Source: Dehalococcoidia bacterium
GTDB taxonomy: Bacteria; Chloroflexota; Dehalococcoidia; Lucifugimonadales; Australimonadaceae
Reading direction: 5' to 3'
Length of the DNA stretch: 64,000 bases
NCBI GenBank assembly: GCA_022820645.1
Contig: JAJEFD010000013.1
Span: 383,308-447,307, forward strand
How positions within the stretch are numbered: the first letter of the stretch is position 1; the number at the start of each line of letters is the position of its first letter. The translations under genes were made by a program, and so were the position numbers. The notes beneath the pieces were generated by a model that did not search any database, was not told where the DNA came from, and saw only the letters and a program-made list of their open reading frames with translations. Of this stretch, positions 1-64,000 are shown piece after piece.

Positions 1-716
1 GCCTCCTCGTACCAGCACAGGCCGTAGGGGGCCATCGCCTCACCATAGGTCAGGGCCTCATCGAGGTCGAAGCGTCCGTTGGCATCGACGGCGAGGCTCG
101 CGCCGCTGCCGGTGACCGCGATCACGGCCTCTATACGCCGCAGGTCCTCGTCGAGCGGCGCGCCTCCGATCTTCATCTTCACGGTGTCGTAGCCCACGTC
201 GAGGTAAGCGCGCATCTCATCCTGCAGCGCTTCGACACCCTTGCCAGGCTGGTAGTAGCCGCCCGCGGCGTAGACCCATGCGTCGTCGGGCGGCATGCCG
301 TTGCCATAGCGTTGTGCGAGCAGCCGGTAGAGGGGCATCTCTTCCGCCTTCGCCACTGCGTCCCAGAGCGCCATGTCGATCACGCCCGCGGCGACCGAGC
401 GCTCGCCGTGACCGCCGGGCTTCTCGCCTGTCATCATGACGTTCCAGACACGGTGCGGGTCGAGCAGATCGTGCTCATCGAGGAGCGACGCGGGGTCGGC
501 GTCGAGGATGCGCGGGATGAAACGCTCTCGGAGGATGCCTCCCGCGGCGTAACGCCCGTTGGAGCTGAAGCCGTAGCCGGTGACAGGCTTGCCGTCGTGC
601 ACCACGTCCGTGACCACAGCCACGACGGAAGCAGTCATCTGCGAGAAGTCGATGACCGCGTTCCGTATGTCGGAGCGCATGCTGGCGGTCGTCTCGCGGA
701 TGCTTACGATGCGCAC
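1..716 (-). CDS. D-tartrate dehydratase-like enolase-superfamily protein (partial, 3' end outside window)
   Basis: Enolase-superfamily (mandelate racemase group) acid-sugar dehydratase that abstracts the alpha proton of a carboxylate and eliminates water. The N-terminal 238 codons are visible and end in CWYEE. They read closely like D-tartrate dehydratase of Bradyrhizobium as I remember it: GYGFSSNGRYAAGGILRERF, then MTGEKPGGHGERSVA, then AAGGYY, the K-x-K general-base motif in VKMKIGG, and the first metal ligand in VDANGRF. The GTG at 716 is chosen because it gives the expected start MRIVSIRETT and lies 3 nt after the lipA stop, so the gene is probably co-transcribed with lipA. The other two metal ligands and the catalytic His are outside the window, so substrate is inferred from similarity only. 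Confidence 0.85.
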   Translation of the reverse strand, partial: MRIVSIRETTASMRSDIRNAVIDFSQMTASVVAVVTDVVHDGKPVTGYGFSSNGRYAAGGILRERFIPRILDADPASLLDEHDLLDPHRVWNVMMTGEKPGGHGERSVAAGVIDMALWDAVAKAEEMPLYRLLAQRYGNGMPPDDAWVYAAGGYYQPGKGVEALQDEMRAYLDVGYDTVKMKIGGAPLDEDLRRIEAVIAVTGSGASLAVDANGRFDLDEALTYGEAMAPYGLCWYEE

Positions 717-719
717 GGC

Positions 720-1592
720 TTACCGGGCGGCGGCGCGCTGTTCGCCTGCGTGGTAGGAGGAGCGGACGAGTGGGCCGGAGGCGACGTGCGAGAAGCCCAT
801 CTCGTAGCCTGCGCGTTCGAGTTCGGCGAACTCGCGTGGGTGGTAGAAGCGGTCCATCGGTATGTGCCCGAGAGACGGCCGGAGGTACTGGCCGATGGTG
901 AGCAGTTGCACGCCTGCGTTCCGTAGGTCACGCATCGTCGCGAGGACCTCGTCGGTGGTCTCGCCGAGCCCAACCATCATGCCGCTCTTGGTGGGTATCT
1001 CCGGGGCGAACTCGCGCGCCTTCGCCAGGAACGCAAGCGAGAGGTCGTAGTCGCCCTTGGCGCGGACGCTCTTGAAGATGCGGCGCACAGTCTCGATGTT
1101 GTGGTTGAGCACAGCCGGGCCCGCGTTGAGGACGCAGCGCAGCGCGTCGAGGTTGCCGCCGAAGTCGGGTGTCAGAACTTCCACCTCACAGTCCAGGACG
1201 CGCCGGGTGATGAGACGGATGCTCTCCGCGAATGTCCACGCGCCGCCGTCGGGGAGGTCGTCGCGGTCGACGGAGGTGAGCACGCAGTACCGGAGGCCGA
1301 GGAGTTCGACCGTGCGGGCGAGCCGTGCAGGCTCTGCGGGGTCGGGGGGCAGGGGTTTGCCGCTGGTGACGGCGCAGTAGCGGCAAGCACGGGTGCAGAT
1401 GTCGCCGAGCAGCATGAAGGTCGCGGACCTGCGCTCCCAGCAGTCGCCGATGTTCGGGCAGTGGGCCTCCTCGCAGACGGTGTGGAGTTCCGCGTCGCGG
1501 AGCATCCGGCGGACGTGGAGGTAGTTCTCGCCGCCGGGCCAGGGGACCTTCAGCCACTCCGGAAGGCGCTTGGGAGGTGTGGCAGTACTCAT
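720..1592 (-). CDS. lipA: Lipoyl synthase
   Basis: Radical SAM enzyme that inserts two sulfurs into protein-bound octanoyl chains to make lipoyl cofactor for 2-oxoacid dehydrogenases and the glycine cleavage system. It has 290 residues, normal for the family. The auxiliary cluster cysteines are C40, C45 and C51 (CEEAHCPNIGDC) and the radical SAM cysteines are C66, C70 and C73 (CTRACRYC). The conserved RSSYHAGEQ end is present. A TAGCAT hexamer (1599-1604, minus) lies only 6 nt before the ATG, with no Shine-Dalgarno, so the transcript may be leaderless. The upstream 420 bp holds two short direct-repeat arrays that could be regulatory. No lipB is seen nearby. Confidence 0.97.
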   Translation of the reverse strand: MSTATPPKRLPEWLKVPWPGGENYLHVRRMLRDAELHTVCEEAHCPNIGDCWERRSATFMLLGDICTRACRYCAVTSGKPLPPDPAEPARLARTVELLGLRYCVLTSVDRDDLPDGGAWTFAESIRLITRRVLDCEVEVLTPDFGGNLDALRCVLNAGPAVLNHNIETVRRIFKSVRAKGDYDLSLAFLAKAREFAPEIPTKSGMMVGLGETTDEVLATMRDLRNAGVQLLTIGQYLRPSLGHIPMDRFYHPREFAELERAGYEMGFSHVASGPLVRSSYHAGEQRAAAR

Positions 1593-1750
1593 GTGTCTAT
1601 GCTAGCAGAGCGGGGTGCGGCAGGGCCTTCGATGGGACCACCCGTAACGCTTTCATCCCCCCACAATGCAGCACCAAGCGCGAATGATCCGCGTTTGGCA
1701 TGCGGTGTCACGTCCGGCGGCGGGGTCACCAGAGGTGGGTCCGATGAAAT

Positions 1751-1780
1751 CACGGTCTCATCTGGTCTCATTCGGTCTCA
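1751..1780. repeat. Triple direct repeat GGTCTCA, 10-bp period
   Basis: GGTCTCA occurs at 1754, 1764 and 1774 (minus strand TGAGACC), each in a 10-bp unit with a different three-base spacer. Exact 10-bp phasing puts the motif on one face of the helix, as for tandem binding of a regulator. A decaying minisatellite is the alternative. Confidence 0.7.
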
Positions 1781-1841
1781 CTGCTCCTCTGGAAACGCCC
1801 GTCCTTGCGTTGGAGGAGTCGCACCGCATACCGCGCCAGGT

Positions 1842-1869
1842 GGGACATTAAGAGACATTCCGGGACATT
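1842..1869. repeat. Triple direct repeat G(A/G)GACATT, 10-bp period
   Basis: GACATT occurs at 1844, 1854 and 1864, the core of GGGACATT, GAGACATT and GGGACATT. It has the same 10-bp phasing as the neighbouring array but a different motif, about 70 bp further from lipA. Confidence 0.7.
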
Positions 1870-2011
1870 TCACTCCTGACGCATCGCAGGCTCTTCCGCG
1901 TGGAAGCGAGTTGTGCTGCCGGGACCATGGTAGGGCGGACAAGGGCAACCGCGTAAGGGGCAGGTGTCACATCGTCGGCGGAAGCGGCACGGGCGCGAGT
2001 GAATGGCCCTG

Positions 2012-3400
2012 CTATCGTGCCGGAATCGCCCTGGCGACGGCCTCACGGACGTTCGCCACCCCGACGACTTCGATGCCCTCCGGCGCGGCGAGGGAGCGCA
2101 GCGCCGCCCGCGGCACGAGCGCGCGCTCGAACCCGTGGCGTGCGGCCTCCTCCAGGCGGCGCTCGAGGTGAGCGGTGCTCCGCACCTCGCTGTTCAGCCC
2201 TATCTCGCCTATCAGGACCGTGGCCGGGTGCACCGGGGCGTCGAGGAAGCTCGACGCGATGGCGGTAGCGATAGCGAGGTCGAGCGCGGGCTCGGCCACC
2301 TGCAATCCGCTGGGGATGTTCACCATCACATCCTGGCTACCTATGCTGATGCCCGTGCGGCGGGAGAGGACTGCGGCGAGCATCGCCATACGGTTGAAGT
2401 CCACGCCCGTCGCGGTGCGCCGGGGTGGGCTGAACACCGATGCGTTGGTGAGCGCCTGCACCTCGCAGAGCAGCGGGCGGTTCCCCTGCATCGTCACGGC
2501 GACGGCAGAGCCGGGAGCGGAGGGATCGCGTTCTCCTACGAGGAGCGCAGAGGGATCGTGCACCTCGGCGAGGCCCTCGTTCCGCATCTCCAGCAGCGCG
2601 ACGCCGTTGGCCGCTCCGAAGCGGTTCTTGGAGCAGCGCAGCAGGCGGAGCGAGCTGACGGGTTCACCCTCCATCGCGAGCACGACGTCCACCATGTGTT
2701 CCAGCACGCGCGGGCCCGCGATGTTGCCGTCCTTGGTGACGTGACCGGTCATCACGACGGGGATGTTGCTCTGCTTGGCCCAGCCGATGAGGAGTTGAGC
2801 GCACTCGCGCACCTGAGCGACGCTGCCCGCCGCCGACTGGGCGTCAGGCGAGGTGAGCGTCTGTATCGAGTCCACGACGAGCAGCGCGGGGTGCTCGCTG
2901 GTGAGCAGCGCCCCGATGGTCGGAGCGTCGGTCTCGGGAGAGAACCGTACATCCGGGCTGTGGACCTCCAGGCGTTCGGCGCGCATGCGCACCTGAGCGC
3001 CGGACTCCTCGCCCGAGACGTAGAGAACCGGGCCCGATGCCTCCGCGATGGAACCGGCAGCCTGGAGAAGCAGCGTGGACTTGCCGATGCCGGGGTCGCC
3101 TGCCAGCAGCACGACGGAGCCCGCGACGATGCCGCCTCCGAGAAGGCGATCCACCTCGGTGAGGCCGGTCGAGATGCGCTCACCGTCCGAGCAGGGCTGC
3201 TCGATGAGGGGCGTTGGGGCAGCAGCCGAGCGAGGTGTGGCGAGGGTCGCGGCTGTTCGCTGCCCTGCAGGACGCTTGGGTTCCGTGAACTCGATGATCG
3301 TGCCCCAAGCGCCGCAGGCAGGGCAGCGGCCGTTCCACTTGGGGGACGAATGCCCGCAGTCCCGGCAGAGAAATGTGGTCCTGGTCCCGGCGTTCCGCAT
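2012..3400 (-). CDS. radA: DNA repair protein RadA/Sms
   Basis: RecA-like ATPase and branch-migration helicase acting in recombinational repair. It has 462 residues. There is an N-terminal C4 zinc finger (CRDCG...CPACG, about residues 12-29), a Walker A GDPGIGKST near residue 105, the RadA-specific KNRFG motif near residue 258, and a C-terminal Lon-protease-like domain with conserved GL(N)SEVR and LVPRAA motifs. The ATG start gives the canonical MRNAGTRTTFLCRDCG. It lies downstream of clpC across a strong inverted repeat, so separate transcription is likely. Confidence 0.96.
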   Translation of the reverse strand: MRNAGTRTTFLCRDCGHSSPKWNGRCPACGAWGTIIEFTEPKRPAGQRTAATLATPRSAAAPTPLIEQPCSDGERISTGLTEVDRLLGGGIVAGSVVLLAGDPGIGKSTLLLQAAGSIAEASGPVLYVSGEESGAQVRMRAERLEVHSPDVRFSPETDAPTIGALLTSEHPALLVVDSIQTLTSPDAQSAAGSVAQVRECAQLLIGWAKQSNIPVVMTGHVTKDGNIAGPRVLEHMVDVVLAMEGEPVSSLRLLRCSKNRFGAANGVALLEMRNEGLAEVHDPSALLVGERDPSAPGSAVAVTMQGNRPLLCEVQALTNASVFSPPRRTATGVDFNRMAMLAAVLSRRTGISIGSQDVMVNIPSGLQVAEPALDLAIATAIASSFLDAPVHPATVLIGEIGLNSEVRSTAHLERRLEEAARHGFERALVPRAALRSLAAPEGIEVVGVANVREAVARAIPAR

Positions 3401-3434
3401 CGCGGCGCATCGTCCAACAACCCGCGATAGATGC

Positions 3435-3465
3435 GCAAGGGGCGGGTGTCACACCCGCCCCTTGC
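3435..3465 (-). terminator. Perfect inverted repeat after clpC
   Basis: GCAAGGGGCGGGTGT, one central base, then its exact complement (15-bp arms). It sits 26 bp after the clpC stop and 35 bp before radA. There is no T tract, so it is either a terminator with a weak tail or a cruciform. A degenerate relative of the same GGCGGGTGTCA palindrome occurs at 21199-21229. Confidence 0.6.
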
Positions 3466-3490
3466 TCTTAGCGTTCTCTACTGCGACGTG

Positions 3491-5995
3491 CTACTCGGCT
3501 GCCGGAGCCGCTGCGGCCTCGGCGAGTTCGGGCGTTTCGTCGCTCTGGACGCTGATGGCGAGTTTCGGGTTCTCGGGGTCTTCGTTGTCGACGTCAACGA
3601 CGACGGTCTGCCCGGGCCGGTAGTCGCCGCGTATGACGCCCTCGGAGAGGGTGTCCTCCATCTCGCGTTCGATGAGCCTGCGGAGCGGGCGTGCGCCGAA
3701 CGTCGGGTCAAACCCTTTCTCGCCAAGCCATTCCTTGGCGGCCTGGGTCACTTCCAGGCTCAAGCCTTTCTCCAGCATCGGCTTGCGCACCTCGTTCAGC
3801 ATCAGGTCAACGATGCTGACGATGTGCTCCTTGGTGAGCGCGTGGAAGACGATCTGACCGTCGATGCGGTTCAGGAACTCGGGGCGGAAGAAGCGCTTGA
3901 CCTCGTCTTCCACCTTGGTCTTCATCTTCTCGTAGGCGTTCTCCTCCATCTTGGCCTGATTGACCATTGCAAATCCGAAGGAGGTGTCGCGCTTGATGAG
4001 GTCCGAGCCGATGTTGGACGTCATCACGATGATGGTGTTGCGGAAGTCCACCTTGCGCCCCTTCGCGTCCGCGAGGTGACCGTCGTCGAATATCTGCAGC
4101 AGCAGGTTGAAGACCTCCGGGTGCGCCTTCTCGATCTCGTCCAGCAGGATGCAGGTGTAGCTGCGACGGCGGACGGCGTCGGTCAACTGGCCTCCGTCCT
4201 CGTACCCGACGTAGCCGGGAGGCGAACCGACGAGACGCGCCACGGTGTGACGCTCCATGAATTCCGACATGTCGAGGCGCACCATCGCCTCTTCGGAGCC
4301 GAACATGAACTCCGCGAGCGCCTTGACCAGCTCCGTCTTGCCGACACCGGTCGGGCCGAGGAACAGGAAGCTGCCGATGGGGCGCTTGGGGTCCTTCAAG
4401 CCGGCGCGTGCGCGGCGGACGGCCTTGGCGATGGCGACGATGGCCTCGTCCTGGCCGACGATGCGCTGGTGGATGTTCTCCTCCATGTGGAGGAGGCGTT
4501 CGATCTCCTCGACCGCCATGTGGGTCACGGGGATGCCCGTCCACATGCTGACGACTTCCGCTATCTCCTCCTCGGTGACCCTGGCCTTCTCGTCTCCGGA
4601 GGTCTCACGCCACTCGCTCTGCAACTGCTGGAGGCTGTCGGCGAGCTTGACCTCCCGGTCGCGCAACTCGGCGGCGTACTCGTACTGCTGCTGGGAGATG
4701 GCTTCGTCCTTGTCGCGGCGGACGGTCTCCAGCATCTTCTGCGACTCCTTGACTGAGAGCGGCATGTTGCTCGTGCGGATGCGCACGCGGGAGCCGGCCT
4801 CGTCCATCAGGTCGATGGCCTTGTCGGGGAGGTAGCGGTCAGCGATGAAGCGCGAGGAGAGGCTGGCGGCGGCCCGAAGCGCCTCGTGGTCGATCTCGAC
4901 GTTGTGAAACTCCTCGAACTTAGGCCGGATGCCATCGAGTATCTCTATGGTTTCCTCAACAGAGGGCTCTTCCACGTTAACGGGCTGGAACCTGCGCTCG
5001 AGAGCGGGGTCCCTCTCAACGTACTTACGGTAGTCGTCGAGCGTCGTTGCGCCGATGCACTGCAACTCTCCGCGTGCGAGCGAAGGTTTGAGGATGTTCG
5101 CGGCGTCCACGGCCCCTTCGGCTGCGCCCGCGCCCACCATCGTGTGCATCTCGTCTATGAAGAGGATGCAGTTGCCGGAGGACTTGATCTCCTCCACGAC
5201 CTTCTTCAGGCGCTCCTCGAACTCGCCCCGGTACTTGGTGCCTGCGACGAGCGCGCCCATGTCCAGCGTGACCACGCGGCGGTTGCTCAGGTGCTCAGGC
5301 ACGTCGCCGGTGGTTACCTTCTGGGCGAGGGCTTCCACGATGGCGGTCTTGCCGACACCTGGCGGGCCGACGAGCACGGGATTGTTCTTCCTGCGGCGGC
5401 TGAGGATCTGCACGACGCGCTCGATCTCCTGGGTACGCCCGACGACCCGGTCCAGCTTCCCTTCCTGCGCGTACTTGGTGAGGTCGATGCCGAGCTGGTC
5501 GAGCGTGGGCGTGCGGTTGCTGGAGCGGCTGTGCCCCTGGCTCTGGGAGACACTCTGGTTGAGGATGCGGGTCGTCTCGGCACGCACCTTGTCCAGTGAG
5601 ACGCCGAGGCTTTCGAGCACGCCTGCGGCGACGCCCTCACCCTCACGCATGATGCCGATGAGCAGATGTTCGGTGCCGATGTAGTGGTGGGTGAGGCGGC
5701 GCGCCTCGTCCACGGCCAACTCAATCACTTTCTTGGCGCGCGGGGTGAGGCCGATGTCGCCGGGGGAGGGGCGCTCACCCCTGCCGATGATGAACTCGAC
5801 CGCGGAGCGTACCTTGGAGAGTTCGACGTTCAGGCTGCTGAGGACGCGGGCGGCGACGCCGTCCGTTTCCCGAACGAGGCCAAGCAGGATGTGCTCGGTG
5901 CCGATGTAGTTATGGTTGAACCGCTGCGCTTCTTCCTGGGCGAGCGAAAGCACCCTGCGAGCACGTTCCGAGAATTTTTCGAATCTGCTGGCCAT
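3491..5995 (-). CDS. clpC: ATP-dependent Clp protease ATP-binding subunit ClpC
   Basis: Class I AAA+ unfoldase that feeds substrates to ClpP in the cytoplasm. It has 834 residues: two N-terminal Clp repeats (about 1-145), AAA-1 with Walker [10 protein letters not shown] near 210, a UVR-type middle segment with coiled coil (about 410-470), and AAA-2 with Walker [10 protein letters not shown] near 550 and the ClpP-contact region after it. The C-terminal tail is Ala/Glu-rich. The start has a good ribosome site (CGGAGG 5 nt upstream). It lies 34 bp downstream of the S1-like gene and is probably in the same operon. No mcsA/mcsB adaptor genes are adjacent. Confidence 0.97.
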
Positions 5996-6029
5996 GACCG
6001 CCTCCGGTTCTATCTAATCACATCGCGGT

Positions 6030-7199
6030 CTATTGCGCGAGCCCACTGTCCCTGCCGAAGTCGAGGAACGAGTGATATTCGACCGGGTCGTGATGTTCAG
6101 TAGGCGTCTTCGTCTCCTCTACGCGGCGCAGACTAAGCCCGAGCCGATGACGTTCCGGATCGAGGCTTACTATCTGGAGCGTCATTGTATCACCGATATT
6201 AACGACTTCACGCGGATGACGGATGTGTGCTTCGGTCAGTTCCGAGATATGTATAAGCCCTTCGATCCCGTCCTCTACGCGCGCGAATGCGCCGAAATCG
6301 GCGAAATTCGTAATCGTTCCGGTCACCAGTTGCCCCACGTGCATGCGTTCCATGGCCGCTTGCCAGGGGGTGGGGGTGAGGCGGCGGAGACTGAGTGCGA
6401 TGCGGCGGTTATCGCGGTCGATACGCAGCACCTGCACATCGACTTCCTGCCCTACCTCCAGTACGTCCGCAACGTTGCTCACCGGAGACCACGATATCTC
6501 AGAGATGTGAACGAGTCCGTCGGCGCCGCCGATATCCACGAACGCACCGAAATTGGAGATGCCGGATACGCGCCCGTGGCGAACATCGCCTTCCTGCAAT
6601 GTGCTCAGCAGCTGGTCTTTCAGCCCTTCCCTCTGCTCGCGAAGCGCTCCGCGCTCCGTGAGGACCACGCGGTTGCGCTTCCGGTTCACCTCGACGATCT
6701 TGAGCGATACCTCTTCTCCCACACGCGCCGCAAGAGCGGCTTCCGGATCGGCGCCTGCCGCGATCGCGACCTGCGAGAGGGGGATGAAGCCTTGCAGGCC
6801 GTTCAGGTCTACGACCATCCCCCCGCGGTTGTGGCCGGTGACTTTCCCGGTTACGAAAGTGTCGTTGCGTTCCGCCTCTTCGAGCGTCAGCCACGCGCTG
6901 AGAGCGCGCACGCGGTCGATCGACAGTTGCGCCTGCCCCTCAGGGCCGGTGACGTCCATGACGTAGACATTGATGGTGTCGCCGATGCTGTAGTGGGCGG
7001 CCGGGTGCGGCGTCAGGGTCCGCATCTCACGGGCAGGAACCATGCCTTCCGATTTGTAGCCGATGGAGACGAGGATCCCGTCCTGGTCTATCTCCATGAT
7101 CTGTCCGGGTACGATGTCTCCCCGGCGCAACTCCTGCGGCAGAGCCTCCTCCTGAAGGAGCTCCGCCATCGTTGGTTCGCCGGGGTCACCCGTGCTCAT
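6030..7199 (-). CDS. rpsA: Four-repeat S1 RNA-binding protein (ribosomal protein S1-like)
   Basis: Single-stranded RNA-binding protein of 389 residues with four S1 (OB-fold) repeats, starting about residues 24, 107, 200 and 285. Repeats 3 and 4 carry the typical NFGAFVDIGG..GLVHISE and DFGAFARVEDG..GLIHISE cores. E. coli S1 has six repeats; four is usual in Gram-positive-type lineages. The frame is open upstream, but MSTGDPGEP at 7199 is chosen because the preceding 60 codons read as non-protein sequence. The ribosome site is weak. A role in translation initiation is inferred from the family. Confidence 0.85.
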   Translation of the reverse strand: MSTGDPGEPTMAELLQEEALPQELRRGDIVPGQIMEIDQDGILVSIGYKSEGMVPAREMRTLTPHPAAHYSIGDTINVYVMDVTGPEGQAQLSIDRVRALSAWLTLEEAERNDTFVTGKVTGHNRGGMVVDLNGLQGFIPLSQVAIAAGADPEAALAARVGEEVSLKIVEVNRKRNRVVLTERGALREQREGLKDQLLSTLQEGDVRHGRVSGISNFGAFVDIGGADGLVHISEISWSPVSNVADVLEVGQEVDVQVLRIDRDNRRIALSLRRLTPTPWQAAMERMHVGQLVTGTITNFADFGAFARVEDGIEGLIHISELTEAHIRHPREVVNIGDTMTLQIVSLDPERHRLGLSLRRVEETKTPTEHHDPVEYHSFLDFGRDSGLAQ

Positions 7200-7369
7200 C
7201 TGCTCAGACACGGCCACTCCGAATCGGCATTTCGCCAGAGGTGCGATTCTACGGCCTGACGTCCAGGTTGCATACCCTAGAAGGCGGTGCATTAGACGCT
7301 CAGCGCGAAGCGACTGCCACATGGCGCCCAGCAGCGCGCCCGGGAGTCGTTGGGAAGGGGGACAAGCAA

Positions 7370-7389
7370 GCCCGGGCAACTGCCCGGGC
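7370..7389 (-). terminator. Terminator hairpin of the 5S rRNA unit
   Basis: GCCCGGGC, a 4-nt loop, then GCCCGGGC, 16 bp past the mature 5S 3' end. On the minus strand it is followed by TTGCTTGTC. An all-GC 8-bp stem of this kind is a plausible intrinsic terminator despite the interrupted T run. Confidence 0.7.
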
Positions 7390-7405
7390 GCTCATCTGTC
7401 TCATA

Positions 7406-7523
7406 GCCTGGCGGTGACCTATTTTCCCAGCAAGTTGCCCTGCCAGTATCGTCGGCGCTGGAGCGTTTCACTTCCGTGTTCGGGATGGGTACGGGTGGGT
7501 CCGCCCCGCTCAAACCACCAAGC
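7406..7523 (-). rRNA. rrf: 5S ribosomal RNA (solitary)
   Basis: 118-nt 5S rRNA recognised from the conserved loop A/B core (ACCCATCCCGAACACGG and AAGTGAAACG on minus) and the 3' stem. The ends pair as helix I: GCTTGGTGGT with ACCGCCAGGC, with only G-U exceptions. No 16S or 23S is adjacent. Divergent pfkA begins 94 bp upstream and a protein gene follows downstream. The gene has its own -35/-10 with initiation at the mature 5' end and its own terminator, so it is an independent transcription unit. Confidence 0.95.
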
Positions 7524-7529
7524 CTCCTG

Positions 7530-7559
7530 AGTATAAGGGCGCTCCTGTACAGGAGTCAA
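7530..7559 (-). promoter_or_regulatory. Sigma-70-type promoter of the 5S rRNA gene, with palindrome in spacer
   Basis: On minus, TTGACT (7554-7559), 18-bp spacer, TATACT (7530-7535), then 6 nt to the 5S 5' end. The spacer contains the perfect palindrome CTCCTGTACAGGAG (7542-7555), which also touches the -35 and could be an operator. Confidence 0.8.
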
Positions 7560-7602
7560 ACGGGTCTAACGCTCTCGGAACCATTCACGAACAGGGCGGT
7601 GC

Positions 7603-7608
7603 TACAAT
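7603..7608 (+). promoter_or_regulatory. -10 box of pfkA, leaderless type
   Basis: TACAAT ends 9 nt before the pfkA ATG. A start site about 7 nt downstream would leave a leader of only about 3 nt. No Shine-Dalgarno is present. I see no clear -35. Confidence 0.6.
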
Positions 7609-7617
7609 CGCTGCACT

Positions 7618-8583
7618 ATGAAGAAGATCGGCGTGCTGGCCAGCGGCGGAGACGCTCCGGGCATGAACGCGGCAATCCGCGCTGTCACGCGCACCGCCTT
7701 GTTCCGCTCCACTGAAGTCTGGGGTTTCTGGGACGGATTCAACGGCCTCCTCGACCATCGGGTAGAAGAGCTTACTACCCGGCATGTCGCCGGGTCCCTG
7801 CGGCACGGCGGCAGCATCATAGGAGCAGGCCGCTGCGAGCCTTTCCTGGACCCGAACGTTCGCAGCAAGGCCGTGGAAGACCTGCGCGCGGGAGGTTTCG
7901 AAGGGCTAGTCGTCATCGGCGGCGAAGGCTCCATGCAGGGTGCATGGGAGTTACACAAGCTCGGCATGCCCGTCGTCTGCATCCCCGCGACCATAGACAA
8001 TGACATGCCCGGCACGGAGATCACCATCGGAGCGGACACGGCGATCAACACGGCGATGGAGGCCATCGACCGGATCCAGGACACCGCCGCCGCGCACCGG
8101 CGGGCCATGATCGTCGAGGTGATGGGCAGGCACTGCGGATACATCGCCGTCATGGCCGGCCTCGCCACGGGCGCGGAGATGGTGCTCACCCCTGAACGCC
8201 CGATGGAGCTGGAAGAGGTCTTCGAGGAGATGCGGCAGGTCTGGCTGCGGGGGAAGCGCCACTTCATCATCGTTCTGGCGGAAGGGGCACGCTGGGGAGC
8301 GGCAGAGCTCGCGCAACTCATCAACGAATCGGACAAGCCTTACGACGCCCGCTACACGGTGCTCGGCTACATACAGCGAGGAGGCGTGCCGTCCCGGTTC
8401 GACCGCATCCTCGGAACGCGCATGGGCGTCAAAGCAGCCGACGCTCTCCTCGACGGCGTATCCGGAGGCCTCGTCTGCTGGCGGAACAACCGCAGCGAAG
8501 TGTTGCCGATAGACGAGTTGCCGCCGCGCGGCGATCCCTGGGACGAGATGTTGAGCAGGGTGCAGGCCATCTCCGCCACCTGA
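7618..8583 (+). CDS. pfkA: 6-phosphofructokinase
   Basis: Phosphorylates fructose 6-phosphate in glycolysis. It has 321 residues, and the numbering runs parallel to E. coli PfkA. The nucleotide loop is ASGGDAPGMNAAI (residues 8-20), the catalytic PATIDND segment keeps D127 and D129, and MGRHCGYIA (sugar binding) is near 170. Gly104 is present, as in ATP-dependent enzymes; PPi enzymes have Asp. Residue 103, the usual Mg-binding Asp of GGDG, is Glu (GGEGS), and residue 124 is Ala, neither the ATP-type Gly nor the PPi-type Lys. ATP dependence is therefore likely but not certain. It is transcribed divergently from the 5S gene. Confidence 0.94.
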   Translation: MKKIGVLASGGDAPGMNAAIRAVTRTALFRSTEVWGFWDGFNGLLDHRVEELTTRHVAGSLRHGGSIIGAGRCEPFLDPNVRSKAVEDLRAGGFEGLVVIGGEGSMQGAWELHKLGMPVVCIPATIDNDMPGTEITIGADTAINTAMEAIDRIQDTAAAHRRAMIVEVMGRHCGYIAVMAGLATGAEMVLTPERPMELEEVFEEMRQVWLRGKRHFIIVLAEGARWGAAELAQLINESDKPYDARYTVLGYIQRGGVPSRFDRILGTRMGVKAADALLDGVSGGLVCWRNNRSEVLPIDELPPRGDPWDEMLSRVQAISAT

Positions 8584-8589
8584 CGCCCG

Positions 8590-8618
8590 TTGCCCCGCTT
8601 CTCCTGTTCCCGTATACT
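8590..8618 (+). promoter_or_regulatory. Promoter of rplS
   Basis: TTGCCC (8590-8595), 17-bp spacer, TATACT (8613-8618). The leader of about 45 nt contains a small GCCCGT/ACGGGC hairpin before the AAGAGG ribosome site, where an L19-type autoregulatory structure could lie. That last point is speculation. Confidence 0.75.
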
Positions 8619-8670
8619 CTAGCGGTTGCCCGTTGCGGACGGGCGCTATGCAACGGTAAGAGGTACTCCC

Positions 8671-9027
8671 ATGGAAGCGCGCGACGCAGTGGCACTGACT
8701 CCCAACGAGAAGATCGCGGAGTTCCAGCCGGGCGACACCGTGAAGGTGAACGTCTGGATCCGCGAAGGCGAGCGCCGGCGTCAACAGAGCTTCCAGGGCG
8801 TCGTCATCCGGAAGCGCGGCGGCGGCCCGGCCAGTTCCTTCACGGTGCGCCGCGTCGCGTCAGGCGTCGGGGTCGAACGCTCGTTCTTCTTCCATTCCCC
8901 GAACGTGGACAGCGTGGAACTGGTGCGCCGGGGCAAGGTGCGCCGCGCCAAGCTGTACTACCTGCGGGGCCTGTCCGGGAAAGCGGCGCGCATCAAGGAG
9001 CGCACCCAGGGCGGCGGCAAGCGCTAG
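8671..9027 (+). CDS. rplS: 50S ribosomal protein L19
   Basis: L19 sits at the 30S-50S interface. It has 118 residues with the hallmark [26 protein letters not shown] and [10 protein letters not shown] segments, and a C-terminal [20 protein letters not shown]. The ATG at 8671 is preceded by AAGAGG; the longer upstream frame starts inside the promoter leader and is rejected. The gene ends convergently with def, and the two stop codons share the palindrome CTAG (9024-9027). Confidence 0.97.
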
Positions 9028-9548
9028 CCCGCTGCGGCCTCAACCGCTCCTTCCCCCTCTTCTTCCGCTCCCTGTTCAACCTCGTAGAGGTCATCCGGCG
9101 CACGAAGGTGGTCCGTGTAGAGCACGCCATCCAGGTGGTCGCATTCGTGTTCGAGCGCTTGGGCGAGCAACTCCGTCGCGCCCTTGTAGCGTATGGGCTT
9201 ACCGTCCAGCCCGACGCCTCGCGCCCACACCTTCTCGGCCCGGAGGATGCGGCCCTGCCAGCCGGGCAGGCTGAGGCAGCCCTCCGTCACCTCGCGCTCG
9301 CCCTCTTTGCGCGTAATCTCCAGGTTCAGGAGCACCGTCGGCTCCTCGTCCTCCGGCAGCTGGATGACGCAGATGCGCTTGAGCGACCCGATCTGGTTCG
9401 CGGCGAGCCCTACGCCGTTGTAGTGGTACATCGACTCGATCATGTCGTCCGCGAGTTTGCGCAGCGCAGGGTCGGCGAGATCGCGCACCTTGCGGGCGCG
9501 TTCGCGCAGGACAGGGTCCGGGATGTAGTGCATCTGCAGGACGGCCAT
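9024..9548 (-). CDS. def: Peptide deformylase
   Basis: Metal hydrolase that removes the formyl group from nascent N-termini. It has 174 residues. The three family motifs are GVGLAANQ (45-52), EGCLSLPG (metal ligand C91) and HECDH (metal ligands H134, H138; catalytic E135). The C-terminal tail is acidic. The start at 9548 is fixed by homology. A TATAAT hexamer (9555-9560, minus) ends 6 nt upstream, giving a possible leaderless transcript from within the tail of priA, which ends 20 bp upstream. Co-transcription with priA is also possible. Confidence 0.95.
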
Positions 9549-9568
9549 ACAACGATTATACGAGCGCT

Positions 9569-12058
9569 TCACACGATGTTCACGGGGTCGACGTCCACGC
9601 GCCATGCGGACGGGATGCTGAGTTTGTCCAGCAGCAGGCGCGGCTCCGGCGCGCGGATGAGCAGCTGCCAGCGCCACGCGTTCCGGATGCGCGGCGGGTA
9701 GGTGGGCGCGGGGCCGATGACGTCCACGCCGCCCATGTCCCACTCATGCACCGTTCGCCGCAGACGGCCGGCGAGCTGCTGGGCTTCGTTCTGTGCCGTG
9801 CGCCTGTCCGAGTGGCCGTCGTACAGCAGCCGAACGAGTCTGCTGAAGGGCGGGCTCCCCTGTGCACGGCGATGTTCCATCTCCGTGGAGTAGAACGCCG
9901 CATAGTCCTGCCCGGCGGCGGCCTGTATCGCGTAATGGCCCGGCAGGTAGGTCTGGACGACCGCGTACCCCGCCTGCGGCCCTCTCCCCGCGCGCCCCGC
10001 CACCTGCGTGAGCAGTTGGAAGGTGCGTTCCGGCGCCCGGAAGTCCGGCATGTGGATGCCGATGTCCGCGAGCACCACGCCCACGAGGTCGACCGATGGA
10101 ACGTCCAGCCCCTTCGCAACCATCTGCGTACCGACGAGGACATCCGCTTCTCCCTCTGCGAACGAACGGAGCAGGCGCTCGTGCGCGCCTGTGGTGGACG
10201 CTGTATCGCTGTCCCAGCGCAGTACGCGGGCGTCCGGGGCGATGCGGCCCACCTCGTCGACCACCCGCTGGGTGCCCAACCCGAGATAGCGGATGTGGAT
10301 GCCCCGGCACCGGGGGCACCGCCTCGGCTCCGCCCGCCCCCTGCCGCAATGGTGGCAGCGCAACTGCCCAGCACCTGCGCCGTCGAACGGACGATGGTAG
10401 GTGAGCGGCGTCGAGCACCGGCGGCAGCGCACGACGAACCCGCAACTGCGGCACGCGACGACGCTCGCAGCGCCGCGGCGGTTCAGGAAGAGCACCGCCT
10501 GCCGTCCCGCTGCGAGAGTGTCCTGCAACCGCTCCTGCAGCAGCCGGCTGAAGATGCTGCGGTTCCCTTCCCGCAGCTCCGTCCGCATGTCCACCACGTC
10601 GACCTCTGCGAGGGACGTGGGCGCACCTGAGCGTTCGATCCGAGCGGGCATCGAGAGTTTGCCGATGAGACCCCGGCCTGCGCGCCATGCGGTCACTACG
10701 TCCGGCGTTGCGCTGCCGAGCACGACAACGGCACCCGTGAGCGAGGCGAGTTGCTCCGCGGCTTCGCGGGCGTGGTAGTGGGGCTGGGCGTCGGACTGCT
10801 TGTACGTCCACTCGTGCTCCTCGTCGAGCACGATAAGCCCGAGGTCTTCCACCGGCGCGAACAGCGCGCTGCGCGGCCCGATGACGACGCTGCGCTCACC
10901 CCGGAAGATGCGCCACCACTCGTCCCGTTGCTGCGCGGGCGTCAGTCTGCTGTGCAGCACTCCGACCTGCTCCGGGAAACGCTCCCTGAACCGCTGGGTC
11001 ATCTGCGGGGTCAGTGCGACTTCAGGCACGAGCGCGATAGCCCGCTGACCCTTCGCCAGGCAGTGAGCCATGGCCTGGAGGTACACCTCCGTCTTGCCGC
11101 TGCCGGTTGCCCCGTGCAGCAGCCAGGTGCGCGGCGCCGCAGAGGGGTCGTCCATCGTACGCTTGAGCGCGGTGAGCGCTCGCTGCTGGTCGGGGGTCGG
11201 CAGGAGCGGAGCAAGAGGAGCCATCTCCGGCGTGGAAGGCGCCGCCTGAAGCGTTGCCAACCCCATCTCGATGACCCTGGCAACTGCTGTCCTGCCGTAA
11301 CGATGCCGGGCGTCCGCAGCGGCCAGCCCGGAAGGAGAGCCTGCGAGTTCCCGCAACAGTTCGGCGCGGCGCGGCGCCCGCGACTGCTCGTCAGCCAGTT
11401 CGCGGAGCGCAGAAGCGGAGGCTCCAGGGACGAGCCACGTCTTTCGGGGAGAGGACGGCTTGTGGTGGTGGGGTTCAGCCAGTTTCTCGGAGGCTGCACC
11501 TGCCTCGACCAGTGCGCGGATAGCGTTCCGCACCCACGGACCGAGAGCCGCCGTCAGCGATGCGGTCCGATGCGCCCCCGGGTTCGCACGGAGATATGCA
11601 AAGAGGCGCTGCGCCCCTTTCGGCAGTCGTTCTTCGATGCCGGGAGGCGGGTCGGCGACCGCTTGCACGTAGGTCTGGGCGCTGCCGCGCATGCCCGGCG
11701 GCAGCATGGGAGCGAACGCGTCGAACGCAGGCGCGCGGTAGTAGCCGGCGAGCCAACGCCCCAGTTCGATGCGTGCCGGTGTCAGGAGCGGCTGTTCCTC
11801 CACCAGCGAAGCGACGGGACGCGTGTAGTCCACGTTCGGCGTTTCGCGCAGGCCGGTGACGACACCGTTAAGCGTGCGAGGGCCGAACGGCACACGGACG
11901 AGGTGCCCGATCCGTAAACGCATCCGGGGAGGGACGGAGTAGGTGAACGTGTCGCCGGTCTTGCCAGTGCGCGCGTCTACCACCACTTCCGCGTAGCGGG
12001 GCTCGGTGGTCTCCCCATGCGGAGGAGCGTTCGATGCGGCGTCCGCCGTTGTGGTCAC
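9569..12058 (-). CDS. priA: Primosomal protein N' (replication restart helicase PriA)
   Basis: Superfamily 2 helicase that recognises stalled forks and reloads the replisome. It has 829 residues with an N-terminal 3'-DNA-binding domain, Walker A GATGSGKTE near 325, and the DEEH box in LIVLDEEHEWTYKQ. The zinc-binding insert has eight cysteines (CRSCG..CRRC..CHHCG..CPRC) near 530-590. The GTG start at 12058 gives the extended MTTTADAASN. It lies between def and an unknown membrane protein, all on minus. Confidence 0.95.
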   Translation of the reverse strand: MTTTADAASNAPPHGETTEPRYAEVVVDARTGKTGDTFTYSVPPRMRLRIGHLVRVPFGPRTLNGVVTGLRETPNVDYTRPVASLVEEQPLLTPARIELGRWLAGYYRAPAFDAFAPMLPPGMRGSAQTYVQAVADPPPGIEERLPKGAQRLFAYLRANPGAHRTASLTAALGPWVRNAIRALVEAGAASEKLAEPHHHKPSSPRKTWLVPGASASALRELADEQSRAPRRAELLRELAGSPSGLAAADARHRYGRTAVARVIEMGLATLQAAPSTPEMAPLAPLLPTPDQQRALTALKRTMDDPSAAPRTWLLHGATGSGKTEVYLQAMAHCLAKGQRAIALVPEVALTPQMTQRFRERFPEQVGVLHSRLTPAQQRDEWWRIFRGERSVVIGPRSALFAPVEDLGLIVLDEEHEWTYKQSDAQPHYHAREAAEQLASLTGAVVVLGSATPDVVTAWRAGRGLIGKLSMPARIERSGAPTSLAEVDVVDMRTELREGNRSIFSRLLQERLQDTLAAGRQAVLFLNRRGAASVVACRSCGFVVRCRRCSTPLTYHRPFDGAGAGQLRCHHCGRGRAEPRRCPRCRGIHIRYLGLGTQRVVDEVGRIAPDARVLRWDSDTASTTGAHERLLRSFAEGEADVLVGTQMVAKGLDVPSVDLVGVVLADIGIHMPDFRAPERTFQLLTQVAGRAGRGPQAGYAVVQTYLPGHYAIQAAAGQDYAAFYSTEMEHRRAQGSPPFSRLVRLLYDGHSDRRTAQNEAQQLAGRLRRTVHEWDMGGVDVIGPAPTYPPRIRNAWRWQLLIRAPEPRLLLDKLSIPSAWRVDVDPVNIV

Positions 12059-12139
12059 GTTCGATACCTCGGCACGAGTCCGGTGACTGCACGCAGCGTA
12101 CCCGCTCGGCGCTGTATCGCGTAAGCGCCGGGTGACGCG

Positions 12140-13048
12140 CTACCTGCGCCGCCGTCGTGGGGTAGGGCGTCCGCCGCGGCGTGGTTGTGGTGCGGGAGGA
12201 CCCTCTTCTCCGCCTGGCTGCGGCTCCTCCTCAACGGGAGATAGCGCGTCCTGCTGTGCCTGCTGCTCGCGAAACTGCGCGCGCCGGAAGCGGATGAGCA
12301 CGCCCGCCATGCCCAACTGGATGGTCGCGAACATGAGCCAGGAGAGGATCCCGTTCCCGTACACGATGATGCTGAACGAGCCTTCCTGGATCGGATACTG
12401 CCAACTGGCGAGCAGGCCGTGCGCGAGCGTCAGCCCCACGATCCAGAGCGCCGTCCCCATCGCCGATTCGTCCGCCGCCTCCACCAGCCTGCGCGCGAGC
12501 CACACCATCAGCACCAGTTCGGCGACGGCGAGCAGGGCAGCAGCGAATGTGAACAGGCTGGCGTTCGAAGTGACCGCGTCCTCGACCTCAAAGATGGGGA
12601 AGCGGGCTGCCCTCGTGAAGACGAAGAACGAGATGAATGCGATGGCGATGGCGCCGCCGTGGGCGGCTATCGCCGTCGTGATGCCAAGCACGATGAGGAA
12701 GATGAGACCGTAGGCGATGATGAGCGCGAGTTGGGTGAGCTGTTCCGGTGCTCCGCCCGCCATCAGCCCCGTGGCCAGCAGGACGATGGCGCCCTGTCCG
12801 GCAGGGAGCCACGTAATCATGGAGAGCGGCAGCTTCTTCAGGAGTGCGTAGGTGGAGGCGCCAACCGTGCTCACCAGCAGGATGAAACTCAGCGGCGTGA
12901 GCGTGCCCAACACACCGGGCAGGTCGAGTGCGCGCCACGGCCACGCTACGAGAGACGACAGGAGCAGCAGGGCGTACGGGAAGCCGAGCGTGAGCAGCAG
13001 CTTGCGCCTGTCCGCCAGGCGCATCTCCGGCGCAGGCTGAGCCGTCAT
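12140..13048 (-). CDS. Polytopic membrane protein of unknown function
   Basis: 302 residues with about eight hydrophobic segments spread over residues 18-265 and a cytoplasmic-looking C-terminal tail. The tail is Glu/Pro-rich and then strongly basic (ends RRGGRPTPRRRRR). No family recognised. It follows jag by 6 bp, so it is probably the last gene of the rpmH-yidC operon. The basic tail resembles the ribosome-binding tails of YidC proteins, so a role near membrane insertion is conceivable, but that is only inference from position and charge. Confidence 0.75.
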   Translation of the reverse strand: MTAQPAPEMRLADRRKLLLTLGFPYALLLLSSLVAWPWRALDLPGVLGTLTPLSFILLVSTVGASTYALLKKLPLSMITWLPAGQGAIVLLATGLMAGGAPEQLTQLALIIAYGLIFLIVLGITTAIAAHGGAIAIAFISFFVFTRAARFPIFEVEDAVTSNASLFTFAAALLAVAELVLMVWLARRLVEAADESAMGTALWIVGLTLAHGLLASWQYPIQEGSFSIIVYGNGILSWLMFATIQLGMAGVLIRFRRAQFREQQAQQDALSPVEEEPQPGGEEGPPAPQPRRGGRPTPRRRRR

Positions 13049-13054
13049 GGCGCG

Positions 13055-13753
13055 CTAGGAGCGGGAACGGCGGCGCCCGTCGCCGCGCCCTCCGCGGGAC
13101 GGTCGCGGCGCCTCGCCGGTGGTGATGATGACGACGCGGCGGTCCGCCCCCTCGCCCTCGCTCTGGGTCTCAACGCCCTGATAGTCCGCGAGCGCGAAGT
13201 GGATCACTCTGCGGTCAGCAGGCGACATCGGGTCGAGCTCGACCGACCTGCCGCTGGAGATGGCCCGCTGGGCCATGCGCCGCGCCAGAGTAGCCAATTG
13301 CCGCGAGCGCCGCTCGCGGTACTGCTCGACGTCGAGCACGATACCCGTGGAGCGCCCTTCGCCTCTGCCGAGTGAGAGGTTGACGAGGAACTGGAATGCC
13401 CGCAGGGTCTCGCCGCGGTGGCCGATGAGCAGACCGGCGTCGCTGCCCTGGATGTCGATGATGGGCATCTCTTCGCCGCCGCCGGAGCTGCGTATGGTTG
13501 CCACAGCATCTACGTCCATCCAGTCGAGGAAGCGCTCCACGATGCCGAGCGCGACAGCGGCGGAACCATCTCCGCCGGTGATGCGCCGGACGCGCACCCT
13601 GGCATCCTCTGAACCGATGCCGAGGATGCCGCTGCGCCCCTGGCTAATGACGTCGATTTCGATTTCGTCGCGACCGACGCCGAGCTCCAGCATTGCGAGC
13701 TCGATTGCCTCCTCTACTGTCTTCGCTGACCGGACGAGGCTCTGGTCCTCCAT
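13055..13753 (-). CDS. jag: Jag/KhpB RNA-binding protein
   Basis: RNA-binding protein usually encoded after yidC. It has 232 residues. A Jag N-domain (KTVEEAIELAMLELG, residues 11-25) is followed by a KH domain with GHRGETLRAFQFLVN near 115-130 and an R3H domain (RMAQRAISSGRSVELDPMSPADRR). It ends in an Arg/Gly-rich tail. The N-domain requires the start at 13753, so its first 110 bp overlap the end of yidC in another frame. Confidence 0.93.
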   Translation of the reverse strand: MEDQSLVRSAKTVEEAIELAMLELGVGRDEIEIDVISQGRSGILGIGSEDARVRVRRITGGDGSAAVALGIVERFLDWMDVDAVATIRSSGGGEEMPIIDIQGSDAGLLIGHRGETLRAFQFLVNLSLGRGEGRSTGIVLDVEQYRERRSRQLATLARRMAQRAISSGRSVELDPMSPADRRVIHFALADYQGVETQSEGEGADRRVVIITTGEAPRPSRGGRGDGRRRSRS

Positions 13754-14576
13754 CGCCTTCCTCCTTGTCCGGTATGGCGGCGCTCAGCGTGGGGCCGAGT
13801 TTCGGCGTTCCACTCCCGGCCTTCTCAGCCTGCGGGAAGAGGCCACCCCAACCGGTAACGAAATACTGCATCACGATGCCGATGAGCGTTGAGGCCACCC
13901 AGTAGATGACGAGTCCGATGGGGAAGAAGAGGCTGAACATCCCGAACATCACCGGGAACATGAACAGCATCATCCGCTGGGTGCTCTGCTGGGCCGGGTC
14001 CGCCGAGGCGACCTGGCTCATCTTCTGTTGAACGAACATGCTGAGGCCGGAGAGCGCTACGAGGGTGTAGCCGAGGATGCTGCCGACGCGCATCGGTTCC
14101 AGCGCGAGGTCCATCCCCAGGAAGTTGCGTTCCACCGGCACGGCGCTGTTCAGGAACGGGAGCCAGCTGTACAGCTTACCGGAGAGACCCGCGAGGTTCT
14201 CCGGCGTGAACGGCAGCACGCCGTTGATCGCCCAGAAGAGGCCGATGAAGATGGGCATCTGTATCACCAGCGGGCCGAGGCAGCCGACCGGGTTGACCCC
14301 CATCTCCTTGTAGAGCTTCATCACCTCCTGGCCGCGCAGCTGGGGATTGTTCTTGTACTTCTCGTTGATCTCCTTGACGCGTGGCTGCAATCCCTGGAGC
14401 TTCCGGGTCTGCCGCAGCTGCCGGACCACGAGCGGGTAGGTCAGCGCTCGAACGAGGATGGTGAACGCAATGATGGCCAGGCCCAGGTTGGAACCCAGCC
14501 AGACGTAGAGCACGAGCAGGCTGTTGGTCATCGGCTTGGTGATGACCTCGTTCCAGAGCAGTGACAACAGTTCCAT
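13644..14576 (-). CDS. yidC: Membrane protein insertase YidC/Oxa1
   Basis: Inserts and folds membrane proteins at the cytoplasmic membrane. It has 310 residues of the short type, without the large periplasmic domain of Gram-negative YidC. Conserved landmarks are the first transmembrane segment, the RQLRQTRKLQGLQPRVKEI cytoplasmic loop, CLGPLVIQMPIFIGLFWAI, and a C-terminal helix pair. The tail is basic (RRRSRRNRNRRH), as in ribosome-contacting YidC. The last 37 codons overlap the start of jag out of frame, so the tail and the Jag N-domain are encoded by the same DNA. Confidence 0.95.
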   Translation of the reverse strand: MELLSLLWNEVITKPMTNSLLVLYVWLGSNLGLAIIAFTILVRALTYPLVVRQLRQTRKLQGLQPRVKEINEKYKNNPQLRGQEVMKLYKEMGVNPVGCLGPLVIQMPIFIGLFWAINGVLPFTPENLAGLSGKLYSWLPFLNSAVPVERNFLGMDLALEPMRVGSILGYTLVALSGLSMFVQQKMSQVASADPAQQSTQRMMLFMFPVMFGMFSLFFPIGLVIYWVASTLIGIVMQYFVTGWGGLFPQAEKAGSGTPKLGPTLSAAIPDKEEGDGGPEPRPVSEDSRGGNRARNAGARRRSRRNRNRRH

Positions 14577-14588
14577 GTGCTCAGCCGC

Positions 14589-15770
14589 CTACTTCACGTC
14601 GTTCAGGTTGCGTTCCCAGGCCAGTTGCTTCGTGTCCAGGTCTATCGCAGTGATGGTCTCGTCCAGTGAATGCAGGAACACGAGCCGCCCCTCCGCAGCG
14701 AGGGGGGCGCGCACGTCGTTCCCGACGCGGCGGTCCCACCGGCGGCTGCCGCTCTGCTTGTCCAGCACTACCATAATGCCGGAGTCCGACGCATACACCA
14801 GTTCGTCACCTGAGAGCACCGGGGAGGCGAGCACCGGCTCGCTTTCGTCGTTGCCCGGGTACGTCCAGACGACGCGCCCTGACTCGATGTTGTACGCGTA
14901 TACGTTGCCGTCCATGTTGGGGGCGTACATGGTCGTCCCGTCCGTCACGGCGGCGCCCCAGAACCAGTTGTTCGCCTCGAACAGCTTCTCCGGTGCACCT
15001 GTGGCAAGATTCACCCGGTAGAACGCACGGTCGAACGCACCCAGGTACAGGTAGGCTCCCGTGATGACCGGGGGCGCGACAACCGCTCCGTCCAACTGCG
15101 CAGGCTGATCCCACACAGGGCGACAGTCTCCTATGGAGACGGCGTGCACCCGCTTGCTCTGGTCACCGAAATACGCAATGCCGTTCTGGACGACGGGCGT
15201 CGTCCACAGCTGTCCCACTGGTGTCTCGTTGCGGGCGGGGAAGCGGCACTGCTCGACGAGGCTCGAGGCTTCGAGCACGTAGAGTCTGCCTTCCCCAGCG
15301 TCCTCCGCCGCCGCTACGACCAGCGAACCGTTGTGCGGAACGACCGATCCGGCGATGCCTTTCGCGAGGTCGTTGCCATCGATCTCGAACGTGCGCGCGT
15401 CGCCGAAGCTGTCTGCGTCGAGCGAGAGCACGATGCCGTTGTACGTTCCAACGTAGACACGTCCATCCTCGACGACAGGGGCGCCGTACAGTGCAGGGAA
15501 GCCCTGCTCGCGGTCCGGCTGCGGGACCTGGTAAGGCGCGATCTGAGCGAGCCCGGCGTCCAGCGACAGCCTGATGAGGCGCCCTTCACGCGTGCCGACA
15601 TACGTCGAATCGCCCTCAACCGCAACGCCTGACCAACTCTGCGTCGCCGCGTTCCTGCTCTGGGCGCACCCGGCCAGCAGGACAGCCAGAACGATGGCCA
15701 TGAGCAGTATGAGCGCGGGAGAGAGCCCCGTGCGTCCAGGGTAGGCGCCGGTCTGGTTCAACCTATGCAT
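14589..15770 (-). CDS. PQQ-like beta-propeller lipoprotein (BamB-like)
   Basis: 393 residues with an N-terminal signal and lipobox LLAGC (lipid cysteine about residue 35), followed by repeats of the PQQ/WD type: W..PV..G..Y.G...G.. blades such as PVVQNGIAYFGDQ, PPVITGAYLYLGA, SPVLSGDELVYASDSG and PLAAEGRLVFLHS. It should be anchored outside the cytoplasmic membrane. Placement between yidD and yidC, 12 bp before yidC, is unusual and suggests a role in membrane-protein or export quality control, by analogy with BamB. That function is an inference; there is no visible outer-membrane Bam machinery. Confidence 0.85.
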   Translation of the reverse strand: MHRLNQTGAYPGRTGLSPALILLMAIVLAVLLAGCAQSRNAATQSWSGVAVEGDSTYVGTREGRLIRLSLDAGLAQIAPYQVPQPDREQGFPALYGAPVVEDGRVYVGTYNGIVLSLDADSFGDARTFEIDGNDLAKGIAGSVVPHNGSLVVAAAEDAGEGRLYVLEASSLVEQCRFPARNETPVGQLWTTPVVQNGIAYFGDQSKRVHAVSIGDCRPVWDQPAQLDGAVVAPPVITGAYLYLGAFDRAFYRVNLATGAPEKLFEANNWFWGAAVTDGTTMYAPNMDGNVYAYNIESGRVVWTYPGNDESEPVLASPVLSGDELVYASDSGIMVVLDKQSGSRRWDRRVGNDVRAPLAAEGRLVFLHSLDETITAIDLDTKQLAWERNLNDVK

Positions 15771-15822
15771 CCTTCTGGGAGCATCCGCCGCCGGCGAACG
15801 CTCCGGTGTAGCCGGAGACGGT

Positions 15823-16077
15823 CTATGCGAGGCCGGTTCCGGCGTTCTCGTTCACCTTAGCGTGCCGCGGAGGCACGGGGTCGTAGCCGCTGCCACCCCA
15901 CGGAGCGCAGCGGGCGAGCCGTCTGAGCGAGAGCCACAGGCCCTTCATCGTGCCATGCACGCCGATCGCTTCCTGGGCGTAATGGGAACACGTGGGCTCG
16001 TACCGGCAGGACGACGGCCAGTAGGGCGACAGCACACGCTGGTACGCGGAGATCAACCCTATCGCCACTCTACGCAT
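15823..16077 (-). CDS. yidD: Membrane protein insertion efficiency factor YidD
   Basis: Small 84-residue protein of the YidD family with the signature [30 protein letters not shown] and conserved [22 protein letters not shown]. It is conserved next to rnpA and yidC in most bacteria and assists YidC-dependent insertion. The start overlaps rnpA by 8 bp, indicating translational coupling. Confidence 0.95.
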
Positions 16078-16459
16078 CAGAACCCGCTTCCGCGCCCTGC
16101 CCGGCATCCTCTGGTGCGAGCAGGTGCAGCCTGCGCGCGAGTGACGCCGTCGCTCCCTGCAACGCATCGAACGACGCTTCCGCCGTGCTCTGCCGGGCGA
16201 TGAGCAGCACGTCCCAGCCACCCTGAAAACGCAGGGCTCGGACGGCTTCCCGCAGCCTGCGGCGCACTCGGTTGCGGGTAACGGACAGCGGTGCGGAGCG
16301 CTTGCTGACAACGAAGCCGAAGCGGGCGTGGGGAAGAGAGTTCGGCATCGCCCGCATGACCAGCAGTGGATGCGCGCGCGAAGCGCCGTTCTCGCGCAAA
16401 GCCTGGAAATCGCGCTGGCGGCGAAGCCGCTGCGCGCGGTTGATACCCTGCCCCGTCAT
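16070..16459 (-). CDS. rnpA: Ribonuclease P protein component
   Basis: Protein cofactor of RNase P, needed for 5' tRNA maturation. It has 129 residues with the basic RNR-type motif [16 protein letters not shown] (about 59-74) and FGFVVSKR. The C-terminal tail is short and acidic. It lies 27 bp after rpmH in the standard rpmH-rnpA-yidD order. Confidence 0.95.
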
Positions 16460-16486
16460 GGGGAGACGAATCTCGCAAGGTGGCCC

Positions 16487-16624
16487 TTAGACCGCGAGAC
16501 GGTGGCGACCCTTCAGGCGTCGTGCGCTCAGCACCCTGCGGCCGCCCGGCGTGTGCATGCGCGCCATGAACCCGTGACGCCGTTGGCGGCGCCGCTTCTT
16601 CGGTTGCCATGTACGCTTGGGCAC
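16487..16624 (-). CDS. rpmH: 50S ribosomal protein L34
   Basis: 45-residue basic protein, [19 protein letters not shown] followed by [21 protein letters not shown], the complete L34 family signature. The GTG at 16624 is chosen as start because it gives the canonical MPKRTWQPK. It is the first gene of the rpmH-rnpA-yidD-lipoprotein-yidC-jag operon. Confidence 0.96.
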
Positions 16625-16666
16625 GTCTCTGCGCTCTCTGAGTTTGGGCTGAACGCCCGAACTGAG

Positions 16667-16695
16667 AGTATAGCCGGGCACCCTCCGAGTGTCAA
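16667..16695 (-). promoter_or_regulatory. Consensus promoter of the rpmH-yidC operon
   Basis: On minus, TTGACA (16690-16695), 17-bp spacer, TATACT (16667-16672), then about 40 nt to the rpmH GTG. This is the best consensus match in the window. Confidence 0.85.
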
Positions 16696-16818
16696 AGATG
16701 GCAGGGGTATCCCCCTACGCTTATCATGCCTGCGCGGCGGGGATTCGAGAGTGGAGCGATCATGCTTCTCCGCCGGGCGCAGGGACACCCGCGCCTATTC
16801 CTACGAGGAGGCATCGCC

Positions 16819-17988
16819 ATGACCACGGTAGACCCCGACGCCGATATCCTGCGAGCGGCGGAGCCGGACCCCGATACGCTCGAACAGCTGGTGCTGGACG
16901 ACCCGTACCGAGCCTGGCTTGCGCGGGAGGGAGTGCAGGTCATCGAGGAGTACGCGTTCGAGGACCTTGCGAAAGTCGAACTCGGCCCGTGGGAGCGGAA
17001 GGGCGGCATGGGCGCGGCGCTCAACATCCCGTATCCCGTACTCATCAATGATGCCCAGCTCGTCGAGGTCAGGCCCGGCGGGTCGTCGGAGCCCGAGCAC
17101 CACCTCTACGAAGAGATCGTCTATATCGTCAGCGGACGCGGCGCGACGAGCGTCTGGGTCGGCGACGGCCCGAAACGGACGTTCGAGTGGAAGCAGGGCA
17201 GCCTCTTCGCCATCCCGCTCAACGCCTGGTACCAGCTCTTCAACGGCAGCGGCACGGAGCCCGCGCGCTACCTCTCCGTCACCACCGCTCCGCCAACGAT
17301 GCGCCTGTTCAAGGACGACGACTTCATCTTCAACAACGACTTCGTCTTCTCGAAGCGATTCAAAGGCGAGGACGACTTCTTCAGCGGCAACGGCACGCTG
17401 TACAAGGGACGCGTCTGGGATGCCAGCTTCATCCCGAACGTGCCGGACATGCCGCTCTACTCGTGGGTGGAGCGCGGCGCAGGCGGCATCAACGCGCTGT
17501 TCGAGATGGCCGGCAACGCGATGAAGGGCCACGTCTCCGAGTTCCCGGTCGGTACGTACAAGAAAGGGCACCGCCACGGACCGGGCGCGCACCTGCTCAT
17601 CCTCAGCGGGGACGCGGGCTACTCGCTCCTCTGGCATGAGGAGGACATGTCCGACATGGTGAAGGCGGACTGGCAGTTCGGCTCGATGGTCGTGGTGCCG
17701 AGCGACGCCTGCTATCACCAGCATTTCAACACCGGCACGCGGCGGGCGCGCTACATGGCGCTCGGCTACGGCTCCGGCGGCACCGCGGCAGGACTGCACA
17801 CGCCGTTCGCAGGCTCCGGCCTTGGCGACGTGAGCCAGAAGCAAGGCGGCATGCAGGTGGAGTACGAGGACGAGAACCCGCTGGTGCTCGACCTGTTCGA
17901 GGAGGAGTGCTTGAAGCGCGGCGCGAGGCCGGACATGCGGCGCTACTTCCCCGGCAGAACCGAGTTCAAGGTGCAGTTGCCGGAGTAA
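16819..17988 (+). CDS. Double-cupin protein (bicupin)
   Basis: 389 residues with two cupin beta-barrels. The N-terminal one (about 85-175) has PEHHLYEEIVYIVSGRG and a weak second motif. The C-terminal one (about 235-340) has the metal-type GHRHGPGAHLLILSG and VPSDACYHQHFNTG, giving candidate ligands at the two His of HRH and at HQH. The usual motif-1 Glu is replaced in the second barrel. The architecture recalls gentisate-dioxygenase-like bicupins, but I cannot assign a substrate. The ATG at 16819 has an AGGAGG site 7 nt upstream. It is divergent from rpmH and convergent with the VOC gene. Confidence 0.85.
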   Translation: MTTVDPDADILRAAEPDPDTLEQLVLDDPYRAWLAREGVQVIEEYAFEDLAKVELGPWERKGGMGAALNIPYPVLINDAQLVEVRPGGSSEPEHHLYEEIVYIVSGRGATSVWVGDGPKRTFEWKQGSLFAIPLNAWYQLFNGSGTEPARYLSVTTAPPTMRLFKDDDFIFNNDFVFSKRFKGEDDFFSGNGTLYKGRVWDASFIPNVPDMPLYSWVERGAGGINALFEMAGNAMKGHVSEFPVGTYKKGHRHGPGAHLLILSGDAGYSLLWHEEDMSDMVKADWQFGSMVVVPSDACYHQHFNTGTRRARYMALGYGSGGTAAGLHTPFAGSGLGDVSQKQGGMQVEYEDENPLVLDLFEEECLKRGARPDMRRYFPGRTEFKVQLPE

Positions 17989-18018
17989 GCGCGACGGAAG
18001 CCGAATGACGGGACGCAG

Positions 18019-18045
18019 GACAGGCGGGCGAGCAGCCCGCCTGTC
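18019..18045. terminator. Bidirectional terminator hairpin
   Basis: GACAGGCGGGC, 5-nt loop, GCCCGCCTGTC followed by TTCTGGTCT on plus, between the convergent bicupin and VOC genes. Perfect 11-bp arms. Confidence 0.85.
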
Positions 18046-18055
18046 TTCTGGTCTG

Positions 18056-18481
18056 CTAAGCGGAGAGTTCCTCCAGCGGAGGCTCCGGCATCCCCTTGCT
18101 CCAGGTCGGGTCGCGGAGCTCGAGCCGGTTGCCGGTCGGGTCGAAGAAGTAGAGCTCGCGGCCGGTGAAGTGGCCCTGGGCCCGGTAGACGAGGCTGTCC
18201 ACCTTCACGTTCTTCTCTCGGAAGAGCTTGCACGCCTGCTCCAGCACCTCGGGCGTGACGGTGAAGGAGTGGTGCACGCCCGGCGGCGAGCCGTTCACCG
18301 GCGTCTTCTGCTCGCAGAGCAGGATGTTGGTGTCGCCGGTGCTGAAGCACGACATCGTGTTGTTGCCGAGCCGCCCCTTGTGTTCGAGGCCCAACAGGCC
18401 GCCGTAGAACTCCTCCGACTCGTCCAGGTTGTTCACCGGGATCGACCAGTGGGTCATGCCTTGCACGCCTAGTCCTGCCAT
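18056..18481 (-). CDS. VOC-family (glyoxalase/dioxygenase fold) protein
   Basis: 141-residue protein with the two beta-alpha-beta-beta-beta modules of the vicinal oxygen chelate superfamily: MTHWSIPVNNLDESEEFYGGLLGL at the start and ELYFFDPTGNRLELRDP at the end. Candidate metal residues are the N-terminal His of THWS, the HHSF histidine in the middle, and the Glu of LELR. A GAGGAG ribosome site precedes the ATG. Substrate is unknown; the convergent bicupin neighbour may hint at aromatic or sugar-acid metabolism. Confidence 0.88.
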   Translation of the reverse strand: MAGLGVQGMTHWSIPVNNLDESEEFYGGLLGLEHKGRLGNNTMSCFSTGDTNILLCEQKTPVNGSPPGVHHSFTVTPEVLEQACKLFREKNVKVDSLVYRAQGHFTGRELYFFDPTGNRLELRDPTWSKGMPEPPLEELSA

Positions 18482-18511
18482 GGTTCTCCTCCTCTCGTCG
18501 TGTGCTGCATC

Positions 18512-19501
18512 CTACGCGCTTTCGGCGCGGTAGTCGCCGTGCGTGCCGCCGGTCTTCTCGACGAGGCGCACGCCCTCGATGGTCATGCCGCGGTCGACGG
18601 CCTTGCACATGTCGTAGATCGTGAGCGCGGCGACGGAGACGGCGGTGAGCGCCTCCATCTCCACGCCGGTCTTGGCCGTCGTGCGCGCCTGCGCCGTGAT
18701 GCGGACGCGGCCCACGTCTGTGCCCGGCTCCGCCTCGAAGTCGACCGATACGTGGCTGAGCGGGACCTGGTGCGCGAGCGGGATGAGCTCCCACGTGTGC
18801 TTGGCAGCGTTGATGCCCGCGATGCGCGCCACGGTGAAGACGTCGCCCTTCTCCGCGCGTCCCTCCACGATGAGCGACAGCGTCTCAGGCAGCATCGCGA
18901 CCGCCCCTGCCGCAATGGCGGTGCGGACGGAGTCCGGCTTGTTGCCCACGTCCACCATTCGGGCGTTGCCGTGGGGGTCGATGTGGGTGAGCCCCGCCGT
19001 CCCCTGCTGCCCCCCCTGGGGTACCCTCACCCCAGCCCTCTCCCCTTGTAGGGAGAGGGGGCCAGACACCCCCTGCTCCGCCTCCTCCCGGGCGCTTCCT
19101 CCGTTCGCGGCGACCTGCATCGCCTGGACGGCGAGGCGGTCGGCTTCCTCGTTCTGCGGGTGCCCTGCGTGACCGCGCACCCACCGGAAGTCGACGTTGC
19201 GCTTCGCGGCGGCGAGGTCCAGCTGCTCCCAGAGGTCACGGTTCACGTTGCGCTTCCAGCCCTTCGTCATCGTCTTGACGAGATACTCGCTGTCCGAGTG
19301 GACGACGGCGGTTGCGCCGGGCGGCGCGGCCTCCAATCCCTTGATGGCGGCGGTGATCTCCATGCGATTGTTCGTGGTGGAGCGTTCGCCGCCGGAGAGG
19401 CGGGTCGTCTCGCCCTCATGCTCGATGACGGCGGCCCAGCCGCCGGGGCCGGGGTTGCCCGAGCAGGAGCCGTCCGTGTAGATGTCGAACGTGGAGGGCA
19501 T
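18512..19501 (-). CDS. RNase HI-MoaC fusion protein
   Basis: One uninterrupted frame of 329 codons joins two unrelated enzymes. Residues 1-135 are RNase HI with catalytic D10 (YTDGSC), E48 (NRMEIT), D70 (HSDSEY) and D121 (EEADRLA), numbered as in E. coli for the first three. Residues 171-329 are MoaC (cyclic pyranopterin monophosphate synthase), beginning [15 protein letters not shown] and ending [11 protein letters not shown]; the usual LCHP reads LAHQ. The linker (136-170) is partly encoded by a REP-type palindrome (residues 147-160, [14 protein letters not shown]). There is no stop codon in between. An in-frame GTG (codon 158, at 19030) behind a purine-rich stretch could also start MoaC alone. 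It lies 4 bp after moaA. Confidence 0.92.
19023..19063. repeat. REP-type palindromic repeat, copy 1 (inside coding sequence)
   Basis: ACCCTCACCCCAGCCCTCTCCC, spacer, GGGAGAGGGGGCC. The core forms a CCCTCTCCC/GGGAGAGGG hairpin. It matches copy 2 at 26372-26411 at about nine of ten positions and is read through in frame as the RNase HI-MoaC linker. Confidence 0.85.
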
Positions 19502-19505
19502 GAGG

Positions 19506-20518
<1,013 letters not shown>

Positions 20519-20522
<4 letters not shown>

Positions 20523-21136
20523 CGCGAGGCCCCTTCCGGCGCGCGTTCGCGGAGCAGATCGGCCATGCGGCGGGCGGCCTGCCCCCGGTGGCTGATGGCG
20601 TCCTTCTCGGCGGGGTCCAACTGGGCCATCGTCCTGCCGAAGCGCGGGACGAAGAAGATGGGGTCGTAGCCGAAGCCGTTGTCGCCTACTGGCGCGAAGG
20701 CTGCCTGCCCCTCGCAGGCGCCGTCGACGACCTCCTCGGAGCCGTCCGGCCTCGCGAGTACGAGCACGACGCGATAGCGGCAGGCGCGCTGCTCCTCCGA
20801 CACGTCCGCCAGCTCGTCGAGGAGCAGCTGCGTGCGGTCCGCGTCGTCCAGGCCATCGCCGCCGTATCGCGCCGAACGCACGCCGGGGCGTCCGCCGAGC
20901 GCGTCGACCTCGATGCCGGAGTCGTCCGCGAGCGAGGGCAGACCGCTGGCGGCGCAGAAGGCCCGCGCCTTGAGGCGTGCGTTCTCCTCGAACGTCTCGC
21001 CGGTCTCCTCCACGTCGAGTTCGATGCCGGCGTCAGTGGGCGTGAGCAGCGTCACGTCCGCTTCGCCGAGGATCCGGCGGAACTCGGTGACCTTATGGGC
21101 GTTGTTCGTAGCGATGAGCAGGGTCTCTCGCGCCAT
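20519..21136 (-). CDS. rdgB: XTP/dITP pyrophosphatase
   Basis: House-cleaning nucleotidase of the RdgB/HAM1 family that removes dITP and XTP. It has 205 residues with IATNNAHKVTEF at the N-terminus, the catalytic LADDSGIEVDALGGRPGVRSAR, and FGYDPIFFVP near 155; the SHRGQA motif is also present. A TAGAAT hexamer (21143-21148, minus) lies 6 nt before the ATG, so the rdgB-moaA-rnhA/moaC transcript may be leaderless. Confidence 0.96.
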
Positions 21137-21198
21137 GTCCGGATTCTACACCCCAGCCCCGAGACTCACAGGAATGGACAGGATGAGCAGAAGAAGGA

Positions 21199-21229
21199 GG
21201 CGGGCGTCAGTGGTTGCGTGACACCCGCC
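21199..21229. repeat. Imperfect palindrome related to the clpC-radA inverted repeat
   Basis: GGCGGGCGTCA, 9-nt loop, TGACACCCGCC with one mismatch. It shares the GGCGGGTGTCA half-site with the perfect repeat at 3435-3465. It could terminate the argF-der-plsY transcript. Confidence 0.5.
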
Positions 21230-21299
21230 CATTGTCCGGTCGCAGCCTCGCTGCCTAGCCTGATTCAGCCCTGAGGAGCGCCCGCTTCGGGAGAACGCG

Positions 21300-21704
21300 A
21301 TGGCTGTGTGGCCGACAGGCGGAGAGAGCGTGCGAGGCAGGATGCTGGCGGTGGCGGGAACCGGCGCAGTGACGGGCATGGTGCTGTGGGGCGTCGTAGG
21401 GGTGCGCTCGCTCGCGGGGCCGACGGCGGTGTTCGTCGTGGTGTTCCTGGGTCTTCTCGTGCTGTCGGCTGCCTGCGAGGCGTGCGAACGCTACCGGCGT
21501 CGCTACTCCTCTTCCCGCTGGCCGATGCGGCGCTCGGTGCCGCGCAGGAGGCGCACGATGTTGTCGCGGTGCATGCCGATGATGAGCGGGCCGATGATGA
21601 GCGCGAATACGAAGTGCGGGGTCGGGAGGTCGTACGCCACCATCGCCGCGACGAAGCCCGCGAATACCGCCGCAACTCCCAGGATCGAGCCCAGCGAAAC
21701 GTAG
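21300..21704 (+). CDS. Possible small membrane protein (weak)
   Basis: 134 codons. The first 70 read as two hydrophobic helices (about 15-35 and 40-60) and a CEACERYRRR basic end, with a GGGAG site 6 nt before the ATG. The remainder lies antisense to the 3' end of plsY and is low-complexity and Arg/Ser/Met-rich, as expected for a shadow frame. The N-terminal part may be genuine or a decayed remnant. No family recognised. Confidence 0.35.
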   Translation: MAVWPTGGESVRGRMLAVAGTGAVTGMVLWGVVGVRSLAGPTAVFVVVFLGLLVLSAACEACERYRRRYSSSRWPMRRSVPRRRRTMLSRCMPMMSGPMMSANTKCGVGRSYATIAATKPANTAATPRIEPSET

Positions 21705-22105
21705 CGCGTGAGCAGCACCACGGGGACAAACACGATGCCCGCGATGCCCGCCCACGGCAGCAGCGCGGACGCCGCTCCGACGCCGGTCGCGACGCCCCGT
21801 CCGCCCCGGAAGCCCGCGAATACGGGGAAGACGTGCCCCACCACCACTACTGTAGCCGTGGCCGCCTCCAGCCATGCATCGTCAGAGACGCTCGCGGCCA
21901 CCAGCACGGGCAGGACCCCCTTCGCCACGTCCAGCACGAACACGACCGCCGCCGCCTTCTTCCCGGCGGCGCGCATCACGTTCGTCATGCCCGTCTTGCC
22001 GCTGCCGACCTCCCGGACGTCGCGCCGCATCACGAGGCGCACCAGCAGGAGCCCGGGCTGCACACTGCCGAGGAGGTAGGCGGCGGGGACGAGCAGCCAC
22101 TCCAT
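21503..22105 (-). CDS. plsY: Glycerol-3-phosphate acyltransferase PlsY
   Basis: Integral membrane enzyme using acyl-phosphate to acylate glycerol 3-phosphate, the first step of phospholipid synthesis. It has 200 residues. The three PlsY motifs are AYLLGSVQPG(LL), GSGKTGMTNVMR and VFAGFRGGRGVATGVG, and there are about five transmembrane segments. The usual GSGNxGATN motif reads GSGKTGMTN. The start is 2 nt after the der stop. Confidence 0.95.
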   Translation of the reverse strand: MEWLLVPAAYLLGSVQPGLLLVRLVMRRDVREVGSGKTGMTNVMRAAGKKAAAVVFVLDVAKGVLPVLVAASVSDDAWLEAATATVVVVGHVFPVFAGFRGGRGVATGVGAASALLPWAGIAGIVFVPVVLLTRYVSLGSILGVAAVFAGFVAAMVAYDLPTPHFVFALIIGPLIIGMHRDNIVRLLRGTERRIGQREEE

Positions 22106-22107
22106 CC

Positions 22108-23568
22108 CTACTTCCTCCCTCGTGTTCCCGCGGAACGCGGGCCCCTGTTGCCCGCACGCCGCGCCCGCGCCGCAGCCTTCGAGCGGTTGTCGCCGATGAC
22201 GTGCACGCCGCCCTTGCCCCGGAACTCGATCTTGAGCGGCACGCCGTCGAAGCCGAACTGCTCGCGGATCGTGTTGGCGAGGTATCGCTCGTAGGAGAAG
22301 TGGATGCGTGCGGTGTTGTTCACGAAGAAGACGAACGTGGGCGGACGCACGGACTCCTGTTTCACGCGGTAGAGCTTGAGCGAGCCCTTCGCCGCGCTCG
22401 TGGGCGGCAGGTGGCGGGAGACGGCGTCCATCACGGCGCGGTTCAGCAGCGGGCCGTCGACCCACTGCGTCCGCTTCGCGTGGAGGTCGAACGCCATGTG
22501 GAGCGCCTCCGGCACGCCGCCGCCGTCGATGGCGGACGTGAACGCGACCGGCACGTTGGGGAGAAAGCGCATGCGGGAGCGCACGAGCCGCGTGAAGCGC
22601 CGCTCCTCCCGCCGCGGGTCGTCGTGCTCGACGAGGTCCCACTTGTTGACGACGACGAGCAGCGACTTGAACGCGTCCGCTGCCTGTCCGGCGATGTGGA
22701 GGTCCTGGTCGGTCGTGGGGTTCGTTGCGTCGAGCACGAGCAGGGCGACATCACAGCGGTGGATAGCGGCTGCGGCGCGCAGGACGCTGAACTTCTCGAT
22801 GCCGGGCTGCACCGCGCCGCGCCGCCGGATGCCGGCGGTGTCGATGAGGACGGCGGGCGCCCCCTCGAACTCGAACGGCGTGTCGAGCGCGTCGCGCGTC
22901 GTACCGGGTACGGGGCTCACGATGGAGCGTTCCTCCTGCAGGACGGCGTTCGTGAGCGCAGACTTGCCGACGTTCGGCCTGCCGATGATGGCGATGCGGG
23001 GCGTCTCCGGGTCAGGGGCATCCGCGGCGTCGTCCATCGGCACCTGCGCCATGAGGGCGTCCATGAGGTCGCCGAGGCCGCGCCGGTGCAGTGCGCTCAC
23101 CGGGACGGGCTCGCCGAGGCTGAGCGCGTAGGCGTCGGCCGCCAGGGACTCCTGGCTGGGGTTATCGGCCTTGTTGACCGCGACGACGGTCGGCTTGTGC
23201 GCCTGCCGCAACCGCTGTGCGACGTACTCGTCGGCGTAGGCGGGGCCGGTGCGGGCGTCGGTGACGAAGATGACGGCGTCCGCGCCCGCGATGGCGGCGT
23301 CGACCTGGGCGGCGATGTGCGTCTCGATCTCGGTCTCGGGCTCCGGCAGCAGTCCGCCGGTGTCGGCGAGCAGGAAGTGCCGCCCCTCGAACTCGGCGGG
23401 CGCGATCATGCGGTCGCGCGTCGTGCCGGACTCCTCGGCCACGATAGCGGAGCGCCTCCCGAGCAGCGCGTTGAACAGGCTGGACTTGCCGACGTTCGGG
23501 CGTCCGACGATGGCAACGAGCGTCGTGGCGGGCGGGGCGCCCGCCGTTGGTGCGGCGGCGTTGGTCAT
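22108..23568 (-). CDS. der: GTPase Der (EngA)
   Basis: Ribosome-assembly GTPase for the 50S subunit. It has 486 residues with two tandem G domains: GRPNVGKSSLFN near 20 and GRPNVGKSALTN near 200, each with DTxG (DTAG/DTGG) and NKxD motifs. A C-terminal KH-like domain ends in a basic tail (ARRAGNRGPRSAGTRGRK). The start at 23568 follows homology. It lies in a tight argF-der-plsY run on minus. Confidence 0.96.
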   Translation of the reverse strand: MTNAAAPTAGAPPATTLVAIVGRPNVGKSSLFNALLGRRSAIVAEESGTTRDRMIAPAEFEGRHFLLADTGGLLPEPETEIETHIAAQVDAAIAGADAVIFVTDARTGPAYADEYVAQRLRQAHKPTVVAVNKADNPSQESLAADAYALSLGEPVPVSALHRRGLGDLMDALMAQVPMDDAADAPDPETPRIAIIGRPNVGKSALTNAVLQEERSIVSPVPGTTRDALDTPFEFEGAPAVLIDTAGIRRRGAVQPGIEKFSVLRAAAAIHRCDVALLVLDATNPTTDQDLHIAGQAADAFKSLLVVVNKWDLVEHDDPRREERRFTRLVRSRMRFLPNVPVAFTSAIDGGGVPEALHMAFDLHAKRTQWVDGPLLNRAVMDAVSRHLPPTSAAKGSLKLYRVKQESVRPPTFVFFVNNTARIHFSYERYLANTIREQFGFDGVPLKIEFRGKGGVHVIGDNRSKAAARARRAGNRGPRSAGTRGRK

Positions 23569-23572
23569 GGTG

Positions 23573-24487
23573 TTACTCGCCGGATACGAGCAGGCGCAGG
23601 ACGGCCTTCTGCGCGTGCAGGCGGTTCTCGGCCTGGGTGTAGGCGACAGACTGCGGGTGCTCCAGCATCCCCGGCTCCATCTCCTCTCCATAGTGCACGG
23701 GCATGGGATGCATGACGAGCGCGCCGGGGTTGGCGAGCCCGAGCAGGCGCTCGTTCACCTGGAAGCCCTGGAACGCGGCCCGGCGCTGCGCGGACTCGGC
23801 CTCCTGCCCCATGCTCGTCCAGACGTCGGTGTAGAGCACGTCCGCGCCGTCTGCGGCCTCGTCGGGGTCGGCGGTGAGCGTGAGCGCGCCGCCGTTCGAG
23901 CGGGCCCGCAGGCGTGCAGCGTCCGCGTCGGGGAAGGCGTAGCCGTCGGGCGAGGCGACGGCGAAGTTCGCGCCGAGCGCGAGCGCGCTGAGGCCGAGAC
24001 TGAGCGCGCAGTTGTTGGCGTCGCCGATGTAGGTGACCTTCAGCCCCTCGACGCGGCCCTTACGCTGGCGGATCGTGAGCAGGTCGGCTGCCGCCTGGCA
24101 GGGGTGCTCGACGTCCGAGAGCGCGTTGACGACGGGCACGGAGGCGTTCGTGGCGAAGCGCTCCAGCGTGCTGTGGGCCATGACGCGCGCCACGATGACG
24201 GACGCCCACCGCTCGAGCACGCGGGCCACATCCTCGACCGGCTCGCGCTTGTCGAGTCCGACCTCGTCCGCACCGAGGTAGACGGCATGCCCGCCCAACT
24301 CGTAGGCGGCGATGTCGAACGAGACCTTGGTGCGGAGCGACGGCTTCTCGAAGAGCATCGCGACGGTCCGTCCCTGCAGCGGCTGGGGGCCGCCCTCCCG
24401 CTGCGACGCATAGGCGTTGCCGGTGTCGAGCAGCCAGGCGAGCTCGTCGTTGGTGACGTCGTCGATGGAGAGGAAGTCGGTGGCCAC
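23573..24487 (-). CDS. argF: Ornithine carbamoyltransferase-like protein
   Basis: Transcarbamoylase, probably making citrulline in arginine synthesis. It has 304 residues. The carbamoyl-phosphate loop is SLRTK (50-54) instead of STRTR, HPCQ is at 128-131, and the ornithine-type SMG loop is in DVWTSMGQE near 222. The active-site HCLP of ornithine carbamoyltransferases reads HPMP (260-263), closer to the aspartate enzyme's HPLP. The acceptor amine is therefore less certain. No other arg genes are adjacent; a 64-residue orphan precedes it by 4 bp. Confidence 0.85.
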   Translation of the reverse strand: MATDFLSIDDVTNDELAWLLDTGNAYASQREGGPQPLQGRTVAMLFEKPSLRTKVSFDIAAYELGGHAVYLGADEVGLDKREPVEDVARVLERWASVIVARVMAHSTLERFATNASVPVVNALSDVEHPCQAAADLLTIRQRKGRVEGLKVTYIGDANNCALSLGLSALALGANFAVASPDGYAFPDADAARLRARSNGGALTLTADPDEAADGADVLYTDVWTSMGQEAESAQRRAAFQGFQVNERLLGLANPGALVMHPMPVHYGEEMEPGMLEHPQSVAYTQAENRLHAQKAVLRLLVSGE

Positions 24488-24491
24488 AGCG

Positions 24492-24686
24492 TTACTCCTG
24501 CCGAGGTCCGTTCAGGTCGGAGATCGTCTCGACGTAGGCGTCCCATGCCTCGTCGGCGAGCACCTTTGTCGCCTGCACCTCGACGGCAGGCGCGCCCCTG
24601 CGGACGGCGTCGTGGTAGAGGAGGCTCAGCTCGTACCAGCGGAAGTAGCTCCGCTCGCGCTCGGTTTCGGGGACTATCGCAGCCAT
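24492..24686 (-). CDS. Small conserved-looking protein upstream of argF
   Basis: 64 residues, mixed charge, two predicted helices (ERSYFRWYELSLLYHDAVRRG and VEVQATKVLADEAWDAYVETI), no signal or membrane segment. It sits 4 bp before argF and so is probably co-transcribed. A TATGCT hexamer (24693-24698, minus) ends 6 nt before its ATG, suggesting leaderless transcription. Not recognised. Confidence 0.7.
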   Translation of the reverse strand: MAAIVPETERERSYFRWYELSLLYHDAVRRGAPAVEVQATKVLADEAWDAYVETISDLNGPRQE

Positions 24687-24746
24687 GGCCTAAGCATACG
24701 CCTCAGAGGGCAGGAAGGGGCGCGGTTAGCGCCGCGTGTACGAGGA

Positions 24747-25766
24747 TCAGCGGAACTGCCGGAGGAAGCGGACGTCGTTGGCGAGGAAGTGGCGGACGTC
24801 GTTGATGCCGTACTTGAGCATGGCGATCCGCTCCGGGCCCATGCCGAACGCGAAGCCGGTGTAGACGTCCGGGTCGTAGCCGGCGGCGCGCAGCACGTTC
24901 GGGTGCACCATGCCCGCGCCGAGGATCTCCAGCCAGTCGCCGCGCCACTCGATGGCCATGTCGACGCCGGGCTCGACGAACGGGAAGTAGTCGCAGCGGA
25001 AGCGGATGCGCGTCTCCGGGCCGAACATCTGGCGTGCGAACTGGAAGAGGGTGTGCTTGAGGTTGGCGAACGTGATGCCCTTGTCGACGGCGAGCCCCTC
25101 GATCTGGTGGAACTGCGACTCGTGCGTGGCGTCTGTCGCCTCGTAGCGGTAGCACTTGCCGGGGACGATGACGCGGATGGGCGGCTGGTGCGCCTCCATG
25201 ATGCGCGCCTGCATCGGCGAGGTGTGCGTACGGAGGAGCGTCGTGAAGCCGCCGTCCGGGTCCCGGTTCGCGTCGAGCCAGAAGGTATCGAACATGTCGC
25301 GGGCAGGGTGGTCCTTCGGGATATTCAGCATCTCGAAGTTGTAGCGGTCCCACTCGACCTCCGGGCCCTCGGCGACCTGGAAGCCCATGCCGCGGAAGAT
25401 GGCTTCGATCTCCCGCATCACGATGGTGGAGGGGTGGTAGCGACCGTTCGGGGCGGGCCTGCCGGGAAGTGTGACGTCTATGGCGTCCGCGCCGAGTCCC
25501 TCCGCGAGCGCGGCCTCGATCTCGGCGCGACGGTCGGCGAGCCGCTGTTCGAGGACGGTCTTCGCCTCGTTGGCGGCTGCGCCCGCGGCGCGGCGCTCAT
25601 CCGGCGGGAGCTGGGCGACGCCCCGGAGCACCTGCGTCATCCTGCCGGAGCGGCCGAGGTACTCGACGCGCCACGCTTCGAGCGCATCAGCGGAGCCGGC
25701 GCGTTCAAGCGCATCGAGGGCCGCGTCGCGTATGGCAGCGGCGTCCTGGGGTGGGGCGTCAGTCAT
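24747..25766 (-). CDS. pheS: Phenylalanyl-tRNA synthetase alpha subunit
   Basis: Class II aminoacyl-tRNA synthetase catalytic subunit. It has 339 residues: N-terminal coiled coil (about 1-90), motif 2 around YRYEATDATHESQFHQIEG, and motif 3 in GFAFGMGPERIAMLKYGI near the end. TATACT (25775-25780, minus) ends 8 nt before the ATG. Unusually, pheT is not adjacent; it lies 7.7 kb away at 33479-35869 on the same strand. Confidence 0.97.
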   Translation of the reverse strand: MTDAPPQDAAAIRDAALDALERAGSADALEAWRVEYLGRSGRMTQVLRGVAQLPPDERRAAGAAANEAKTVLEQRLADRRAEIEAALAEGLGADAIDVTLPGRPAPNGRYHPSTIVMREIEAIFRGMGFQVAEGPEVEWDRYNFEMLNIPKDHPARDMFDTFWLDANRDPDGGFTTLLRTHTSPMQARIMEAHQPPIRVIVPGKCYRYEATDATHESQFHQIEGLAVDKGITFANLKHTLFQFARQMFGPETRIRFRCDYFPFVEPGVDMAIEWRGDWLEILGAGMVHPNVLRAAGYDPDVYTGFAFGMGPERIAMLKYGINDVRHFLANDVRFLRQFR

Positions 25767-25861
25767 AGCACGCCAGTATACAGGCCTCGCTGCGTTACTC
25801 GTACCCCGCGCGGGTCCAGAGGGAATGCGGGCGTGGTATCGTCCGGCGTCGGAGGGCGTAG

Positions 25862-26290
25862 ATGCGACTGTTCACGATCGGGTATTCGAGGCGGAGCCTG
25901 GACGAGGTCATCGGGATGCTGCGCGAGCACGAGGTTCCGGCGCTGGTCGACGTGCGGATGTGGGCGAGCAGCAGGTTCAAACCGGAGTTCTCGAAGAACC
26001 GCCTGGCGGCTTCGCTCGAAGATTCCGGCATCGCGTACGTCTACCTGAGGGCGCTGGGGAACGCGGGTAAGTTCTCGGGAGCGGGCAGGGTCGTCATCAA
26101 CGATCCGGAGCAGGGCTTTCCGGCGCTCACCGGGTTGCTGGAGCGCCACGGGTCGGTTGCGATCATGTGCCTGGAGCGGGACGCGCGCGAGTGCCACCGG
26201 ATGGACGTGGCGGTCGAGATGGCGCGGCGGCTGCCAGACCTCGAGGTGACACACCTGGGGATGCCGGAGCCGTCTGCGCAACTGCTCTAG
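25862..26290 (+). CDS. DUF488-family protein
   Basis: 142 residues with the DUF488 pattern: MRLFTIGYSRRSLDEVIGML, LVDVRMWASSR, and C-terminal IMCLERDARECHR with the conserved CxE..xxCHR. These are small cytosolic proteins of unknown activity; the conserved Cys/His pair suggests a redox or metal site. It is a single gene divergent from pheS and followed by a hairpin. Confidence 0.85.
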   Translation: MRLFTIGYSRRSLDEVIGMLREHEVPALVDVRMWASSRFKPEFSKNRLAASLEDSGIAYVYLRALGNAGKFSGAGRVVINDPEQGFPALTGLLERHGSVAIMCLERDARECHRMDVAVEMARRLPDLEVTHLGMPEPSAQLL

Positions 26291-26298
26291 CGAGACGC

Positions 26299-26334
26299 AG
26301 GAGAGCCCCCGCGAGGGATCGCGAGGGCTCTCCT
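26299..26334 (+). terminator. Hairpin after the DUF488 gene
   Basis: AGGAGAGCCC and GGGCTCTCCT (10-bp arms) enclose a 16-nt loop, 8 bp after the stop. Only a short pyrimidine tail follows. Confidence 0.65.
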
Positions 26335-26371
26335 CCCAACGGGGGTTGTGCCGTCCCCTGCCCGCCGGTTC

Positions 26372-26411
26372 ACCCTCACCCTAGCCCTCTCCCCTCAAGG
26401 GAGAGGGGACC
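26372..26411. repeat. REP-type palindromic repeat, copy 2 (intergenic)
   Basis: ACCCTCACCCTAGCCCTCTCCC, short spacer, GGGAGAGGGGACC. Same element as 19023-19063, here between the DUF488 hairpin and the hsp20 stop, the usual position for such elements. Confidence 0.85.
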
Positions 26412-26418
26412 GAACAGG

Positions 26419-26880
26419 TTACGCTGCGGGAGCGGGGTCGGGCGCGGGGGCGTCGTCGGCGACGTGGAGCGTAAGGCGCTTCGCCTTGCTGCTCTCCGCC
26501 TTCGGGAGCCGGACGGTCACGACGCCATGTTCGTACGAGGACGCTGCGTGCTCGACGTCCACGCTCTCCGGCAGGCGGACGGAGCGGCGGAAGGAGCCGG
26601 TGCGGCGTTCCCGCAGGAGGTAGCCGCCCTCCTCGTGTTCGCCCTCCGATGCGGTTCTGCCTTCGATGGTGAGGACGCCGTCCTCGATCGTGACGTCGAT
26701 GTCGGAGGGCGCGACGCCCGGCAGCGTGCCCTTCACGACGAAGTCGTCGCCGTCGCGCTCAACGTCGAGCGGGATCGCCCAGCCCCCGGCGTAGGGATAG
26801 TGGTACGGTACGCCGAAGTGGCGGTGCATGCGCTCGAACCGGCGCAGGTCTCGGAAGGGGGTCCAACGTTCGATAGTCAT
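26419..26880 (-). CDS. Small heat-shock protein (Hsp20/alpha-crystallin)
   Basis: ATP-independent holdase of 153 residues. The alpha-crystallin domain spans about 38-130: IPLDVERDGDDFVVKGTLPGV, IDVTIEDGVLTIEGR, and FRRSVRLPESVDVEHAASSYEHGVVTVRLPK, which has the conserved GVV.V.LPK motif. The start MTIERWTPF at 26880 is chosen because AAGGAGGAG lies 5 nt upstream. The upstream DNA is AT-rich with a consensus promoter overlapped by a HAIR-like operator, so HspR-type heat-shock control is likely. Confidence 0.93.
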   Translation of the reverse strand: MTIERWTPFRDLRRFERMHRHFGVPYHYPYAGGWAIPLDVERDGDDFVVKGTLPGVAPSDIDVTIEDGVLTIEGRTASEGEHEEGGYLLRERRTGSFRRSVRLPESVDVEHAASSYEHGVVTVRLPKAESSKAKRLTLHVADDAPAPDPAPAA

Positions 26881-26932
26881 GAGTCTCCTCCTTGCTCTCG
26901 CGCGAGCCTCTTGCTTCATCCGGCTCGCCTGA

Positions 26933-26995
26933 TTTGATATGAACTGTATCAAAGTTATATACGCGTGTCAATAGGTCTGCTACGATTCATATCAA
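26933..26995 (-). promoter_or_regulatory. hsp20 promoter with HAIR-like inverted repeat
   Basis: On minus, TTGACA (26966-26971), 17-bp spacer, TACAGT (26943-26948). The -10 lies inside TTTGATA-N7-TATCAAA (26933-26953), the same 7-7-7 layout as the HspR-binding HAIR element. A further exact copy of its outer arm, TTCATATCAA (26986-26995), lies upstream of the -35. No hspR gene is in the window. Confidence 0.7.
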
Positions 26996-27165
26996 TATAG
27001 GGCAAGTGCATCAGCAGGAGTGCGTGCGCTTCAAGGCAGCTATTCGGCCCTGAGTATCAATAGGCGAAGGACGTGCGTGCATCATTGCGGGAGCGTCGCG
27101 GCGTAGGCCATAATGGACTTATCCACCCAGCGTGTCGCTGGGTCAATGAGGGAGCGCAAACCATC

Positions 27166-27816
27166 ATGCTGAGATTCGCTGAAGAGATCGTCCTCCTGCT
27201 CCTGGATGATGAAGACGGGTCGTTCGCCCACGTGCCGAGGCTGGCGCTGAACTACGCCCTGGCAGGCGGCGTCCTGATGGACCTCGCGATGGAGAACCGC
27301 GTCGACACCGACGTCGAGAACCTCGCCCTGATCGATGGCACTCCGACGGGCGACAGCCTGCTCGATCCCACACTGGCCGATATCCAGACAGTGGAGGAGC
27401 GCAATCTCAGTTTCTGGGTGGAGCGCACGGCCCATAACGGCGACGCTATCCGGGAAGAGGCTCTCTCCCGCCTCGTAAGCGCAGGCATCCTCGAGGAACG
27501 GGACGAACGGTTCCTCTGGGTGTTCAAGGCCCGCCGCTACCCTTCCGTGCACGGTGAGGAAGAGCGCGAAGTGAAGCTGCGGATCATGGAAGTGCTCTTC
27601 AGCGACGATATCCCCGACCCCCGGGACGTGATGCTCATCTGCCTGGCAGAGGCGTGCGGGATCCTCGCGCGGCTGGTTACCCGGGAGGAGCTCGAGCGGG
27701 CATCGGCGCGCATCGAGCAGGTGCGGAAGCTGGACCTCATCGGCCAGGCGATGTCGCAGGCGATCACGGACATCGAGCTGTCGGTCATCGCGCTGGCGCA
27801 GCCGCACCTCTACTAG
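27166..27816 (+). CDS. GPP34 (GOLPH3/Vps74-like) family protein
   Basis: 216 residues with the GPP34 pattern: LRFAEEIVLLLLDDEDGSF, ALAGGVLMDLAMENRVDTD, DPTLADIQ, and a helical C-terminus including ACGILARLVTREELERA. Eukaryotic members bind phosphatidylinositol 4-phosphate at the Golgi; bacterial ones, common in actinobacteria, are uncharacterised. The ATG at 27166 is chosen from the family N-terminus. It stands alone, convergent with the ABAB membrane-protein cluster. Confidence 0.88.
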   Translation: MLRFAEEIVLLLLDDEDGSFAHVPRLALNYALAGGVLMDLAMENRVDTDVENLALIDGTPTGDSLLDPTLADIQTVEERNLSFWVERTAHNGDAIREEALSRLVSAGILEERDERFLWVFKARRYPSVHGEEEREVKLRIMEVLFSDDIPDPRDVMLICLAEACGILARLVTREELERASARIEQVRKLDLIGQAMSQAITDIELSVIALAQPHLY

Positions 27817-27843
27817 GCAACGGAGATAACACAGCGCTTCGCG

Positions 27844-27872
27844 ACAGCGCCCGCCAAACCGGCGGGCGCTGT
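27844..27872. terminator. Bidirectional terminator hairpin
   Basis: ACAGCGCCCGCC, 5-nt loop, GGCGGGCGCTGT, followed on plus by TCGTTCT, between the convergent GPP34 gene and membrane-protein cluster. Perfect 12-bp arms. Confidence 0.85.
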
Positions 27873-27877
27873 TCGTT

Positions 27878-28291
27878 CTACATCTTTCCCGCCGCGTTCC
27901 AGATACGTACGCCCATCACCGTGGCGACGATGATGACGAGCGTGTCCACGTATATCCAGAGCGAACCCGTGTTGGAGAGGCCGGACCTACCCCACGCGAG
28001 GTCGTTCAGGTACGCAGACCACTGGAAGCCGTAGCCGACGAAGAGGATGGCGGCGGCGTAGAAATGGACGTTCACGTCGAGGAAGCGCACCGTGTCGCCC
28101 GCGTTCTCACTGTCGGCGTCGAACCGTTGCTTGAACCAGTACGCGGCGGCCAACGAGATGACGACGGCAGGCGCCATCAGCCAGCTCAGGAGCTCCCAGT
28201 CCGGCTGCGGCACGTCGAACACCGACTTCACGGTAACGGCAAGCGCCACGAGCACGTTGTAGGCGGCGAGCAGTCTGATGAACAGCCGCAT
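27878..28291 (-). CDS. Four-helix membrane protein, paralog B'
   Basis: 137 residues with about four transmembrane helices. It is closest to the gene at 28759-29205 (type B): both share an LLxAYxVLVAL start, QPxWxxLxWLMA, RFLDVNVxFYAA, FQW, and a W.Y.DT...I...V.GVR.WN end. It starts 2 nt after the previous gene and is the last of four tandem paralogs. Not recognised by function; no charged active-site-like residues in the helices apart from the conserved D/N. Confidence 0.85.
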   Translation of the reverse strand: MRLFIRLLAAYNVLVALAVTVKSVFDVPQPDWELLSWLMAPAVVISLAAAYWFKQRFDADSENAGDTVRFLDVNVHFYAAAILFVGYGFQWSAYLNDLAWGRSGLSNTGSLWIYVDTLVIIVATVMGVRIWNAAGKM

Positions 28292-28293
28292 CG

Positions 28294-28713
28294 TCAGTGC
28301 TCCTTCGTGCGGCTTTCCCGCCACAGCCGCACGCCCGCGGCGGCGAGGACCACCGGCAGGACCATGTTGATGGAGCCCCAGACGAACAGGTCGTATTCGC
28401 CGCCCCTGAGCAGAGAAGGCCAGCTCCTGAAGAAGAGCAGCCCCACTCCGAGCAGCGCGTAGAAGAGCGCATTGACGGAGATGTGCTCCCGGGGTTCGTC
28501 ATCCGTGCCGAGCCGTCGCTTGTCGGCGAGAACGCTGAACAGCGCGATGAGGATGGCTGCGGCCATGAACCAGTGCAGCACTTCCCAGACGGGGTATGCC
28601 TCGACGGGATAGGGCTGGTCCGCGCCCGGGTACTGCCACGAGACCGCGATGAAGTAGGCCGCGACCGCGAGGCCCGTCAGCACGAGGTACAGGGCAACCA
28701 CACGCGTTCCCAT
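28294..28713 (-). CDS. Four-helix membrane protein, paralog A'
   Basis: 139 residues with about four transmembrane helices. It is closest to the gene at 29245-29652 (type A): shared LTGLAVAxxFIAV, PYPVWEVLxWFMA, EHISVNxxFY, and a W...IN/D..LPVVL.AAG..LWR end. Start MGTRVVAL is chosen by alignment to that paralog. Function unknown. Confidence 0.85.
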   Translation of the reverse strand: MGTRVVALYLVLTGLAVAAYFIAVSWQYPGADQPYPVEAYPVWEVLHWFMAAAILIALFSVLADKRRLGTDDEPREHISVNALFYALLGVGLLFFRSWPSLLRGGEYDLFVWGSINMVLPVVLAAAGVRLWRESRTKEH

Positions 28714-28758
28714 GACGCTACATCTCCCGGTGACCGACACGCGCTCGGCTCGGCCCCG

Positions 28759-29205
28759 CTATCTCTGCATCGGCCAGCGCCCGTTCCACATCCGCACGCC
28801 GACCATGCCGGTGACGACGATGTACGCCGTGTCGATGTAGGCCCACATCGAACTGACGGGGACGTCACTGCCGGCCACAACGTCGCTGACGGTCAGATCG
28901 GCGAGTATCTGGACGTGGTCGCCCAACTCCGAGAACCACTGGAAGGCGAAGGCGATGAGCAGGGCAACGGCTGCGTAGAACGGTACGTTCACGTCAAGGA
29001 AACGCCGGACGTCCGGCTCGCCGTCTTCGGCTTCCAGCGCGCGCTTGCAACTGATGGCCCCACCCAGGGTGATGATGACGCCCGCTGCCATGAGCCAGTT
29101 GAGCACCGACCACTCGGGTTGCTCGATGTCGAAGAAGAACTTGACGGCCACGAGCAGGGCCACCAGCACGGTGTAAGCGGAGAGCAGTTTCAGCAGTATG
29201 GCCAT
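28759..29205 (-). CDS. Four-helix membrane protein, paralog B
   Basis: 148 residues; about four transmembrane helices with a longer third loop (GDHVQILADLTVSDVVAGSD) than B'. GAGGAGA lies 6 nt before the ATG. It shares with all four neighbours the sequence W.(V/L)L.W(L/F)MA in helix 2 and (S/D)VN..FY before helix 3, so types A and B are themselves ancient duplicates. Function unknown. Confidence 0.85.
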   Translation of the reverse strand: MAILLKLLSAYTVLVALLVAVKFFFDIEQPEWSVLNWLMAAGVIITLGGAISCKRALEAEDGEPDVRRFLDVNVPFYAAVALLIAFAFQWFSELGDHVQILADLTVSDVVAGSDVPVSSMWAYIDTAYIVVTGMVGVRMWNGRWPMQR

Positions 29206-29244
29206 GGTTGTATCTCCTCTGTGCAGGGGTATCGCTCGCTCCAT

Positions 29245-29652
29245 TCACGCGGAGGCGCGCCACAGCTGCCGGCCGGCGGCGACCAGCACGAGCGGGAGGG
29301 CGACGTCTATGAAGTTCCAGATGAGCCAGTCTGCCCCGCCGGTGTCGCGCAGCAGGTGGGACCAGTTCCAGAAGAAGAGGATGCCCACGGCGAGCACGCC
29401 ATAGAAAACGGTGTTCACAGATATGTGCTCAAGTACACCCGTATCGTCGCCTGCATCGTGACGTCGTTTGTGGACGAACGCGCCGACGAGGGCGATGACG
29501 ATGGCGACCGCCATGAACCAGTCCAGCACTTCCCAGACGGGATAGGGCTCATCGCCGCCAGGATGGTAGAGCGGCACCGCGATGAAGTGCACCGCGACGG
29601 CGAGGCCAACGAGCATGACATAGAGGGAAAGGAGACGTGTGACGACAGGCAT
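29245..29652 (-). CDS. Four-helix membrane protein, paralog A (first gene of cluster)
   Basis: 135 residues; about four transmembrane helices (5-27, 42-60, 75-97, 108-128). The start at 29652 is fixed by a strong AAAGGAGGT 5 nt upstream; the frame stays open before it but is Arg/Cys-rich non-protein sequence. It is the first gene of an apparent A-B-A'-B' operon on minus, divergent from the 29919 gene across an AT-rich region with 11-bp-spaced GTCAT repeats. Function unknown. Confidence 0.87.
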   Translation of the reverse strand: MPVVTRLLSLYVMLVGLAVAVHFIAVPLYHPGGDEPYPVWEVLDWFMAVAIVIALVGAFVHKRRHDAGDDTGVLEHISVNTVFYGVLAVGILFFWNWSHLLRDTGGADWLIWNFIDVALPLVLVAAGRQLWRASA

Positions 29653-29829
29653 GAGCGACCTCCTTTGCGTCCGGCGCTGCGGAGGACACTCCGTGCGGCG
29701 CCGGACTGCCTGTGCACAGGATAAGCATCTCCGGCGAGGTGATTCCACAACTTCTGCATGGCTTTTTGTCGAGGTGCGCATGCTCGCCGTGCGCGCCGTG
29801 GCAGTGCATCAGCTCGAACAGCAGAGTTA

Positions 29830-29879
29830 ATTGTCATCGTAAAGTAATCAAAATCTGCCATAAAGTCATCCTATTGTCA
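29830..29879. promoter_or_regulatory. Pho-box-like direct repeats
   Basis: TTGTCAT-CGTA-AAGTAAT (29830-29847) and AAGTCAT-CCTA-TTGTCAT (29862-29879): 7-nt repeats separated by 4 nt, the layout and near-sequence of the PhoB box (CTGTCAT-N4-CTGTCAT). The region is AT-rich and lies between divergent genes. The regulator is unknown. Confidence 0.45.
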
Positions 29880-29918
29880 TCGCATAACCGTTATAGTCCA
29901 ATATGAGGAGAAAGTCGC

Positions 29919-30197
29919 ATGGCGAACTCTGACCTAGGCGATCTCATGGGGCGCTACAACGAGTGCCTGGAGGAGATCGACAGATTGCGGACCCGGATAC
30001 ACGACGGGTGTGGTTCTCATCTGCAGGACCTCCTGCAATGGGTATCGTCATCAGGGACCAAGCTGAGCGACGTTCAGCTCCCCGACGATGATTGCCCCAC
30101 TCTGATCCGGGAGTTGGCCGCCGCGGTCCGGCGGAAGCGAAACCTGGACGATCAGCTACGCACCAAGGGGCTCGACCGACTGATCATCTGGCTGTGA
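29919..30197 (+). CDS. Small coiled-coil protein, unknown
   Basis: 92 residues, acidic N-terminal half with a helix GRYNECLEEIDRLRTRIHDG and a second helix TLIRELAAAVRRKRNLDDQL. GAGGAGA lies 8 nt before the ATG. It is divergent from the ABAB membrane-protein cluster and shares its regulatory region. No homology recognised. Confidence 0.7.
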   Translation: MANSDLGDLMGRYNECLEEIDRLRTRIHDGCGSHLQDLLQWVSSSGTKLSDVQLPDDDCPTLIRELAAAVRRKRNLDDQLRTKGLDRLIIWL

Positions 30198-30282
30198 AGC
30201 AGGCGGCTGTAACCGCCGGGACGGATGTTTCGCACCGAGTTTCGCCCGGAGTAACCGAGGCACTGCCTGCGCCGTCCGCTCC

Positions 30283-30312
30283 TTTACGCGGTTGACGTAC
30301 ACGGTGTATGCT
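30283..30312 (+). promoter_or_regulatory. Probable promoter of infC-rpmI-rplT
   Basis: TTTACG (30283-30288), 18-bp spacer, TATGCT (30307-30312). The 60-nt leader contains a CGCCG...CGGCG hairpin and then AGGAAGGA. It is a moderate match. Confidence 0.5.
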
Positions 30313-30371
30313 GAAGCGCCGGAATCGCCGAAACGGCGTTTCCCGACTTTGATGGCGCAGGAAGGAACACA

Positions 30372-30953
30372 ATAGCTAAGGAATACCGCGTCAACGAGCG
30401 CATCCGGGTGCCGCAGGTCCGGGTAGTCGATGAGCGAGGCGAGCAGTTCGGCGTGATGGCGATAGCCGATGCTCTGGCCCTTGCGCGCGAACACGACCTC
30501 GACCTCGTAGAGGTGGCGCCCAACTCCGATCCGCCGGTCTGTCGGCTCCTGGACTACGGGAAGTTCCGCTACCTCCAGTCCACCAAAGAACGCGAGATGC
30601 GCAGGTCCCACAAGAACGTGGGGCTGCGCGAGGTGCGCTTCCGTCCCCGTATCGGGCGGCACGACATCGAGGCGAAGGAACGCCTCGTGTTGAAGTTGCT
30701 GGACGAAGGCAACAAGGTGAAGGTGTCGGTGATGCACCGGGGACGCGAGCTTGACCACCGTGACCTGTCCGTGGGTCTGCTGAAGCAGGTGCACGAGGCA
30801 GTGAAAGAAGGGGCCAAGTTGGAGCAGCCTCCCAAGCAGGAGGGGCGGTTCATCAGCATCGTGCTCGCGCCTAGCCGGGCGGCGGCAGGCCGCTCCCAGG
30901 CAGCGGCGGCAACGAAGGAGACCGAAGAAGATGCCGAAGATGAAAACGCATAA
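30372..30953 (+). CDS. infC: Translation initiation factor IF-3 (ATA start)
   Basis: 193 residues. The family N-terminus [21 protein letters not shown] begins at an ATA codon (30372), with AGGAAGGA ending 5 nt upstream and no ATG, GTG or TTG in frame before it. The first ordinary start in frame, GTG at 30408, would delete the conserved 12-residue N-terminus. Rare AUU/AUA/AUC starts on infC are known and let IF-3 repress its own synthesis. The N-domain has [22 protein letters not shown]; the C-domain has [15 protein letters not shown] short acidic tail ([12 protein letters not shown]) overlaps rpmI by 23 bp. Confidence 0.93.
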
Positions 30954-31134
30954 GGGCGCTGCACGGCGCTTCCGCGTGAGCGGATCGGGCAAGCTGCTGC
31001 GCATGAAGCGCCATTCCAGCCACCTGCGCCGGAAGAAGCCGCGCTCCATAACCCGCACCTACAGCGACACGGTTACCGCGAGCGCGAGCAGCCGCAAGAA
31101 GGTGATGAAGCTCGTTCCCGGGCTCAACAAGTAG
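30931..31134 (+). CDS. rpmI: 50S ribosomal protein L35
   Basis: 67 residues: [21 protein letters not shown], the L35 signature, with a basic C-terminus. It starts inside the acidic tail of infC in another frame, and so is translationally coupled. Second gene of the standard infC-rpmI-rplT operon. Confidence 0.97.
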
Positions 31135-31146
31135 GAGATCTGAACG

Positions 31147-31509
31147 ATGGCACGCGTGAAGCGCGGGGTAACCGCGCACCGAAGACACAAGAAGGTGCTC
31201 CAGTTCACCAAGGGGCACCGGGGCACGAAGCACTCCCTCTACCGTCGTGCGCATGAGTCGATGCTGCACGCCCTCGCCTACTCCTACGCGCATCGCCGCG
31301 AACGGAAGGGCGACATGCGCAGGCTGTGGGTCGTGCGGATCGGGGCGGCTGCCCGCGAGCACGGTGTCTCTTATTCGCAGTTCATCCACGGGTTGAAGCT
31401 CGCGAACGTGGAGTTGGACCGCAAGGTGCTTGCCGACTTGGCCATGGCCGATCCCGACGCGTTCGGCCAGCTCGCGGAGCAGGCCAAGGCGCAACTCGCC
31501 GCCGCCTGA
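31147..31509 (+). CDS. rplT: 50S ribosomal protein L20
   Basis: 120 residues with MARVKRGVTAHRRHKKVL, KGHRGTKHSLYRRAHE, and GLKLANVELDRKVLADLA motifs. Early 50S assembly protein. It is 12 bp after rpmI and followed by an 11-bp-arm hairpin. Confidence 0.97.
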   Translation: MARVKRGVTAHRRHKKVLQFTKGHRGTKHSLYRRAHESMLHALAYSYAHRRERKGDMRRLWVVRIGAAAREHGVSYSQFIHGLKLANVELDRKVLADLAMADPDAFGQLAEQAKAQLAAA

Positions 31510-31542
31510 CCCATCTTCCCTTCACTCACCGATTCACGAGAA

Positions 31543-31566
31543 CAGGGCGCTCAAGTGAGCGCCCTG
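31543..31566. terminator. Bidirectional terminator hairpin after rplT
   Basis: CAGGGCGCTCA, 2-nt centre, TGAGCGCCCTG, between convergent rplT and the 140-residue gene. No long T tract. Confidence 0.75.
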
Positions 31567-31597
31567 TCGTTCGAGTCCAAGTTGCCGGGCGGTGCCG

Positions 31598-32020
31598 CTA
31601 TGCGCGGGTGATGCCCTGGGACGCAGCGTGGTCCAGGAGGCGGCGCATCGCGCCGATGTTGAGGGACGGCGACCACGCAGACGTGAGCCACAGGTTGGAA
31701 ACCTGTTCGTATATCTCCGACAGGGGCAGCGCGTCTTCCGGTGCGGCGAGCAGTATCCGCACCACCGTCTCCAGCACGGGGTGCTGCGGTGAGAGATAGC
31801 CCTCCTGTCCCGCGCAAGCCCTGAAGAGCGAGTGCAACTCCTTGTAGCTGAGGTCGCTCGGGTTGCCTTTGGCCTTGGCCTTTGCTGCATCGCACAGCCG
31901 TGCTCCCAGCACGACGCCAACGGAGCGCCCCTGCCTCGTGATCAGCTCGGGGTCGAAGGTGTAGCTGGGGTTCTCGTCGTTCTCCTGGGAAGTGGCTTCA
32001 GCGGGAGCTTTCGTCGTCAT
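31598..32020 (-). CDS. Unknown soluble protein downstream of moeA
   Basis: 140 residues, helical, starting with a disordered acidic segment. The middle contains SYKELHSLFRACAGQEGYLSPQ and the end LPLSEIYEQVSNLWLTSAWSP, which could be a winged-helix-like fold. It lies 11 bp after moeA and is probably in the pheT-moeA transcript. Not recognised. Confidence 0.65.
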   Translation of the reverse strand: MTTKAPAEATSQENDENPSYTFDPELITRQGRSVGVVLGARLCDAAKAKAKGNPSDLSYKELHSLFRACAGQEGYLSPQHPVLETVVRILLAAPEDALPLSEIYEQVSNLWLTSAWSPSLNIGAMRRLLDHAASQGITRA

Positions 32021-32031
32021 GCATGTGCCTC

Positions 32032-33474
32032 TCAGTCGATGTGGTGTTTCGTGATGTCGAGCCGTTCGGCGAGGATGCCTGAGTGGTCGAGCCAGTCCAG
32101 CAGTTGCACGGGCGCGCGTTCGCCTGCGCGGCGCACCGGCATGTCCTCCGGGCAGATTGCGAGTCCCTGTGCGAGACCCATGGAGGTGAGCAGGTTGGAG
32201 CCCTGCCCGCCGGTGAGGCGCGCGTGCAGTCCGTCCGCGCGGGATTCGAGCGTCACGCGAGCGTACACGCGGCGCTCGTCCGTGTTCAAGAGGTCGTCGT
32301 CCATCGTGGCGCGCACCGTGGGGAGCGGCTCCGGTTCGCGTCCCATCATCTTCGCGAGCGCGGGCCTGCCCAGTTCCACGAGCGCCACGAGCGCGCTGAC
32401 CGGATTGCCCGGCAGGCCGAGGTGGGGCACTTCGCGCCCGTCCGGTGCGCGCAGCAGCCCGAATGCGATGGGGCGGGCGGGACGCATCCGCACGGACCAG
32501 AAGTCGATGCTGCCCAGTTCCGCGAGCGCCTCCTTCACCATGTCGAACGCGCCCGCGCTCACGCCTGCGCTCGTGATGAGCAGGTCGGCTTCGAGCCCCT
32601 GCCGGATCTTCGAGCGGAGGTCGTCCATGTTGTCGCGGGCGATGCCGAGCAGCACGGGCTCCGCGCCCCAGCGCCGCAGCGCCGTCGCCGTCCCGTAGCT
32701 GTTGCTGTCGAACAGCCGTCCGGGTTCCAGGGCTTCGCCGGGCGTCTGCACCTCGTCTCCTGTCGCGAGCACCGCGACGCGCGGCCTCCGCACCACCGGG
32801 GCGTCGGCGAACCCGAACGAGGCGAGCAGTCCGATGGCGGGCGGGTCGAGGACCCGCCCTTTCTCCAGGATCAGCGCACCCCTCGCGGCGTCCTCGCCCG
32901 CCGGGCGCATGTGGTCGCCGACGTGCGCGGCGTGGCGGATGCCGATGTACTGCAGCGCGAGGCCGGTGGAGCGCCGCTCCACCTCGTCGGTGAACTCGTA
33001 GGGGACGATGGCGTCTGCGCCCCCCGGTGTTGGCGCGCCGGTCATGATGCGGACAGTCTCGCCCTCACGCACGGTCGCGGAGGGGAGTTGTCCCGCCTGC
33101 ACCTGCCCCACGATCTCCAGCGTGACCGGCGACTCTGCCGACGCTCCGGCGACGTCCGCGGCGCGCACGGCGTAGCCGTCCATCGCGGAGTTGGTCAGCG
33201 CGGGGATGTCGAACGGCGAATGCACGTCCTCGGCGAGCGTGAGCCCGTCCGCTTCGAGGATCGGAACACGTTCGACCGGCAACTCGTGTACGAGGCGCAG
33301 TACGTGTTCCAGGGCATCCTCGACGCTGAGCATGTCGGCGGTCCGCGGGTGAGCGTGGGCATGCTCCTGATGCGTGTGCCCGCCGTGCCCGTGCCCATGG
33401 TCGTGGCCATGGTGCGGCGACTCGTGGCCGCCATGCCCGTGCTCGTGTCCGTGATGGTGGTCGTGCTCTGCCAT
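32032..33474 (-). CDS. moeA: Molybdopterin molybdotransferase MoeA with His-rich N-terminus
   Basis: Inserts molybdate into adenylated molybdopterin. It has 480 residues. The MoeA core starts near residue 48 (MLSVEDALEHVL), with ALTNSAMDGYAVRA, GAPTPGGADAIVPYE, DSNSYG, ITSAGVSAGAFDMVK and HLGLPGNPVSALV. The first 43 residues contain 19 histidines in HxH/HGH repeats, an extension most MoeA proteins lack and one suited to metal storage or delivery. It is 4 bp after pheT. moaA and moaC are 12 kb away. Confidence 0.95.
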   Translation of the reverse strand: MAEHDHHHGHEHGHGGHESPHHGHDHGHGHGGHTHQEHAHAHPRTADMLSVEDALEHVLRLVHELPVERVPILEADGLTLAEDVHSPFDIPALTNSAMDGYAVRAADVAGASAESPVTLEIVGQVQAGQLPSATVREGETVRIMTGAPTPGGADAIVPYEFTDEVERRSTGLALQYIGIRHAAHVGDHMRPAGEDAARGALILEKGRVLDPPAIGLLASFGFADAPVVRRPRVAVLATGDEVQTPGEALEPGRLFDSNSYGTATALRRWGAEPVLLGIARDNMDDLRSKIRQGLEADLLITSAGVSAGAFDMVKEALAELGSIDFWSVRMRPARPIAFGLLRAPDGREVPHLGLPGNPVSALVALVELGRPALAKMMGREPEPLPTVRATMDDDLLNTDERRVYARVTLESRADGLHARLTGGQGSNLLTSMGLAQGLAICPEDMPVRRAGERAPVQLLDWLDHSGILAERLDITKHHID

Positions 33475-33478
33475 TACG

Positions 33479-35869
33479 TTATGTCCTGAGCGATGCGCCC
33501 GTCTCGCGCTCCATGCGCTTGACGATGGCGGCTACGGCGTCGTTGACTTCGGCTGTTTCGAGCGTCTTGTTCGGGGACTGGAACTCCACTGTGAATGCGA
33601 GCGACTTCTTGCCCTCCGGCAGCGGCTCGCCCTCGAACAGGTCGAACAGCGTTGCGCGGACGACGAGCGGCCCGCTTTCGATGATCTCCTGCGCCTGCCG
33701 CGCGGGGACGGAGGCGTCCAGCACGAGCGCGAGGTCGCGCACGGCGCTGGGGTAGCGGGAGAATACCGCGAAAGAGGAGCGCATCTCGGGGACGTGCGGC
33801 GCGAGGCGCTGCAGGTCCAGTTCGATGAACGCGGCCTGCGCGGCGGGGATGTCGTACTGCGCGACGGCCTGCGGGCTCAGTTCGCCCACGACACCCGCCT
33901 GCTTGCCGTTCACCAGCACTGCGGCGGTGCGTCCGGGGTGCAGGAGAGGATCGGTCGTGCGCTCGAACGTGGCGCTCAGCCCCAGGCGCGCCAGCGCGCC
34001 CTCCACGACACCCTTCGCGTCGAAGAAGCCGAGCGGCTCCGTGTCCTGCTCCCACAGCACGCTGCCGCGCGGCCCTGCGAGGACGGCCATCGCCGTCTCG
34101 CGCTCGTCCGGCAGGTCGCCGTCGCGCGGGATGAAGACGCGCCCGACCTCGAACATCCCCACGCCGCCCTGCTGGCGCATCGCACTCGCGGCGCCGCGAA
34201 GCAGGGCCGGGCGCAGAGCGGTGCGGAGGTATGCCTGCTCCTGGCTCATGGGGTTCGCCGTGCCGAGCGGCGCAGCGCCATCCGGCAGCCCGGCGTCCTC
34301 ACCGCTCACGAGCGTGTGGGAGATCGTCTCCTGAAGGCCGAACGAGACGAGCGCGTCCCGCATCTCCTCGCGCAGCTCGCGCTCCGGCTGCCGGATGGCC
34401 TCCGGCACGCGCCCGCCGAGCGGCTCGCCCTCGACGGCGTCATAACCGACGATGCGGGCCACCTCTTCGACGATGTCCTCCTCGATGCCGACGTCTGTGC
34501 GCCAGTAGGGCGGTACGACGGTCATTGTGCCGCCGGCGCCCGGCTCGACGGTGAAGCCCAGCGAAGCGAGCACGCCGGACACCTGCCCGGTGGGGAAGTC
34601 GACGCCCAGCACGCGGCGCAGGCTCTCGTGGGAGAACGGGATGCGGGGCGGGTCGCTCCTGCCGGGGAAGACGTCGTAGACGCCCTGCGCGGCCTCGCCG
34701 CCCGCCGTCTCCAGGATGAGGCGCGTCGCGCGGCGTACCGCCCGCACAGCCAGTTCAGGGTTCAGCCCCTTCTCGAAGCGGAGTGAGGCGTCCGTGCGCA
34801 GTTTCAGCGCGTTGGAGGTGCGCCGCGTGTTGATGGCATTGAACGTCGCTGACTCCAGCAGCACGTTCCGCGTGGCGTCCGTCATCTCGGAGTTCGCGCC
34901 GCCCATCACGCCGGCGAGTCCTATCGAACGCTCGGGGTCCGCGATCATCAGCATCGGCGGGCGCAGCTCGTGTTCCTGTCCGTCGAGGCTCGTGAAGCGT
35001 TCGCCGTCGGCGGCGGGGCGGACGATGACCTTCGCGTCGTACACCTGGTCGAGGTCGAAGGCGTGCAGCGGCTGGCCGTACTCCAGCATGACGTAGTTGG
35101 TCACGTCCACGACGTTGTTGATGGAGCGGTGGCCCGCGTCCTGCAGCCGCTGGCGCAGCCAGTCGGGGGACGGCCCGATCCGCACACTGCGCACCAGCGT
35201 GCAGGTGTAGCGCGAGCAGAGGGCAGGGTCGGCGATCTCGATGCCGATGCTGTCCGCTATCGCGCCGCCGTTCTCGTCGTACCCGGACGGAGGCTCGGTT
35301 ACCTGTTCGCCGGTGATGGCCGCCGCTTCGTGGGCGATGCCGAGGACGGAGAGGCAGTCGCCGCGGTTCGGGGTGACCTCCACCTCCAGCGCGCCGGACG
35401 ACGGGAGCACGTCAACGAGGGGAGTGCCGACCGAGCTGTCGTCCGGCAGCACGAGGATGCCCTCGTGCTCGTCGCTCAGCCCGAGTTCGCGCTCGGAGCA
35501 GACCATGCCCGCGGACTCGACGCCGCGTATCACCGCTGCTGTCAGCTCCATCGGCTCGCCCGTCTTGCCGCTCGTGAGCACCGCCCCCACCCGCGCGAAC
35601 GCGATCTTCTGCCCTGCCGCGACGTTCGGCGCACCGCAGACGACGGTGGACGTCTCACCGCCCGTGTCCACGTCAGCCAGCCGCAGCCGGTCGGCATTCG
35701 GGTGCGGGCGCACGTCCAGAACACGGCCCACGACGACGTTGCCCCACCCGCCGCCGGGGCCGGGGTCGTACGTCGTCTCCAGTCCGGCCATGGTGAGGCG
35801 GTGGGCCAACTCAGCGGGAGGCATCCGCAGCGGGACGTACTCGGCAAGCCAGGAAAGCGGGACTCTCAT
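33479..35869 (-). CDS. pheT: Phenylalanyl-tRNA synthetase beta subunit
   Basis: 796 residues. N-terminal EMAP/tRNA-binding domain (VVVGRVLDVRPHPNADRLRLADVD, about 45-70), B3/B4 editing domain, B5 domain with GxxPxxFE-like core, and C-terminal anticodon-binding (FDX-ACB) domain with SRYPSAVRDLALVLD. It has all the expected domains and length. pheS is not adjacent. A TATACT hexamer (35907-35912, minus) lies about 37 nt upstream. Confidence 0.97.
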   Translation of the reverse strand: MRVPLSWLAEYVPLRMPPAELAHRLTMAGLETTYDPGPGGGWGNVVVGRVLDVRPHPNADRLRLADVDTGGETSTVVCGAPNVAAGQKIAFARVGAVLTSGKTGEPMELTAAVIRGVESAGMVCSERELGLSDEHEGILVLPDDSSVGTPLVDVLPSSGALEVEVTPNRGDCLSVLGIAHEAAAITGEQVTEPPSGYDENGGAIADSIGIEIADPALCSRYTCTLVRSVRIGPSPDWLRQRLQDAGHRSINNVVDVTNYVMLEYGQPLHAFDLDQVYDAKVIVRPAADGERFTSLDGQEHELRPPMLMIADPERSIGLAGVMGGANSEMTDATRNVLLESATFNAINTRRTSNALKLRTDASLRFEKGLNPELAVRAVRRATRLILETAGGEAAQGVYDVFPGRSDPPRIPFSHESLRRVLGVDFPTGQVSGVLASLGFTVEPGAGGTMTVVPPYWRTDVGIEEDIVEEVARIVGYDAVEGEPLGGRVPEAIRQPERELREEMRDALVSFGLQETISHTLVSGEDAGLPDGAAPLGTANPMSQEQAYLRTALRPALLRGAASAMRQQGGVGMFEVGRVFIPRDGDLPDERETAMAVLAGPRGSVLWEQDTEPLGFFDAKGVVEGALARLGLSATFERTTDPLLHPGRTAAVLVNGKQAGVVGELSPQAVAQYDIPAAQAAFIELDLQRLAPHVPEMRSSFAVFSRYPSAVRDLALVLDASVPARQAQEIIESGPLVVRATLFDLFEGEPLPEGKKSLAFTVEFQSPNKTLETAEVNDAVAAIVKRMERETGASLRT

Positions 35870-35906
35870 GGTGGAAGGGCAGGCTCCGAAAGCAGTGCGT
35901 CAGGTA

Positions 35907-35945
35907 AGTATAACGGCAGGGCGGGCAATCGGCAGGGGATATAAT
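35907..35945. promoter_or_regulatory. Divergent -10 elements, pheT and thioredoxin operon
   Basis: TATACT on minus (35907-35912) faces pheT. TATAAT on plus (35940-35945) faces the thioredoxin lipoprotein operon, 49 nt before its ATG. No convincing -35 for either. Confidence 0.55.
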
Positions 35946-35994
35946 GAGAGTGTGTCATGCGGAAGGCATGGGCACATGGGGAGGAGGGTGCCGC

Positions 35995-37317
35995 ATGATA
36001 GGTCGGCTTTCGATTGTCCGCATTTCCCTGGGAGTGTTGCTCATCGCGCTGCTGGCCTTGGTGGCTGGGTGCAGCGGGGACGAGGAACCGCTCACAGAAG
36101 AGCCTGCCGCATCGCCCGTGGCGACGGCCCCTGACGAGCCCGCCGCACCCGCAGCGTCCGATGCTGCGGCACAAGGCGCCGAGGCTGAGCCCACTCCCAT
36201 GATGCCGGACTTCAATGCATCCGGAAGCACAGGCGGGGCGGTCGGAGACAGCGCGCCGGAGTTCTCCGGCATCGACCAGTGGCTCAACAGCGACCCGCTC
36301 ACGATGGAGGGCCTGCGCGGGGACGTCGTTCTCATCGACTTCTGGACGTACACATGCGTCAACTGCATCCGCACGATGCCCTACCTGCGGGAGTGGAACG
36401 AGAAGTACGCAGACCGTGGTCTCACGATGGTGGGTGTGCATACGCCTGAATTCGACTTCGAGAAGATCACGGAGAACGTCGTTGCGGCGAATGAGGAGCT
36501 GGGCGTCGTCTGGCCCGTCGCACAGGACAACGACTTCCGCACCTGGCGTTCCTACAACAACCGCTTCTGGCCCGCGAAGTACCTGATAGACGCGAACGGC
36601 GTCGTGCGCTACACGCACTTCGGCGAGGGCGCGTACGACGAGACGGAGCACCACATCCGCGCCCTGCTGGAAGAGGCGGGCAACGACGTGTCGGACATCG
36701 CCGTCAATCCGGACGCGGGCCCGGCATACGACGTGCGGGCGCGTGGCACTACCCGCGAGGCCAACGACTCCCAAACGCGCGAGATCTACGGCGGTTGGCA
36801 GCGGAACGCGTCGACCAACGGGCTGTACATCGCACACCCGCAGTACTATGACGGGCAGGGGATCGCGCAGTTCTACCGTGATCCCGGCAACCACCTGAAC
36901 CAGTTCATGTACCTGCACGGCTCGTGGCGCTCCGACCTCGAGGCGATAACCCACGCCAGAGAGACCGAGAACTACCAGGACTACATCGCGCTCCGCTTCT
37001 TCGCCCGATCGGTCAACATCGTCGTCGACCTCGAGGACGGCGTGGAGCCGTTCGAAGTCGAGGTCACGATTGCCGACAGCCCGGCGGAGGGAGCCGACCC
37101 GTCCACGCCGCTGGACTACCGGCCGCTCAACGAGGATGAGGCAGGCGATCACATCGTCATAGAGGGTGGACGCAGCTACTTCGTGGTGGATGAGCCGGAC
37201 CTGTACAACGTCATCTCGTTGCCGGAGTTCGGGGACGCCGAGCTGAAGTTCTCGTCGAACTCCCGGCACTTCGCGCTCTTTGCGCTCACGTTCGGCTCGT
37301 ATGATGAGGTCTACTAG
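35995..37317 (+). CDS. Thioredoxin-domain lipoprotein (DipZ C-terminus-like)
   Basis: Extracytoplasmic thiol-disulfide protein of 440 residues. There is a signal with lipobox LVAGC (C26), an acidic Ala/Pro linker, and a thioredoxin domain (about 95-240) with redox motif C121-V-N-C124 in DFWTYTCVNCIRTMPYL. A C-terminal all-beta domain (about 255-440) resembles the segment after thioredoxin in mycobacterial DipZ. GAGGAGG precedes the ATG at 35995. No CcdA/DsbD membrane reductant is adjacent, so its electron source is elsewhere. It is first of three thioredoxin-fold lipoproteins. Confidence 0.92.
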   Translation: MIGRLSIVRISLGVLLIALLALVAGCSGDEEPLTEEPAASPVATAPDEPAAPAASDAAAQGAEAEPTPMMPDFNASGSTGGAVGDSAPEFSGIDQWLNSDPLTMEGLRGDVVLIDFWTYTCVNCIRTMPYLREWNEKYADRGLTMVGVHTPEFDFEKITENVVAANEELGVVWPVAQDNDFRTWRSYNNRFWPAKYLIDANGVVRYTHFGEGAYDETEHHIRALLEEAGNDVSDIAVNPDAGPAYDVRARGTTREANDSQTREIYGGWQRNASTNGLYIAHPQYYDGQGIAQFYRDPGNHLNQFMYLHGSWRSDLEAITHARETENYQDYIALRFFARSVNIVVDLEDGVEPFEVEVTIADSPAEGADPSTPLDYRPLNEDEAGDHIVIEGGRSYFVVDEPDLYNVISLPEFGDAELKFSSNSRHFALFALTFGSYDEVY

Positions 37318-37325
37318 GGCACTCC

Positions 37326-38003
37326 ATGCGGAACCTGCGCGTGCATATGACCATCCTGGGCGTGCTCGCTGCAGCGTGCCTCGGCGTGGCGTGCTCTTCG
37401 GAGTCCGGTTCCACCGCCACTCCAATCCCCACGTTGGCCCCGACAGCGACGTCGACACCCGTGCTCACGCCCACGCCGGGGCTGCCCGCATTCGAGGCGT
37501 CCGGAAACACCGGAGGGCTGGTCGGCGATAGCGCATCGGAGTTCACGGGTATCGAACAGTGGCTGAACAGCGACCCGCTCACGATGGAAGAGTTGCGCGG
37601 GAAGGTAGTGCTGATCGACTTCTGGACGTACATATGAATCAACTGCAGACGTACCGTGCCGTACTTGAAGGACTGGAACGAGAAATACGCCGGAGACGGA
37701 TTCACGATCGTGGGCGTGCACACGCCGGAGTTCGACGTCGATAAGGTCACCGCGAACGTGATCGAGGCAGCGGCCCAGCTGGGCGTGGTCTGGCCCATCG
37801 CGCAGGACAACGATTACCGCACGTGGCGCTCCTACAACAACCGGTTCTGGCCTGCGAAGTACCTGGTCGACGCGAACGGTGTCATCCGCTTCACCCACTT
37901 CGGCGAGGGCAGATACGAGCAGACCGAGCACCACATCCGCGCGCTGATGGCGGAGGCGGGTTACGAGGTGCCGGATGTTCCCATCGGCAGGCAGGAGTCC
38001 TAG
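37326..38003 (+). CDS. Thioredoxin-like lipoprotein with in-frame TGA at the catalytic Cys (candidate selenoprotein)
   Basis: 225 codons read as one continuous homolog of the upstream gene, apart from TGA at 37635-37637. The lipobox is GVAC (C23), followed by a Thr/Pro linker, and the thioredoxin domain begins near 75. The neighbour reads DFWTYT-C-VNC; this gene reads DFWTYI-TGA-INC, so the TGA (codon 104) replaces exactly the nucleophilic Cys and C107 is kept. After it, the frame is intact and conserved through ALMAEAGYEVPD with no further stop or shift. Sec insertion (UxxC) or a single nonsense mutation would both fit. No C-terminal beta domain. 8 bp after the first gene, 4 bp before the third. 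Confidence 0.75.
37651..37664 (+). other. Small hairpin in SECIS position
   Basis: GTAC (37651-37654), loop CGTGCC, GTAC (37661-37664). The loop begins 18 nt after the TGA, with G at its second position, within the range expected for bacterial SECIS elements. The stem has 4 pairs and can extend by A-U, G-U and C-G pairs with bulges. It is weak, so suggestive only. Confidence 0.35.
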
Positions 38004-38007
38004 GACG

Positions 38008-38907
38008 ATGCGACGCCTGACCCGCACTGCCGCCGTCCTCGGGGCGGTCATTGCCGCCCTGCTCGTTGCCGCGTGCTCTCCCGAGCCGACGCCAACCCCA
38101 ACGGCCACGCCCACGCCCGAGATGCAGGAATGGAAGTCGATCCTCGGCACGACGATCCTGCGCACGGGAACGCAGCGCGTGGCATTCCTGCTTGCGACGA
38201 GTGCCGATTTCGTCCGCGTGCCCGAGGCGACCGTCACGACGACGTTCCTGGATGGTGACGCTGGCGGCGAGACTGCGACGGCGCAGTTCCACGAATGGCC
38301 GTTCGGCACGCGCGGCTCTTACGTGACGCAACTGACGTTCCCGCGGGCGGGTACCTGGCGGCTGGACATAGAGGGAGAGGGCGGCGAGGCGGTGCTCGAC
38401 GTCCAGGTGGATGAGGAGTCCATCGTACGGGACATCGGGCAGATCGGTCTGTTCAGCGATACGAAGACGCTGGACGGCGCGGAAGGAGACATCAGCCGGA
38501 TCACGTCCCATTACCGGCCGGACCCCGCCCTGTACGAGATAAGCATCGCGGAGTCGCTGTTCAGCGGCAGGCCGACGGTGGTGGTGTTCGCGTCGCCCGC
38601 GTTCTGCACGACGGCAACGTGCGGCCCTCAGGTGGAGACCGTCACCGAGCTGCGCGAGGCGTACCCGGACGTCGCGGACTACATCCACGTCGAGGTATAC
38701 GACAACCCGCACGAGATACAGGGCGACCTCACGAAGGGCATCCTCTCACCGGTGCTGGCCGAATGGGGCATAGACCAGGTCGAGCACTACCGCAACGAGT
38801 CGTGGACGTTCGTCCTCGGCGCTGACGCGCGCATCGCCGAGCGTTTCGAGGGCTACGCTACTTTCGAGGAGTTGGAAGAAGCGCTGCAGGCCGTGCTGGC
38901 GAGTTGA
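38008..38907 (+). CDS. Thioredoxin-fold lipoprotein with CX4C motif
   Basis: 299 residues. Lipobox VAAC (C23), Thr/Pro linker, an all-beta domain (about 40-140), then a thioredoxin-like domain (about 185-299) with C200-TTAT-C205 in VVFASPAFCTTATCGPQVE and FVLGADARIAERFEG at the end. The four-residue spacing differs from CxxC thioredoxins and is closer in style to Sco-type or peroxiredoxin-like folds; partner unknown. It is 4 bp after the TGA-containing gene and the last in the operon. Confidence 0.85.
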   Translation: MRRLTRTAAVLGAVIAALLVAACSPEPTPTPTATPTPEMQEWKSILGTTILRTGTQRVAFLLATSADFVRVPEATVTTTFLDGDAGGETATAQFHEWPFGTRGSYVTQLTFPRAGTWRLDIEGEGGEAVLDVQVDEESIVRDIGQIGLFSDTKTLDGAEGDISRITSHYRPDPALYEISIAESLFSGRPTVVVFASPAFCTTATCGPQVETVTELREAYPDVADYIHVEVYDNPHEIQGDLTKGILSPVLAEWGIDQVEHYRNESWTFVLGADARIAERFEGYATFEELEEALQAVLAS

Positions 38908-38948
38908 CCGGTGACAGGTCCCGCGACCGGCGTGCGTCTATCGGCAGC

Positions 38949-39371
38949 CTAGGAGTTGAGGTTCTCGAAGGCTTTGGTGAACCGGCCGGCGTGAGAACGC
39001 TCGGCGCGAGCGAGGGTCTCAAACCACTCGGCGAGCTCGTCGAAGCCCTCGTCACGCGCGGTACGGGCGAAACCGGGGTACATCTCGGTGTAATCGTAGG
39101 TCTCGCCTGCGATGGCGGACTTGAGGTTGTCCTCGGTATTGCCGAGGGGCTCGCCGGTCGCAGGGTCGCCGGTCTCTTTCAGGAAGTCGAGGTGCCCGAA
39201 GGCGTGGCCGGTCTCGGCCTCGGAGATGTCCCGGAAGAGCCCGCCGATCTCGGGGTAGCCCTCGATGTCGGCACGGCGTGCGAAGTAGAGGTATCGCCGG
39301 TTGGCTTCGGATTCCCGGGCGAACGCCGCCTTCAGGTTCGCCTCACTCTGTGTGCCTTGCAATCCTGCCAT
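38949..39371 (-). CDS. Rubrerythrin (erythrin type, no rubredoxin domain)
   Basis: Diiron four-helix ferritin-like protein, probable peroxide reductase, 140 residues. Diiron motifs: [38 protein letters not shown] and [11 protein letters not shown]. The C-terminal rubredoxin domain of classical rubrerythrins is absent, so it needs an external electron donor. The start at 39371 has GAGGAG 7 nt upstream. It is convergent with the thioredoxin operon. Confidence 0.93.
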
Positions 39372-39444
39372 TCGATATCTCCTCGGCGTTCGGGTGAGCC
39401 GCTGCAGGCGACCGCCTTCAATCGCCATAGGACTGGGGCTGTCG

Positions 39445-39473
39445 ACTATAGGGGGGGCTCCCGCACGGGTCAA
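39445..39473 (-). promoter_or_regulatory. Promoter of rubrerythrin gene
   Basis: On minus, TTGACC (39468-39473), 17-bp spacer containing a C7 run, TATAGT (39445-39450). The leader is about 70 nt. The rest of the 250-bp gap to glyA shows nothing I can name. Confidence 0.7.
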
Positions 39474-39621
39474 CCCTGCATGTCTTAAGGTGTCATCATC
39501 GGTTTGCGGGCGTTCGGGCGTGAGGCATATCCTGTCCCTGAAGGGCGTGGCCGAGGTTCTTGAGCGCTCCTGCGCGCTCCGGAGGGCCTGATTCCCACAT
39601 CAAGGACAGAGGTGGATTGCC

Positions 39622-40866
39622 GTGAGCGTGTTGATGGAGCGTGACCCCGAGATCGCGGAGGCCATCCGGAAGGAGTCGGACCGGCAGCGCCGGAACATCG
39701 TGCTCATCGCGTCGGAGAACTACGCGAGCCGCGCGGTGCTGGAGGCACAGGGCTCTCCCTTGACGAACAAGTATGCGGAGGGCTACCCCGGACGCCGTTA
39801 CTACGGCTCCTGCGAGTTCGTCGACATCGCCGAGCAGCTGGCCATCGACCGCGCGAAGGAGCTGTTCGGGGCGGAGCACGTGAACGTACAGCCTCACGCC
39901 GGAGCGACCGCCAACATGGAGGCGTACGCCGCGCTCTGCGACGTCGGCGACACCATCATGGGCCTGCAGTTGGACCAGGGTGGGCACCTCACGCACGGCA
40001 GCCCTGTTAACTTCTCGGCCAAGCTGTACAACTTCGTTGCCTACGGTCTCGACCCCGAGACGGAGCAACTGGACTACGACGCCATCGCCGCGCAGGCGCG
40101 AGAGGTCAGGCCGAAGGTCATCGTGGCGGGATACACGGCGTATCCCCGGATGATAGATTTCGCGCGGTTCGCGGAGATAGCGGAAGAAGTGGGCGCCGTG
40201 CTCATGGTGGACATGGCGCACATAGCCGGGCTGGTGGCTGCGGGCGCACACCCGTCGCCGCTGCCCCACGCGTCCGTCGTGACCAGCACAACGCACAAGT
40301 CGCTGCGAGGACCGCGGGGCGCGTTCATCCTCTGCACGGAAGAGCACCGGCGGAACATCGACCGTGCGGTGTTCCCGTACGCGCAAGGGGGGCCGCTCAT
40401 GCATGCCATCGCCGCGAAGGCGGTCTGCTTCGGCGAGGCGCTCCAGCCCGAGTTCGCGACGTACGGGCACCGGATCGTCGAGAACGCCCGGGCCATGGCC
40501 GCGGCGCTCGAGGGCGAGGGGCTGCGCATCGTTTCCGGCGGCACCGATAACCATCTGATGCTCGTGGACCTGCGGCCTCTCGGCTGGACGGGGCAGGAGG
40601 CCGAGGAGGCACTCGGCAGTGTGCGCATCACGGTGAACAAGAACGCAATCCCGAACGACCCCCAGCCGCCGCGCGTCACGAGCGGCCTGCGGCTCGGCAC
40701 ACCGGCTGTGACGGCTCGCGGCTTCGGCGTGGAGGAGTGCCAGAAGGTTGCGCAGCTGCTCGTCCGGACGCTGAACAGCAAGGGCGACGACGCAGCGCTC
40801 AGCACCATCGCCGAGGAGGTTGGCCAGTTGACCGCAGGCTTCCCCGTACCGGGGCTCGACGACTAG
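39622..40866 (+). CDS. glyA: Serine hydroxymethyltransferase
   Basis: PLP enzyme interconverting serine and glycine with tetrahydrofolate. It has 414 residues. [18 protein letters not shown], the PLP lysine in [11 protein letters not shown] near 230, and [10 protein letters not shown] near 345. GTG start at 39622 with AGAGGTGG upstream. Single gene before the S6-SSB-S18 operon. Confidence 0.97.
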
Positions 40867-40872
40867 GCGCGG

Positions 40873-40903
40873 TTGCCGTTCTCACAGGCGCGCGTGCTAT
40901 AAT
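40873..40903 (+). promoter_or_regulatory. Probable promoter of rpsF-ssb-rpsR
   Basis: TATAAT at 40898-40903 with a TTGCCG (40873-40878) 19 bp upstream, directly after glyA. The spacing is loose but the -10 is perfect. Leader about 70 nt. Confidence 0.6.
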
Positions 40904-40979
40904 CGCCAGACGTGCGCGGAACAACCGCGCCGTTTCGGCTGAGATAACGGAAGACGTCAGCGAACAGAGGGAGTGGGGA

Positions 40980-41270
40980 GTGCGTCAGTACGAGTTGATG
41001 CTGTTGGTTCATCCCGATGCCGACGAAGAGCGGCTGGGGGCGGTCGTCGAGCGCGTTCGTCGCGTGGCGTCCGACCACGGCGGCGGAGTCGTGAGCGAGG
41101 ACAACTGGGGCAGGCGCAAACTGGCGTACAAGATAGGCCGGTTCACCGAGGCCAACTACCACATGGCGAATATCGAGATGGAAGGCACCGGAACGACCGT
41201 GCTGGAGAACTCGCTCAAACTCACGGACGACGTTATCCGGCATCTCCTCATTCGCAAGGACGAGGAGTAG
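40980..41270 (+). CDS. rpsF: 30S ribosomal protein S6
   Basis: 96 residues: RQYELMLLVHPDADEERL, KLAYKIGRFTEANYHMANIE, and a C-terminal LLIRKDEE. The start is GTG at 40980, fixed by the family N-terminus; the frame is open upstream but that part overlaps glyA and reads as non-protein. First gene of the S6-SSB-S18 operon. Confidence 0.96.
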   Translation: MRQYELMLLVHPDADEERLGAVVERVRRVASDHGGGVVSEDNWGRRKLAYKIGRFTEANYHMANIEMEGTGTTVLENSLKLTDDVIRHLLIRKDEE

Positions 41271-41284
41271 AGAGGGAATCGCGC

Positions 41285-41725
41285 GTGGTCGGCCTCAACA
41301 AGATCATGGTGATCGGGAACGTGGGAACGGACCCGGAGATGCGCTACACGCCCTCCGGCGCTCCGGTGACCTCCTTCCGCATCGCCGCGAGCCGCTCCTA
41401 CAATACGCGCGAAGGCGAGCGGCGCCAGGAGACTGAGTGGTTCACCGTGGTCGCGTGGAACGCCCTCGCGGAGCAGGTGAACCAGTACCTTTCCAAGGGA
41501 CGCAGGGCCTACGTCGACGGCCGCCTTCGCAGCCACTCCTTCCAGGGCAACGACGGGCAGATGCGGTTCCGGAACGAGATCATCGCCGACCGGGTGCTGT
41601 TCCTGGACAGGCCCGGCGCAGGCGACGAAGGCGGCGAATACGGCGGAGGTTCCTACGGGCAGAGCACCGGCGGCGGGTACGACACCGGCCCTGAGGTGCT
41701 CTCGCCGGACGACCTCCCGTTCTGA
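41285..41725 (+). CDS. ssb: Single-stranded DNA-binding protein
   Basis: 146 residues: OB-fold (1-108) with KIMVIGNVGTDPEMRYTPSG and FTVVAWNALAEQ, a Gly-rich disordered linker, and the acidic tip SPDDLPF that binds repair and replication partners. GTG start at 41285, 14 bp after rpsF. Confidence 0.96.
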   Translation: MVGLNKIMVIGNVGTDPEMRYTPSGAPVTSFRIAASRSYNTREGERRQETEWFTVVAWNALAEQVNQYLSKGRRAYVDGRLRSHSFQGNDGQMRFRNEIIADRVLFLDRPGAGDEGGEYGGGSYGQSTGGGYDTGPEVLSPDDLPF

Positions 41726-41745
41726 GCACAGAGGAGAGCAGGTAG

Positions 41746-42324
41746 ATGCAGAACATACGACGGCGGCGTCCCGGAGGGCGCCGGTACTTCCCCAGGCGGA
41801 AGGTCTGCTACTTTAGCGCAGAGAAGAAGACGCCGGACTACAAGGACGTTCCCGTCCTGCGCCGGTTCATCTCCGAGTGGGGGAAGATCGACTCCAGCAG
41901 ACGCACGGGCACGCGAGCGCGCCACCAGCGCAAGCTCGCCGTTGCCATCAAGCGCGCGCGCTTCCTCGCGCTCCTGCCGTACACCGGTGGGCACAGCCTC
42001 ATCGAATTGACGCGCCCCGACCGCGGCGGACGCCGGTTCGGCCAGCGGGACGGCGGCTTCAGTCGTGGCCCGCGCCCCGAAGCGGCTGCTACTCCCGCTG
42101 AAGGAGAGGCAGCAGAAGCCAGCGCTCCCGTCGCTGAAGGCGCACCCGCTGCCGAAGAAGGGACTGCAGAGAGCGACGCCCCCGTGGCTGAGGCGGCGCC
42201 TGTCGCCGAGGCCGAGGCCGCGTCTCCCGCAGAGGACACGGCTGCCACGGAGGACGCCTCTCCTGCAGAGGATGCCGCCGAATCCCCTGCGCCCGCCGCT
42301 GATGCGGCAGACTCCGAAGAGTAG
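41746..42324 (+). CDS. rpsR: 30S ribosomal protein S18 with long acidic tail
   Basis: The S18 core is residues 1-85: [57 protein letters not shown]. Most S18 proteins end here. This one continues for about 100 residues of Ala/Glu/Pro/Asp-rich low-complexity sequence with repeated PAE/PVAE units, net strongly acidic, and no stop. The tail is likely disordered and outside the ribosome body. GC and codon character match the neighbours. Confidence 0.95.
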
Positions 42325-42335
42325 TACACGCCTGC

Positions 42336-43346
42336 ATGCGACAACGCCGACGCGCGGAACGCCAGCATTCGGGGCGCTCAGCGTCTCCGCAGATCGCTGG
42401 CCGCCGCCTGAACGAACGCCAGCGCCAGCGCATCCTCTACGTAGCCATCGCAGTTGTGCTCGTGGGGCTCGTCGCGATGCTCGCGGTGGGCTGGTATCTC
42501 AACTCGTATCGCATCCCCCGCAAGGTCGTGGCGGAGATCGATGGCGTGCAGTACCAATTGCGGGAGGCGCTCCCCTACGCGCTTCTGGACGCGGGTGTGA
42601 CCGGCTCGTTCGTGCCGGACCAGGGTCTGAACAACCTGCTCGGCGACGGCATCATCGAGCGCAACATCGGTGAGATAGGCGGCGACATCGATCCGGGCGC
42701 GGTGGATGAGGAGATCGTGAGGCAGTATGAACCGCTCCCAGAGGATGAAGAAGCCGATCCCCCCACGAGCCTGAGCGAAGACGGGAGAGACTCCTTCGAG
42801 CAGTTCCTCGATTTCGTGCGGGTCAGCGAAGACGACTACCGCGTATGGCTCACGGGCCAGCTGCGGCGTCAGTCGGCACTCGAGTATTTCTCTGCCGAAG
42901 CACCCGAGAGCACCGAGCAGATACACGTGGAGTGGATCGTGACGCAGAGCGTGACGGTTGCGCGGGACGCGGTCGCGCGTCTCGAAGAGGGCGAAGAGTT
43001 CGCCGACGTCGCCGGAGAGTTGAACGAGGACTTCCTCTTCTCGGACGCTGAAGGCGTCGTCGGCTGGGTGCCGGAGGGGGTACTGCAGGCCGACGTGAAC
43101 GGCGTGCTGTTCGCGGAAGGCATCGAACAGGACGAAGTGCAGGGACCGCACACGACGGCATTCGGTACTATCGTATTCCGGGTAACCGACGGCCCGTCCG
43201 ATGAACCCCTGACCGGCGTCATGCGGGAGCTGTGGGCGCAGAACGATTTCCAGGAATGGGTAGACGGCAAGAGCATCGGACTGCAGTACTACTTCACTGC
43301 GGACGACGCTCGATGGCTGGTGGAGCAACTAGAGAGTCTCCAATGA
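42336..43346 (+). CDS. Membrane-anchored PrsA/SurA-like peptidyl-prolyl isomerase
   Basis: 336 residues. A basic N-terminus is followed by one transmembrane segment (about 34-54), an N-terminal helical chaperone region, and a parvulin-like domain (about 195-300) with HVEWIVTQSVTVARDAVARLEEGEEF and GVVGWVPEGVL. It probably folds secreted proteins on the outer face of the membrane. It overlaps hom by 4 bp (ATGA). Confidence 0.82.
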   Translation: MRQRRRAERQHSGRSASPQIAGRRLNERQRQRILYVAIAVVLVGLVAMLAVGWYLNSYRIPRKVVAEIDGVQYQLREALPYALLDAGVTGSFVPDQGLNNLLGDGIIERNIGEIGGDIDPGAVDEEIVRQYEPLPEDEEADPPTSLSEDGRDSFEQFLDFVRVSEDDYRVWLTGQLRRQSALEYFSAEAPESTEQIHVEWIVTQSVTVARDAVARLEEGEEFADVAGELNEDFLFSDAEGVVGWVPEGVLQADVNGVLFAEGIEQDEVQGPHTTAFGTIVFRVTDGPSDEPLTGVMRELWAQNDFQEWVDGKSIGLQYYFTADDARWLVEQLESLQ

Positions 43347-44653
43347 GCACGCATGAGGCAGTCGGCGTGGCACTCCTTGGCGCGGGTACCGTCGGGACCG
43401 GTGTGGCGCAGACGCTCTCTGGCAAGGCCGACGAATTGACGCGCTACGCGGGGCGTCCATTGCGGCTTGCCGGCGTGTTGGTACGCGATACCGCGCGGCA
43501 AAGACCCGGATTGCCGCAGGGCGTAAGCCTCACCGATGACCCCGCGATGCTGACCGGCGCCGACAACGTGGATATCGTTGTCGAGGTGATGGGCGGCGAG
43601 CAGCCTGCCCTGGGCTGTATCGAAGCCGCGCTGCGCTCCGGCAAGCACGTCGTGACCGCCAACAAGCAGGTGATGGCCTCGCATGGGCCGGAGCTGCTGG
43701 CGCTCGCCGCGGAGCACGGCGTTACGCTGGCGTTCGAGGCAAGTGTCGGTGGGGGCATCCCTATCATCGGGCCGCTGGTCCGTGATCTCGCAGGGAACCG
43801 CGTCACGGCGGTCAACGCCGTCATCAACGGCACGACGAACTACATGCTCACCCGCATGGCGCAGCAGGGCGCATCGTACGACGACGCACTCGCCGAGGCG
43901 CAGCGCAACGGCTACGCCGAACCAGACCCGTCCGACGACGTCGACGGCAGGGACGCTGCGTACAAGCTCGCCATCCTCAGCACGCTGGCGTTCCGGTGCA
44001 CGGTGCGCGAGCAGGACGTCTACCGCGAAGGCATACGCGAGCTGGACGCGGCGGACTTCGAGTACGCGCATGAGCTGGGCTACGTCATCAAACTGCTGGC
44101 CGCCAGCAGGCTGCAGGACGGCGCCGTCCAGGCGCGGGTACACCCGGCGTTCCTCCACGAACGGCATCCGCTGGCGAAGGTGGACGGCGTGTACAACGCG
44201 GTCGAACTCGAGGGAGACCTGGTCGGCTGGGCGATGTTCCAGGGGCCGGGCGCAGGCGCTGCTCCCACGACCTCTGCCGTTATCGGCGACGTGCTCTCCA
44301 TCGTCAGGGCTTCGACGTCCGGGGGAGCGGTCCTCGCATACCCGGACGTGCGGGAGCGCCTCTCGATGCTGCCGGTGGCGGAGCTGGAAACGAAGTACTA
44401 TCTTCGATTGCGGGCGTACGACAAACCTGGAGTGATGGCCCAGATTACGGGCGTCCTCGGAGAGATGGGCGTCAGCCTCGCCTCGATCATCCAGAAAGAG
44501 GTGCCGGAAGACGCCGGCACGCCCGCTGAGGTCGTCATCATCACCCACAAGGCGCGGGAGTCGGCAGTGCAGGAGGCGGCGCGTAAACTGGAGGCGCTGC
44601 CGGTGGTCTACGGTGAGCCGAAACTCGTACGCATCGAAGACGGCTCCGCGTAG
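43343..44653 (+). CDS. hom: Homoserine dehydrogenase
   Basis: NAD(P)-dependent reduction of aspartate semialdehyde for threonine and methionine. It has 436 residues. Rossmann motif LLGAGTVGTGVAQ, KHVVTANKQVMA, VNAVINGTTNYML, then a C-terminal ACT domain (YLRLRAYDKPGVMAQITGVLGEMGVSL) for feedback by threonine. The ATG overlaps the stop of the isomerase gene; thrC follows 21 bp later. Confidence 0.97.
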   Translation: MSTHEAVGVALLGAGTVGTGVAQTLSGKADELTRYAGRPLRLAGVLVRDTARQRPGLPQGVSLTDDPAMLTGADNVDIVVEVMGGEQPALGCIEAALRSGKHVVTANKQVMASHGPELLALAAEHGVTLAFEASVGGGIPIIGPLVRDLAGNRVTAVNAVINGTTNYMLTRMAQQGASYDDALAEAQRNGYAEPDPSDDVDGRDAAYKLAILSTLAFRCTVREQDVYREGIRELDAADFEYAHELGYVIKLLAASRLQDGAVQARVHPAFLHERHPLAKVDGVYNAVELEGDLVGWAMFQGPGAGAAPTTSAVIGDVLSIVRASTSGGAVLAYPDVRERLSMLPVAELETKYYLRLRAYDKPGVMAQITGVLGEMGVSLASIIQKEVPEDAGTPAEVVIITHKARESAVQEAARKLEALPVVYGEPKLVRIEDGSA

Positions 44654-44674
44654 GTCTCGGAGCACGGAGGAAGC

Positions 44675-45730
44675 GTGAGCGAAGGAGTTTTGAAGCGCTA
44701 TGCGAGCCGCCTGCCGCTGACGGCAGCGACTCCGGCGTTGACCATCGGCGAGGGCAGCACGCCGCTCGTGCGGTCGCACAGCCTGGAACGGGAGTTCGGG
44801 GTCGGCGCGCTCTACTTCAAACTGGAGGGCTGCAATCCCACCGGGTCGTTCAAGGACCGGGGGATGGTCGTCGCCGTGGCGAAGGCGATGGAGGAGGGGA
44901 TGACGCGCCTGCTGTGCGCGTCCACCGGCAACACCAGCGCGTCTGCGTCTGCGTTCGGGGCCGCGTCGGGACTGGAGACGGTCGTCCTCGTGCCGGAGGG
45001 CAGCGTCGCGCCGGGCAAGATGAGCCAGGCGGTCGCCTACGGCGCACGCATCGTGACGATCCAGGGCAACTTCGACGACGCCCTCCGTATCGCGCGCGAG
45101 CTGGCCGCGTACGAGGAGCGTTTCGCGCTGGTCAACTCCGTGAACCCCAACCGCCTGGAAGGGCAGAAGACGGCGGCGTTCGAGATCGTCGACGACCTCG
45201 GCGACGCTCCGGACTACCTGTTCATCCCCGTGGGGAACGCGGGCAACATCACTGCCTACTGGCGGGGGTTCGTGGAGTATCACCAGGCAGGTATGGCGAC
45301 CCGGCGCCCCCGGATGATGGGGATGGAGGCCGCCGGAGCCGCTCCCATCGTTCAGGGCGCACCTGTCCTCAAACCGGAGACGGTCGCCTCTGCGATACGC
45401 ATCGGTAACCCCGCGAACTGGGCGGGGGCCGTCGCTGCACGCGACGAGTCTGGCGGAACGATAGACGCCGTCACCGATAGTGAGATACTCGAGGCCTACG
45501 GGCTGCTCCCGAGCATGGAGGGTATCTTCTGCGAGCCTGCTTCCGCTGCAGGTGTCGCGGGACTCATCAAGCAGGCGCGTGCAGGTGCGGACTTCTCGTC
45601 GGCAACGGTGGTGTGCATCATCACCGGCACGGGGCTGAAGGACACCCCGGTTGCAGAGCAGCTGATGACACGCCCCCCGGAGACGGCGCCGCCTGACGTG
45701 CGCGAGGTCGCACGGGTCATAGCGGGCTGA
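44675..45730 (+). CDS. thrC: Threonine synthase
   Basis: PLP enzyme converting phosphohomoserine to threonine. It has 351 residues of the short class. The PLP lysine lies in [11 protein letters not shown] near 60; [15 protein letters not shown] and [15 protein letters not shown] (phosphate cup) are present. The start is GTG at 44675. Follows hom, the preceding step but one. Confidence 0.96.
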
Positions 45731-45740
45731 GGAGGAGACG

Positions 45741-46310
45741 TTGACGATAGACTCGGCCAGAGTGGAGCATGCCATCCGCGAACTGCTGCTTGCCATAGGC
45801 GAGGACCCGGAACGCGAAGGGCTGCGCGACACTCCGGAGCGCGTCGCCCGGATGTACGAGGAGATATCGGGAGGCATCGATCAGAACGCGAAAGAAGTGC
45901 TCTCCGTGCAGTTCGACGAGTCGCACCAGGAGATGGTGCTGATGCGCGACATGCCGTTCTATTCGCTCTGCGAGCATCACCTGCTGCCCTTCTTCGGCAC
46001 AGCGCACGTTGCCTACATCCCGCATGGGAAGATCGTCGGCATCAGCAAGCTGGCGCGCGCCGTGGACATCTTCGCGAAGCGTCCGCAGGTGCAGGAGCGT
46101 CTCACGTCCCAGATAGCCGACGCCATCATGGAAACGGTTGAACCGTCGGGCGCCGCGGTGGTCATGCGTGCGGAACACCTGTGTATGTCCATGCGCGGCG
46201 TCCGCAAGCCGGGCACGTCCATCGTCACGTCCGCGCTGCGCGGCGTCTTCGTATCGGACCAGGCGACCCGGGCAGAGGCGTTGAGCCTGTTGCAGGAGGG
46301 GCTGCATTGA
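45741..46310 (+). CDS. folE: GTP cyclohydrolase I
   Basis: First step of folate (and possibly queuosine) synthesis. It has 189 residues. [15 protein letters not shown], the zinc and active site [32 protein letters not shown], and the second zinc cysteine in EHLCMSMRG. The TTG start at 45741 is preceded by GGAGGAG at 4 nt. Confidence 0.97.
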
Positions 46311-47275
46311 CGTGCGCCGAGGCAACGAGGTCGTTCGCGCCCGTCCGTGCGGTCTGGCGGGAACTGTTGGGCCGTCTGCCCTGGAGCACCATCTTCATGA
46401 CGCCGGAGTGGCAGGAGGCGTGGTGGGACGAGTTCGGCAATGACGACGAACTACGGCTCGTCACCGTCGGCCCGCCTGATGCCCCGTCAGGACTCGCGCC
46501 GCTGCAGTTGAGCGGCGACCTGATCACTTTCGTCGGCGGAACGGACCTGTTCGACTACCACGACTTCATCGCGCCGGACCCAGCGTTCTACTTCGAACTG
46601 TTCGACTGCCTGGAGAGCGAGCCGTGGCGCACGATGGAGCTTTTCTCTGTGCCGGAGTGGTCTCCGACGATCACCCTCCTCCCGCAGGCGGCCCGCGAGC
46701 GCGGCTACACCATCGCAGTCGAGGAGGAGGACGTGGTGCCCGGCGTGACGTTGCCGGAGTCGTGGGACGCCTACCTCGCGGGCTTGCGAAAGAAGGACCG
46801 GCACGAACTGCGGCGCAAGCTGCGGCGGCTGGAGTCCGCTGGTCCGGTGCGTGTACGGCTCGCTGGTGCTGAAACACTCGAACATGACCTGGCGCTCTTC
46901 CAGGAGGTGATGGCGGAGAGCCGTGAGGAGAAACGTGAGTTCCTCAGCCCTGCGCGCGAGGCATTCTTCCAGCGCATGACGGACCGGATGTTCGAGGCAG
47001 GGCATCTACGCCTCTTCTTGCTGGAGGTAGGCGACGACCCTCCCGCGGCAGCCGTCCTTTCGTTCGACTATGCAGGCCGGCGGCTCCTCTACAACAGCGG
47101 CTATCGCCACGGCTACGACCATCTCGCCACGGGACTCATGCTCAAGGCGCTCTGCATCAAAGATGCGATAGAGAACGGCCTCACCTACTTCGATCTGCTC
47201 AGGGGCGCGGAGCACTACAAGTATCACCTCGGCGGGGTGGACGCGCGCATCCATCGCATCGTTGTCACGCGCTGA
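46307..47275 (+). CDS. CelD/BcsL-type GNAT acyltransferase
   Basis: 322 residues of the acetyltransferase-6 (CelD/FemAB-like) type. The N-terminal half has [15 protein letters not shown], and the GNAT core includes [49 protein letters not shown] and a final [17 protein letters not shown]. The TTG at 46307 overlaps the folE stop (TTGA) with AGGAGG 7 nt upstream. It is followed directly by the GT4 gene. Acceptor unknown; envelope glycan or small-molecule acylation are both possible. Confidence 0.85.
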
Positions 47276-47294
47276 TCGTGCGGAGGTGAGCGGG

Positions 47295-48455
47295 TTGCGC
47301 GTCGCCTACGTCTCCGCTCACGGCTGTCCGCTCGCCGCCCCCGGTGCGGGTTCGGCAGGTGGGATGAGCGTTTTCCTGCGCAGCATGGCGCAGGCGCTCG
47401 CCCGGGCAGGCGTGCAGGTGGACGTCTACGCTGCTTCCCACGGGCCCTGTCCGGCATCTTCCGATTCCGAAACGCTGCGCCTGACGCACGTCGGCATCGA
47501 AGGTGCACCGAACTTCGCGGACGGTCTGCTCGCCGCCGTCGAGGAAGCCGGCACGGACTACGCTCTCGTCCACAGCCACTACTGGACCTCGGCGGAACCG
47601 GGCCTGCGGCTCGCGGAAGAGATCGGCGTCCCGCACGTCTTTACCGGGCACACCATCGCGGCCATCAAGGAGCGGGCGGGCGGCGCACAGGAACCCGACG
47701 CCCGCAAGAGCGCGGAGGACGCGGCCGTTCGCGGTTCCCACGCCGTCGTGACGTTCACGGAAGAAGAGTCTGCGTCGCTCTCCGAACTGTTCGGGCTTGC
47801 GCCGGAACGAACGTACGCCGTGCCGATGGGAGTGGACCTGGGGCTCTTCAGACCGCATGCCAGCATTGAGGCGCGGGCTATGCTGGGTATCGGGCGTGGC
47901 GAACGAGTCCTGCTCTCCGTGGGACGCATCGAGCCGTTCAAAGGGACAGACGTGCTCATGCGTGCGGTCGCGCTCCTGCGTGAGCGCGTTCGGATGCTCG
48001 TCGTTGGCGGCAGGAAGAGCGAACCGGGAGTCGCCTGGCTGCGAGACGTGGCGGGCGCGAATGGCGTGAGCAACTTGCTCGACTGGCGCGCCGCCGTCCC
48101 GCAGCGTGACCTGCCCGCGTACTACGCTGCCGCCGACATATGCGTAGTGCCATCGCTGCACGAGATGTTCGGACTCGTTGCTCTGGAGGCGATGGCCTGC
48201 GGCACACCCGTGGTGGCGTCTGATGCAGGCGGTCTGCGCGAACTCGTGCGCCATAGCGAAACGGGACTCCTCTGCAAACCCGGCGACGCTGCCGCGCTCG
48301 CGGAGGCGCTCGGTGCTCTGCTCGGTGACGCGTTGCTTGCAGAGCGCATGGGCGTGAAAGGCGCGTTCCGGGCGGAACGCTTCACGTGGGACGCATCCGC
48401 CTCACGCCTCGCGGCGGTCTACGAGCAGGTGGCGTCGGCGGGCCCCGGTGAGTGA
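47295..48455 (+). CDS. GT4-family glycosyltransferase (MshA/BshA-like)
   Basis: 386 residues, two Rossmann domains. The N-terminus has RVAYVSAHGCPLAAPGAGSAGGMSVFLR with the acceptor glycine loop. The C-terminal sugar-nucleotide domain has LSVGRIEPFKGTDVLMRAV and PSLHEMFGLVALEAMACGTPVVASDAGGL (EX7E). The TTG at 47295 is chosen for the GGAGGTGA site 5 nt upstream; GTG at 47286 is an alternative. The order of features resembles MshA (mycothiol) and BshA (bacillithiol). The neighbours are a double-GNAT gene and a PIG-L deacetylase. Confidence 0.9.
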   Translation: MRVAYVSAHGCPLAAPGAGSAGGMSVFLRSMAQALARAGVQVDVYAASHGPCPASSDSETLRLTHVGIEGAPNFADGLLAAVEEAGTDYALVHSHYWTSAEPGLRLAEEIGVPHVFTGHTIAAIKERAGGAQEPDARKSAEDAAVRGSHAVVTFTEEESASLSELFGLAPERTYAVPMGVDLGLFRPHASIEARAMLGIGRGERVLLSVGRIEPFKGTDVLMRAVALLRERVRMLVVGGRKSEPGVAWLRDVAGANGVSNLLDWRAAVPQRDLPAYYAAADICVVPSLHEMFGLVALEAMACGTPVVASDAGGLRELVRHSETGLLCKPGDAAALAEALGALLGDALLAERMGVKGAFRAERFTWDASASRLAAVYEQVASAGPGE

Positions 48456-48464
48456 AGGGGCGGC

Positions 48465-49364
48465 TCAGGCCAGCCGCATCTCGTACCAGAACGAGCGCCA
48501 ATCCAGCACGAAGCCGAGGCTCTCGTAGACACGGATGGCGGGTGGATTCTCGCTGTCGACCGTGATCTCGAGGCTTGGGGAACCGAGCTCCAGCAGCACG
48601 TCCATCCCTGCGCTGGTCACCGCACGCCCCAGTCCCTTCCCCTGCCGTCCTGGCAGTACGCCGACCATGCCGACGATGCCAGGTGCGTCTTCGGCCTCGC
48701 GGTGGCACCAGCAGTAGCCGACGAGCGTGTCGTCCTCCTCCAGCAACACGACGGGGTCGGGGCGCAGATCCGGCAGCTCGAAGATGCGGTACGCGATTTC
48801 TTCCGGCGTGTTGGGCGCGTAGCCCCAGCTGCCGGTGAACGCCGTGTTCTGCACGTTCGTAACGGCCGGGGCGTCGGCGGGTTCAGCGCGGCGGAGGGTC
48901 ATGCCCTCCGGCGCGGGGACGTTGGTCCGTTCCGTTCCTTCCCTGCGCAGGTGGAGGTGCGTGCGGATGTGGGTCCAGCCCCGCTCCGCGAACGCCTTCC
49001 GGCGCGCTTCGTCGGACTCCGGTACGTCCACCTGCAGTACATCCAGCCCTGCCTCGCGTCCGCGCTCGTACACCTCCCGCAGCAGTGCGTCGCCAGCACC
49101 GCCGCCCCGGTGCTGATTGCTGCCGTTGATCTCCACCACGCCCCGACCGATGGCAGGCTCGCGGATGAGGCAGGCGAAACCTGCTGGCGTGCCGTCGTCG
49201 TTGAATGCGAGCATGCAGTCGCGATCGGCGTCGATGTTGGGCTGTGCCAGCCAGCGCGCGAGGGCAGCCGCTTCGACGGGCGAAGGCGCGTGCCCGAGCC
49301 GGAGTGCGGCGAACGTCTCCAGGTCGTCGGGTGTATAGGAGCGTATGGTCGGAGGGTTCGGCAT
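48465..49364 (-). CDS. Double GNAT-domain acetyltransferase (MshD-like)
   Basis: 299 residues with two tandem GNAT domains. The N-terminal one (about 5-140) has a degenerate acetyl-CoA loop (NGSNQHRGGGAGDALL). The C-terminal one (about 150-299) has a good one, VGVLPGRQGKGLGRAVTSAG, followed by ITVDSENPPAIRVYESLGF. Two GNAT halves in one chain is the architecture of mycothiol synthase MshD. The start at 49364 is by homology. It is divergent from the PIG-L gene with 58 bp between. Confidence 0.85.
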   Translation of the reverse strand: MPNPPTIRSYTPDDLETFAALRLGHAPSPVEAAALARWLAQPNIDADRDCMLAFNDDGTPAGFACLIREPAIGRGVVEINGSNQHRGGGAGDALLREVYERGREAGLDVLQVDVPESDEARRKAFAERGWTHIRTHLHLRREGTERTNVPAPEGMTLRRAEPADAPAVTNVQNTAFTGSWGYAPNTPEEIAYRIFELPDLRPDPVVLLEEDDTLVGYCWCHREAEDAPGIVGMVGVLPGRQGKGLGRAVTSAGMDVLLELGSPSLEITVDSENPPAIRVYESLGFVLDWRSFWYEMRLA

Positions 49365-49422
49365 GAACGTGGCGGAAAGCGTATCATCTTGCCAGACCCC
49401 CAATCGACCCCCACGGAGACGC

Positions 49423-50142
49423 ATGGAGACTATCGACACTCCCGAACGAGCCATGCTCGTGATACCTCACCCCGACGACGGCGAGTCCGGCCCCGGAGGC
49501 AGCGTTGCGAAGTGGTCTCGCGACGGCAGCCGCATCCTCTATGTCATCTGCACGAATGGAGACAAGGGCACGTCCGACCCTGAGATGACGAGCGAGCGCC
49601 TTGCGGCGATACGTGAGGAGGAGCAGCTCAAGGCGGCAGCGACAGCGGGCGCGGAAGACGTGGTCTTCCTCCGCTACGGCGACGGCGAGTTGGAAGATAC
49701 GCGCGAGTTCCGCGGAAGGCTCGTGGAGCAGATCCGGCGGTGGAAGCCCGACGTGGTGCTGGCGACGGATCCGGTCCGGAATGAAGGGCACGGTCATCGC
49801 GACCACCGCATCTCAGGCCGGGTGGCGATGGACGCCTGCTTCCCCTACGCTCGCGACCGTCTGCACTACCCGGAGCACCTCGTATGGGGACTCGAGCCGT
49901 ACAAGGTAGGCTCCGTGCTCCTCTGGGGTTCCGAGAGACCGGACGTGGTCGTCGACATCGCGGACGTCATCGAGACCAAGATGCAGGCGCTTGCTGCGCA
50001 CGAGAGCCAGCTCTCCTCAGACCCGGTGCGCATCGAGGGGTTCGTGAAGCGCCGCGCCGAGGCTGCCGCCGAACGCGCGGCTGAGCACGGCTACGACCTC
50101 ACCTACGCCGAGCTGTTCCGCCGCATCAACTTCCGGCGCTAA
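49423..50142 (+). CDS. PIG-L/LmbE-family deacetylase (MshB/BshB-like)
   Basis: Zinc N-acetylglucosaminyl deacetylase, 239 residues. Zinc and catalytic motif H16-PDD in IPHPDDGESGPGGSVAKW, and HGHRDHR with ligand H125/H128 region near 123-128. Family members deacetylate GlcNAc-inositol (MshB), GlcNAc-malate (BshB) or other amides. CGGAGA precedes the ATG. Pairing with the GT4 and double-GNAT genes suggests a shared small-glycoside pathway. Confidence 0.9.
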   Translation: METIDTPERAMLVIPHPDDGESGPGGSVAKWSRDGSRILYVICTNGDKGTSDPEMTSERLAAIREEEQLKAAATAGAEDVVFLRYGDGELEDTREFRGRLVEQIRRWKPDVVLATDPVRNEGHGHRDHRISGRVAMDACFPYARDRLHYPEHLVWGLEPYKVGSVLLWGSERPDVVVDIADVIETKMQALAAHESQLSSDPVRIEGFVKRRAEAAAERAAEHGYDLTYAELFRRINFRR

Positions 50143-50175
50143 CGGTACCTGCGTATCTGGTACATTTGTGCCGGC

Positions 50176-50562
50176 ATGGACTGGCACAGTACCTATCGCA
50201 TCGCCCTCAGCCTCATCGCGCTCGTCACGTTCGCGGGCGCAGCCTGGTTCGTGGTTGCGCCGGAGCCCAGCCCCGGTGTCGAGATTACGCGCCCCACGCC
50301 TGCGGCGATCGCTGCGCTGCCGGACGCGTCCGGTGCTGACGCGTCCCCGACCGGCGAGGCGGCGCTTTCAGTGAACCTCAACACGGCCTCGGTACAGGGG
50401 CTGATGGAGCTCCCCGGCATCGGCGAGACACTCGCCGGGCGCATCGTCGCGTACCGCGAGGAGAACGGTCCCTTTATCCGCATCGACCAGATCATGGCAG
50501 TCTCCGGCATCGGTCCCGGCACCTATGAGAAGCTGCGCCGCTATGTCCGTGTGCGTGAATAG
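50176..50562 (+). CDS. comEA: ComEA-like helix-hairpin-helix DNA-binding protein
   Basis: 128 residues: N-terminal transmembrane anchor (about 8-27), a Pro/Ala linker, and a C-terminal double HhH domain (VNLNTASVQGLMELPGIGETLAGRIVAYRE...IMAVSGIGPGTYEKLRRYV). In competence systems ComEA binds incoming DNA outside the membrane. No comEC is adjacent. TACATT (50161-50166) ends 9 nt before the ATG, a leaderless arrangement. Confidence 0.88.
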   Translation: MDWHSTYRIALSLIALVTFAGAAWFVVAPEPSPGVEITRPTPAAIAALPDASGADASPTGEAALSVNLNTASVQGLMELPGIGETLAGRIVAYREENGPFIRIDQIMAVSGIGPGTYEKLRRYVRVRE

Positions 50563-50578
50563 CCGCATCCCTGTCTCG

Positions 50579-50607
50579 TTGACCCTGTATGCACCCGCCC
50601 GTATGCT
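50579..50607 (+). promoter_or_regulatory. Leaderless-type promoter
   Basis: TTGACC (50579-50584), 17-bp spacer, TATGCT (50602-50607), then 9 nt to the ATG at 50617. This is the clearest complete leaderless promoter in the window. Confidence 0.75.
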
Positions 50608-50616
50608 AGCTCCTCG

Positions 50617-51360
50617 ATGGTGGATTTCTCCGCAAACGCCGCCCCTCAGGTACCGCTCATGCAGGGCGAGACCGTTGAGGTCGTATTCGACGCCCAGGGT
50701 GGGCTCGTCGCCGAACCTGCCCCGCGCACCGATGCTCTCGTTGTTACGAATGAACGCGTGGTACGTGACGGTGTTGCCGACGGCGCCCGGGTCGTGAGCA
50801 TGTTCCCGCTCCGCGAACTCGCCGCTATGGAAGTCGCCGACAACGGACGCTCGTTCGAGAAGCTGGGCCAGGGCATCGTGCTGGTCGCTGCCGGCCTGAT
50901 CCTCGGGGGCCTGAGTTGGTTCATTCTCGAGATACAGGTGCTCTCGGTCATCCTGGGCGGGCTGCCCATCCTTGCGGGCATCTACATGCTGACCGGCTGG
51001 GCGTTCCCGGACAACGCGGGGTCCCTGCAACTGTACGCGCCGGGCCATGCCATCGCTTTGCCGTTGCAGTCAGCCGCCGCGCGCGAGTCTGTCTATGCCG
51101 CGATGCAGCGCATCTACGAACTGCGGTGGGGCAGCCAGCCTGAGCCACGGACCGAGGCGCCCACGCAGATGTTCGCACCGCCTCCTGAGCCTGAAGCAGC
51201 GCCCACCGTTGCCGGACCTGAAACCGAACCGGAAGCAGGTGAGCCGGAGGAGATGGAGGACGCGATCGGCAGGCTCGTCGATGAGGCGGACGCGAATCTG
51301 GGGTCTCCACCCCCTGAAGAGCCTCGTTCGAGCTTCTGGGACATCTTCCGCCGCAAGTAG
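50617..51360 (+). CDS. Membrane protein with PH-like N-terminal domain, unknown
   Basis: 247 residues. Residues 10-75 form a beta-rich segment (ETVEVVFDAQGG...LVVTNERVVRDG...VVSMFPLRELAAMEV) with the LVVTNERV pattern of bacterial PH-type domains. Two transmembrane helices follow (about 88-130), then a second beta segment and a long Pro/Glu-rich disordered tail ending FWDIFRRK. Not assigned to a named family. Confidence 0.75.
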   Translation: MVDFSANAAPQVPLMQGETVEVVFDAQGGLVAEPAPRTDALVVTNERVVRDGVADGARVVSMFPLRELAAMEVADNGRSFEKLGQGIVLVAAGLILGGLSWFILEIQVLSVILGGLPILAGIYMLTGWAFPDNAGSLQLYAPGHAIALPLQSAAARESVYAAMQRIYELRWGSQPEPRTEAPTQMFAPPPEPEAAPTVAGPETEPEAGEPEEMEDAIGRLVDEADANLGSPPPEEPRSSFWDIFRRK

Positions 51361-51372
51361 CGCGGCAGGCCC

Positions 51373-52386
51373 TCACTGCTCTCGTTGTACGCTCATCCGG
51401 GCCAGCGGCCCCGGTCCTACACTCAGACTGCCGTCTCTCCCCAGCGATAGCCGGCCGCCTCTCGCCACGACGTGCGCGGCCTGCGCCAGTTTCTGGTGTC
51501 CGAGCGTCGCCCCGTCGCCGTGCAGCGAGCGCCATGCCCGCTCCAGCACGCGCGGCAGCAGCGCGGGCGGCAGCGCCCGTAGTGCGCTCTTCGGCCACGA
51601 CACCCCCGACGCAGAACGCTCCTCGACCTCGCTGACCGCGCCGGCGGCAAGCTGGTCGAGCAGCGCGTCGTCATCTGCGGCGCGCTCGGCGAACCCTGCG
51701 AGCGCCGCGCGGACGTGCGGGTTGAGCTCTGTGAGTTCGCGCAGCACGCGCAGCCGGACGCGGTTCCGGGCGTAGCGAAGCGACCTGTTCGTCGCGTCGT
51801 GGGCGGGATGGATGCCGACTTCCGCGCAGACGGCCTCCGTATCGGCGCGGGTGACATGCAGCAGGGGACGAAGCAGTGTCAGCGGCTGACCATCGACGCT
51901 GCGCTCGGAGCACTCGCGGATCGCGCCCGCCCCCCGCAGCCCGCTCCCCCGGGTCAGGCGCAGCAGCACGGTCTCGGCCTGGTCGTCCTGCGTGTGAGCG
52001 GTGAGGACCGCGACCGCGCCCTGTTCGACGGCAGCCGCAGCGAGGAAGCGGTAGCGGGCTTCCCGCGCTCCGGCCTCATTCGACGGCGACTGCGCAGTGC
52101 CCGACGTGAACGGCACGCCGAGCGATTCGGCGGCCCGGCGCACGGATGCGCGCTCGCGGCGGTCCGCGGAGGGGCGGAGTCCGTGGGAGAAATGCGCAGC
52201 GGCCATGCGCCGCTGTGTCCGTGCGCCTATCTCGGCACAGGCGAGCAGCATCGCCATCGAATCTGCTCCCCCGGATACCGCGAGCAGCAGCACTCCGTTG
52301 CTCAGACGCTCGCGATGGCGGGCGAGTGCACGGCGCATCGCCATCGCCACACGCCGCGTCGCGTTGCGTGAGCCGGAGGACGTCAT
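51373..52386 (-). CDS. tilS: tRNA(Ile)-lysidine synthase
   Basis: Modifies C34 of the CAU-anticodon isoleucine tRNA to lysidine. It has 337 residues. PP-loop AVSGGADSMAML (36-47), AHFSHGLRPSADRRE, and THAHTQDDQAETVLLRL-like TAHTQDDQAETVLLR near 130. The C-terminal domain is short. It overlaps the HlyC/CorC gene by 4 bp. Confidence 0.95.
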   Translation of the reverse strand: MTSSGSRNATRRVAMAMRRALARHRERLSNGVLLLAVSGGADSMAMLLACAEIGARTQRRMAAAHFSHGLRPSADRRERASVRRAAESLGVPFTSGTAQSPSNEAGAREARYRFLAAAAVEQGAVAVLTAHTQDDQAETVLLRLTRGSGLRGAGAIRECSERSVDGQPLTLLRPLLHVTRADTEAVCAEVGIHPAHDATNRSLRYARNRVRLRVLRELTELNPHVRAALAGFAERAADDDALLDQLAAGAVSEVEERSASGVSWPKSALRALPPALLPRVLERAWRSLHGDGATLGHQKLAQAAHVVARGGRLSLGRDGSLSVGPGPLARMSVQREQ

Positions 52387-53666
52387 TCCTCTTCCGGGTC
52401 ACGCTCACGCGTGACGCGCACGCGTCCGATGCGGACGCCCCGCATCTCCAGCACGGCGAAGTGCAGGTTCGCGAACGCGACCTCCGCCCCTACCTCCGGT
52501 ATGCTGCCCAACTGCTCCAGGAGGAAACCCGCGACGGTCTCGTACTCGCCGCTGGGCAGATCCAGCGACAACTGCTCGTTGGCGTCTGCGATGGTGAGCC
52601 CGCCGTCCAGGTAGGCGGTGCGGTCGTCCAGTATCTCGACCTGCGGCACGTTGCGTTCCTCGTCGGCCCCTTCCTCGACCTTCCCCACGATGGACTCCAC
52701 GAGCCGCTTGAACGTGACGAGACCTGCGACCCCGCCATACTCGTCCGCCACCATCACGATGGGGTCGCCGTTGGAGCGCATCTCGTCGAAGAGGTCGTCC
52801 AGGCTCTTGGTCTCGGGGACGAAGCGGGGCGAACGCGACTCCAGAGGGGCGGGGGAGTCGGCATCGGCTCCGTCCGCAAGGGCGCGCATCACGTCCTTGA
52901 CGCTGACCGTACCCACGATGTCGTCGAGTTCGTCGCGCACCACGGGGAAGCGGGTGTGGTAGTTGCTGCCGTAGAGGGCCTGGAAGTCCCGGATGGTGGA
53001 GCCGACCTTCAGCGCGATGATCTCCGGGCGCGGGGTCATCAGTTCGCTGACGCGCCGGTCGCCGAAGTCCAGCACGCGGCGGATGATATCGGCCTCCCCC
53101 TGCTCCACGGCGCCCGACTCGCTCCCGACCTCCACCATCGCCTTGATCTCTTCCTCGGTGATGAGGCGGGAGAGCGATCCACCGCCGAACAGCTTGGCGA
53201 TGGTGAGACTGATCGTCTGCAGGATTATGGAGATGGGTTTGAGCACCCATCCGATGCCCTGGATGACGGGGGCGACGATGATGGAAACGCGCTCCGCATG
53301 GCGCGCAGCCACCGTCTTGGGGATCGTTTCGCCGAAGATGAGCAACACGATGGTCACGGCGGCGGTCGCAACACCGACGGCGAGACCCTCATTTCCAGTG
53401 ATGAGTCCCAGCGCGATGCTGGTCGCGATGGCCGCAGCGCCGGTGTTAACGAGATTATTGCCGAGCAGGATGGGCGGCAGCAGGCGTTCCGGGTGCTCGA
53501 TCATGCGTTCGACGCGCGCAGCCCCTGCCGTCTTGTCGGTGACGAGCCGCCGCAGGCGCACCCGCTGCACGGAGAGCAGCGCCGCCTCCGAACCTGAGAA
53601 GAATGCCGAGAAGAAAAGAAACACCGCCAGCAGGATCAGGCTGGCGGCGCTGACGTCGCTCCACAT
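52383..53666 (-). CDS. HlyC/CorC-family transporter-associated protein
   Basis: 427 residues: DUF21/CNNM transmembrane domain (about 1-180; FFSGSEAALLSVQRVRLRRL, LGNNLVNTGAAAIAT, GETIPKTVAARHAE), a pair of CBS domains (about 200-330; MTPRPEIIALKV, VADEYGGVAGLVTFKRL), and a C-terminal CorC-HlyC domain. Members are linked to Mg or Co homeostasis. The start at 53666 has GAGAGG upstream. Divergent from tsaD. Confidence 0.92.
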   Translation of the reverse strand: MWSDVSAASLILLAVFLFFSAFFSGSEAALLSVQRVRLRRLVTDKTAGAARVERMIEHPERLLPPILLGNNLVNTGAAAIATSIALGLITGNEGLAVGVATAAVTIVLLIFGETIPKTVAARHAERVSIIVAPVIQGIGWVLKPISIILQTISLTIAKLFGGGSLSRLITEEEIKAMVEVGSESGAVEQGEADIIRRVLDFGDRRVSELMTPRPEIIALKVGSTIRDFQALYGSNYHTRFPVVRDELDDIVGTVSVKDVMRALADGADADSPAPLESRSPRFVPETKSLDDLFDEMRSNGDPIVMVADEYGGVAGLVTFKRLVESIVGKVEEGADEERNVPQVEILDDRTAYLDGGLTIADANEQLSLDLPSGEYETVAGFLLEQLGSIPEVGAEVAFANLHFAVLEMRGVRIGRVRVTRERDPEEE

Positions 53667-53770
53667 CGTGGGAAACCTCTCTCCGCCGCGGGGTTGGTCC
53701 CGCGCCGGTACGTATCTGTCATGGCGGGGATGGTAGCATAAGATGCAGGGCACAGCCCTTCTCTGCTGAC

Positions 53771-54790
53771 ATGCTCATCCTTGGCATCGAAAGCTCCTGC
53801 GACGAGACCGCCGCCGCTGTGGTGGAGGACGGTCGTCGCGTGCTGTCCGATACCGTCTCGTCGCAGGTGGCGCTCCACGCGCGCTACGGCGGCATCGTGC
53901 CTGAAGTGGCGTCGCGCCAGCACCTCTTGCAGATCATCCCGGTCATAGAGGGAGCGCTGAGCGCTGCCGAGGTTGAACTGGCCGACATCGGCGCCGTCGC
54001 CGTCACGTACGGGCCCGGCCTCGCGGGAGCGCTGATGGTTGGCGTCAACGCCGCGAAGGCGCTGGCGTTCGCGCGTGGACTCCCGCTCGTGGGCGTCCAT
54101 CACCTGGAGGGACACACCTACGCCGCGTGGCTGGAGTACGACGACCCCGCCACGGACCCGGGCTTCCCGCTCATCGTGCTCATCGCGTCAGGCGCACATA
54201 CCGATCTCATCCTCATGCGCGGCCACGGCGACTACGAACTGCTGGGCCGCACCCGCGACGACGCCTCGGGCGAGGCGTTCGACAAAGCCGCGCGGCTCCT
54301 GGGACTCGGCTTCCCCGGAGGCCCTGTGGTGCAGCGTACCGCCGAAGGCGTGACGCCGGGCTTCCAGCTGCCCCGCGCGTGGCTCAGGGGCACTCTCGAT
54401 TTCAGCTTCTCCGGCCTGAAGACGGCGCTGCTGCACAAGGCGCAGGAATTGGGCGTCTACCCAGCGCCGGAGGAAGGCCCCGACCAGGAGGTCGTCGCCG
54501 AACTCGCGGCGGCGTTCCAGGAGTCCGTCGTGGACGTCATTTCTGCCAAGGCTGCGGAAGCCGTGCGTCTCTATGACGCGAAGGGGCTGGTGCTCGGCGG
54601 GGGCGTCTCCGCGAACGGCCCCCTCCGGCAGGCCTGCCGGGACCGGGTGGACGTGCCTGTGCTCATCCCCGCTCCGCGCCTCTGCACGGACAACGGCTCC
54701 ATGATTGCGGCGGCGGGCTACTACCGGCACAGCAGGGGAGTGGAGCACGGACTCGACCTCGACGTTGCGCCGAGCCTTGCCCTGACGTGA
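53771..54790 (+). CDS. tsaD: tRNA threonylcarbamoyladenosine transferase TsaD
   Basis: Essential component of the t6A37 tRNA modification pathway. It has 339 residues: LGIESSCDETAAAVV at the N-terminus, metal ligands in HHLEGH (111, 115), IASGAHTDLI, GEAFDKAARLLGLGFPGGP, and the C-terminal CTDNGSMIAAAGYY. No tsaB, tsaC or tsaE next to it. Confidence 0.97.
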   Translation: MLILGIESSCDETAAAVVEDGRRVLSDTVSSQVALHARYGGIVPEVASRQHLLQIIPVIEGALSAAEVELADIGAVAVTYGPGLAGALMVGVNAAKALAFARGLPLVGVHHLEGHTYAAWLEYDDPATDPGFPLIVLIASGAHTDLILMRGHGDYELLGRTRDDASGEAFDKAARLLGLGFPGGPVVQRTAEGVTPGFQLPRAWLRGTLDFSFSGLKTALLHKAQELGVYPAPEEGPDQEVVAELAAAFQESVVDVISAKAAEAVRLYDAKGLVLGGGVSANGPLRQACRDRVDVPVLIPAPRLCTDNGSMIAAAGYYRHSRGVEHGLDLDVAPSLALT

Positions 54791-54802
54791 AGGACTGAAC
54801 GC

Positions 54803-55438
54803 ATGTACGTCGGACGCATCGTCGCAGCGGGTAGGACGCGGAACGGCTACAACGCCGTCGCCTACCGCGTCTCCAGCCGCTCCTTCCCGAACCGCATGGC
54901 CGTGGACCGCGAGGGTACGATGGTCATCGTGCCGCGCCCCGGCTTCGAGAGCGACCTGCAGCAGAGCCCGTACATCTCCTATAACGCACTCCGCCTGGCG
55001 GGCGACTGGGCCATCGCCACGAACGGCTCCCACACCGACCCCATCACCGAGAAGGTGAACGCGGGCCTTCCGATGCGCGACGCCATGGCGCTGACGCTGC
55101 TTGCGATGGACTACGAGCACGACGCCTACGACACCCCGCGCATTGCCGCGGCGGTGCCGCTGCGCGGCGACACCGGCTGGATGGCCATCGTGCGGCGCGA
55201 CGGGCTGGTCGTTCGGGAGGTGCCGTTGGAGGACGGCGTCGCCCGCTATGTCGCTACCTACGAGACGAATGACGTGCGGGACGACCAGTCGAGTGATTTC
55301 GACGCGTCCACGGCGGCGGAAGCCGCGCTCTTCACCGTGACCGGCGGCGCGTTCGCTGACTTCGAGAAGCCGGTCACGAGCGTCGCGGCGCTCGCGAACG
55401 ACGCGGGCTTCGCCCTGGGTGTGCACGTCGTCGAGTAG
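54803..55438 (+). CDS. purO: IMP cyclohydrolase, PurO type
   Basis: Closes the purine ring, FAICAR to IMP. It has 211 residues with the PurO pattern MYVGRIVAAGRTRNGYNAVAYRVSSRSFPNR, and a later NGSHTDPITEKV. PurO was first described in methanogenic archaea and replaces the cyclohydrolase half of bacterial PurH. It lies 12 bp after tsaD. purF is at 58366-59865; no purH is seen in the window. Confidence 0.88.
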   Translation: MYVGRIVAAGRTRNGYNAVAYRVSSRSFPNRMAVDREGTMVIVPRPGFESDLQQSPYISYNALRLAGDWAIATNGSHTDPITEKVNAGLPMRDAMALTLLAMDYEHDAYDTPRIAAAVPLRGDTGWMAIVRRDGLVVREVPLEDGVARYVATYETNDVRDDQSSDFDASTAAEAALFTVTGGAFADFEKPVTSVAALANDAGFALGVHVVE

Positions 55439-55453
55439 GGGAGCGCGGGACGG

Positions 55454-56452
55454 CTAGAGCAGTCGCCTCAGGCGCGGGTTCGGCGGGGGCGGCTCCGTCT
55501 CCTGGGGCACCTCGCGGTCGCTGATGGTGCGGATGGTGGGCAGGAACGCCACCGGTGCGGCGGACGCGATGTAGCTCACGTCGTGGAACACGTCAACCGG
55601 TGCGCCCTGGTCGAGCAACTGCGAGACCCGCTCCGGCGTGAGGCGTCCGCTCACGACGATGCCGACCTTTCGCGCGCTCATGCTGTCCAGCTTCTCCCGC
55701 ACGCGCTGGACGTCTTCTGCGGCGACGGGCCTTCCACCCGCCGTTCGTGCGAGGCGGACGCTATCCAGGTTCGTCCCCGAGGCCCGCGCGACCTGCTCGA
55801 CCTGCTCCACGATGTCCTTCCGTGGATCGACGTAGGCGATGCGTTGAACATCCGGCGCGACCGCCTTGTCGAACGCCAGCATCGCCTGCACGGCGGTGCC
55901 CATCAACTGCACGAGCGCGCCGGAAACCGTGGCAACGGGCGCGGTGCCCGCGAGCTGCGCTCCCAGCACCGTCGAACCGGAGACGCACCCGCCGACGACG
56001 GCGGCGTAGTCCATCACTGCGGCGACCGACGGGTGTACGTTGTGAGCGCCCAGCGAGACGACAGGCACGCCGTTCGCGGTCTTCACGACGTCCCGCGCGG
56101 CGGTTGCCCAGCCGGTCTGGTGTGCGAGGATGCCGCAGATGGCGGTCTCGTACAGCCCGAACGACGAGTAGGGCGCCTTGATCTCCAGGCAGACCTCGTC
56201 CTGCGAAATGGGCGAGCCTTCCTCGACCGCCCATAACTCGCGGTTGCCTTCGGACGTCACCTTGCCGATGAGCGCCTTCACCTCCAGCGAACCGCTGAGC
56301 ACGGCCTCGCGGCTGGCGGAGAACTGCATGGAGACGGTGGGGTTCAGTCCTTCGTTGCGAAGGATCCGTTGCGTCCGGTGCAGGTAAACGTCGGCAGTAT
56401 CGCCGGTGATCACCGACGGACGCACTTCGAATGTGGGGTTACGCATCTGCAT
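55454..56452 (-). CDS. Nicotinate phosphoribosyltransferase-family protein
   Basis: 332 residues with the NAPRTase type II fold: ITGDTADVYLHRTQRIL at the start, substrate segment PYSSFGLYETAICGILAH, SLGAHNVHPSVAAVMDYAA, and KVGIVVSGRLTPERVSQLLDQGAPVD near the end. It is shorter than classical PncB and resembles the archaeal-type branch. NAD salvage is likely; substrate could differ. There are two adjacent ATG codons (56452, 56446) without a ribosome site. Confidence 0.85.
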   Translation of the reverse strand: MQMRNPTFEVRPSVITGDTADVYLHRTQRILRNEGLNPTVSMQFSASREAVLSGSLEVKALIGKVTSEGNRELWAVEEGSPISQDEVCLEIKAPYSSFGLYETAICGILAHQTGWATAARDVVKTANGVPVVSLGAHNVHPSVAAVMDYAAVVGGCVSGSTVLGAQLAGTAPVATVSGALVQLMGTAVQAMLAFDKAVAPDVQRIAYVDPRKDIVEQVEQVARASGTNLDSVRLARTAGGRPVAAEDVQRVREKLDSMSARKVGIVVSGRLTPERVSQLLDQGAPVDVFHDVSYIASAAPVAFLPTIRTISDREVPQETEPPPPNPRLRRLL

Positions 56453-56542
56453 GTTGCAGATCCATACGAACGTCTAAATGCTATGACGTGCAGGAGCGTG
56501 CTTCAATACGCTGACCATTCCTGATTTGCGCTGCTGTGTGCA

Positions 56543-57268
56543 TCATGGCGCTTCTATGCGCGGTATCCCCCCGAACCGGAGCCGTGCGAGGCCGCGCAGA
56601 TCGTCCAGCGCTGTCTTCACCACTTTCACCCGGGTATCAGGGTCTTCCTCCCATGCCACGGGGATCTCCTTCCACCGGAACCCGCGCTTCTCCGCGATGA
56701 CGAGTAACTCCGTGTCGAAGAACCATCCGTTGTCCTCTATGTGCGGGAGCAGAACGTCTGCTGCGGCCCGGCTCATCGCCTTGAAGCCGCACTGCGCGTC
56801 GCGGAAGTGCGTGCCCATGCTCAGCCGGATGATGCGGTTGTACGACTGCGAGATGAACTCGCGCTTGAACGACCGCTCCGTCTGCGACTCCCGCGAGAGC
56901 CGCGAGCCCCACGCCAGGTGGCAGCCTTCGTCCGTGATGGCGGCGACGAGCGGCGGGAACGCCTCGAGCCCTGTCGAGAGGTCCACGTCCATGTACGAGA
57001 CCACGTCCGCCGTACTCTCGCGCCACGCGCGTTTGAGCGCCCGCCCGCGCCCGCGCTCATCCAGGTGGATGACCCCCACCTCGCCCGGTCGCGACTCAGC
57101 GAACCTGGTGGCGACCTCCAGCGTCGCGTCGGTCGAGCCGTTGTCCGCGACGACGATGCGCCATTCGTGCGGAAGGTTGTCGCGCAGGAACGTGCCCAGC
57201 GTCTCGATGCAGCGCGGCAGCGAGTGCTCTTCATTCAGCACGGGTATGACGACGTCAACGGTTGCCAT
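56543..57268 (-). CDS. GT2 glycosyltransferase (dolichyl-phosphate glucose/mannose synthase-like)
   Basis: 241 residues, GT-A fold: VDVVIPVLNEEHSLPRCIETL, VVADNGSTDATLEV, metal-binding DVDLSTGLEAF, and GFKAMSRAAADVLLP with FFDTELLVIAEKRGFRWKEIPV typical of polyprenyl-phosphate glycosyltransferases. No C-terminal membrane domain, so soluble or peripheral. It is 3 nt after the GalT-like gene, suggesting one sugar-activation operon. Confidence 0.9.
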   Translation of the reverse strand: MATVDVVIPVLNEEHSLPRCIETLGTFLRDNLPHEWRIVVADNGSTDATLEVATRFAESRPGEVGVIHLDERGRGRALKRAWRESTADVVSYMDVDLSTGLEAFPPLVAAITDEGCHLAWGSRLSRESQTERSFKREFISQSYNRIIRLSMGTHFRDAQCGFKAMSRAAADVLLPHIEDNGWFFDTELLVIAEKRGFRWKEIPVAWEEDPDTRVKVVKTALDDLRGLARLRFGGIPRIEAP

Positions 57269-57271
57269 CGG

Positions 57272-58369
57272 TTACTGTCGCTCCTTCAGGGCCACGGGCC
57301 GCAGGGCTTCGGCTACGCCGAACGGGTCGGACGCAACGACCGGCTCCGCGAACAGTTCCATTGCGCCGATGTCGCTCGTCCTCATGCCGAGCGGGCCCCG
57401 GTCGACGATGCGGATGACGCACGGGAAGCCTCGCCAGTCTTCAGGTGTCCCGCCCAACGGCGGCAGTTGCGCGCCTGCGTTGAACGACTGCACGCCGAGC
57501 GCGTCGCGGAACACCGCGAGCGTGTCGTACAGGGCGTCCGCGGCATCCTCTTCGAACGCGGACGCGAGGATGAGCGTCTCCTTCTCCTTCGTGGGTGTGA
57601 GACTCGCCAGCACCCGGACGTTCCCTTGTACGTACGCGAGGCCGAGCGCGCCGTGCGTGGCCGCGAGGTCGTCGAAGTAGTCTGCGCCGTGCTCCTCTCG
57701 ATATGCGGCGGCGGCGCGCCGGAGCGCCTCGATGCGGGCGTAGTGGCGTCCGCGCGCCAGTTGCACCTGTGCGTGTCCGTGAACGATCGAGCCTCCGGAC
57801 CGCCAGAGGCAGTTCCAGAGGAAGAACGGGTATATCGCGTCCGGGTCTTCCCCATGCGCCGCAGCGAACCAGCGGTTCGCCAGTTCCACGCAGCCGCGTA
57901 CGGATGCGCGGTCGAACCGCAGCGGGTTGGCCTCCGCGAAGATGAGCAGGCTGTGGTGCGCGTCGTACTTCGCCGCGTTCGCGGCGGTCAGCGCAGTGTC
58001 GTTGCGGAGGCGTCCGAACAGGTCCTCCGGCGTGCTCTCCTCGGGCTGCGCCCACGGGTCGTTCGCCAGTTCGTCCTGGATGTCGGGTGAGACCCCGTCC
58101 CGCATCGGTCGCCGTGCCCGCAGCTCGTTGAAGATGGCGGCTTCGCCGGTGACGAGGTTCGAGACGCGCACCACGTGCTGCGACTCCACCGCCGCCACAC
58201 TGCCGAACGTGCGCTCCACCCATGGGGCCATCGTCGACGGGACGCGCAGGCGCCCCTCGCTCTCGGTCACGTCGTAGATGCGGCGGAAACGCGCGGCGTC
58301 GTCCGGCGCGAGGCATTGCACCTGTTCGCGCAGGTTCAGTATGGATGGGGACAGCGGGGCAGCGGTCAA
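57272..58369 (-). CDS. GalT-like HIT-superfamily nucleotidylyltransferase
   Basis: 365 residues. The catalytic motif is H-G-H-A-Q in GGSIVHGHAQVQLARG, the counterpart of HPHGQ in galactose-1-phosphate uridylyltransferase; the upstream FFLWNCLWRSGGS and FNEL segments are family-like. The substrate could be another hexose-1-phosphate. The TTG start at 58369 overlaps the purF stop (TTGA); no ATG or GTG fits. Confidence 0.75.
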   Translation of the reverse strand: MTAAPLSPSILNLREQVQCLAPDDAARFRRIYDVTESEGRLRVPSTMAPWVERTFGSVAAVESQHVVRVSNLVTGEAAIFNELRARRPMRDGVSPDIQDELANDPWAQPEESTPEDLFGRLRNDTALTAANAAKYDAHHSLLIFAEANPLRFDRASVRGCVELANRWFAAAHGEDPDAIYPFFLWNCLWRSGGSIVHGHAQVQLARGRHYARIEALRRAAAAYREEHGADYFDDLAATHGALGLAYVQGNVRVLASLTPTKEKETLILASAFEEDAADALYDTLAVFRDALGVQSFNAGAQLPPLGGTPEDWRGFPCVIRIVDRGPLGMRTSDIGAMELFAEPVVASDPFGVAEALRPVALKERQ

Positions 58370-59865
58370 AGCGTCGTGTCTGTGGGGTTCGTAGCTGCAA
58401 GTGTGCGTTCGAGCGAGAGTTTGTCCAACTGCAACTGGACGGGGATGGGGTACTTGCCGGTGAAACAGGCGTCGCAGAACCCCTTGCCGGACGGGTCGCC
58501 GCTGACGGCTTCGTGCAACTGATCGACGCTCAGGTAACCGAGCGAGTCCGCGTCGATCTCCTTGCATATCTCCGGGATGGACCTGCCGGTCGCGATGAAC
58601 TCGGCTTTCGTCGCCATGTCCACACCGAAGAAGCAGGGGTCGGTGATGGGCGGCGCGCAGACGCGAACGTGCACCTCACGGGCGCCCGCCTTTCGGAGGA
58701 GCGCGACGATGCGTGGCGTGGTCGTGCCGCGGACGATGCTGTCGTCCACTACCACCACGCGCTTGCCGCTGAGCACTTCCGGCAAGGGATTGAACTTGTT
58801 GCGCACGCCGAGCTCGCGGAACCACTGGTCAGGCTCGATGAACGTCCTGCCCATGTAGCGGTTCTTGATGAGGCCGTAGCTGAACGGGATACCGGACTCC
58901 TGTGAATAGCCGATGGCGGCAGAGTTGGCCGACTCCGGCACCGGGATGACGATGTCAGCGTCCACCGGATGCGCCCGTGCAAGCGCCATCCCCATACGTG
59001 TTCGCGAGCTGTGCGTGAGGGAGCCGTCCAGTATCGAGTCCGGGCGGGCGAAGTAGATGTGCTCGAAGACGCAGTGCGCCTTGCGGGTGCCGGGGACCTT
59101 CGACGGGATGCTCCGCAGGCCGGTGCGGCCAATGACGACGGTCTCACCGGGCTCGACGTCGCGCACGAACTGTGCACCGACGTGGTCCAGCGCGCAGGTC
59201 TCCGACGCGATGATCCAGCCGCTGTGCTCGATGCGCCCGATGCAGAGCGGATGCACCCCGAGCGGGTCGCGGATGCCGATCAGCGTGTCGGCCGTGCAAA
59301 CCGTGAGACAGTACGCACCCTTCAGCGAGCGCATGAGGTGGGCAGTCTTCTCCTCCCACGAATCGCCGGGCGCCCACGCCAGCAGGTGCGCGATGACCTC
59401 GGAGTCGGTGCCGGTCGAGCAGGTGACGCCCCAGTCGTCCAGCAGCCGCTGGCGTATCTCCGCTGCGTTGATGACGTTGCCGTTGTGCGCGAGCGCCAGC
59501 TCGACGCGCGGGCCCTTGGAGACGATGGGCTGCGCGTTCAGCGGGCTGCTGGAGCCGGTGGTGGAGTAGCGCGTGTGCCCGATGGCGATGTGGCCGGGCA
59601 GCCGCTCGAGGTCCTCCTGGCGGAAGACGTTGGAGACGAGCCCCTGGTTGGTGAAGTTGCGGAGCGTCCGCCCGTCCGCTGCGGCGATGCCTGCGCTCTC
59701 CTGCCCGCGGTGTTGCAGGGCGAACAGGCCGTAGAAGGCGGCCTGCGCGGCTTCGTCGTGGGTCGATCCGGGGAGGTATGCGCCGATGACCCCGCACGCT
59801 TCGTGGGGAGCGTCGGACTCAACGACAGGCAACCTGCGGCCTATTGCCAAGAGAGCCTCGCTCAA
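58366..59865 (-). CDS. purF: Amidophosphoribosyltransferase
   Basis: First committed step of purine synthesis. It has 499 residues. N-terminal nucleophile Cys exposed by propeptide cleavage in EA-C24-GVIG, glutaminase core FALQHRGQESAGIA, PRPP loop VVVDDSIVRGTT. Four cysteines match the 4Fe-4S ligands of the B. subtilis enzyme (HCVFEHIYF, PCFFG, GFCDACFTGKYP), so it is the oxygen-sensitive cluster-bearing type. The start is a TTG at 59865, without a good ribosome site, and so is uncertain. Confidence 0.95.
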   Translation of the reverse strand: MSEALLAIGRRLPVVESDAPHEACGVIGAYLPGSTHDEAAQAAFYGLFALQHRGQESAGIAAADGRTLRNFTNQGLVSNVFRQEDLERLPGHIAIGHTRYSTTGSSSPLNAQPIVSKGPRVELALAHNGNVINAAEIRQRLLDDWGVTCSTGTDSEVIAHLLAWAPGDSWEEKTAHLMRSLKGAYCLTVCTADTLIGIRDPLGVHPLCIGRIEHSGWIIASETCALDHVGAQFVRDVEPGETVVIGRTGLRSIPSKVPGTRKAHCVFEHIYFARPDSILDGSLTHSSRTRMGMALARAHPVDADIVIPVPESANSAAIGYSQESGIPFSYGLIKNRYMGRTFIEPDQWFRELGVRNKFNPLPEVLSGKRVVVVDDSIVRGTTTPRIVALLRKAGAREVHVRVCAPPITDPCFFGVDMATKAEFIATGRSIPEICKEIDADSLGYLSVDQLHEAVSGDPSGKGFCDACFTGKYPIPVQLQLDKLSLERTLAATNPTDTTL

Positions 59866-59945
59866 GGGGTCAGGACTGGTAGCCGGATGTTAATCATTCT
59901 ACGGCCAAACAAGCAAACCGGCGAGCCCGACGTTTTCACCCGGTT

Positions 59946-61178
59946 TTACGGGCGCGCTGCTGCGGCAGACCCCAGGTTCGCCAGTACCTCCGCGGTCGGA
60001 CGCACCGAACACCACTCCGCGAGGGACGGGAGATCGGGCGAGTCCGGCGGGTACGTGGCGTCGGCGATGACGGTGATGTCGTAGCCGAGCGCGACGCCGT
60101 CGAGCGCAGTCGCCCAAACGCAACCGGTTACGGCCCCGCCGGTCATGATGAGGCGGCGGGCGTTCAGGTTCCGCAGGATGCGGTGCAGCGGCGTGTAGCC
60201 GAAGCCGCTGCCGCCCTTCTTCTCGACCACGTAGTCGTCCTCTTCCGGGCGCAATTCGTCCACCATCTCTGCGCCCCACGTGCCGTAGGCGCAGTGCGTG
60301 ACGCCGGGCGGGAGCGTGCGCGCCCGCCGGTGCGTCCTGCTGTGAACGTCGTCCGAATTGTCCTGGCGGCGCACCACCCGCACGTAGACGACGGGCCAGC
60401 CGCGCTCGCGCATAGCCGCGCTCAACCGCTGCGTGTTCTCGGTGATGCTCATCCGCTTCTCTTCCGGCATCGGGTCGCTGAGTCCGTAGAGGACGTGCGG
60501 GCGCTCCGCGTTCATGAAGTCGTTCTGCATGTCCACGAGCACCATCGCGTAGTCGGGGCCGGGTCGCGGGGCCGGCGGCGCGGCGGACGCGGCGGCAATA
60601 ACGTCTTCTGTGAGCACGACTTCAGCCTGCTTGCGCGGCGCGTGCAGCTTCGCCGCGTTCGGCGGGTAGAGCGCGTCCTCGACGACGAACTGCTCGTACC
60701 CCAGCCGTCCGCCGGTGCGGGCGGTCTCGGCGATCGAGTCTGTCACCCCGCCGCCAACGACGATGCACTGGGTGACGCCGAGGTTCGTGAGGAGGCGGTC
60801 GAGGTGCGTGTTGTCGTACGCGCTGTGCCCTTTCTTGACGAGAACGTAGTCGTCCGGCGCGGCCTCGAGTCCGTCCATGAGTTCAGCGCCCCACGAGCCC
60901 TCGATGAAGAACGGGCCCGTCTCCTCGAGGCGGCGCTCCAGCCAGAGAGGCGCGTAGGTGCTGTCGGCGAAGTCGGGGCGCAGGCTGGTCTTCACCCATA
61001 CGATGGGCCTCCCGCTCTCGCGCATGAGGTCGATGAGCCCACCCCACGCGTCCACGAGGCGGGACACCTCGTCGGCGTCGGGCGCCTGCCCTGCGCGACC
61101 CAGCGCTCCGTCGGGATGGAGAGCGTCGCGTTGAACGTCGACCAGCAGCAGCGCGGCGTTATCGAGAGCCATCTGCAT
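59946..61178 (-). CDS. Tandem isochorismatase-like cysteine hydrolase
   Basis: 410 residues made of two isochorismatase-fold domains. Domain 1 (about 5-195): D14 (LLVDVQRD), K115/K116, but the catalytic Cys position is Ser148 (GVTDSIAETAR). Domain 2 (about 208-400): D216 (VLVDMQND), K320/K321, and Cys353 present (VTGCVWATALDG). Domain 2 is probably the active hydrolase and domain 1 a decayed or regulatory copy. AGGAGG lies 6 nt before the ATG. Substrate unknown. Upstream are two short palindromes. Confidence 0.88.
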   Translation of the reverse strand: MQMALDNAALLLVDVQRDALHPDGALGRAGQAPDADEVSRLVDAWGGLIDLMRESGRPIVWVKTSLRPDFADSTYAPLWLERRLEETGPFFIEGSWGAELMDGLEAAPDDYVLVKKGHSAYDNTHLDRLLTNLGVTQCIVVGGGVTDSIAETARTGGRLGYEQFVVEDALYPPNAAKLHAPRKQAEVVLTEDVIAAASAAPPAPRPGPDYAMVLVDMQNDFMNAERPHVLYGLSDPMPEEKRMSITENTQRLSAAMRERGWPVVYVRVVRRQDNSDDVHSRTHRRARTLPPGVTHCAYGTWGAEMVDELRPEEDDYVVEKKGGSGFGYTPLHRILRNLNARRLIMTGGAVTGCVWATALDGVALGYDITVIADATYPPDSPDLPSLAEWCSVRPTAEVLANLGSAAAARP

Positions 61179-61283
61179 CTCCCACCTCCTCGCACCGTGA
61201 GGGTGTCGCGGCCATCATAGGGGCGCAGCCGCACCGGCTCAAGAGTGGTAGCCGTTCATGGCTAGCCTTTGCCTCGAAGCCCC

Positions 61284-61435
61284 GACCAAGATGACCAATC
61301 CCCCTGAATTCCGGACTCCTTGGTCGCCGGCCACGAGTAAACCTGACCGTCGATCTGGCCCTCTTGGTCTCCTTGGTTGGGGGTGTTTCCCAGGCCGTGG
61401 CCTGCTTCCTGCGACCAAGGCGACCAAGATGACCA
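61284..61435. repeat. Intergenic element built of GACCAAG/CTTGGTC repeats
   Basis: The 14-bp GACCAAGATGACCA occurs at 61284-61297 and again at 61422-61435. Between them, CCTTGGTCGC (61318-61327) faces its exact complement GCGACCAAGG (61411-61420), with two more CTTGGT copies at 61363 and 61372. The mixed direct and inverted copies look like a small non-coding mobile or structured element. It lies between the Liv-type lipoprotein gene and the isochorismatase gene, both on minus, and I find no convincing gene in it. Confidence 0.65.
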
Positions 61436-61459
61436 CGAAAACAAAGTTTCCCACCGGAG

Positions 61460-61507
61460 CCATAGACCAGATCTATGGCTCGGCTCTGAGCTATAGACGC
61501 CGTCTAT
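61460..61507. promoter_or_regulatory. Paired ATAGA-type palindromes
   Basis: CCATAGA-N5-TCTATGG (61460-61478) and ATAGAC-N3-GTCTAT (61493-61507), centred about 31 bp apart, three helical turns. They are operator-like, in the gap upstream of the isochorismatase gene. No adjacent regulator gene. Confidence 0.5.
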
Positions 61508-61605
61508 GGGTTGCGCAAGGGCGACGGTCATGCAATCAGCGTACGCGGGCAGGTCGCGACCGCGAAAGGGGCTGGTGTCGCGCCCGTCATCTTTGTGCAT
61601 AGCGC

Positions 61606-62784
61606 CTATTTCGGCGCGGGGCCGAGGACCCGGTACTGCCGGTCGGCGGTGCGCTCCGCCACGGGGAGCACCTCCAGGACCATGCGGGAGAGGCCTACGA
61701 CCTCGCCGTCGGCGTCGAAACTGTAGTTGTCGCCTATCGCGCCGCTCCAGGTGATGTTGTACATGCAGTCCCGGAAGCCGTCCGCGTCCTGGTCGTCGCC
61801 GGTCTGCCTGAGGCACTCGGCCGCGATGTAGACGTCGTCGTACGCTGAGCTCAGGTGCCAGGGCTGCGTTACGTAGTCGTAACGCTCCCGGAAGTCGGCC
61901 AGCACCTGCCGGGCCTTCTCGTTGTTCGGGTCCAGGGCGGTGGCGATGGCCTTCATACCGGTCGCGGCTTCACCCGCGATATCCAGGGCGGTCGTTCCCA
62001 CCGCTATCGTCTCCGCGTAGATAGGCCCCTCGTACCCCAGCTCCCGGGCCTGCTTCATGATGGTGCCCGCCGAGAACTCCGACTGGGGCGCTATATGCAG
62101 CGCGTCGGGGCCGGCTTCGATCAGCTTGGTCAGCTGGGTCCTGAAGTCGGCAACGTCGGAGGCGTACGACTCGGCTGCCACCACCTGCCCGCCGCGCTGC
62201 TCGAATTGCGCGACCGTAGAGCGCCGCACGCCCTCGGCGTAGTCGGTGGACTCGGTGATGGTCGCGAGGGTGCGCGCTCCGTCTATCCAGAGGGCGTTGC
62301 CGGTGCCGACGCCCACCTCCAGGTCGTTGATCTGCGTGCGGAATATGTAGTCGCCCGCGTTGGCGATGTCCGGGTTGCTCGCCAGCCCGGAGAAGAGGAT
62401 CACGCCGTCGGCTTCCGCCAGGGGAGCGACGCCGAGCATCGCGCTGCTGCACGAGGTGCCCAGGATGATCTTCACGCCCTCTACGTCGGTGAGTTTGCGG
62501 TAGGCGGTGATGGCGTCCTGGGCGTTGCACTTGGAGTCCTCGACGACGAACTCGAGGCGGCGTCCGTCGATGCCGCCCGCGGCGTTGATCTCGTCCGCCG
62601 CCATCTGCTTGGACTGGCTGGCTACCGTGCCGTACGTCTCGCCGGCGCCTGTCAGCGACTCCATCACGCCGATCGTGAACGGCTCGTCCTGGTCATCGTC
62701 ACCGTCACCACAGGCGACGACTCCCAGCGCAAGGATGGGCAGCAGGCAGAGGATGAGGAACAGTCGACGCAGGGGGTTGCTCAA
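61606..62784 (-). CDS. Branched-chain amino acid-type ABC transporter binding lipoprotein
   Basis: 392 residues, periplasmic-binding-protein fold I (LivK/urea/amide group). Signal and lipobox GVVAC (C25), IGVMESLTGAGETYGTVASQSKQMAADEIN, GTSCSSAMLGVAPLAEADGV, QLTKLIEAGPDALHI. The start TTG at 62784 has GGAGGT upstream. There are no permease or ATPase genes within the window, so it is an orphan here or the operon lies elsewhere. Confidence 0.92.
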   Translation of the reverse strand: MSNPLRRLFLILCLLPILALGVVACGDGDDDQDEPFTIGVMESLTGAGETYGTVASQSKQMAADEINAAGGIDGRRLEFVVEDSKCNAQDAITAYRKLTDVEGVKIILGTSCSSAMLGVAPLAEADGVILFSGLASNPDIANAGDYIFRTQINDLEVGVGTGNALWIDGARTLATITESTDYAEGVRRSTVAQFEQRGGQVVAAESYASDVADFRTQLTKLIEAGPDALHIAPQSEFSAGTIMKQARELGYEGPIYAETIAVGTTALDIAGEAATGMKAIATALDPNNEKARQVLADFRERYDYVTQPWHLSSAYDDVYIAAECLRQTGDDQDADGFRDCMYNITWSGAIGDNYSFDADGEVVGLSRMVLEVLPVAERTADRQYRVLGPAPK

Positions 62785-62897
62785 GAGGGGACCTCCGAAG
62801 TTCCGGTGTGGGATGGCTGCGAGTGTAGCACGAGGCTCTGCTCCCTCCATCCGGTGCATCCTGTCCTCTGGCGTGCGCCTCTCGTCGTGGGAGGTGG

Positions 62898-62927
62898 TTC
62901 ACGCGGGAGCGCGCTTCCTGCTAGAAT
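62898..62927 (+). promoter_or_regulatory. Probable promoter of secD
   Basis: TTCACG (62898-62903), 18-bp spacer, TAGAAT (62922-62927). Leader about 55 nt. Confidence 0.55.
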
Positions 62928-62987
62928 GCCTTTTCGTTGCGCCGTGCGCTTCACCTGTGCGCGGCGCGTCGTGTGAGACTGGAAGGA

Positions 62988-64000
62988 ATGCTCCGCCAAC
63001 TTCGCTGGAAATCACTCCTCGCCATCATCATCATCGTTGGCGTCGCTGCCGCTGCGCTCGTGGTGCCGGACTACCGCATACCCGGCATCGGCGCGCGCGG
63101 CTCGCAGGACATCCTCGGCCTGCGGTTGGGGCTGGACCTCGCGGGCGGCACGCAACTCATCTACCAGGCCGGAGTGGAAGGCGAAGTCCCGACCCCCGAG
63201 CAGATGCAGGGCCTCGTCAGCACCATCACGCGGCGCATCGACCGGCTCGGCGTAGCCGAACCGTCCATCCAGCAGCTTGGCGAGGACCGGTTGCTCATCC
63301 AGCTGCCCGGGGTCGAGGACACCCAGCAGGCGAAGGACCTCATCGGCCAGACCGCGCAGTTGGAGATCGTCGAGCGCATCTGCGACAACGCCACCTGCAC
63401 AACGTTCGAAGACCGCCCGAGCGGCCTCACCGGCGGCGACATGGCCCGCGCCTTCCCGAGCCAGGACCAGACGACGAACCGGCCGGTCCTCAGCTTCGAG
63501 CTGAACCGGGACGCAGCGCAGCAGTTCGCGGTGATGACGCAGCGCATCTTCTCCACGAACATCACCGACAGCCCGGACCAGCTGGCGTTCGTACTGGACG
63601 GCGAGGTGCTCGTGTCGGCGGTCGTGAACAGCCCCATCCTCGCGGGCGTCGGCATCATCCAGGGCACCTTCACCGCGGAAGAAGTCCGGCAGCTCGCGAT
63701 ACAGGTCGAGTCCGGACGCCTGCCGGTGGACATCGAGGAGATATCGTCGAGCGTCGTCGCAGGCTCTCTCGGAGCGCAGTCGCTGGACGAGGCGCTCATC
63801 GCGGGCGGCGTCGGGCTGCTTTTGGTGCTCTTCTTCATGGCGGCCTACTACCGGGTCTCCGGGGTCGTCGCTGGCATGGCGCTCATCTGCTACACCCTGA
63901 TCGTCCTCGCTCTCTTCAAGCTCATTCCGGTGACGCTCACGCTGGCCGGACTGGCCGGGTTCATCCTCTCGCTGGGCATGGCGGTGGACGCCAATATCCT
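62988..64000 (+). CDS. secD: Protein translocase subunit SecD (partial, runs off window)
   Basis: Component of the Sec translocon that uses proton motive force to pull substrates outward. 337 codons are visible. First transmembrane helix (about 11-26), the family motif LRLGLDLAGGTQL near 50, the P1 periplasmic domain, ARAFPSQDQTTNRPVLSFELN, then GGVGLLLVLFFMAAYYR and the start of the export helices ending AVDANI. A C4-like CDNATC pair in the periplasmic domain is unusual. secF is expected just beyond the end. Confidence 0.95.
   Translation, partial: MLRQLRWKSLLAIIIIVGVAAAALVVPDYRIPGIGARGSQDILGLRLGLDLAGGTQLIYQAGVEGEVPTPEQMQGLVSTITRRIDRLGVAEPSIQQLGEDRLLIQLPGVEDTQQAKDLIGQTAQLEIVERICDNATCTTFEDRPSGLTGGDMARAFPSQDQTTNRPVLSFELNRDAAQQFAVMTQRIFSTNITDSPDQLAFVLDGEVLVSAVVNSPILAGVGIIQGTFTAEEVRQLAIQVESGRLPVDIEEISSSVVAGSLGAQSLDEALIAGGVGLLLVLFFMAAYYRVSGVVAGMALICYTLIVLALFKLIPVTLTLAGLAGFILSLGMAVDANI

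Follow-up and report, generated by a model that had tools for sequence, protein, structure and literature searches.

A sole, unlinked 5S rRNA gene with its own conserved promoter in a Dehalococcoidia bacterium

The 5S locus and its surroundings

The window considered here, i.e. the whole 64-kb stretch of DNA that was analysed, holds a 5S rRNA gene that matches the Rfam 5S_rRNA model (RF00001) over its full length (model positions 1–120, E 6.5e-18, 89.6 bits against a gathering score of 38). The Rfam scan of the window gave no other RNA match and a tRNA search of the window found none, in keeping with an earlier, sequence-only reading of this DNA, which had described a complete 5S gene with no 16S or 23S beside it; these two genes lie far off on the same contig. 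The same reading placed protein-coding genes on both sides, which proved correct (Table 1); farther out, a gene for L19 follows the phosphofructokinase-like gene and a ClpC-like gene lies past the S1-domain gene. On the plus strand, at 7603–7618, a TACAAT is found about 10 bases ahead of the pfkA ATG, and the pfkA mRNA may be leaderless.

Upstream of the 5S gene, a TTGACT-N18-TATACT promoter spans 7559–7530, as had been proposed with no strand given; all the elements of the unit are on the minus strand. No other promoter-like site lies in 7200–7720, where 0.1 would be expected, and the string TTGAC-N19-TATACT, with one mismatch permitted, occurs a single time in the window, at the 5S gene, against 0.10 expected from shuffles. 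A palindrome in the promoter spacer, CTCCTGTACAGGAG, was considered as an operator-like element and rejected, as it is not kept in congeners. The hairpin terminator of the earlier reading was also recovered, at 7389–7370, in the form GCCCGGGC-AGTT-GCCCGGGC with a GC stem, although it is better termed terminator-like, its T tail (TTGCTTG) being imperfect and weak. No second hairpin of this kind lies in 7200–7720, but with 0.4 expected, its presence alone is not significant.

Table 1. Features of the 5S unit and its neighbours, in window positions.
Feature	Position	Strand	Basis or remark
S1-domain (ribosomal protein S1-like) gene, downstream neighbour outside the 5S unit	6030..7199	-	ORF; beside 5S in 14/15 family genomes
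Intrinsic-terminator-like hairpin and T tail	7360..7389	-	Stem-loop at 7389-7370; equivalent in all 15 family loci
3' trailer, mature 3' end to terminator, needs trimming	7390..7405	-	Sequence
5S rRNA gene, complete, sole copy found in genome	7406..7522	-	Rfam RF00001, 89.6 bits
Predicted transcription start, G at 7523 or C at 7522	7522..7523	-	Inferred from -10 spacing
-10 hexamer TATACT	7530..7535	-	7 nt separate its end from mature 5S position 1; invariant in 5 congeners
-35 hexamer TTGACT	7554..7559	-	Sequence; exact TTGAC in 15/15 family genomes having 5S
6-phosphofructokinase-like gene (pfkA), divergent neighbour	7618..8583	+	ORF; beside 5S in most family genomes

Conservation in the family and the 5' end of 5S

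A 5S gene is present in 15 of the 16 genomes of the family, as a single copy in each. All 15 loci carry an exact TTGAC at -35 to -42 (about 0–0.026 expected per locus), which is followed at 17–18 bp by a -10 hexamer, and a GC hairpin occurs shortly after the 5S gene in every case. In a gap-free alignment of five congeners the TTGAC and TATACT columns are 100% invariant, compared with 28% of the spacer and 4% farther upstream. That 5S forms an independent transcription unit, as the sequence-only reading had suggested, is well supported by this conservation, together with the single copy in the genome and the lack of a 23S-linked one.

The position of this promoter also bears on how the 5' end arises. 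The -10 ends 6–9 nt ahead of mature 5S position 1 in 13 of the 15 family genomes; in the window, the predicted start at 7523 or 7522 compares with mature position 1 at 7522, a geometry which fits a 5' end set by initiation, and helix I comes out blunt and 10 bp long when a transcript beginning at 7523 is folded. At the level of sequence it is well supported that the promoter start would define the mature 5' end, as is the sharing of this promoter type with 23S, described below. Since the promoter would set the start almost exactly at the mature end, the 5' cut that usually releases 5S from a longer precursor may not be needed, and a lack of 5' processing in this unit is plausible, while at the 3' end the trailer and hairpin would still need trimming.

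An alternative, which we hold to be unlikely, grants 5S its own unit but has the transcript begin farther upstream, or lets an enzyme such as RNase J or RNase III still process the 5' end, such that the promoter would not define the mature end. The exact start nucleotide indeed lies beyond what a promoter match can fix, 7523 or 7522 being a prediction, and the -10 is set 13–22 nt upstream in two genomes of the family and in several solitary 5S genes of other families (f3, f34 and f4), some of them with complementary flanks. In the two family members (L005 and L017) the distance is 13 nt and the complementary flank 5 bp, and some 5' trimming of their 5S is likely; complementary flanks that would extend helix I, considered as a possible mark of processed 5S, have a mixed occurrence among linked and solitary 5S genes. 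Against this alternative are the 6–9 nt spacing of the other 13 family genomes, the lack of a second promoter-like site around the gene and the results for the processing enzymes. Neither RNase M5 (TIGR00334) nor RNase E/G (TIGR00757) gave a match over cut-off in any of 147 class genomes, whereas control genomes did exceed both cut-offs; weaker matches fell far below, were confined to small parts of much larger ORFs and were interpreted as cross-hits to TOPRIM or S1 domains. The textbook 5S-maturing endonucleases are thus not evident in the class. This does not explain the detachment of 5S, because genomes with linked and with solitary 5S genes alike lack matches over the cut-off.

In 14 of the 15 family genomes 5S is followed on its own strand by the S1 gene, an arrangement that would also be expected if 5S were made mainly as the leader of the S1-like gene and then processed out. 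The conserved hairpin between the two argues against this, as does the remaining genome (L008; G005:C1:1527728-1527844), where the 5S unit has a location other than the S1/pfkA site of its 14 relatives and retains a promoter, TTGACG-N17-TATGAT, in a place without S1; we therefore regard a leader origin as very improbable.

Copy number and linkage of the rRNA genes

The genome to which the window belongs (G000; 2.75 Mb, 94.9% complete, 19 contigs) has Chloroflexota, SAR202 and Dehalococcoidia MAGs as its closest named records. Each rRNA gives one match in it, viz. one 5S (C13:390713-390829), one 23S (C13:142268-145260) and one 16S (C13:336151-337651), all on the 505-kb contig C13, with 5S about 245 kb from 23S and about 53 kb from 16S. 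If unlinked means a separation of over about 2 kb with genes in between, too great for a common transcript, then all three genes are unlinked. A complete relative of the same genus (G005), with a single-contig chromosome of 2.51 Mb, agrees, having one 5S at 1.528 Mb, one 23S at 1.622 Mb and one 16S at 2.363 Mb, again unlinked. Locating 16S and 23S and counting 5S copies was the check proposed with the sequence-only reading, and it returned no second 5S linked to 23S in the window's genome.

Given the single unlinked copies in both genomes, a 23S-linked 5S is excluded as far as such assembly permits. That the locus is a stray or non-functional copy, the functional 5S being linked to 23S in an unassembled part of this incomplete genome, is very improbable; this account is already contradicted by the single-copy results, by the sole 23S, assembled with both flanks and followed by tRNA-Met rather than 5S, by the one 5S of the complete congener and by the 98–100% identity of 5S among four congeners whose flanks have diverged. 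Elsewhere in the class, one genome (G134; C9 and C14) has two full-length 16S genes, yet one 5S and one 23S.

Solitary and linked 5S genes across the class

The linkage of 5S and 23S was compared in 35 chosen genomes of the class. Detached 5S genes are found in the window's family (f1) and in f3, f4, f6, f20, f26, f28, f34 and f42, and 23S-5S linkage in f2, f15, f16, f29, f30, f44, f46 and f54; detachment recurs across the class, and a 23S tree built from 30 genomes requires five changes between the linked and the solitary state, irrespective of direction, with at least two of them forced by well-supported branches. In f28 only 5S has departed and 16S and 23S are still together. Outside the window's family, 10 of 13 detached 5S genes have a significant promoter no more than 55 bp upstream, compared with one of 11 linked genes; those of f28 combine a TTGC-type -35 with a CATAAT or GATACT -10, the latter ending 6–8 nt before 5S. 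A reversed order was seen at one locus (L109; G039:C2:103581-110429), where 16S lies about 2 kb beyond 23S-5S, in the same orientation.

A trace of the earlier arrangement may persist beside 23S. In 24 of 30 class genomes a tRNA-Met(CAT) gene lies within about 400 bp after 23S, whether or not 5S is linked, and family f2, which belongs to the same order as the window's family, has 23S-tRNA-Met-5S where the latter has 23S-tRNA-Met without 5S. The simplest reading would be that 5S moved out of an old operon and tRNA-Met stayed. The tRNA-Met(CAT) after 23S at L002 has the GGG/CCC anticodon stem typical of initiators.

Stoichiometry and the promoters of 23S and 16S

The classical bacterial route to equal amounts of the three rRNAs is to process them out of a single transcript, and it had been argued from the sequence that dosage must here be balanced in another way. 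This holds insofar as the output of three promoters has to be matched, which is the dosage question that remains, but it was overstated, as one copy of each gene gives 1:1:1 and 5S and 23S have the same type of promoter; the puzzle is smaller than had been supposed. TTGAC-N19-TATACT occurs upstream of 23S in each of the seven family genomes whose 23S is full-length, in the form TTGACA-N18-TATACT and with a start 179 to 298 bp upstream of the gene, and also ahead of 5S in five congeners; over the 174 loci compared it is almost confined to these two sets of promoters. The common string suggests shared control of 5S and 23S. Sharing does not clearly extend to 16S, whose promoter has a TTGACA/G -35 and a -10 unlike that of 5S and 23S.

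The leaders of 16S (L003, L059 and L060) and 23S (L002 and L041-L043) contain a nearly invariant TTAACAAG-GAATA stretch about 60–110 bp upstream of the genes, which may be called boxA-like by resemblance only. The 5S unit is without it, and at 117 nt may have no need of antitermination.

Proposed explanation

Considering the locus as a whole, we think it likely that 7406–7522 is the functional and sole 5S gene of a Dehalococcoidia/SAR202-related member of the Chloroflexota with three fully unlinked rRNA genes, in which a housekeeping-sigma promoter of the type used by the 23S unit would start a short transcript within one or two nt of the mature 5' end. Transcription would stop at the GC hairpin, 3' trimming would be the sole processing, and 5S and 23S output would be matched by one gene copy each and near-identical core promoters (TTGACW-N18-TATACTC). 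Within this explanation, it is the start site, the absence of 5' processing and the co-regulation of 5S and 23S that we infer. There is perhaps an even chance that the scheme holds lineage-wide, viz. that 5S is a primary transcript whose 5' end is set by the promoter and not by an RNase, in a class where neither RNase E/G nor M5 is evident, and that it is balanced with 23S through the shared core promoter type.

The production of rRNA from a single transcript has been wholly taken apart in this lineage; the class repeats the change and offers linked relatives for comparison. The system opens three questions to testing: how rRNA amounts stay matched in the absence of an operon, whether the 5' end of 5S has to be processed at all, and how 5S matures without evident RNase E/G or M5.

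Comparison with known systems

Solitary 5S genes occur in Leptospira and some Mycoplasma, and the stand-alone 5S genes of archaea have their own promoter and a short transcript. The archaeal genes resemble the present unit in both of these respects, while here the promoter is of the bacterial sigma type and is paired with an intrinsic-terminator-like hairpin. Separate 5S genes are known in bacteria but are described as very unusual; PMC8172020 reports the separation of archaeal 5S genes, and also single-copy solitary 5S genes far from 23S in some CPR bacteria. Like those of Leptospira and Mycoplasma, these share with the present case a single-copy 5S far from 23S, but the sources compared describe no conserved promoter at the mature 5' end, and the genome studied here, at 2.75 Mb, is not strongly reduced. 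A search of open-licence papers found no account in which a conserved promoter determines where mature 5S begins, nor of one shared with 23S.

Unlinked 16S and 23S genes are widely reported in bacteria (PMC8172020, citing Brewer et al. 2020 ISME J; PMC7761764), and broken rRNA operons have been tied to symbionts, in which RNases E and G tend to decrease (PMC7761764). Common to these and to the present genome are the lack of a single operon and a small copy number; in the known pattern it is mostly 16S that stands apart from 23S-5S, whereas here 5S stands apart too. The Dehalococcoides-type arrangement, with 16S apart and 23S-5S together, which is seen in f15, comes from the same class and likewise has single-copy split rRNA genes, but there 5S still comes after 23S, unlike in the window's family.
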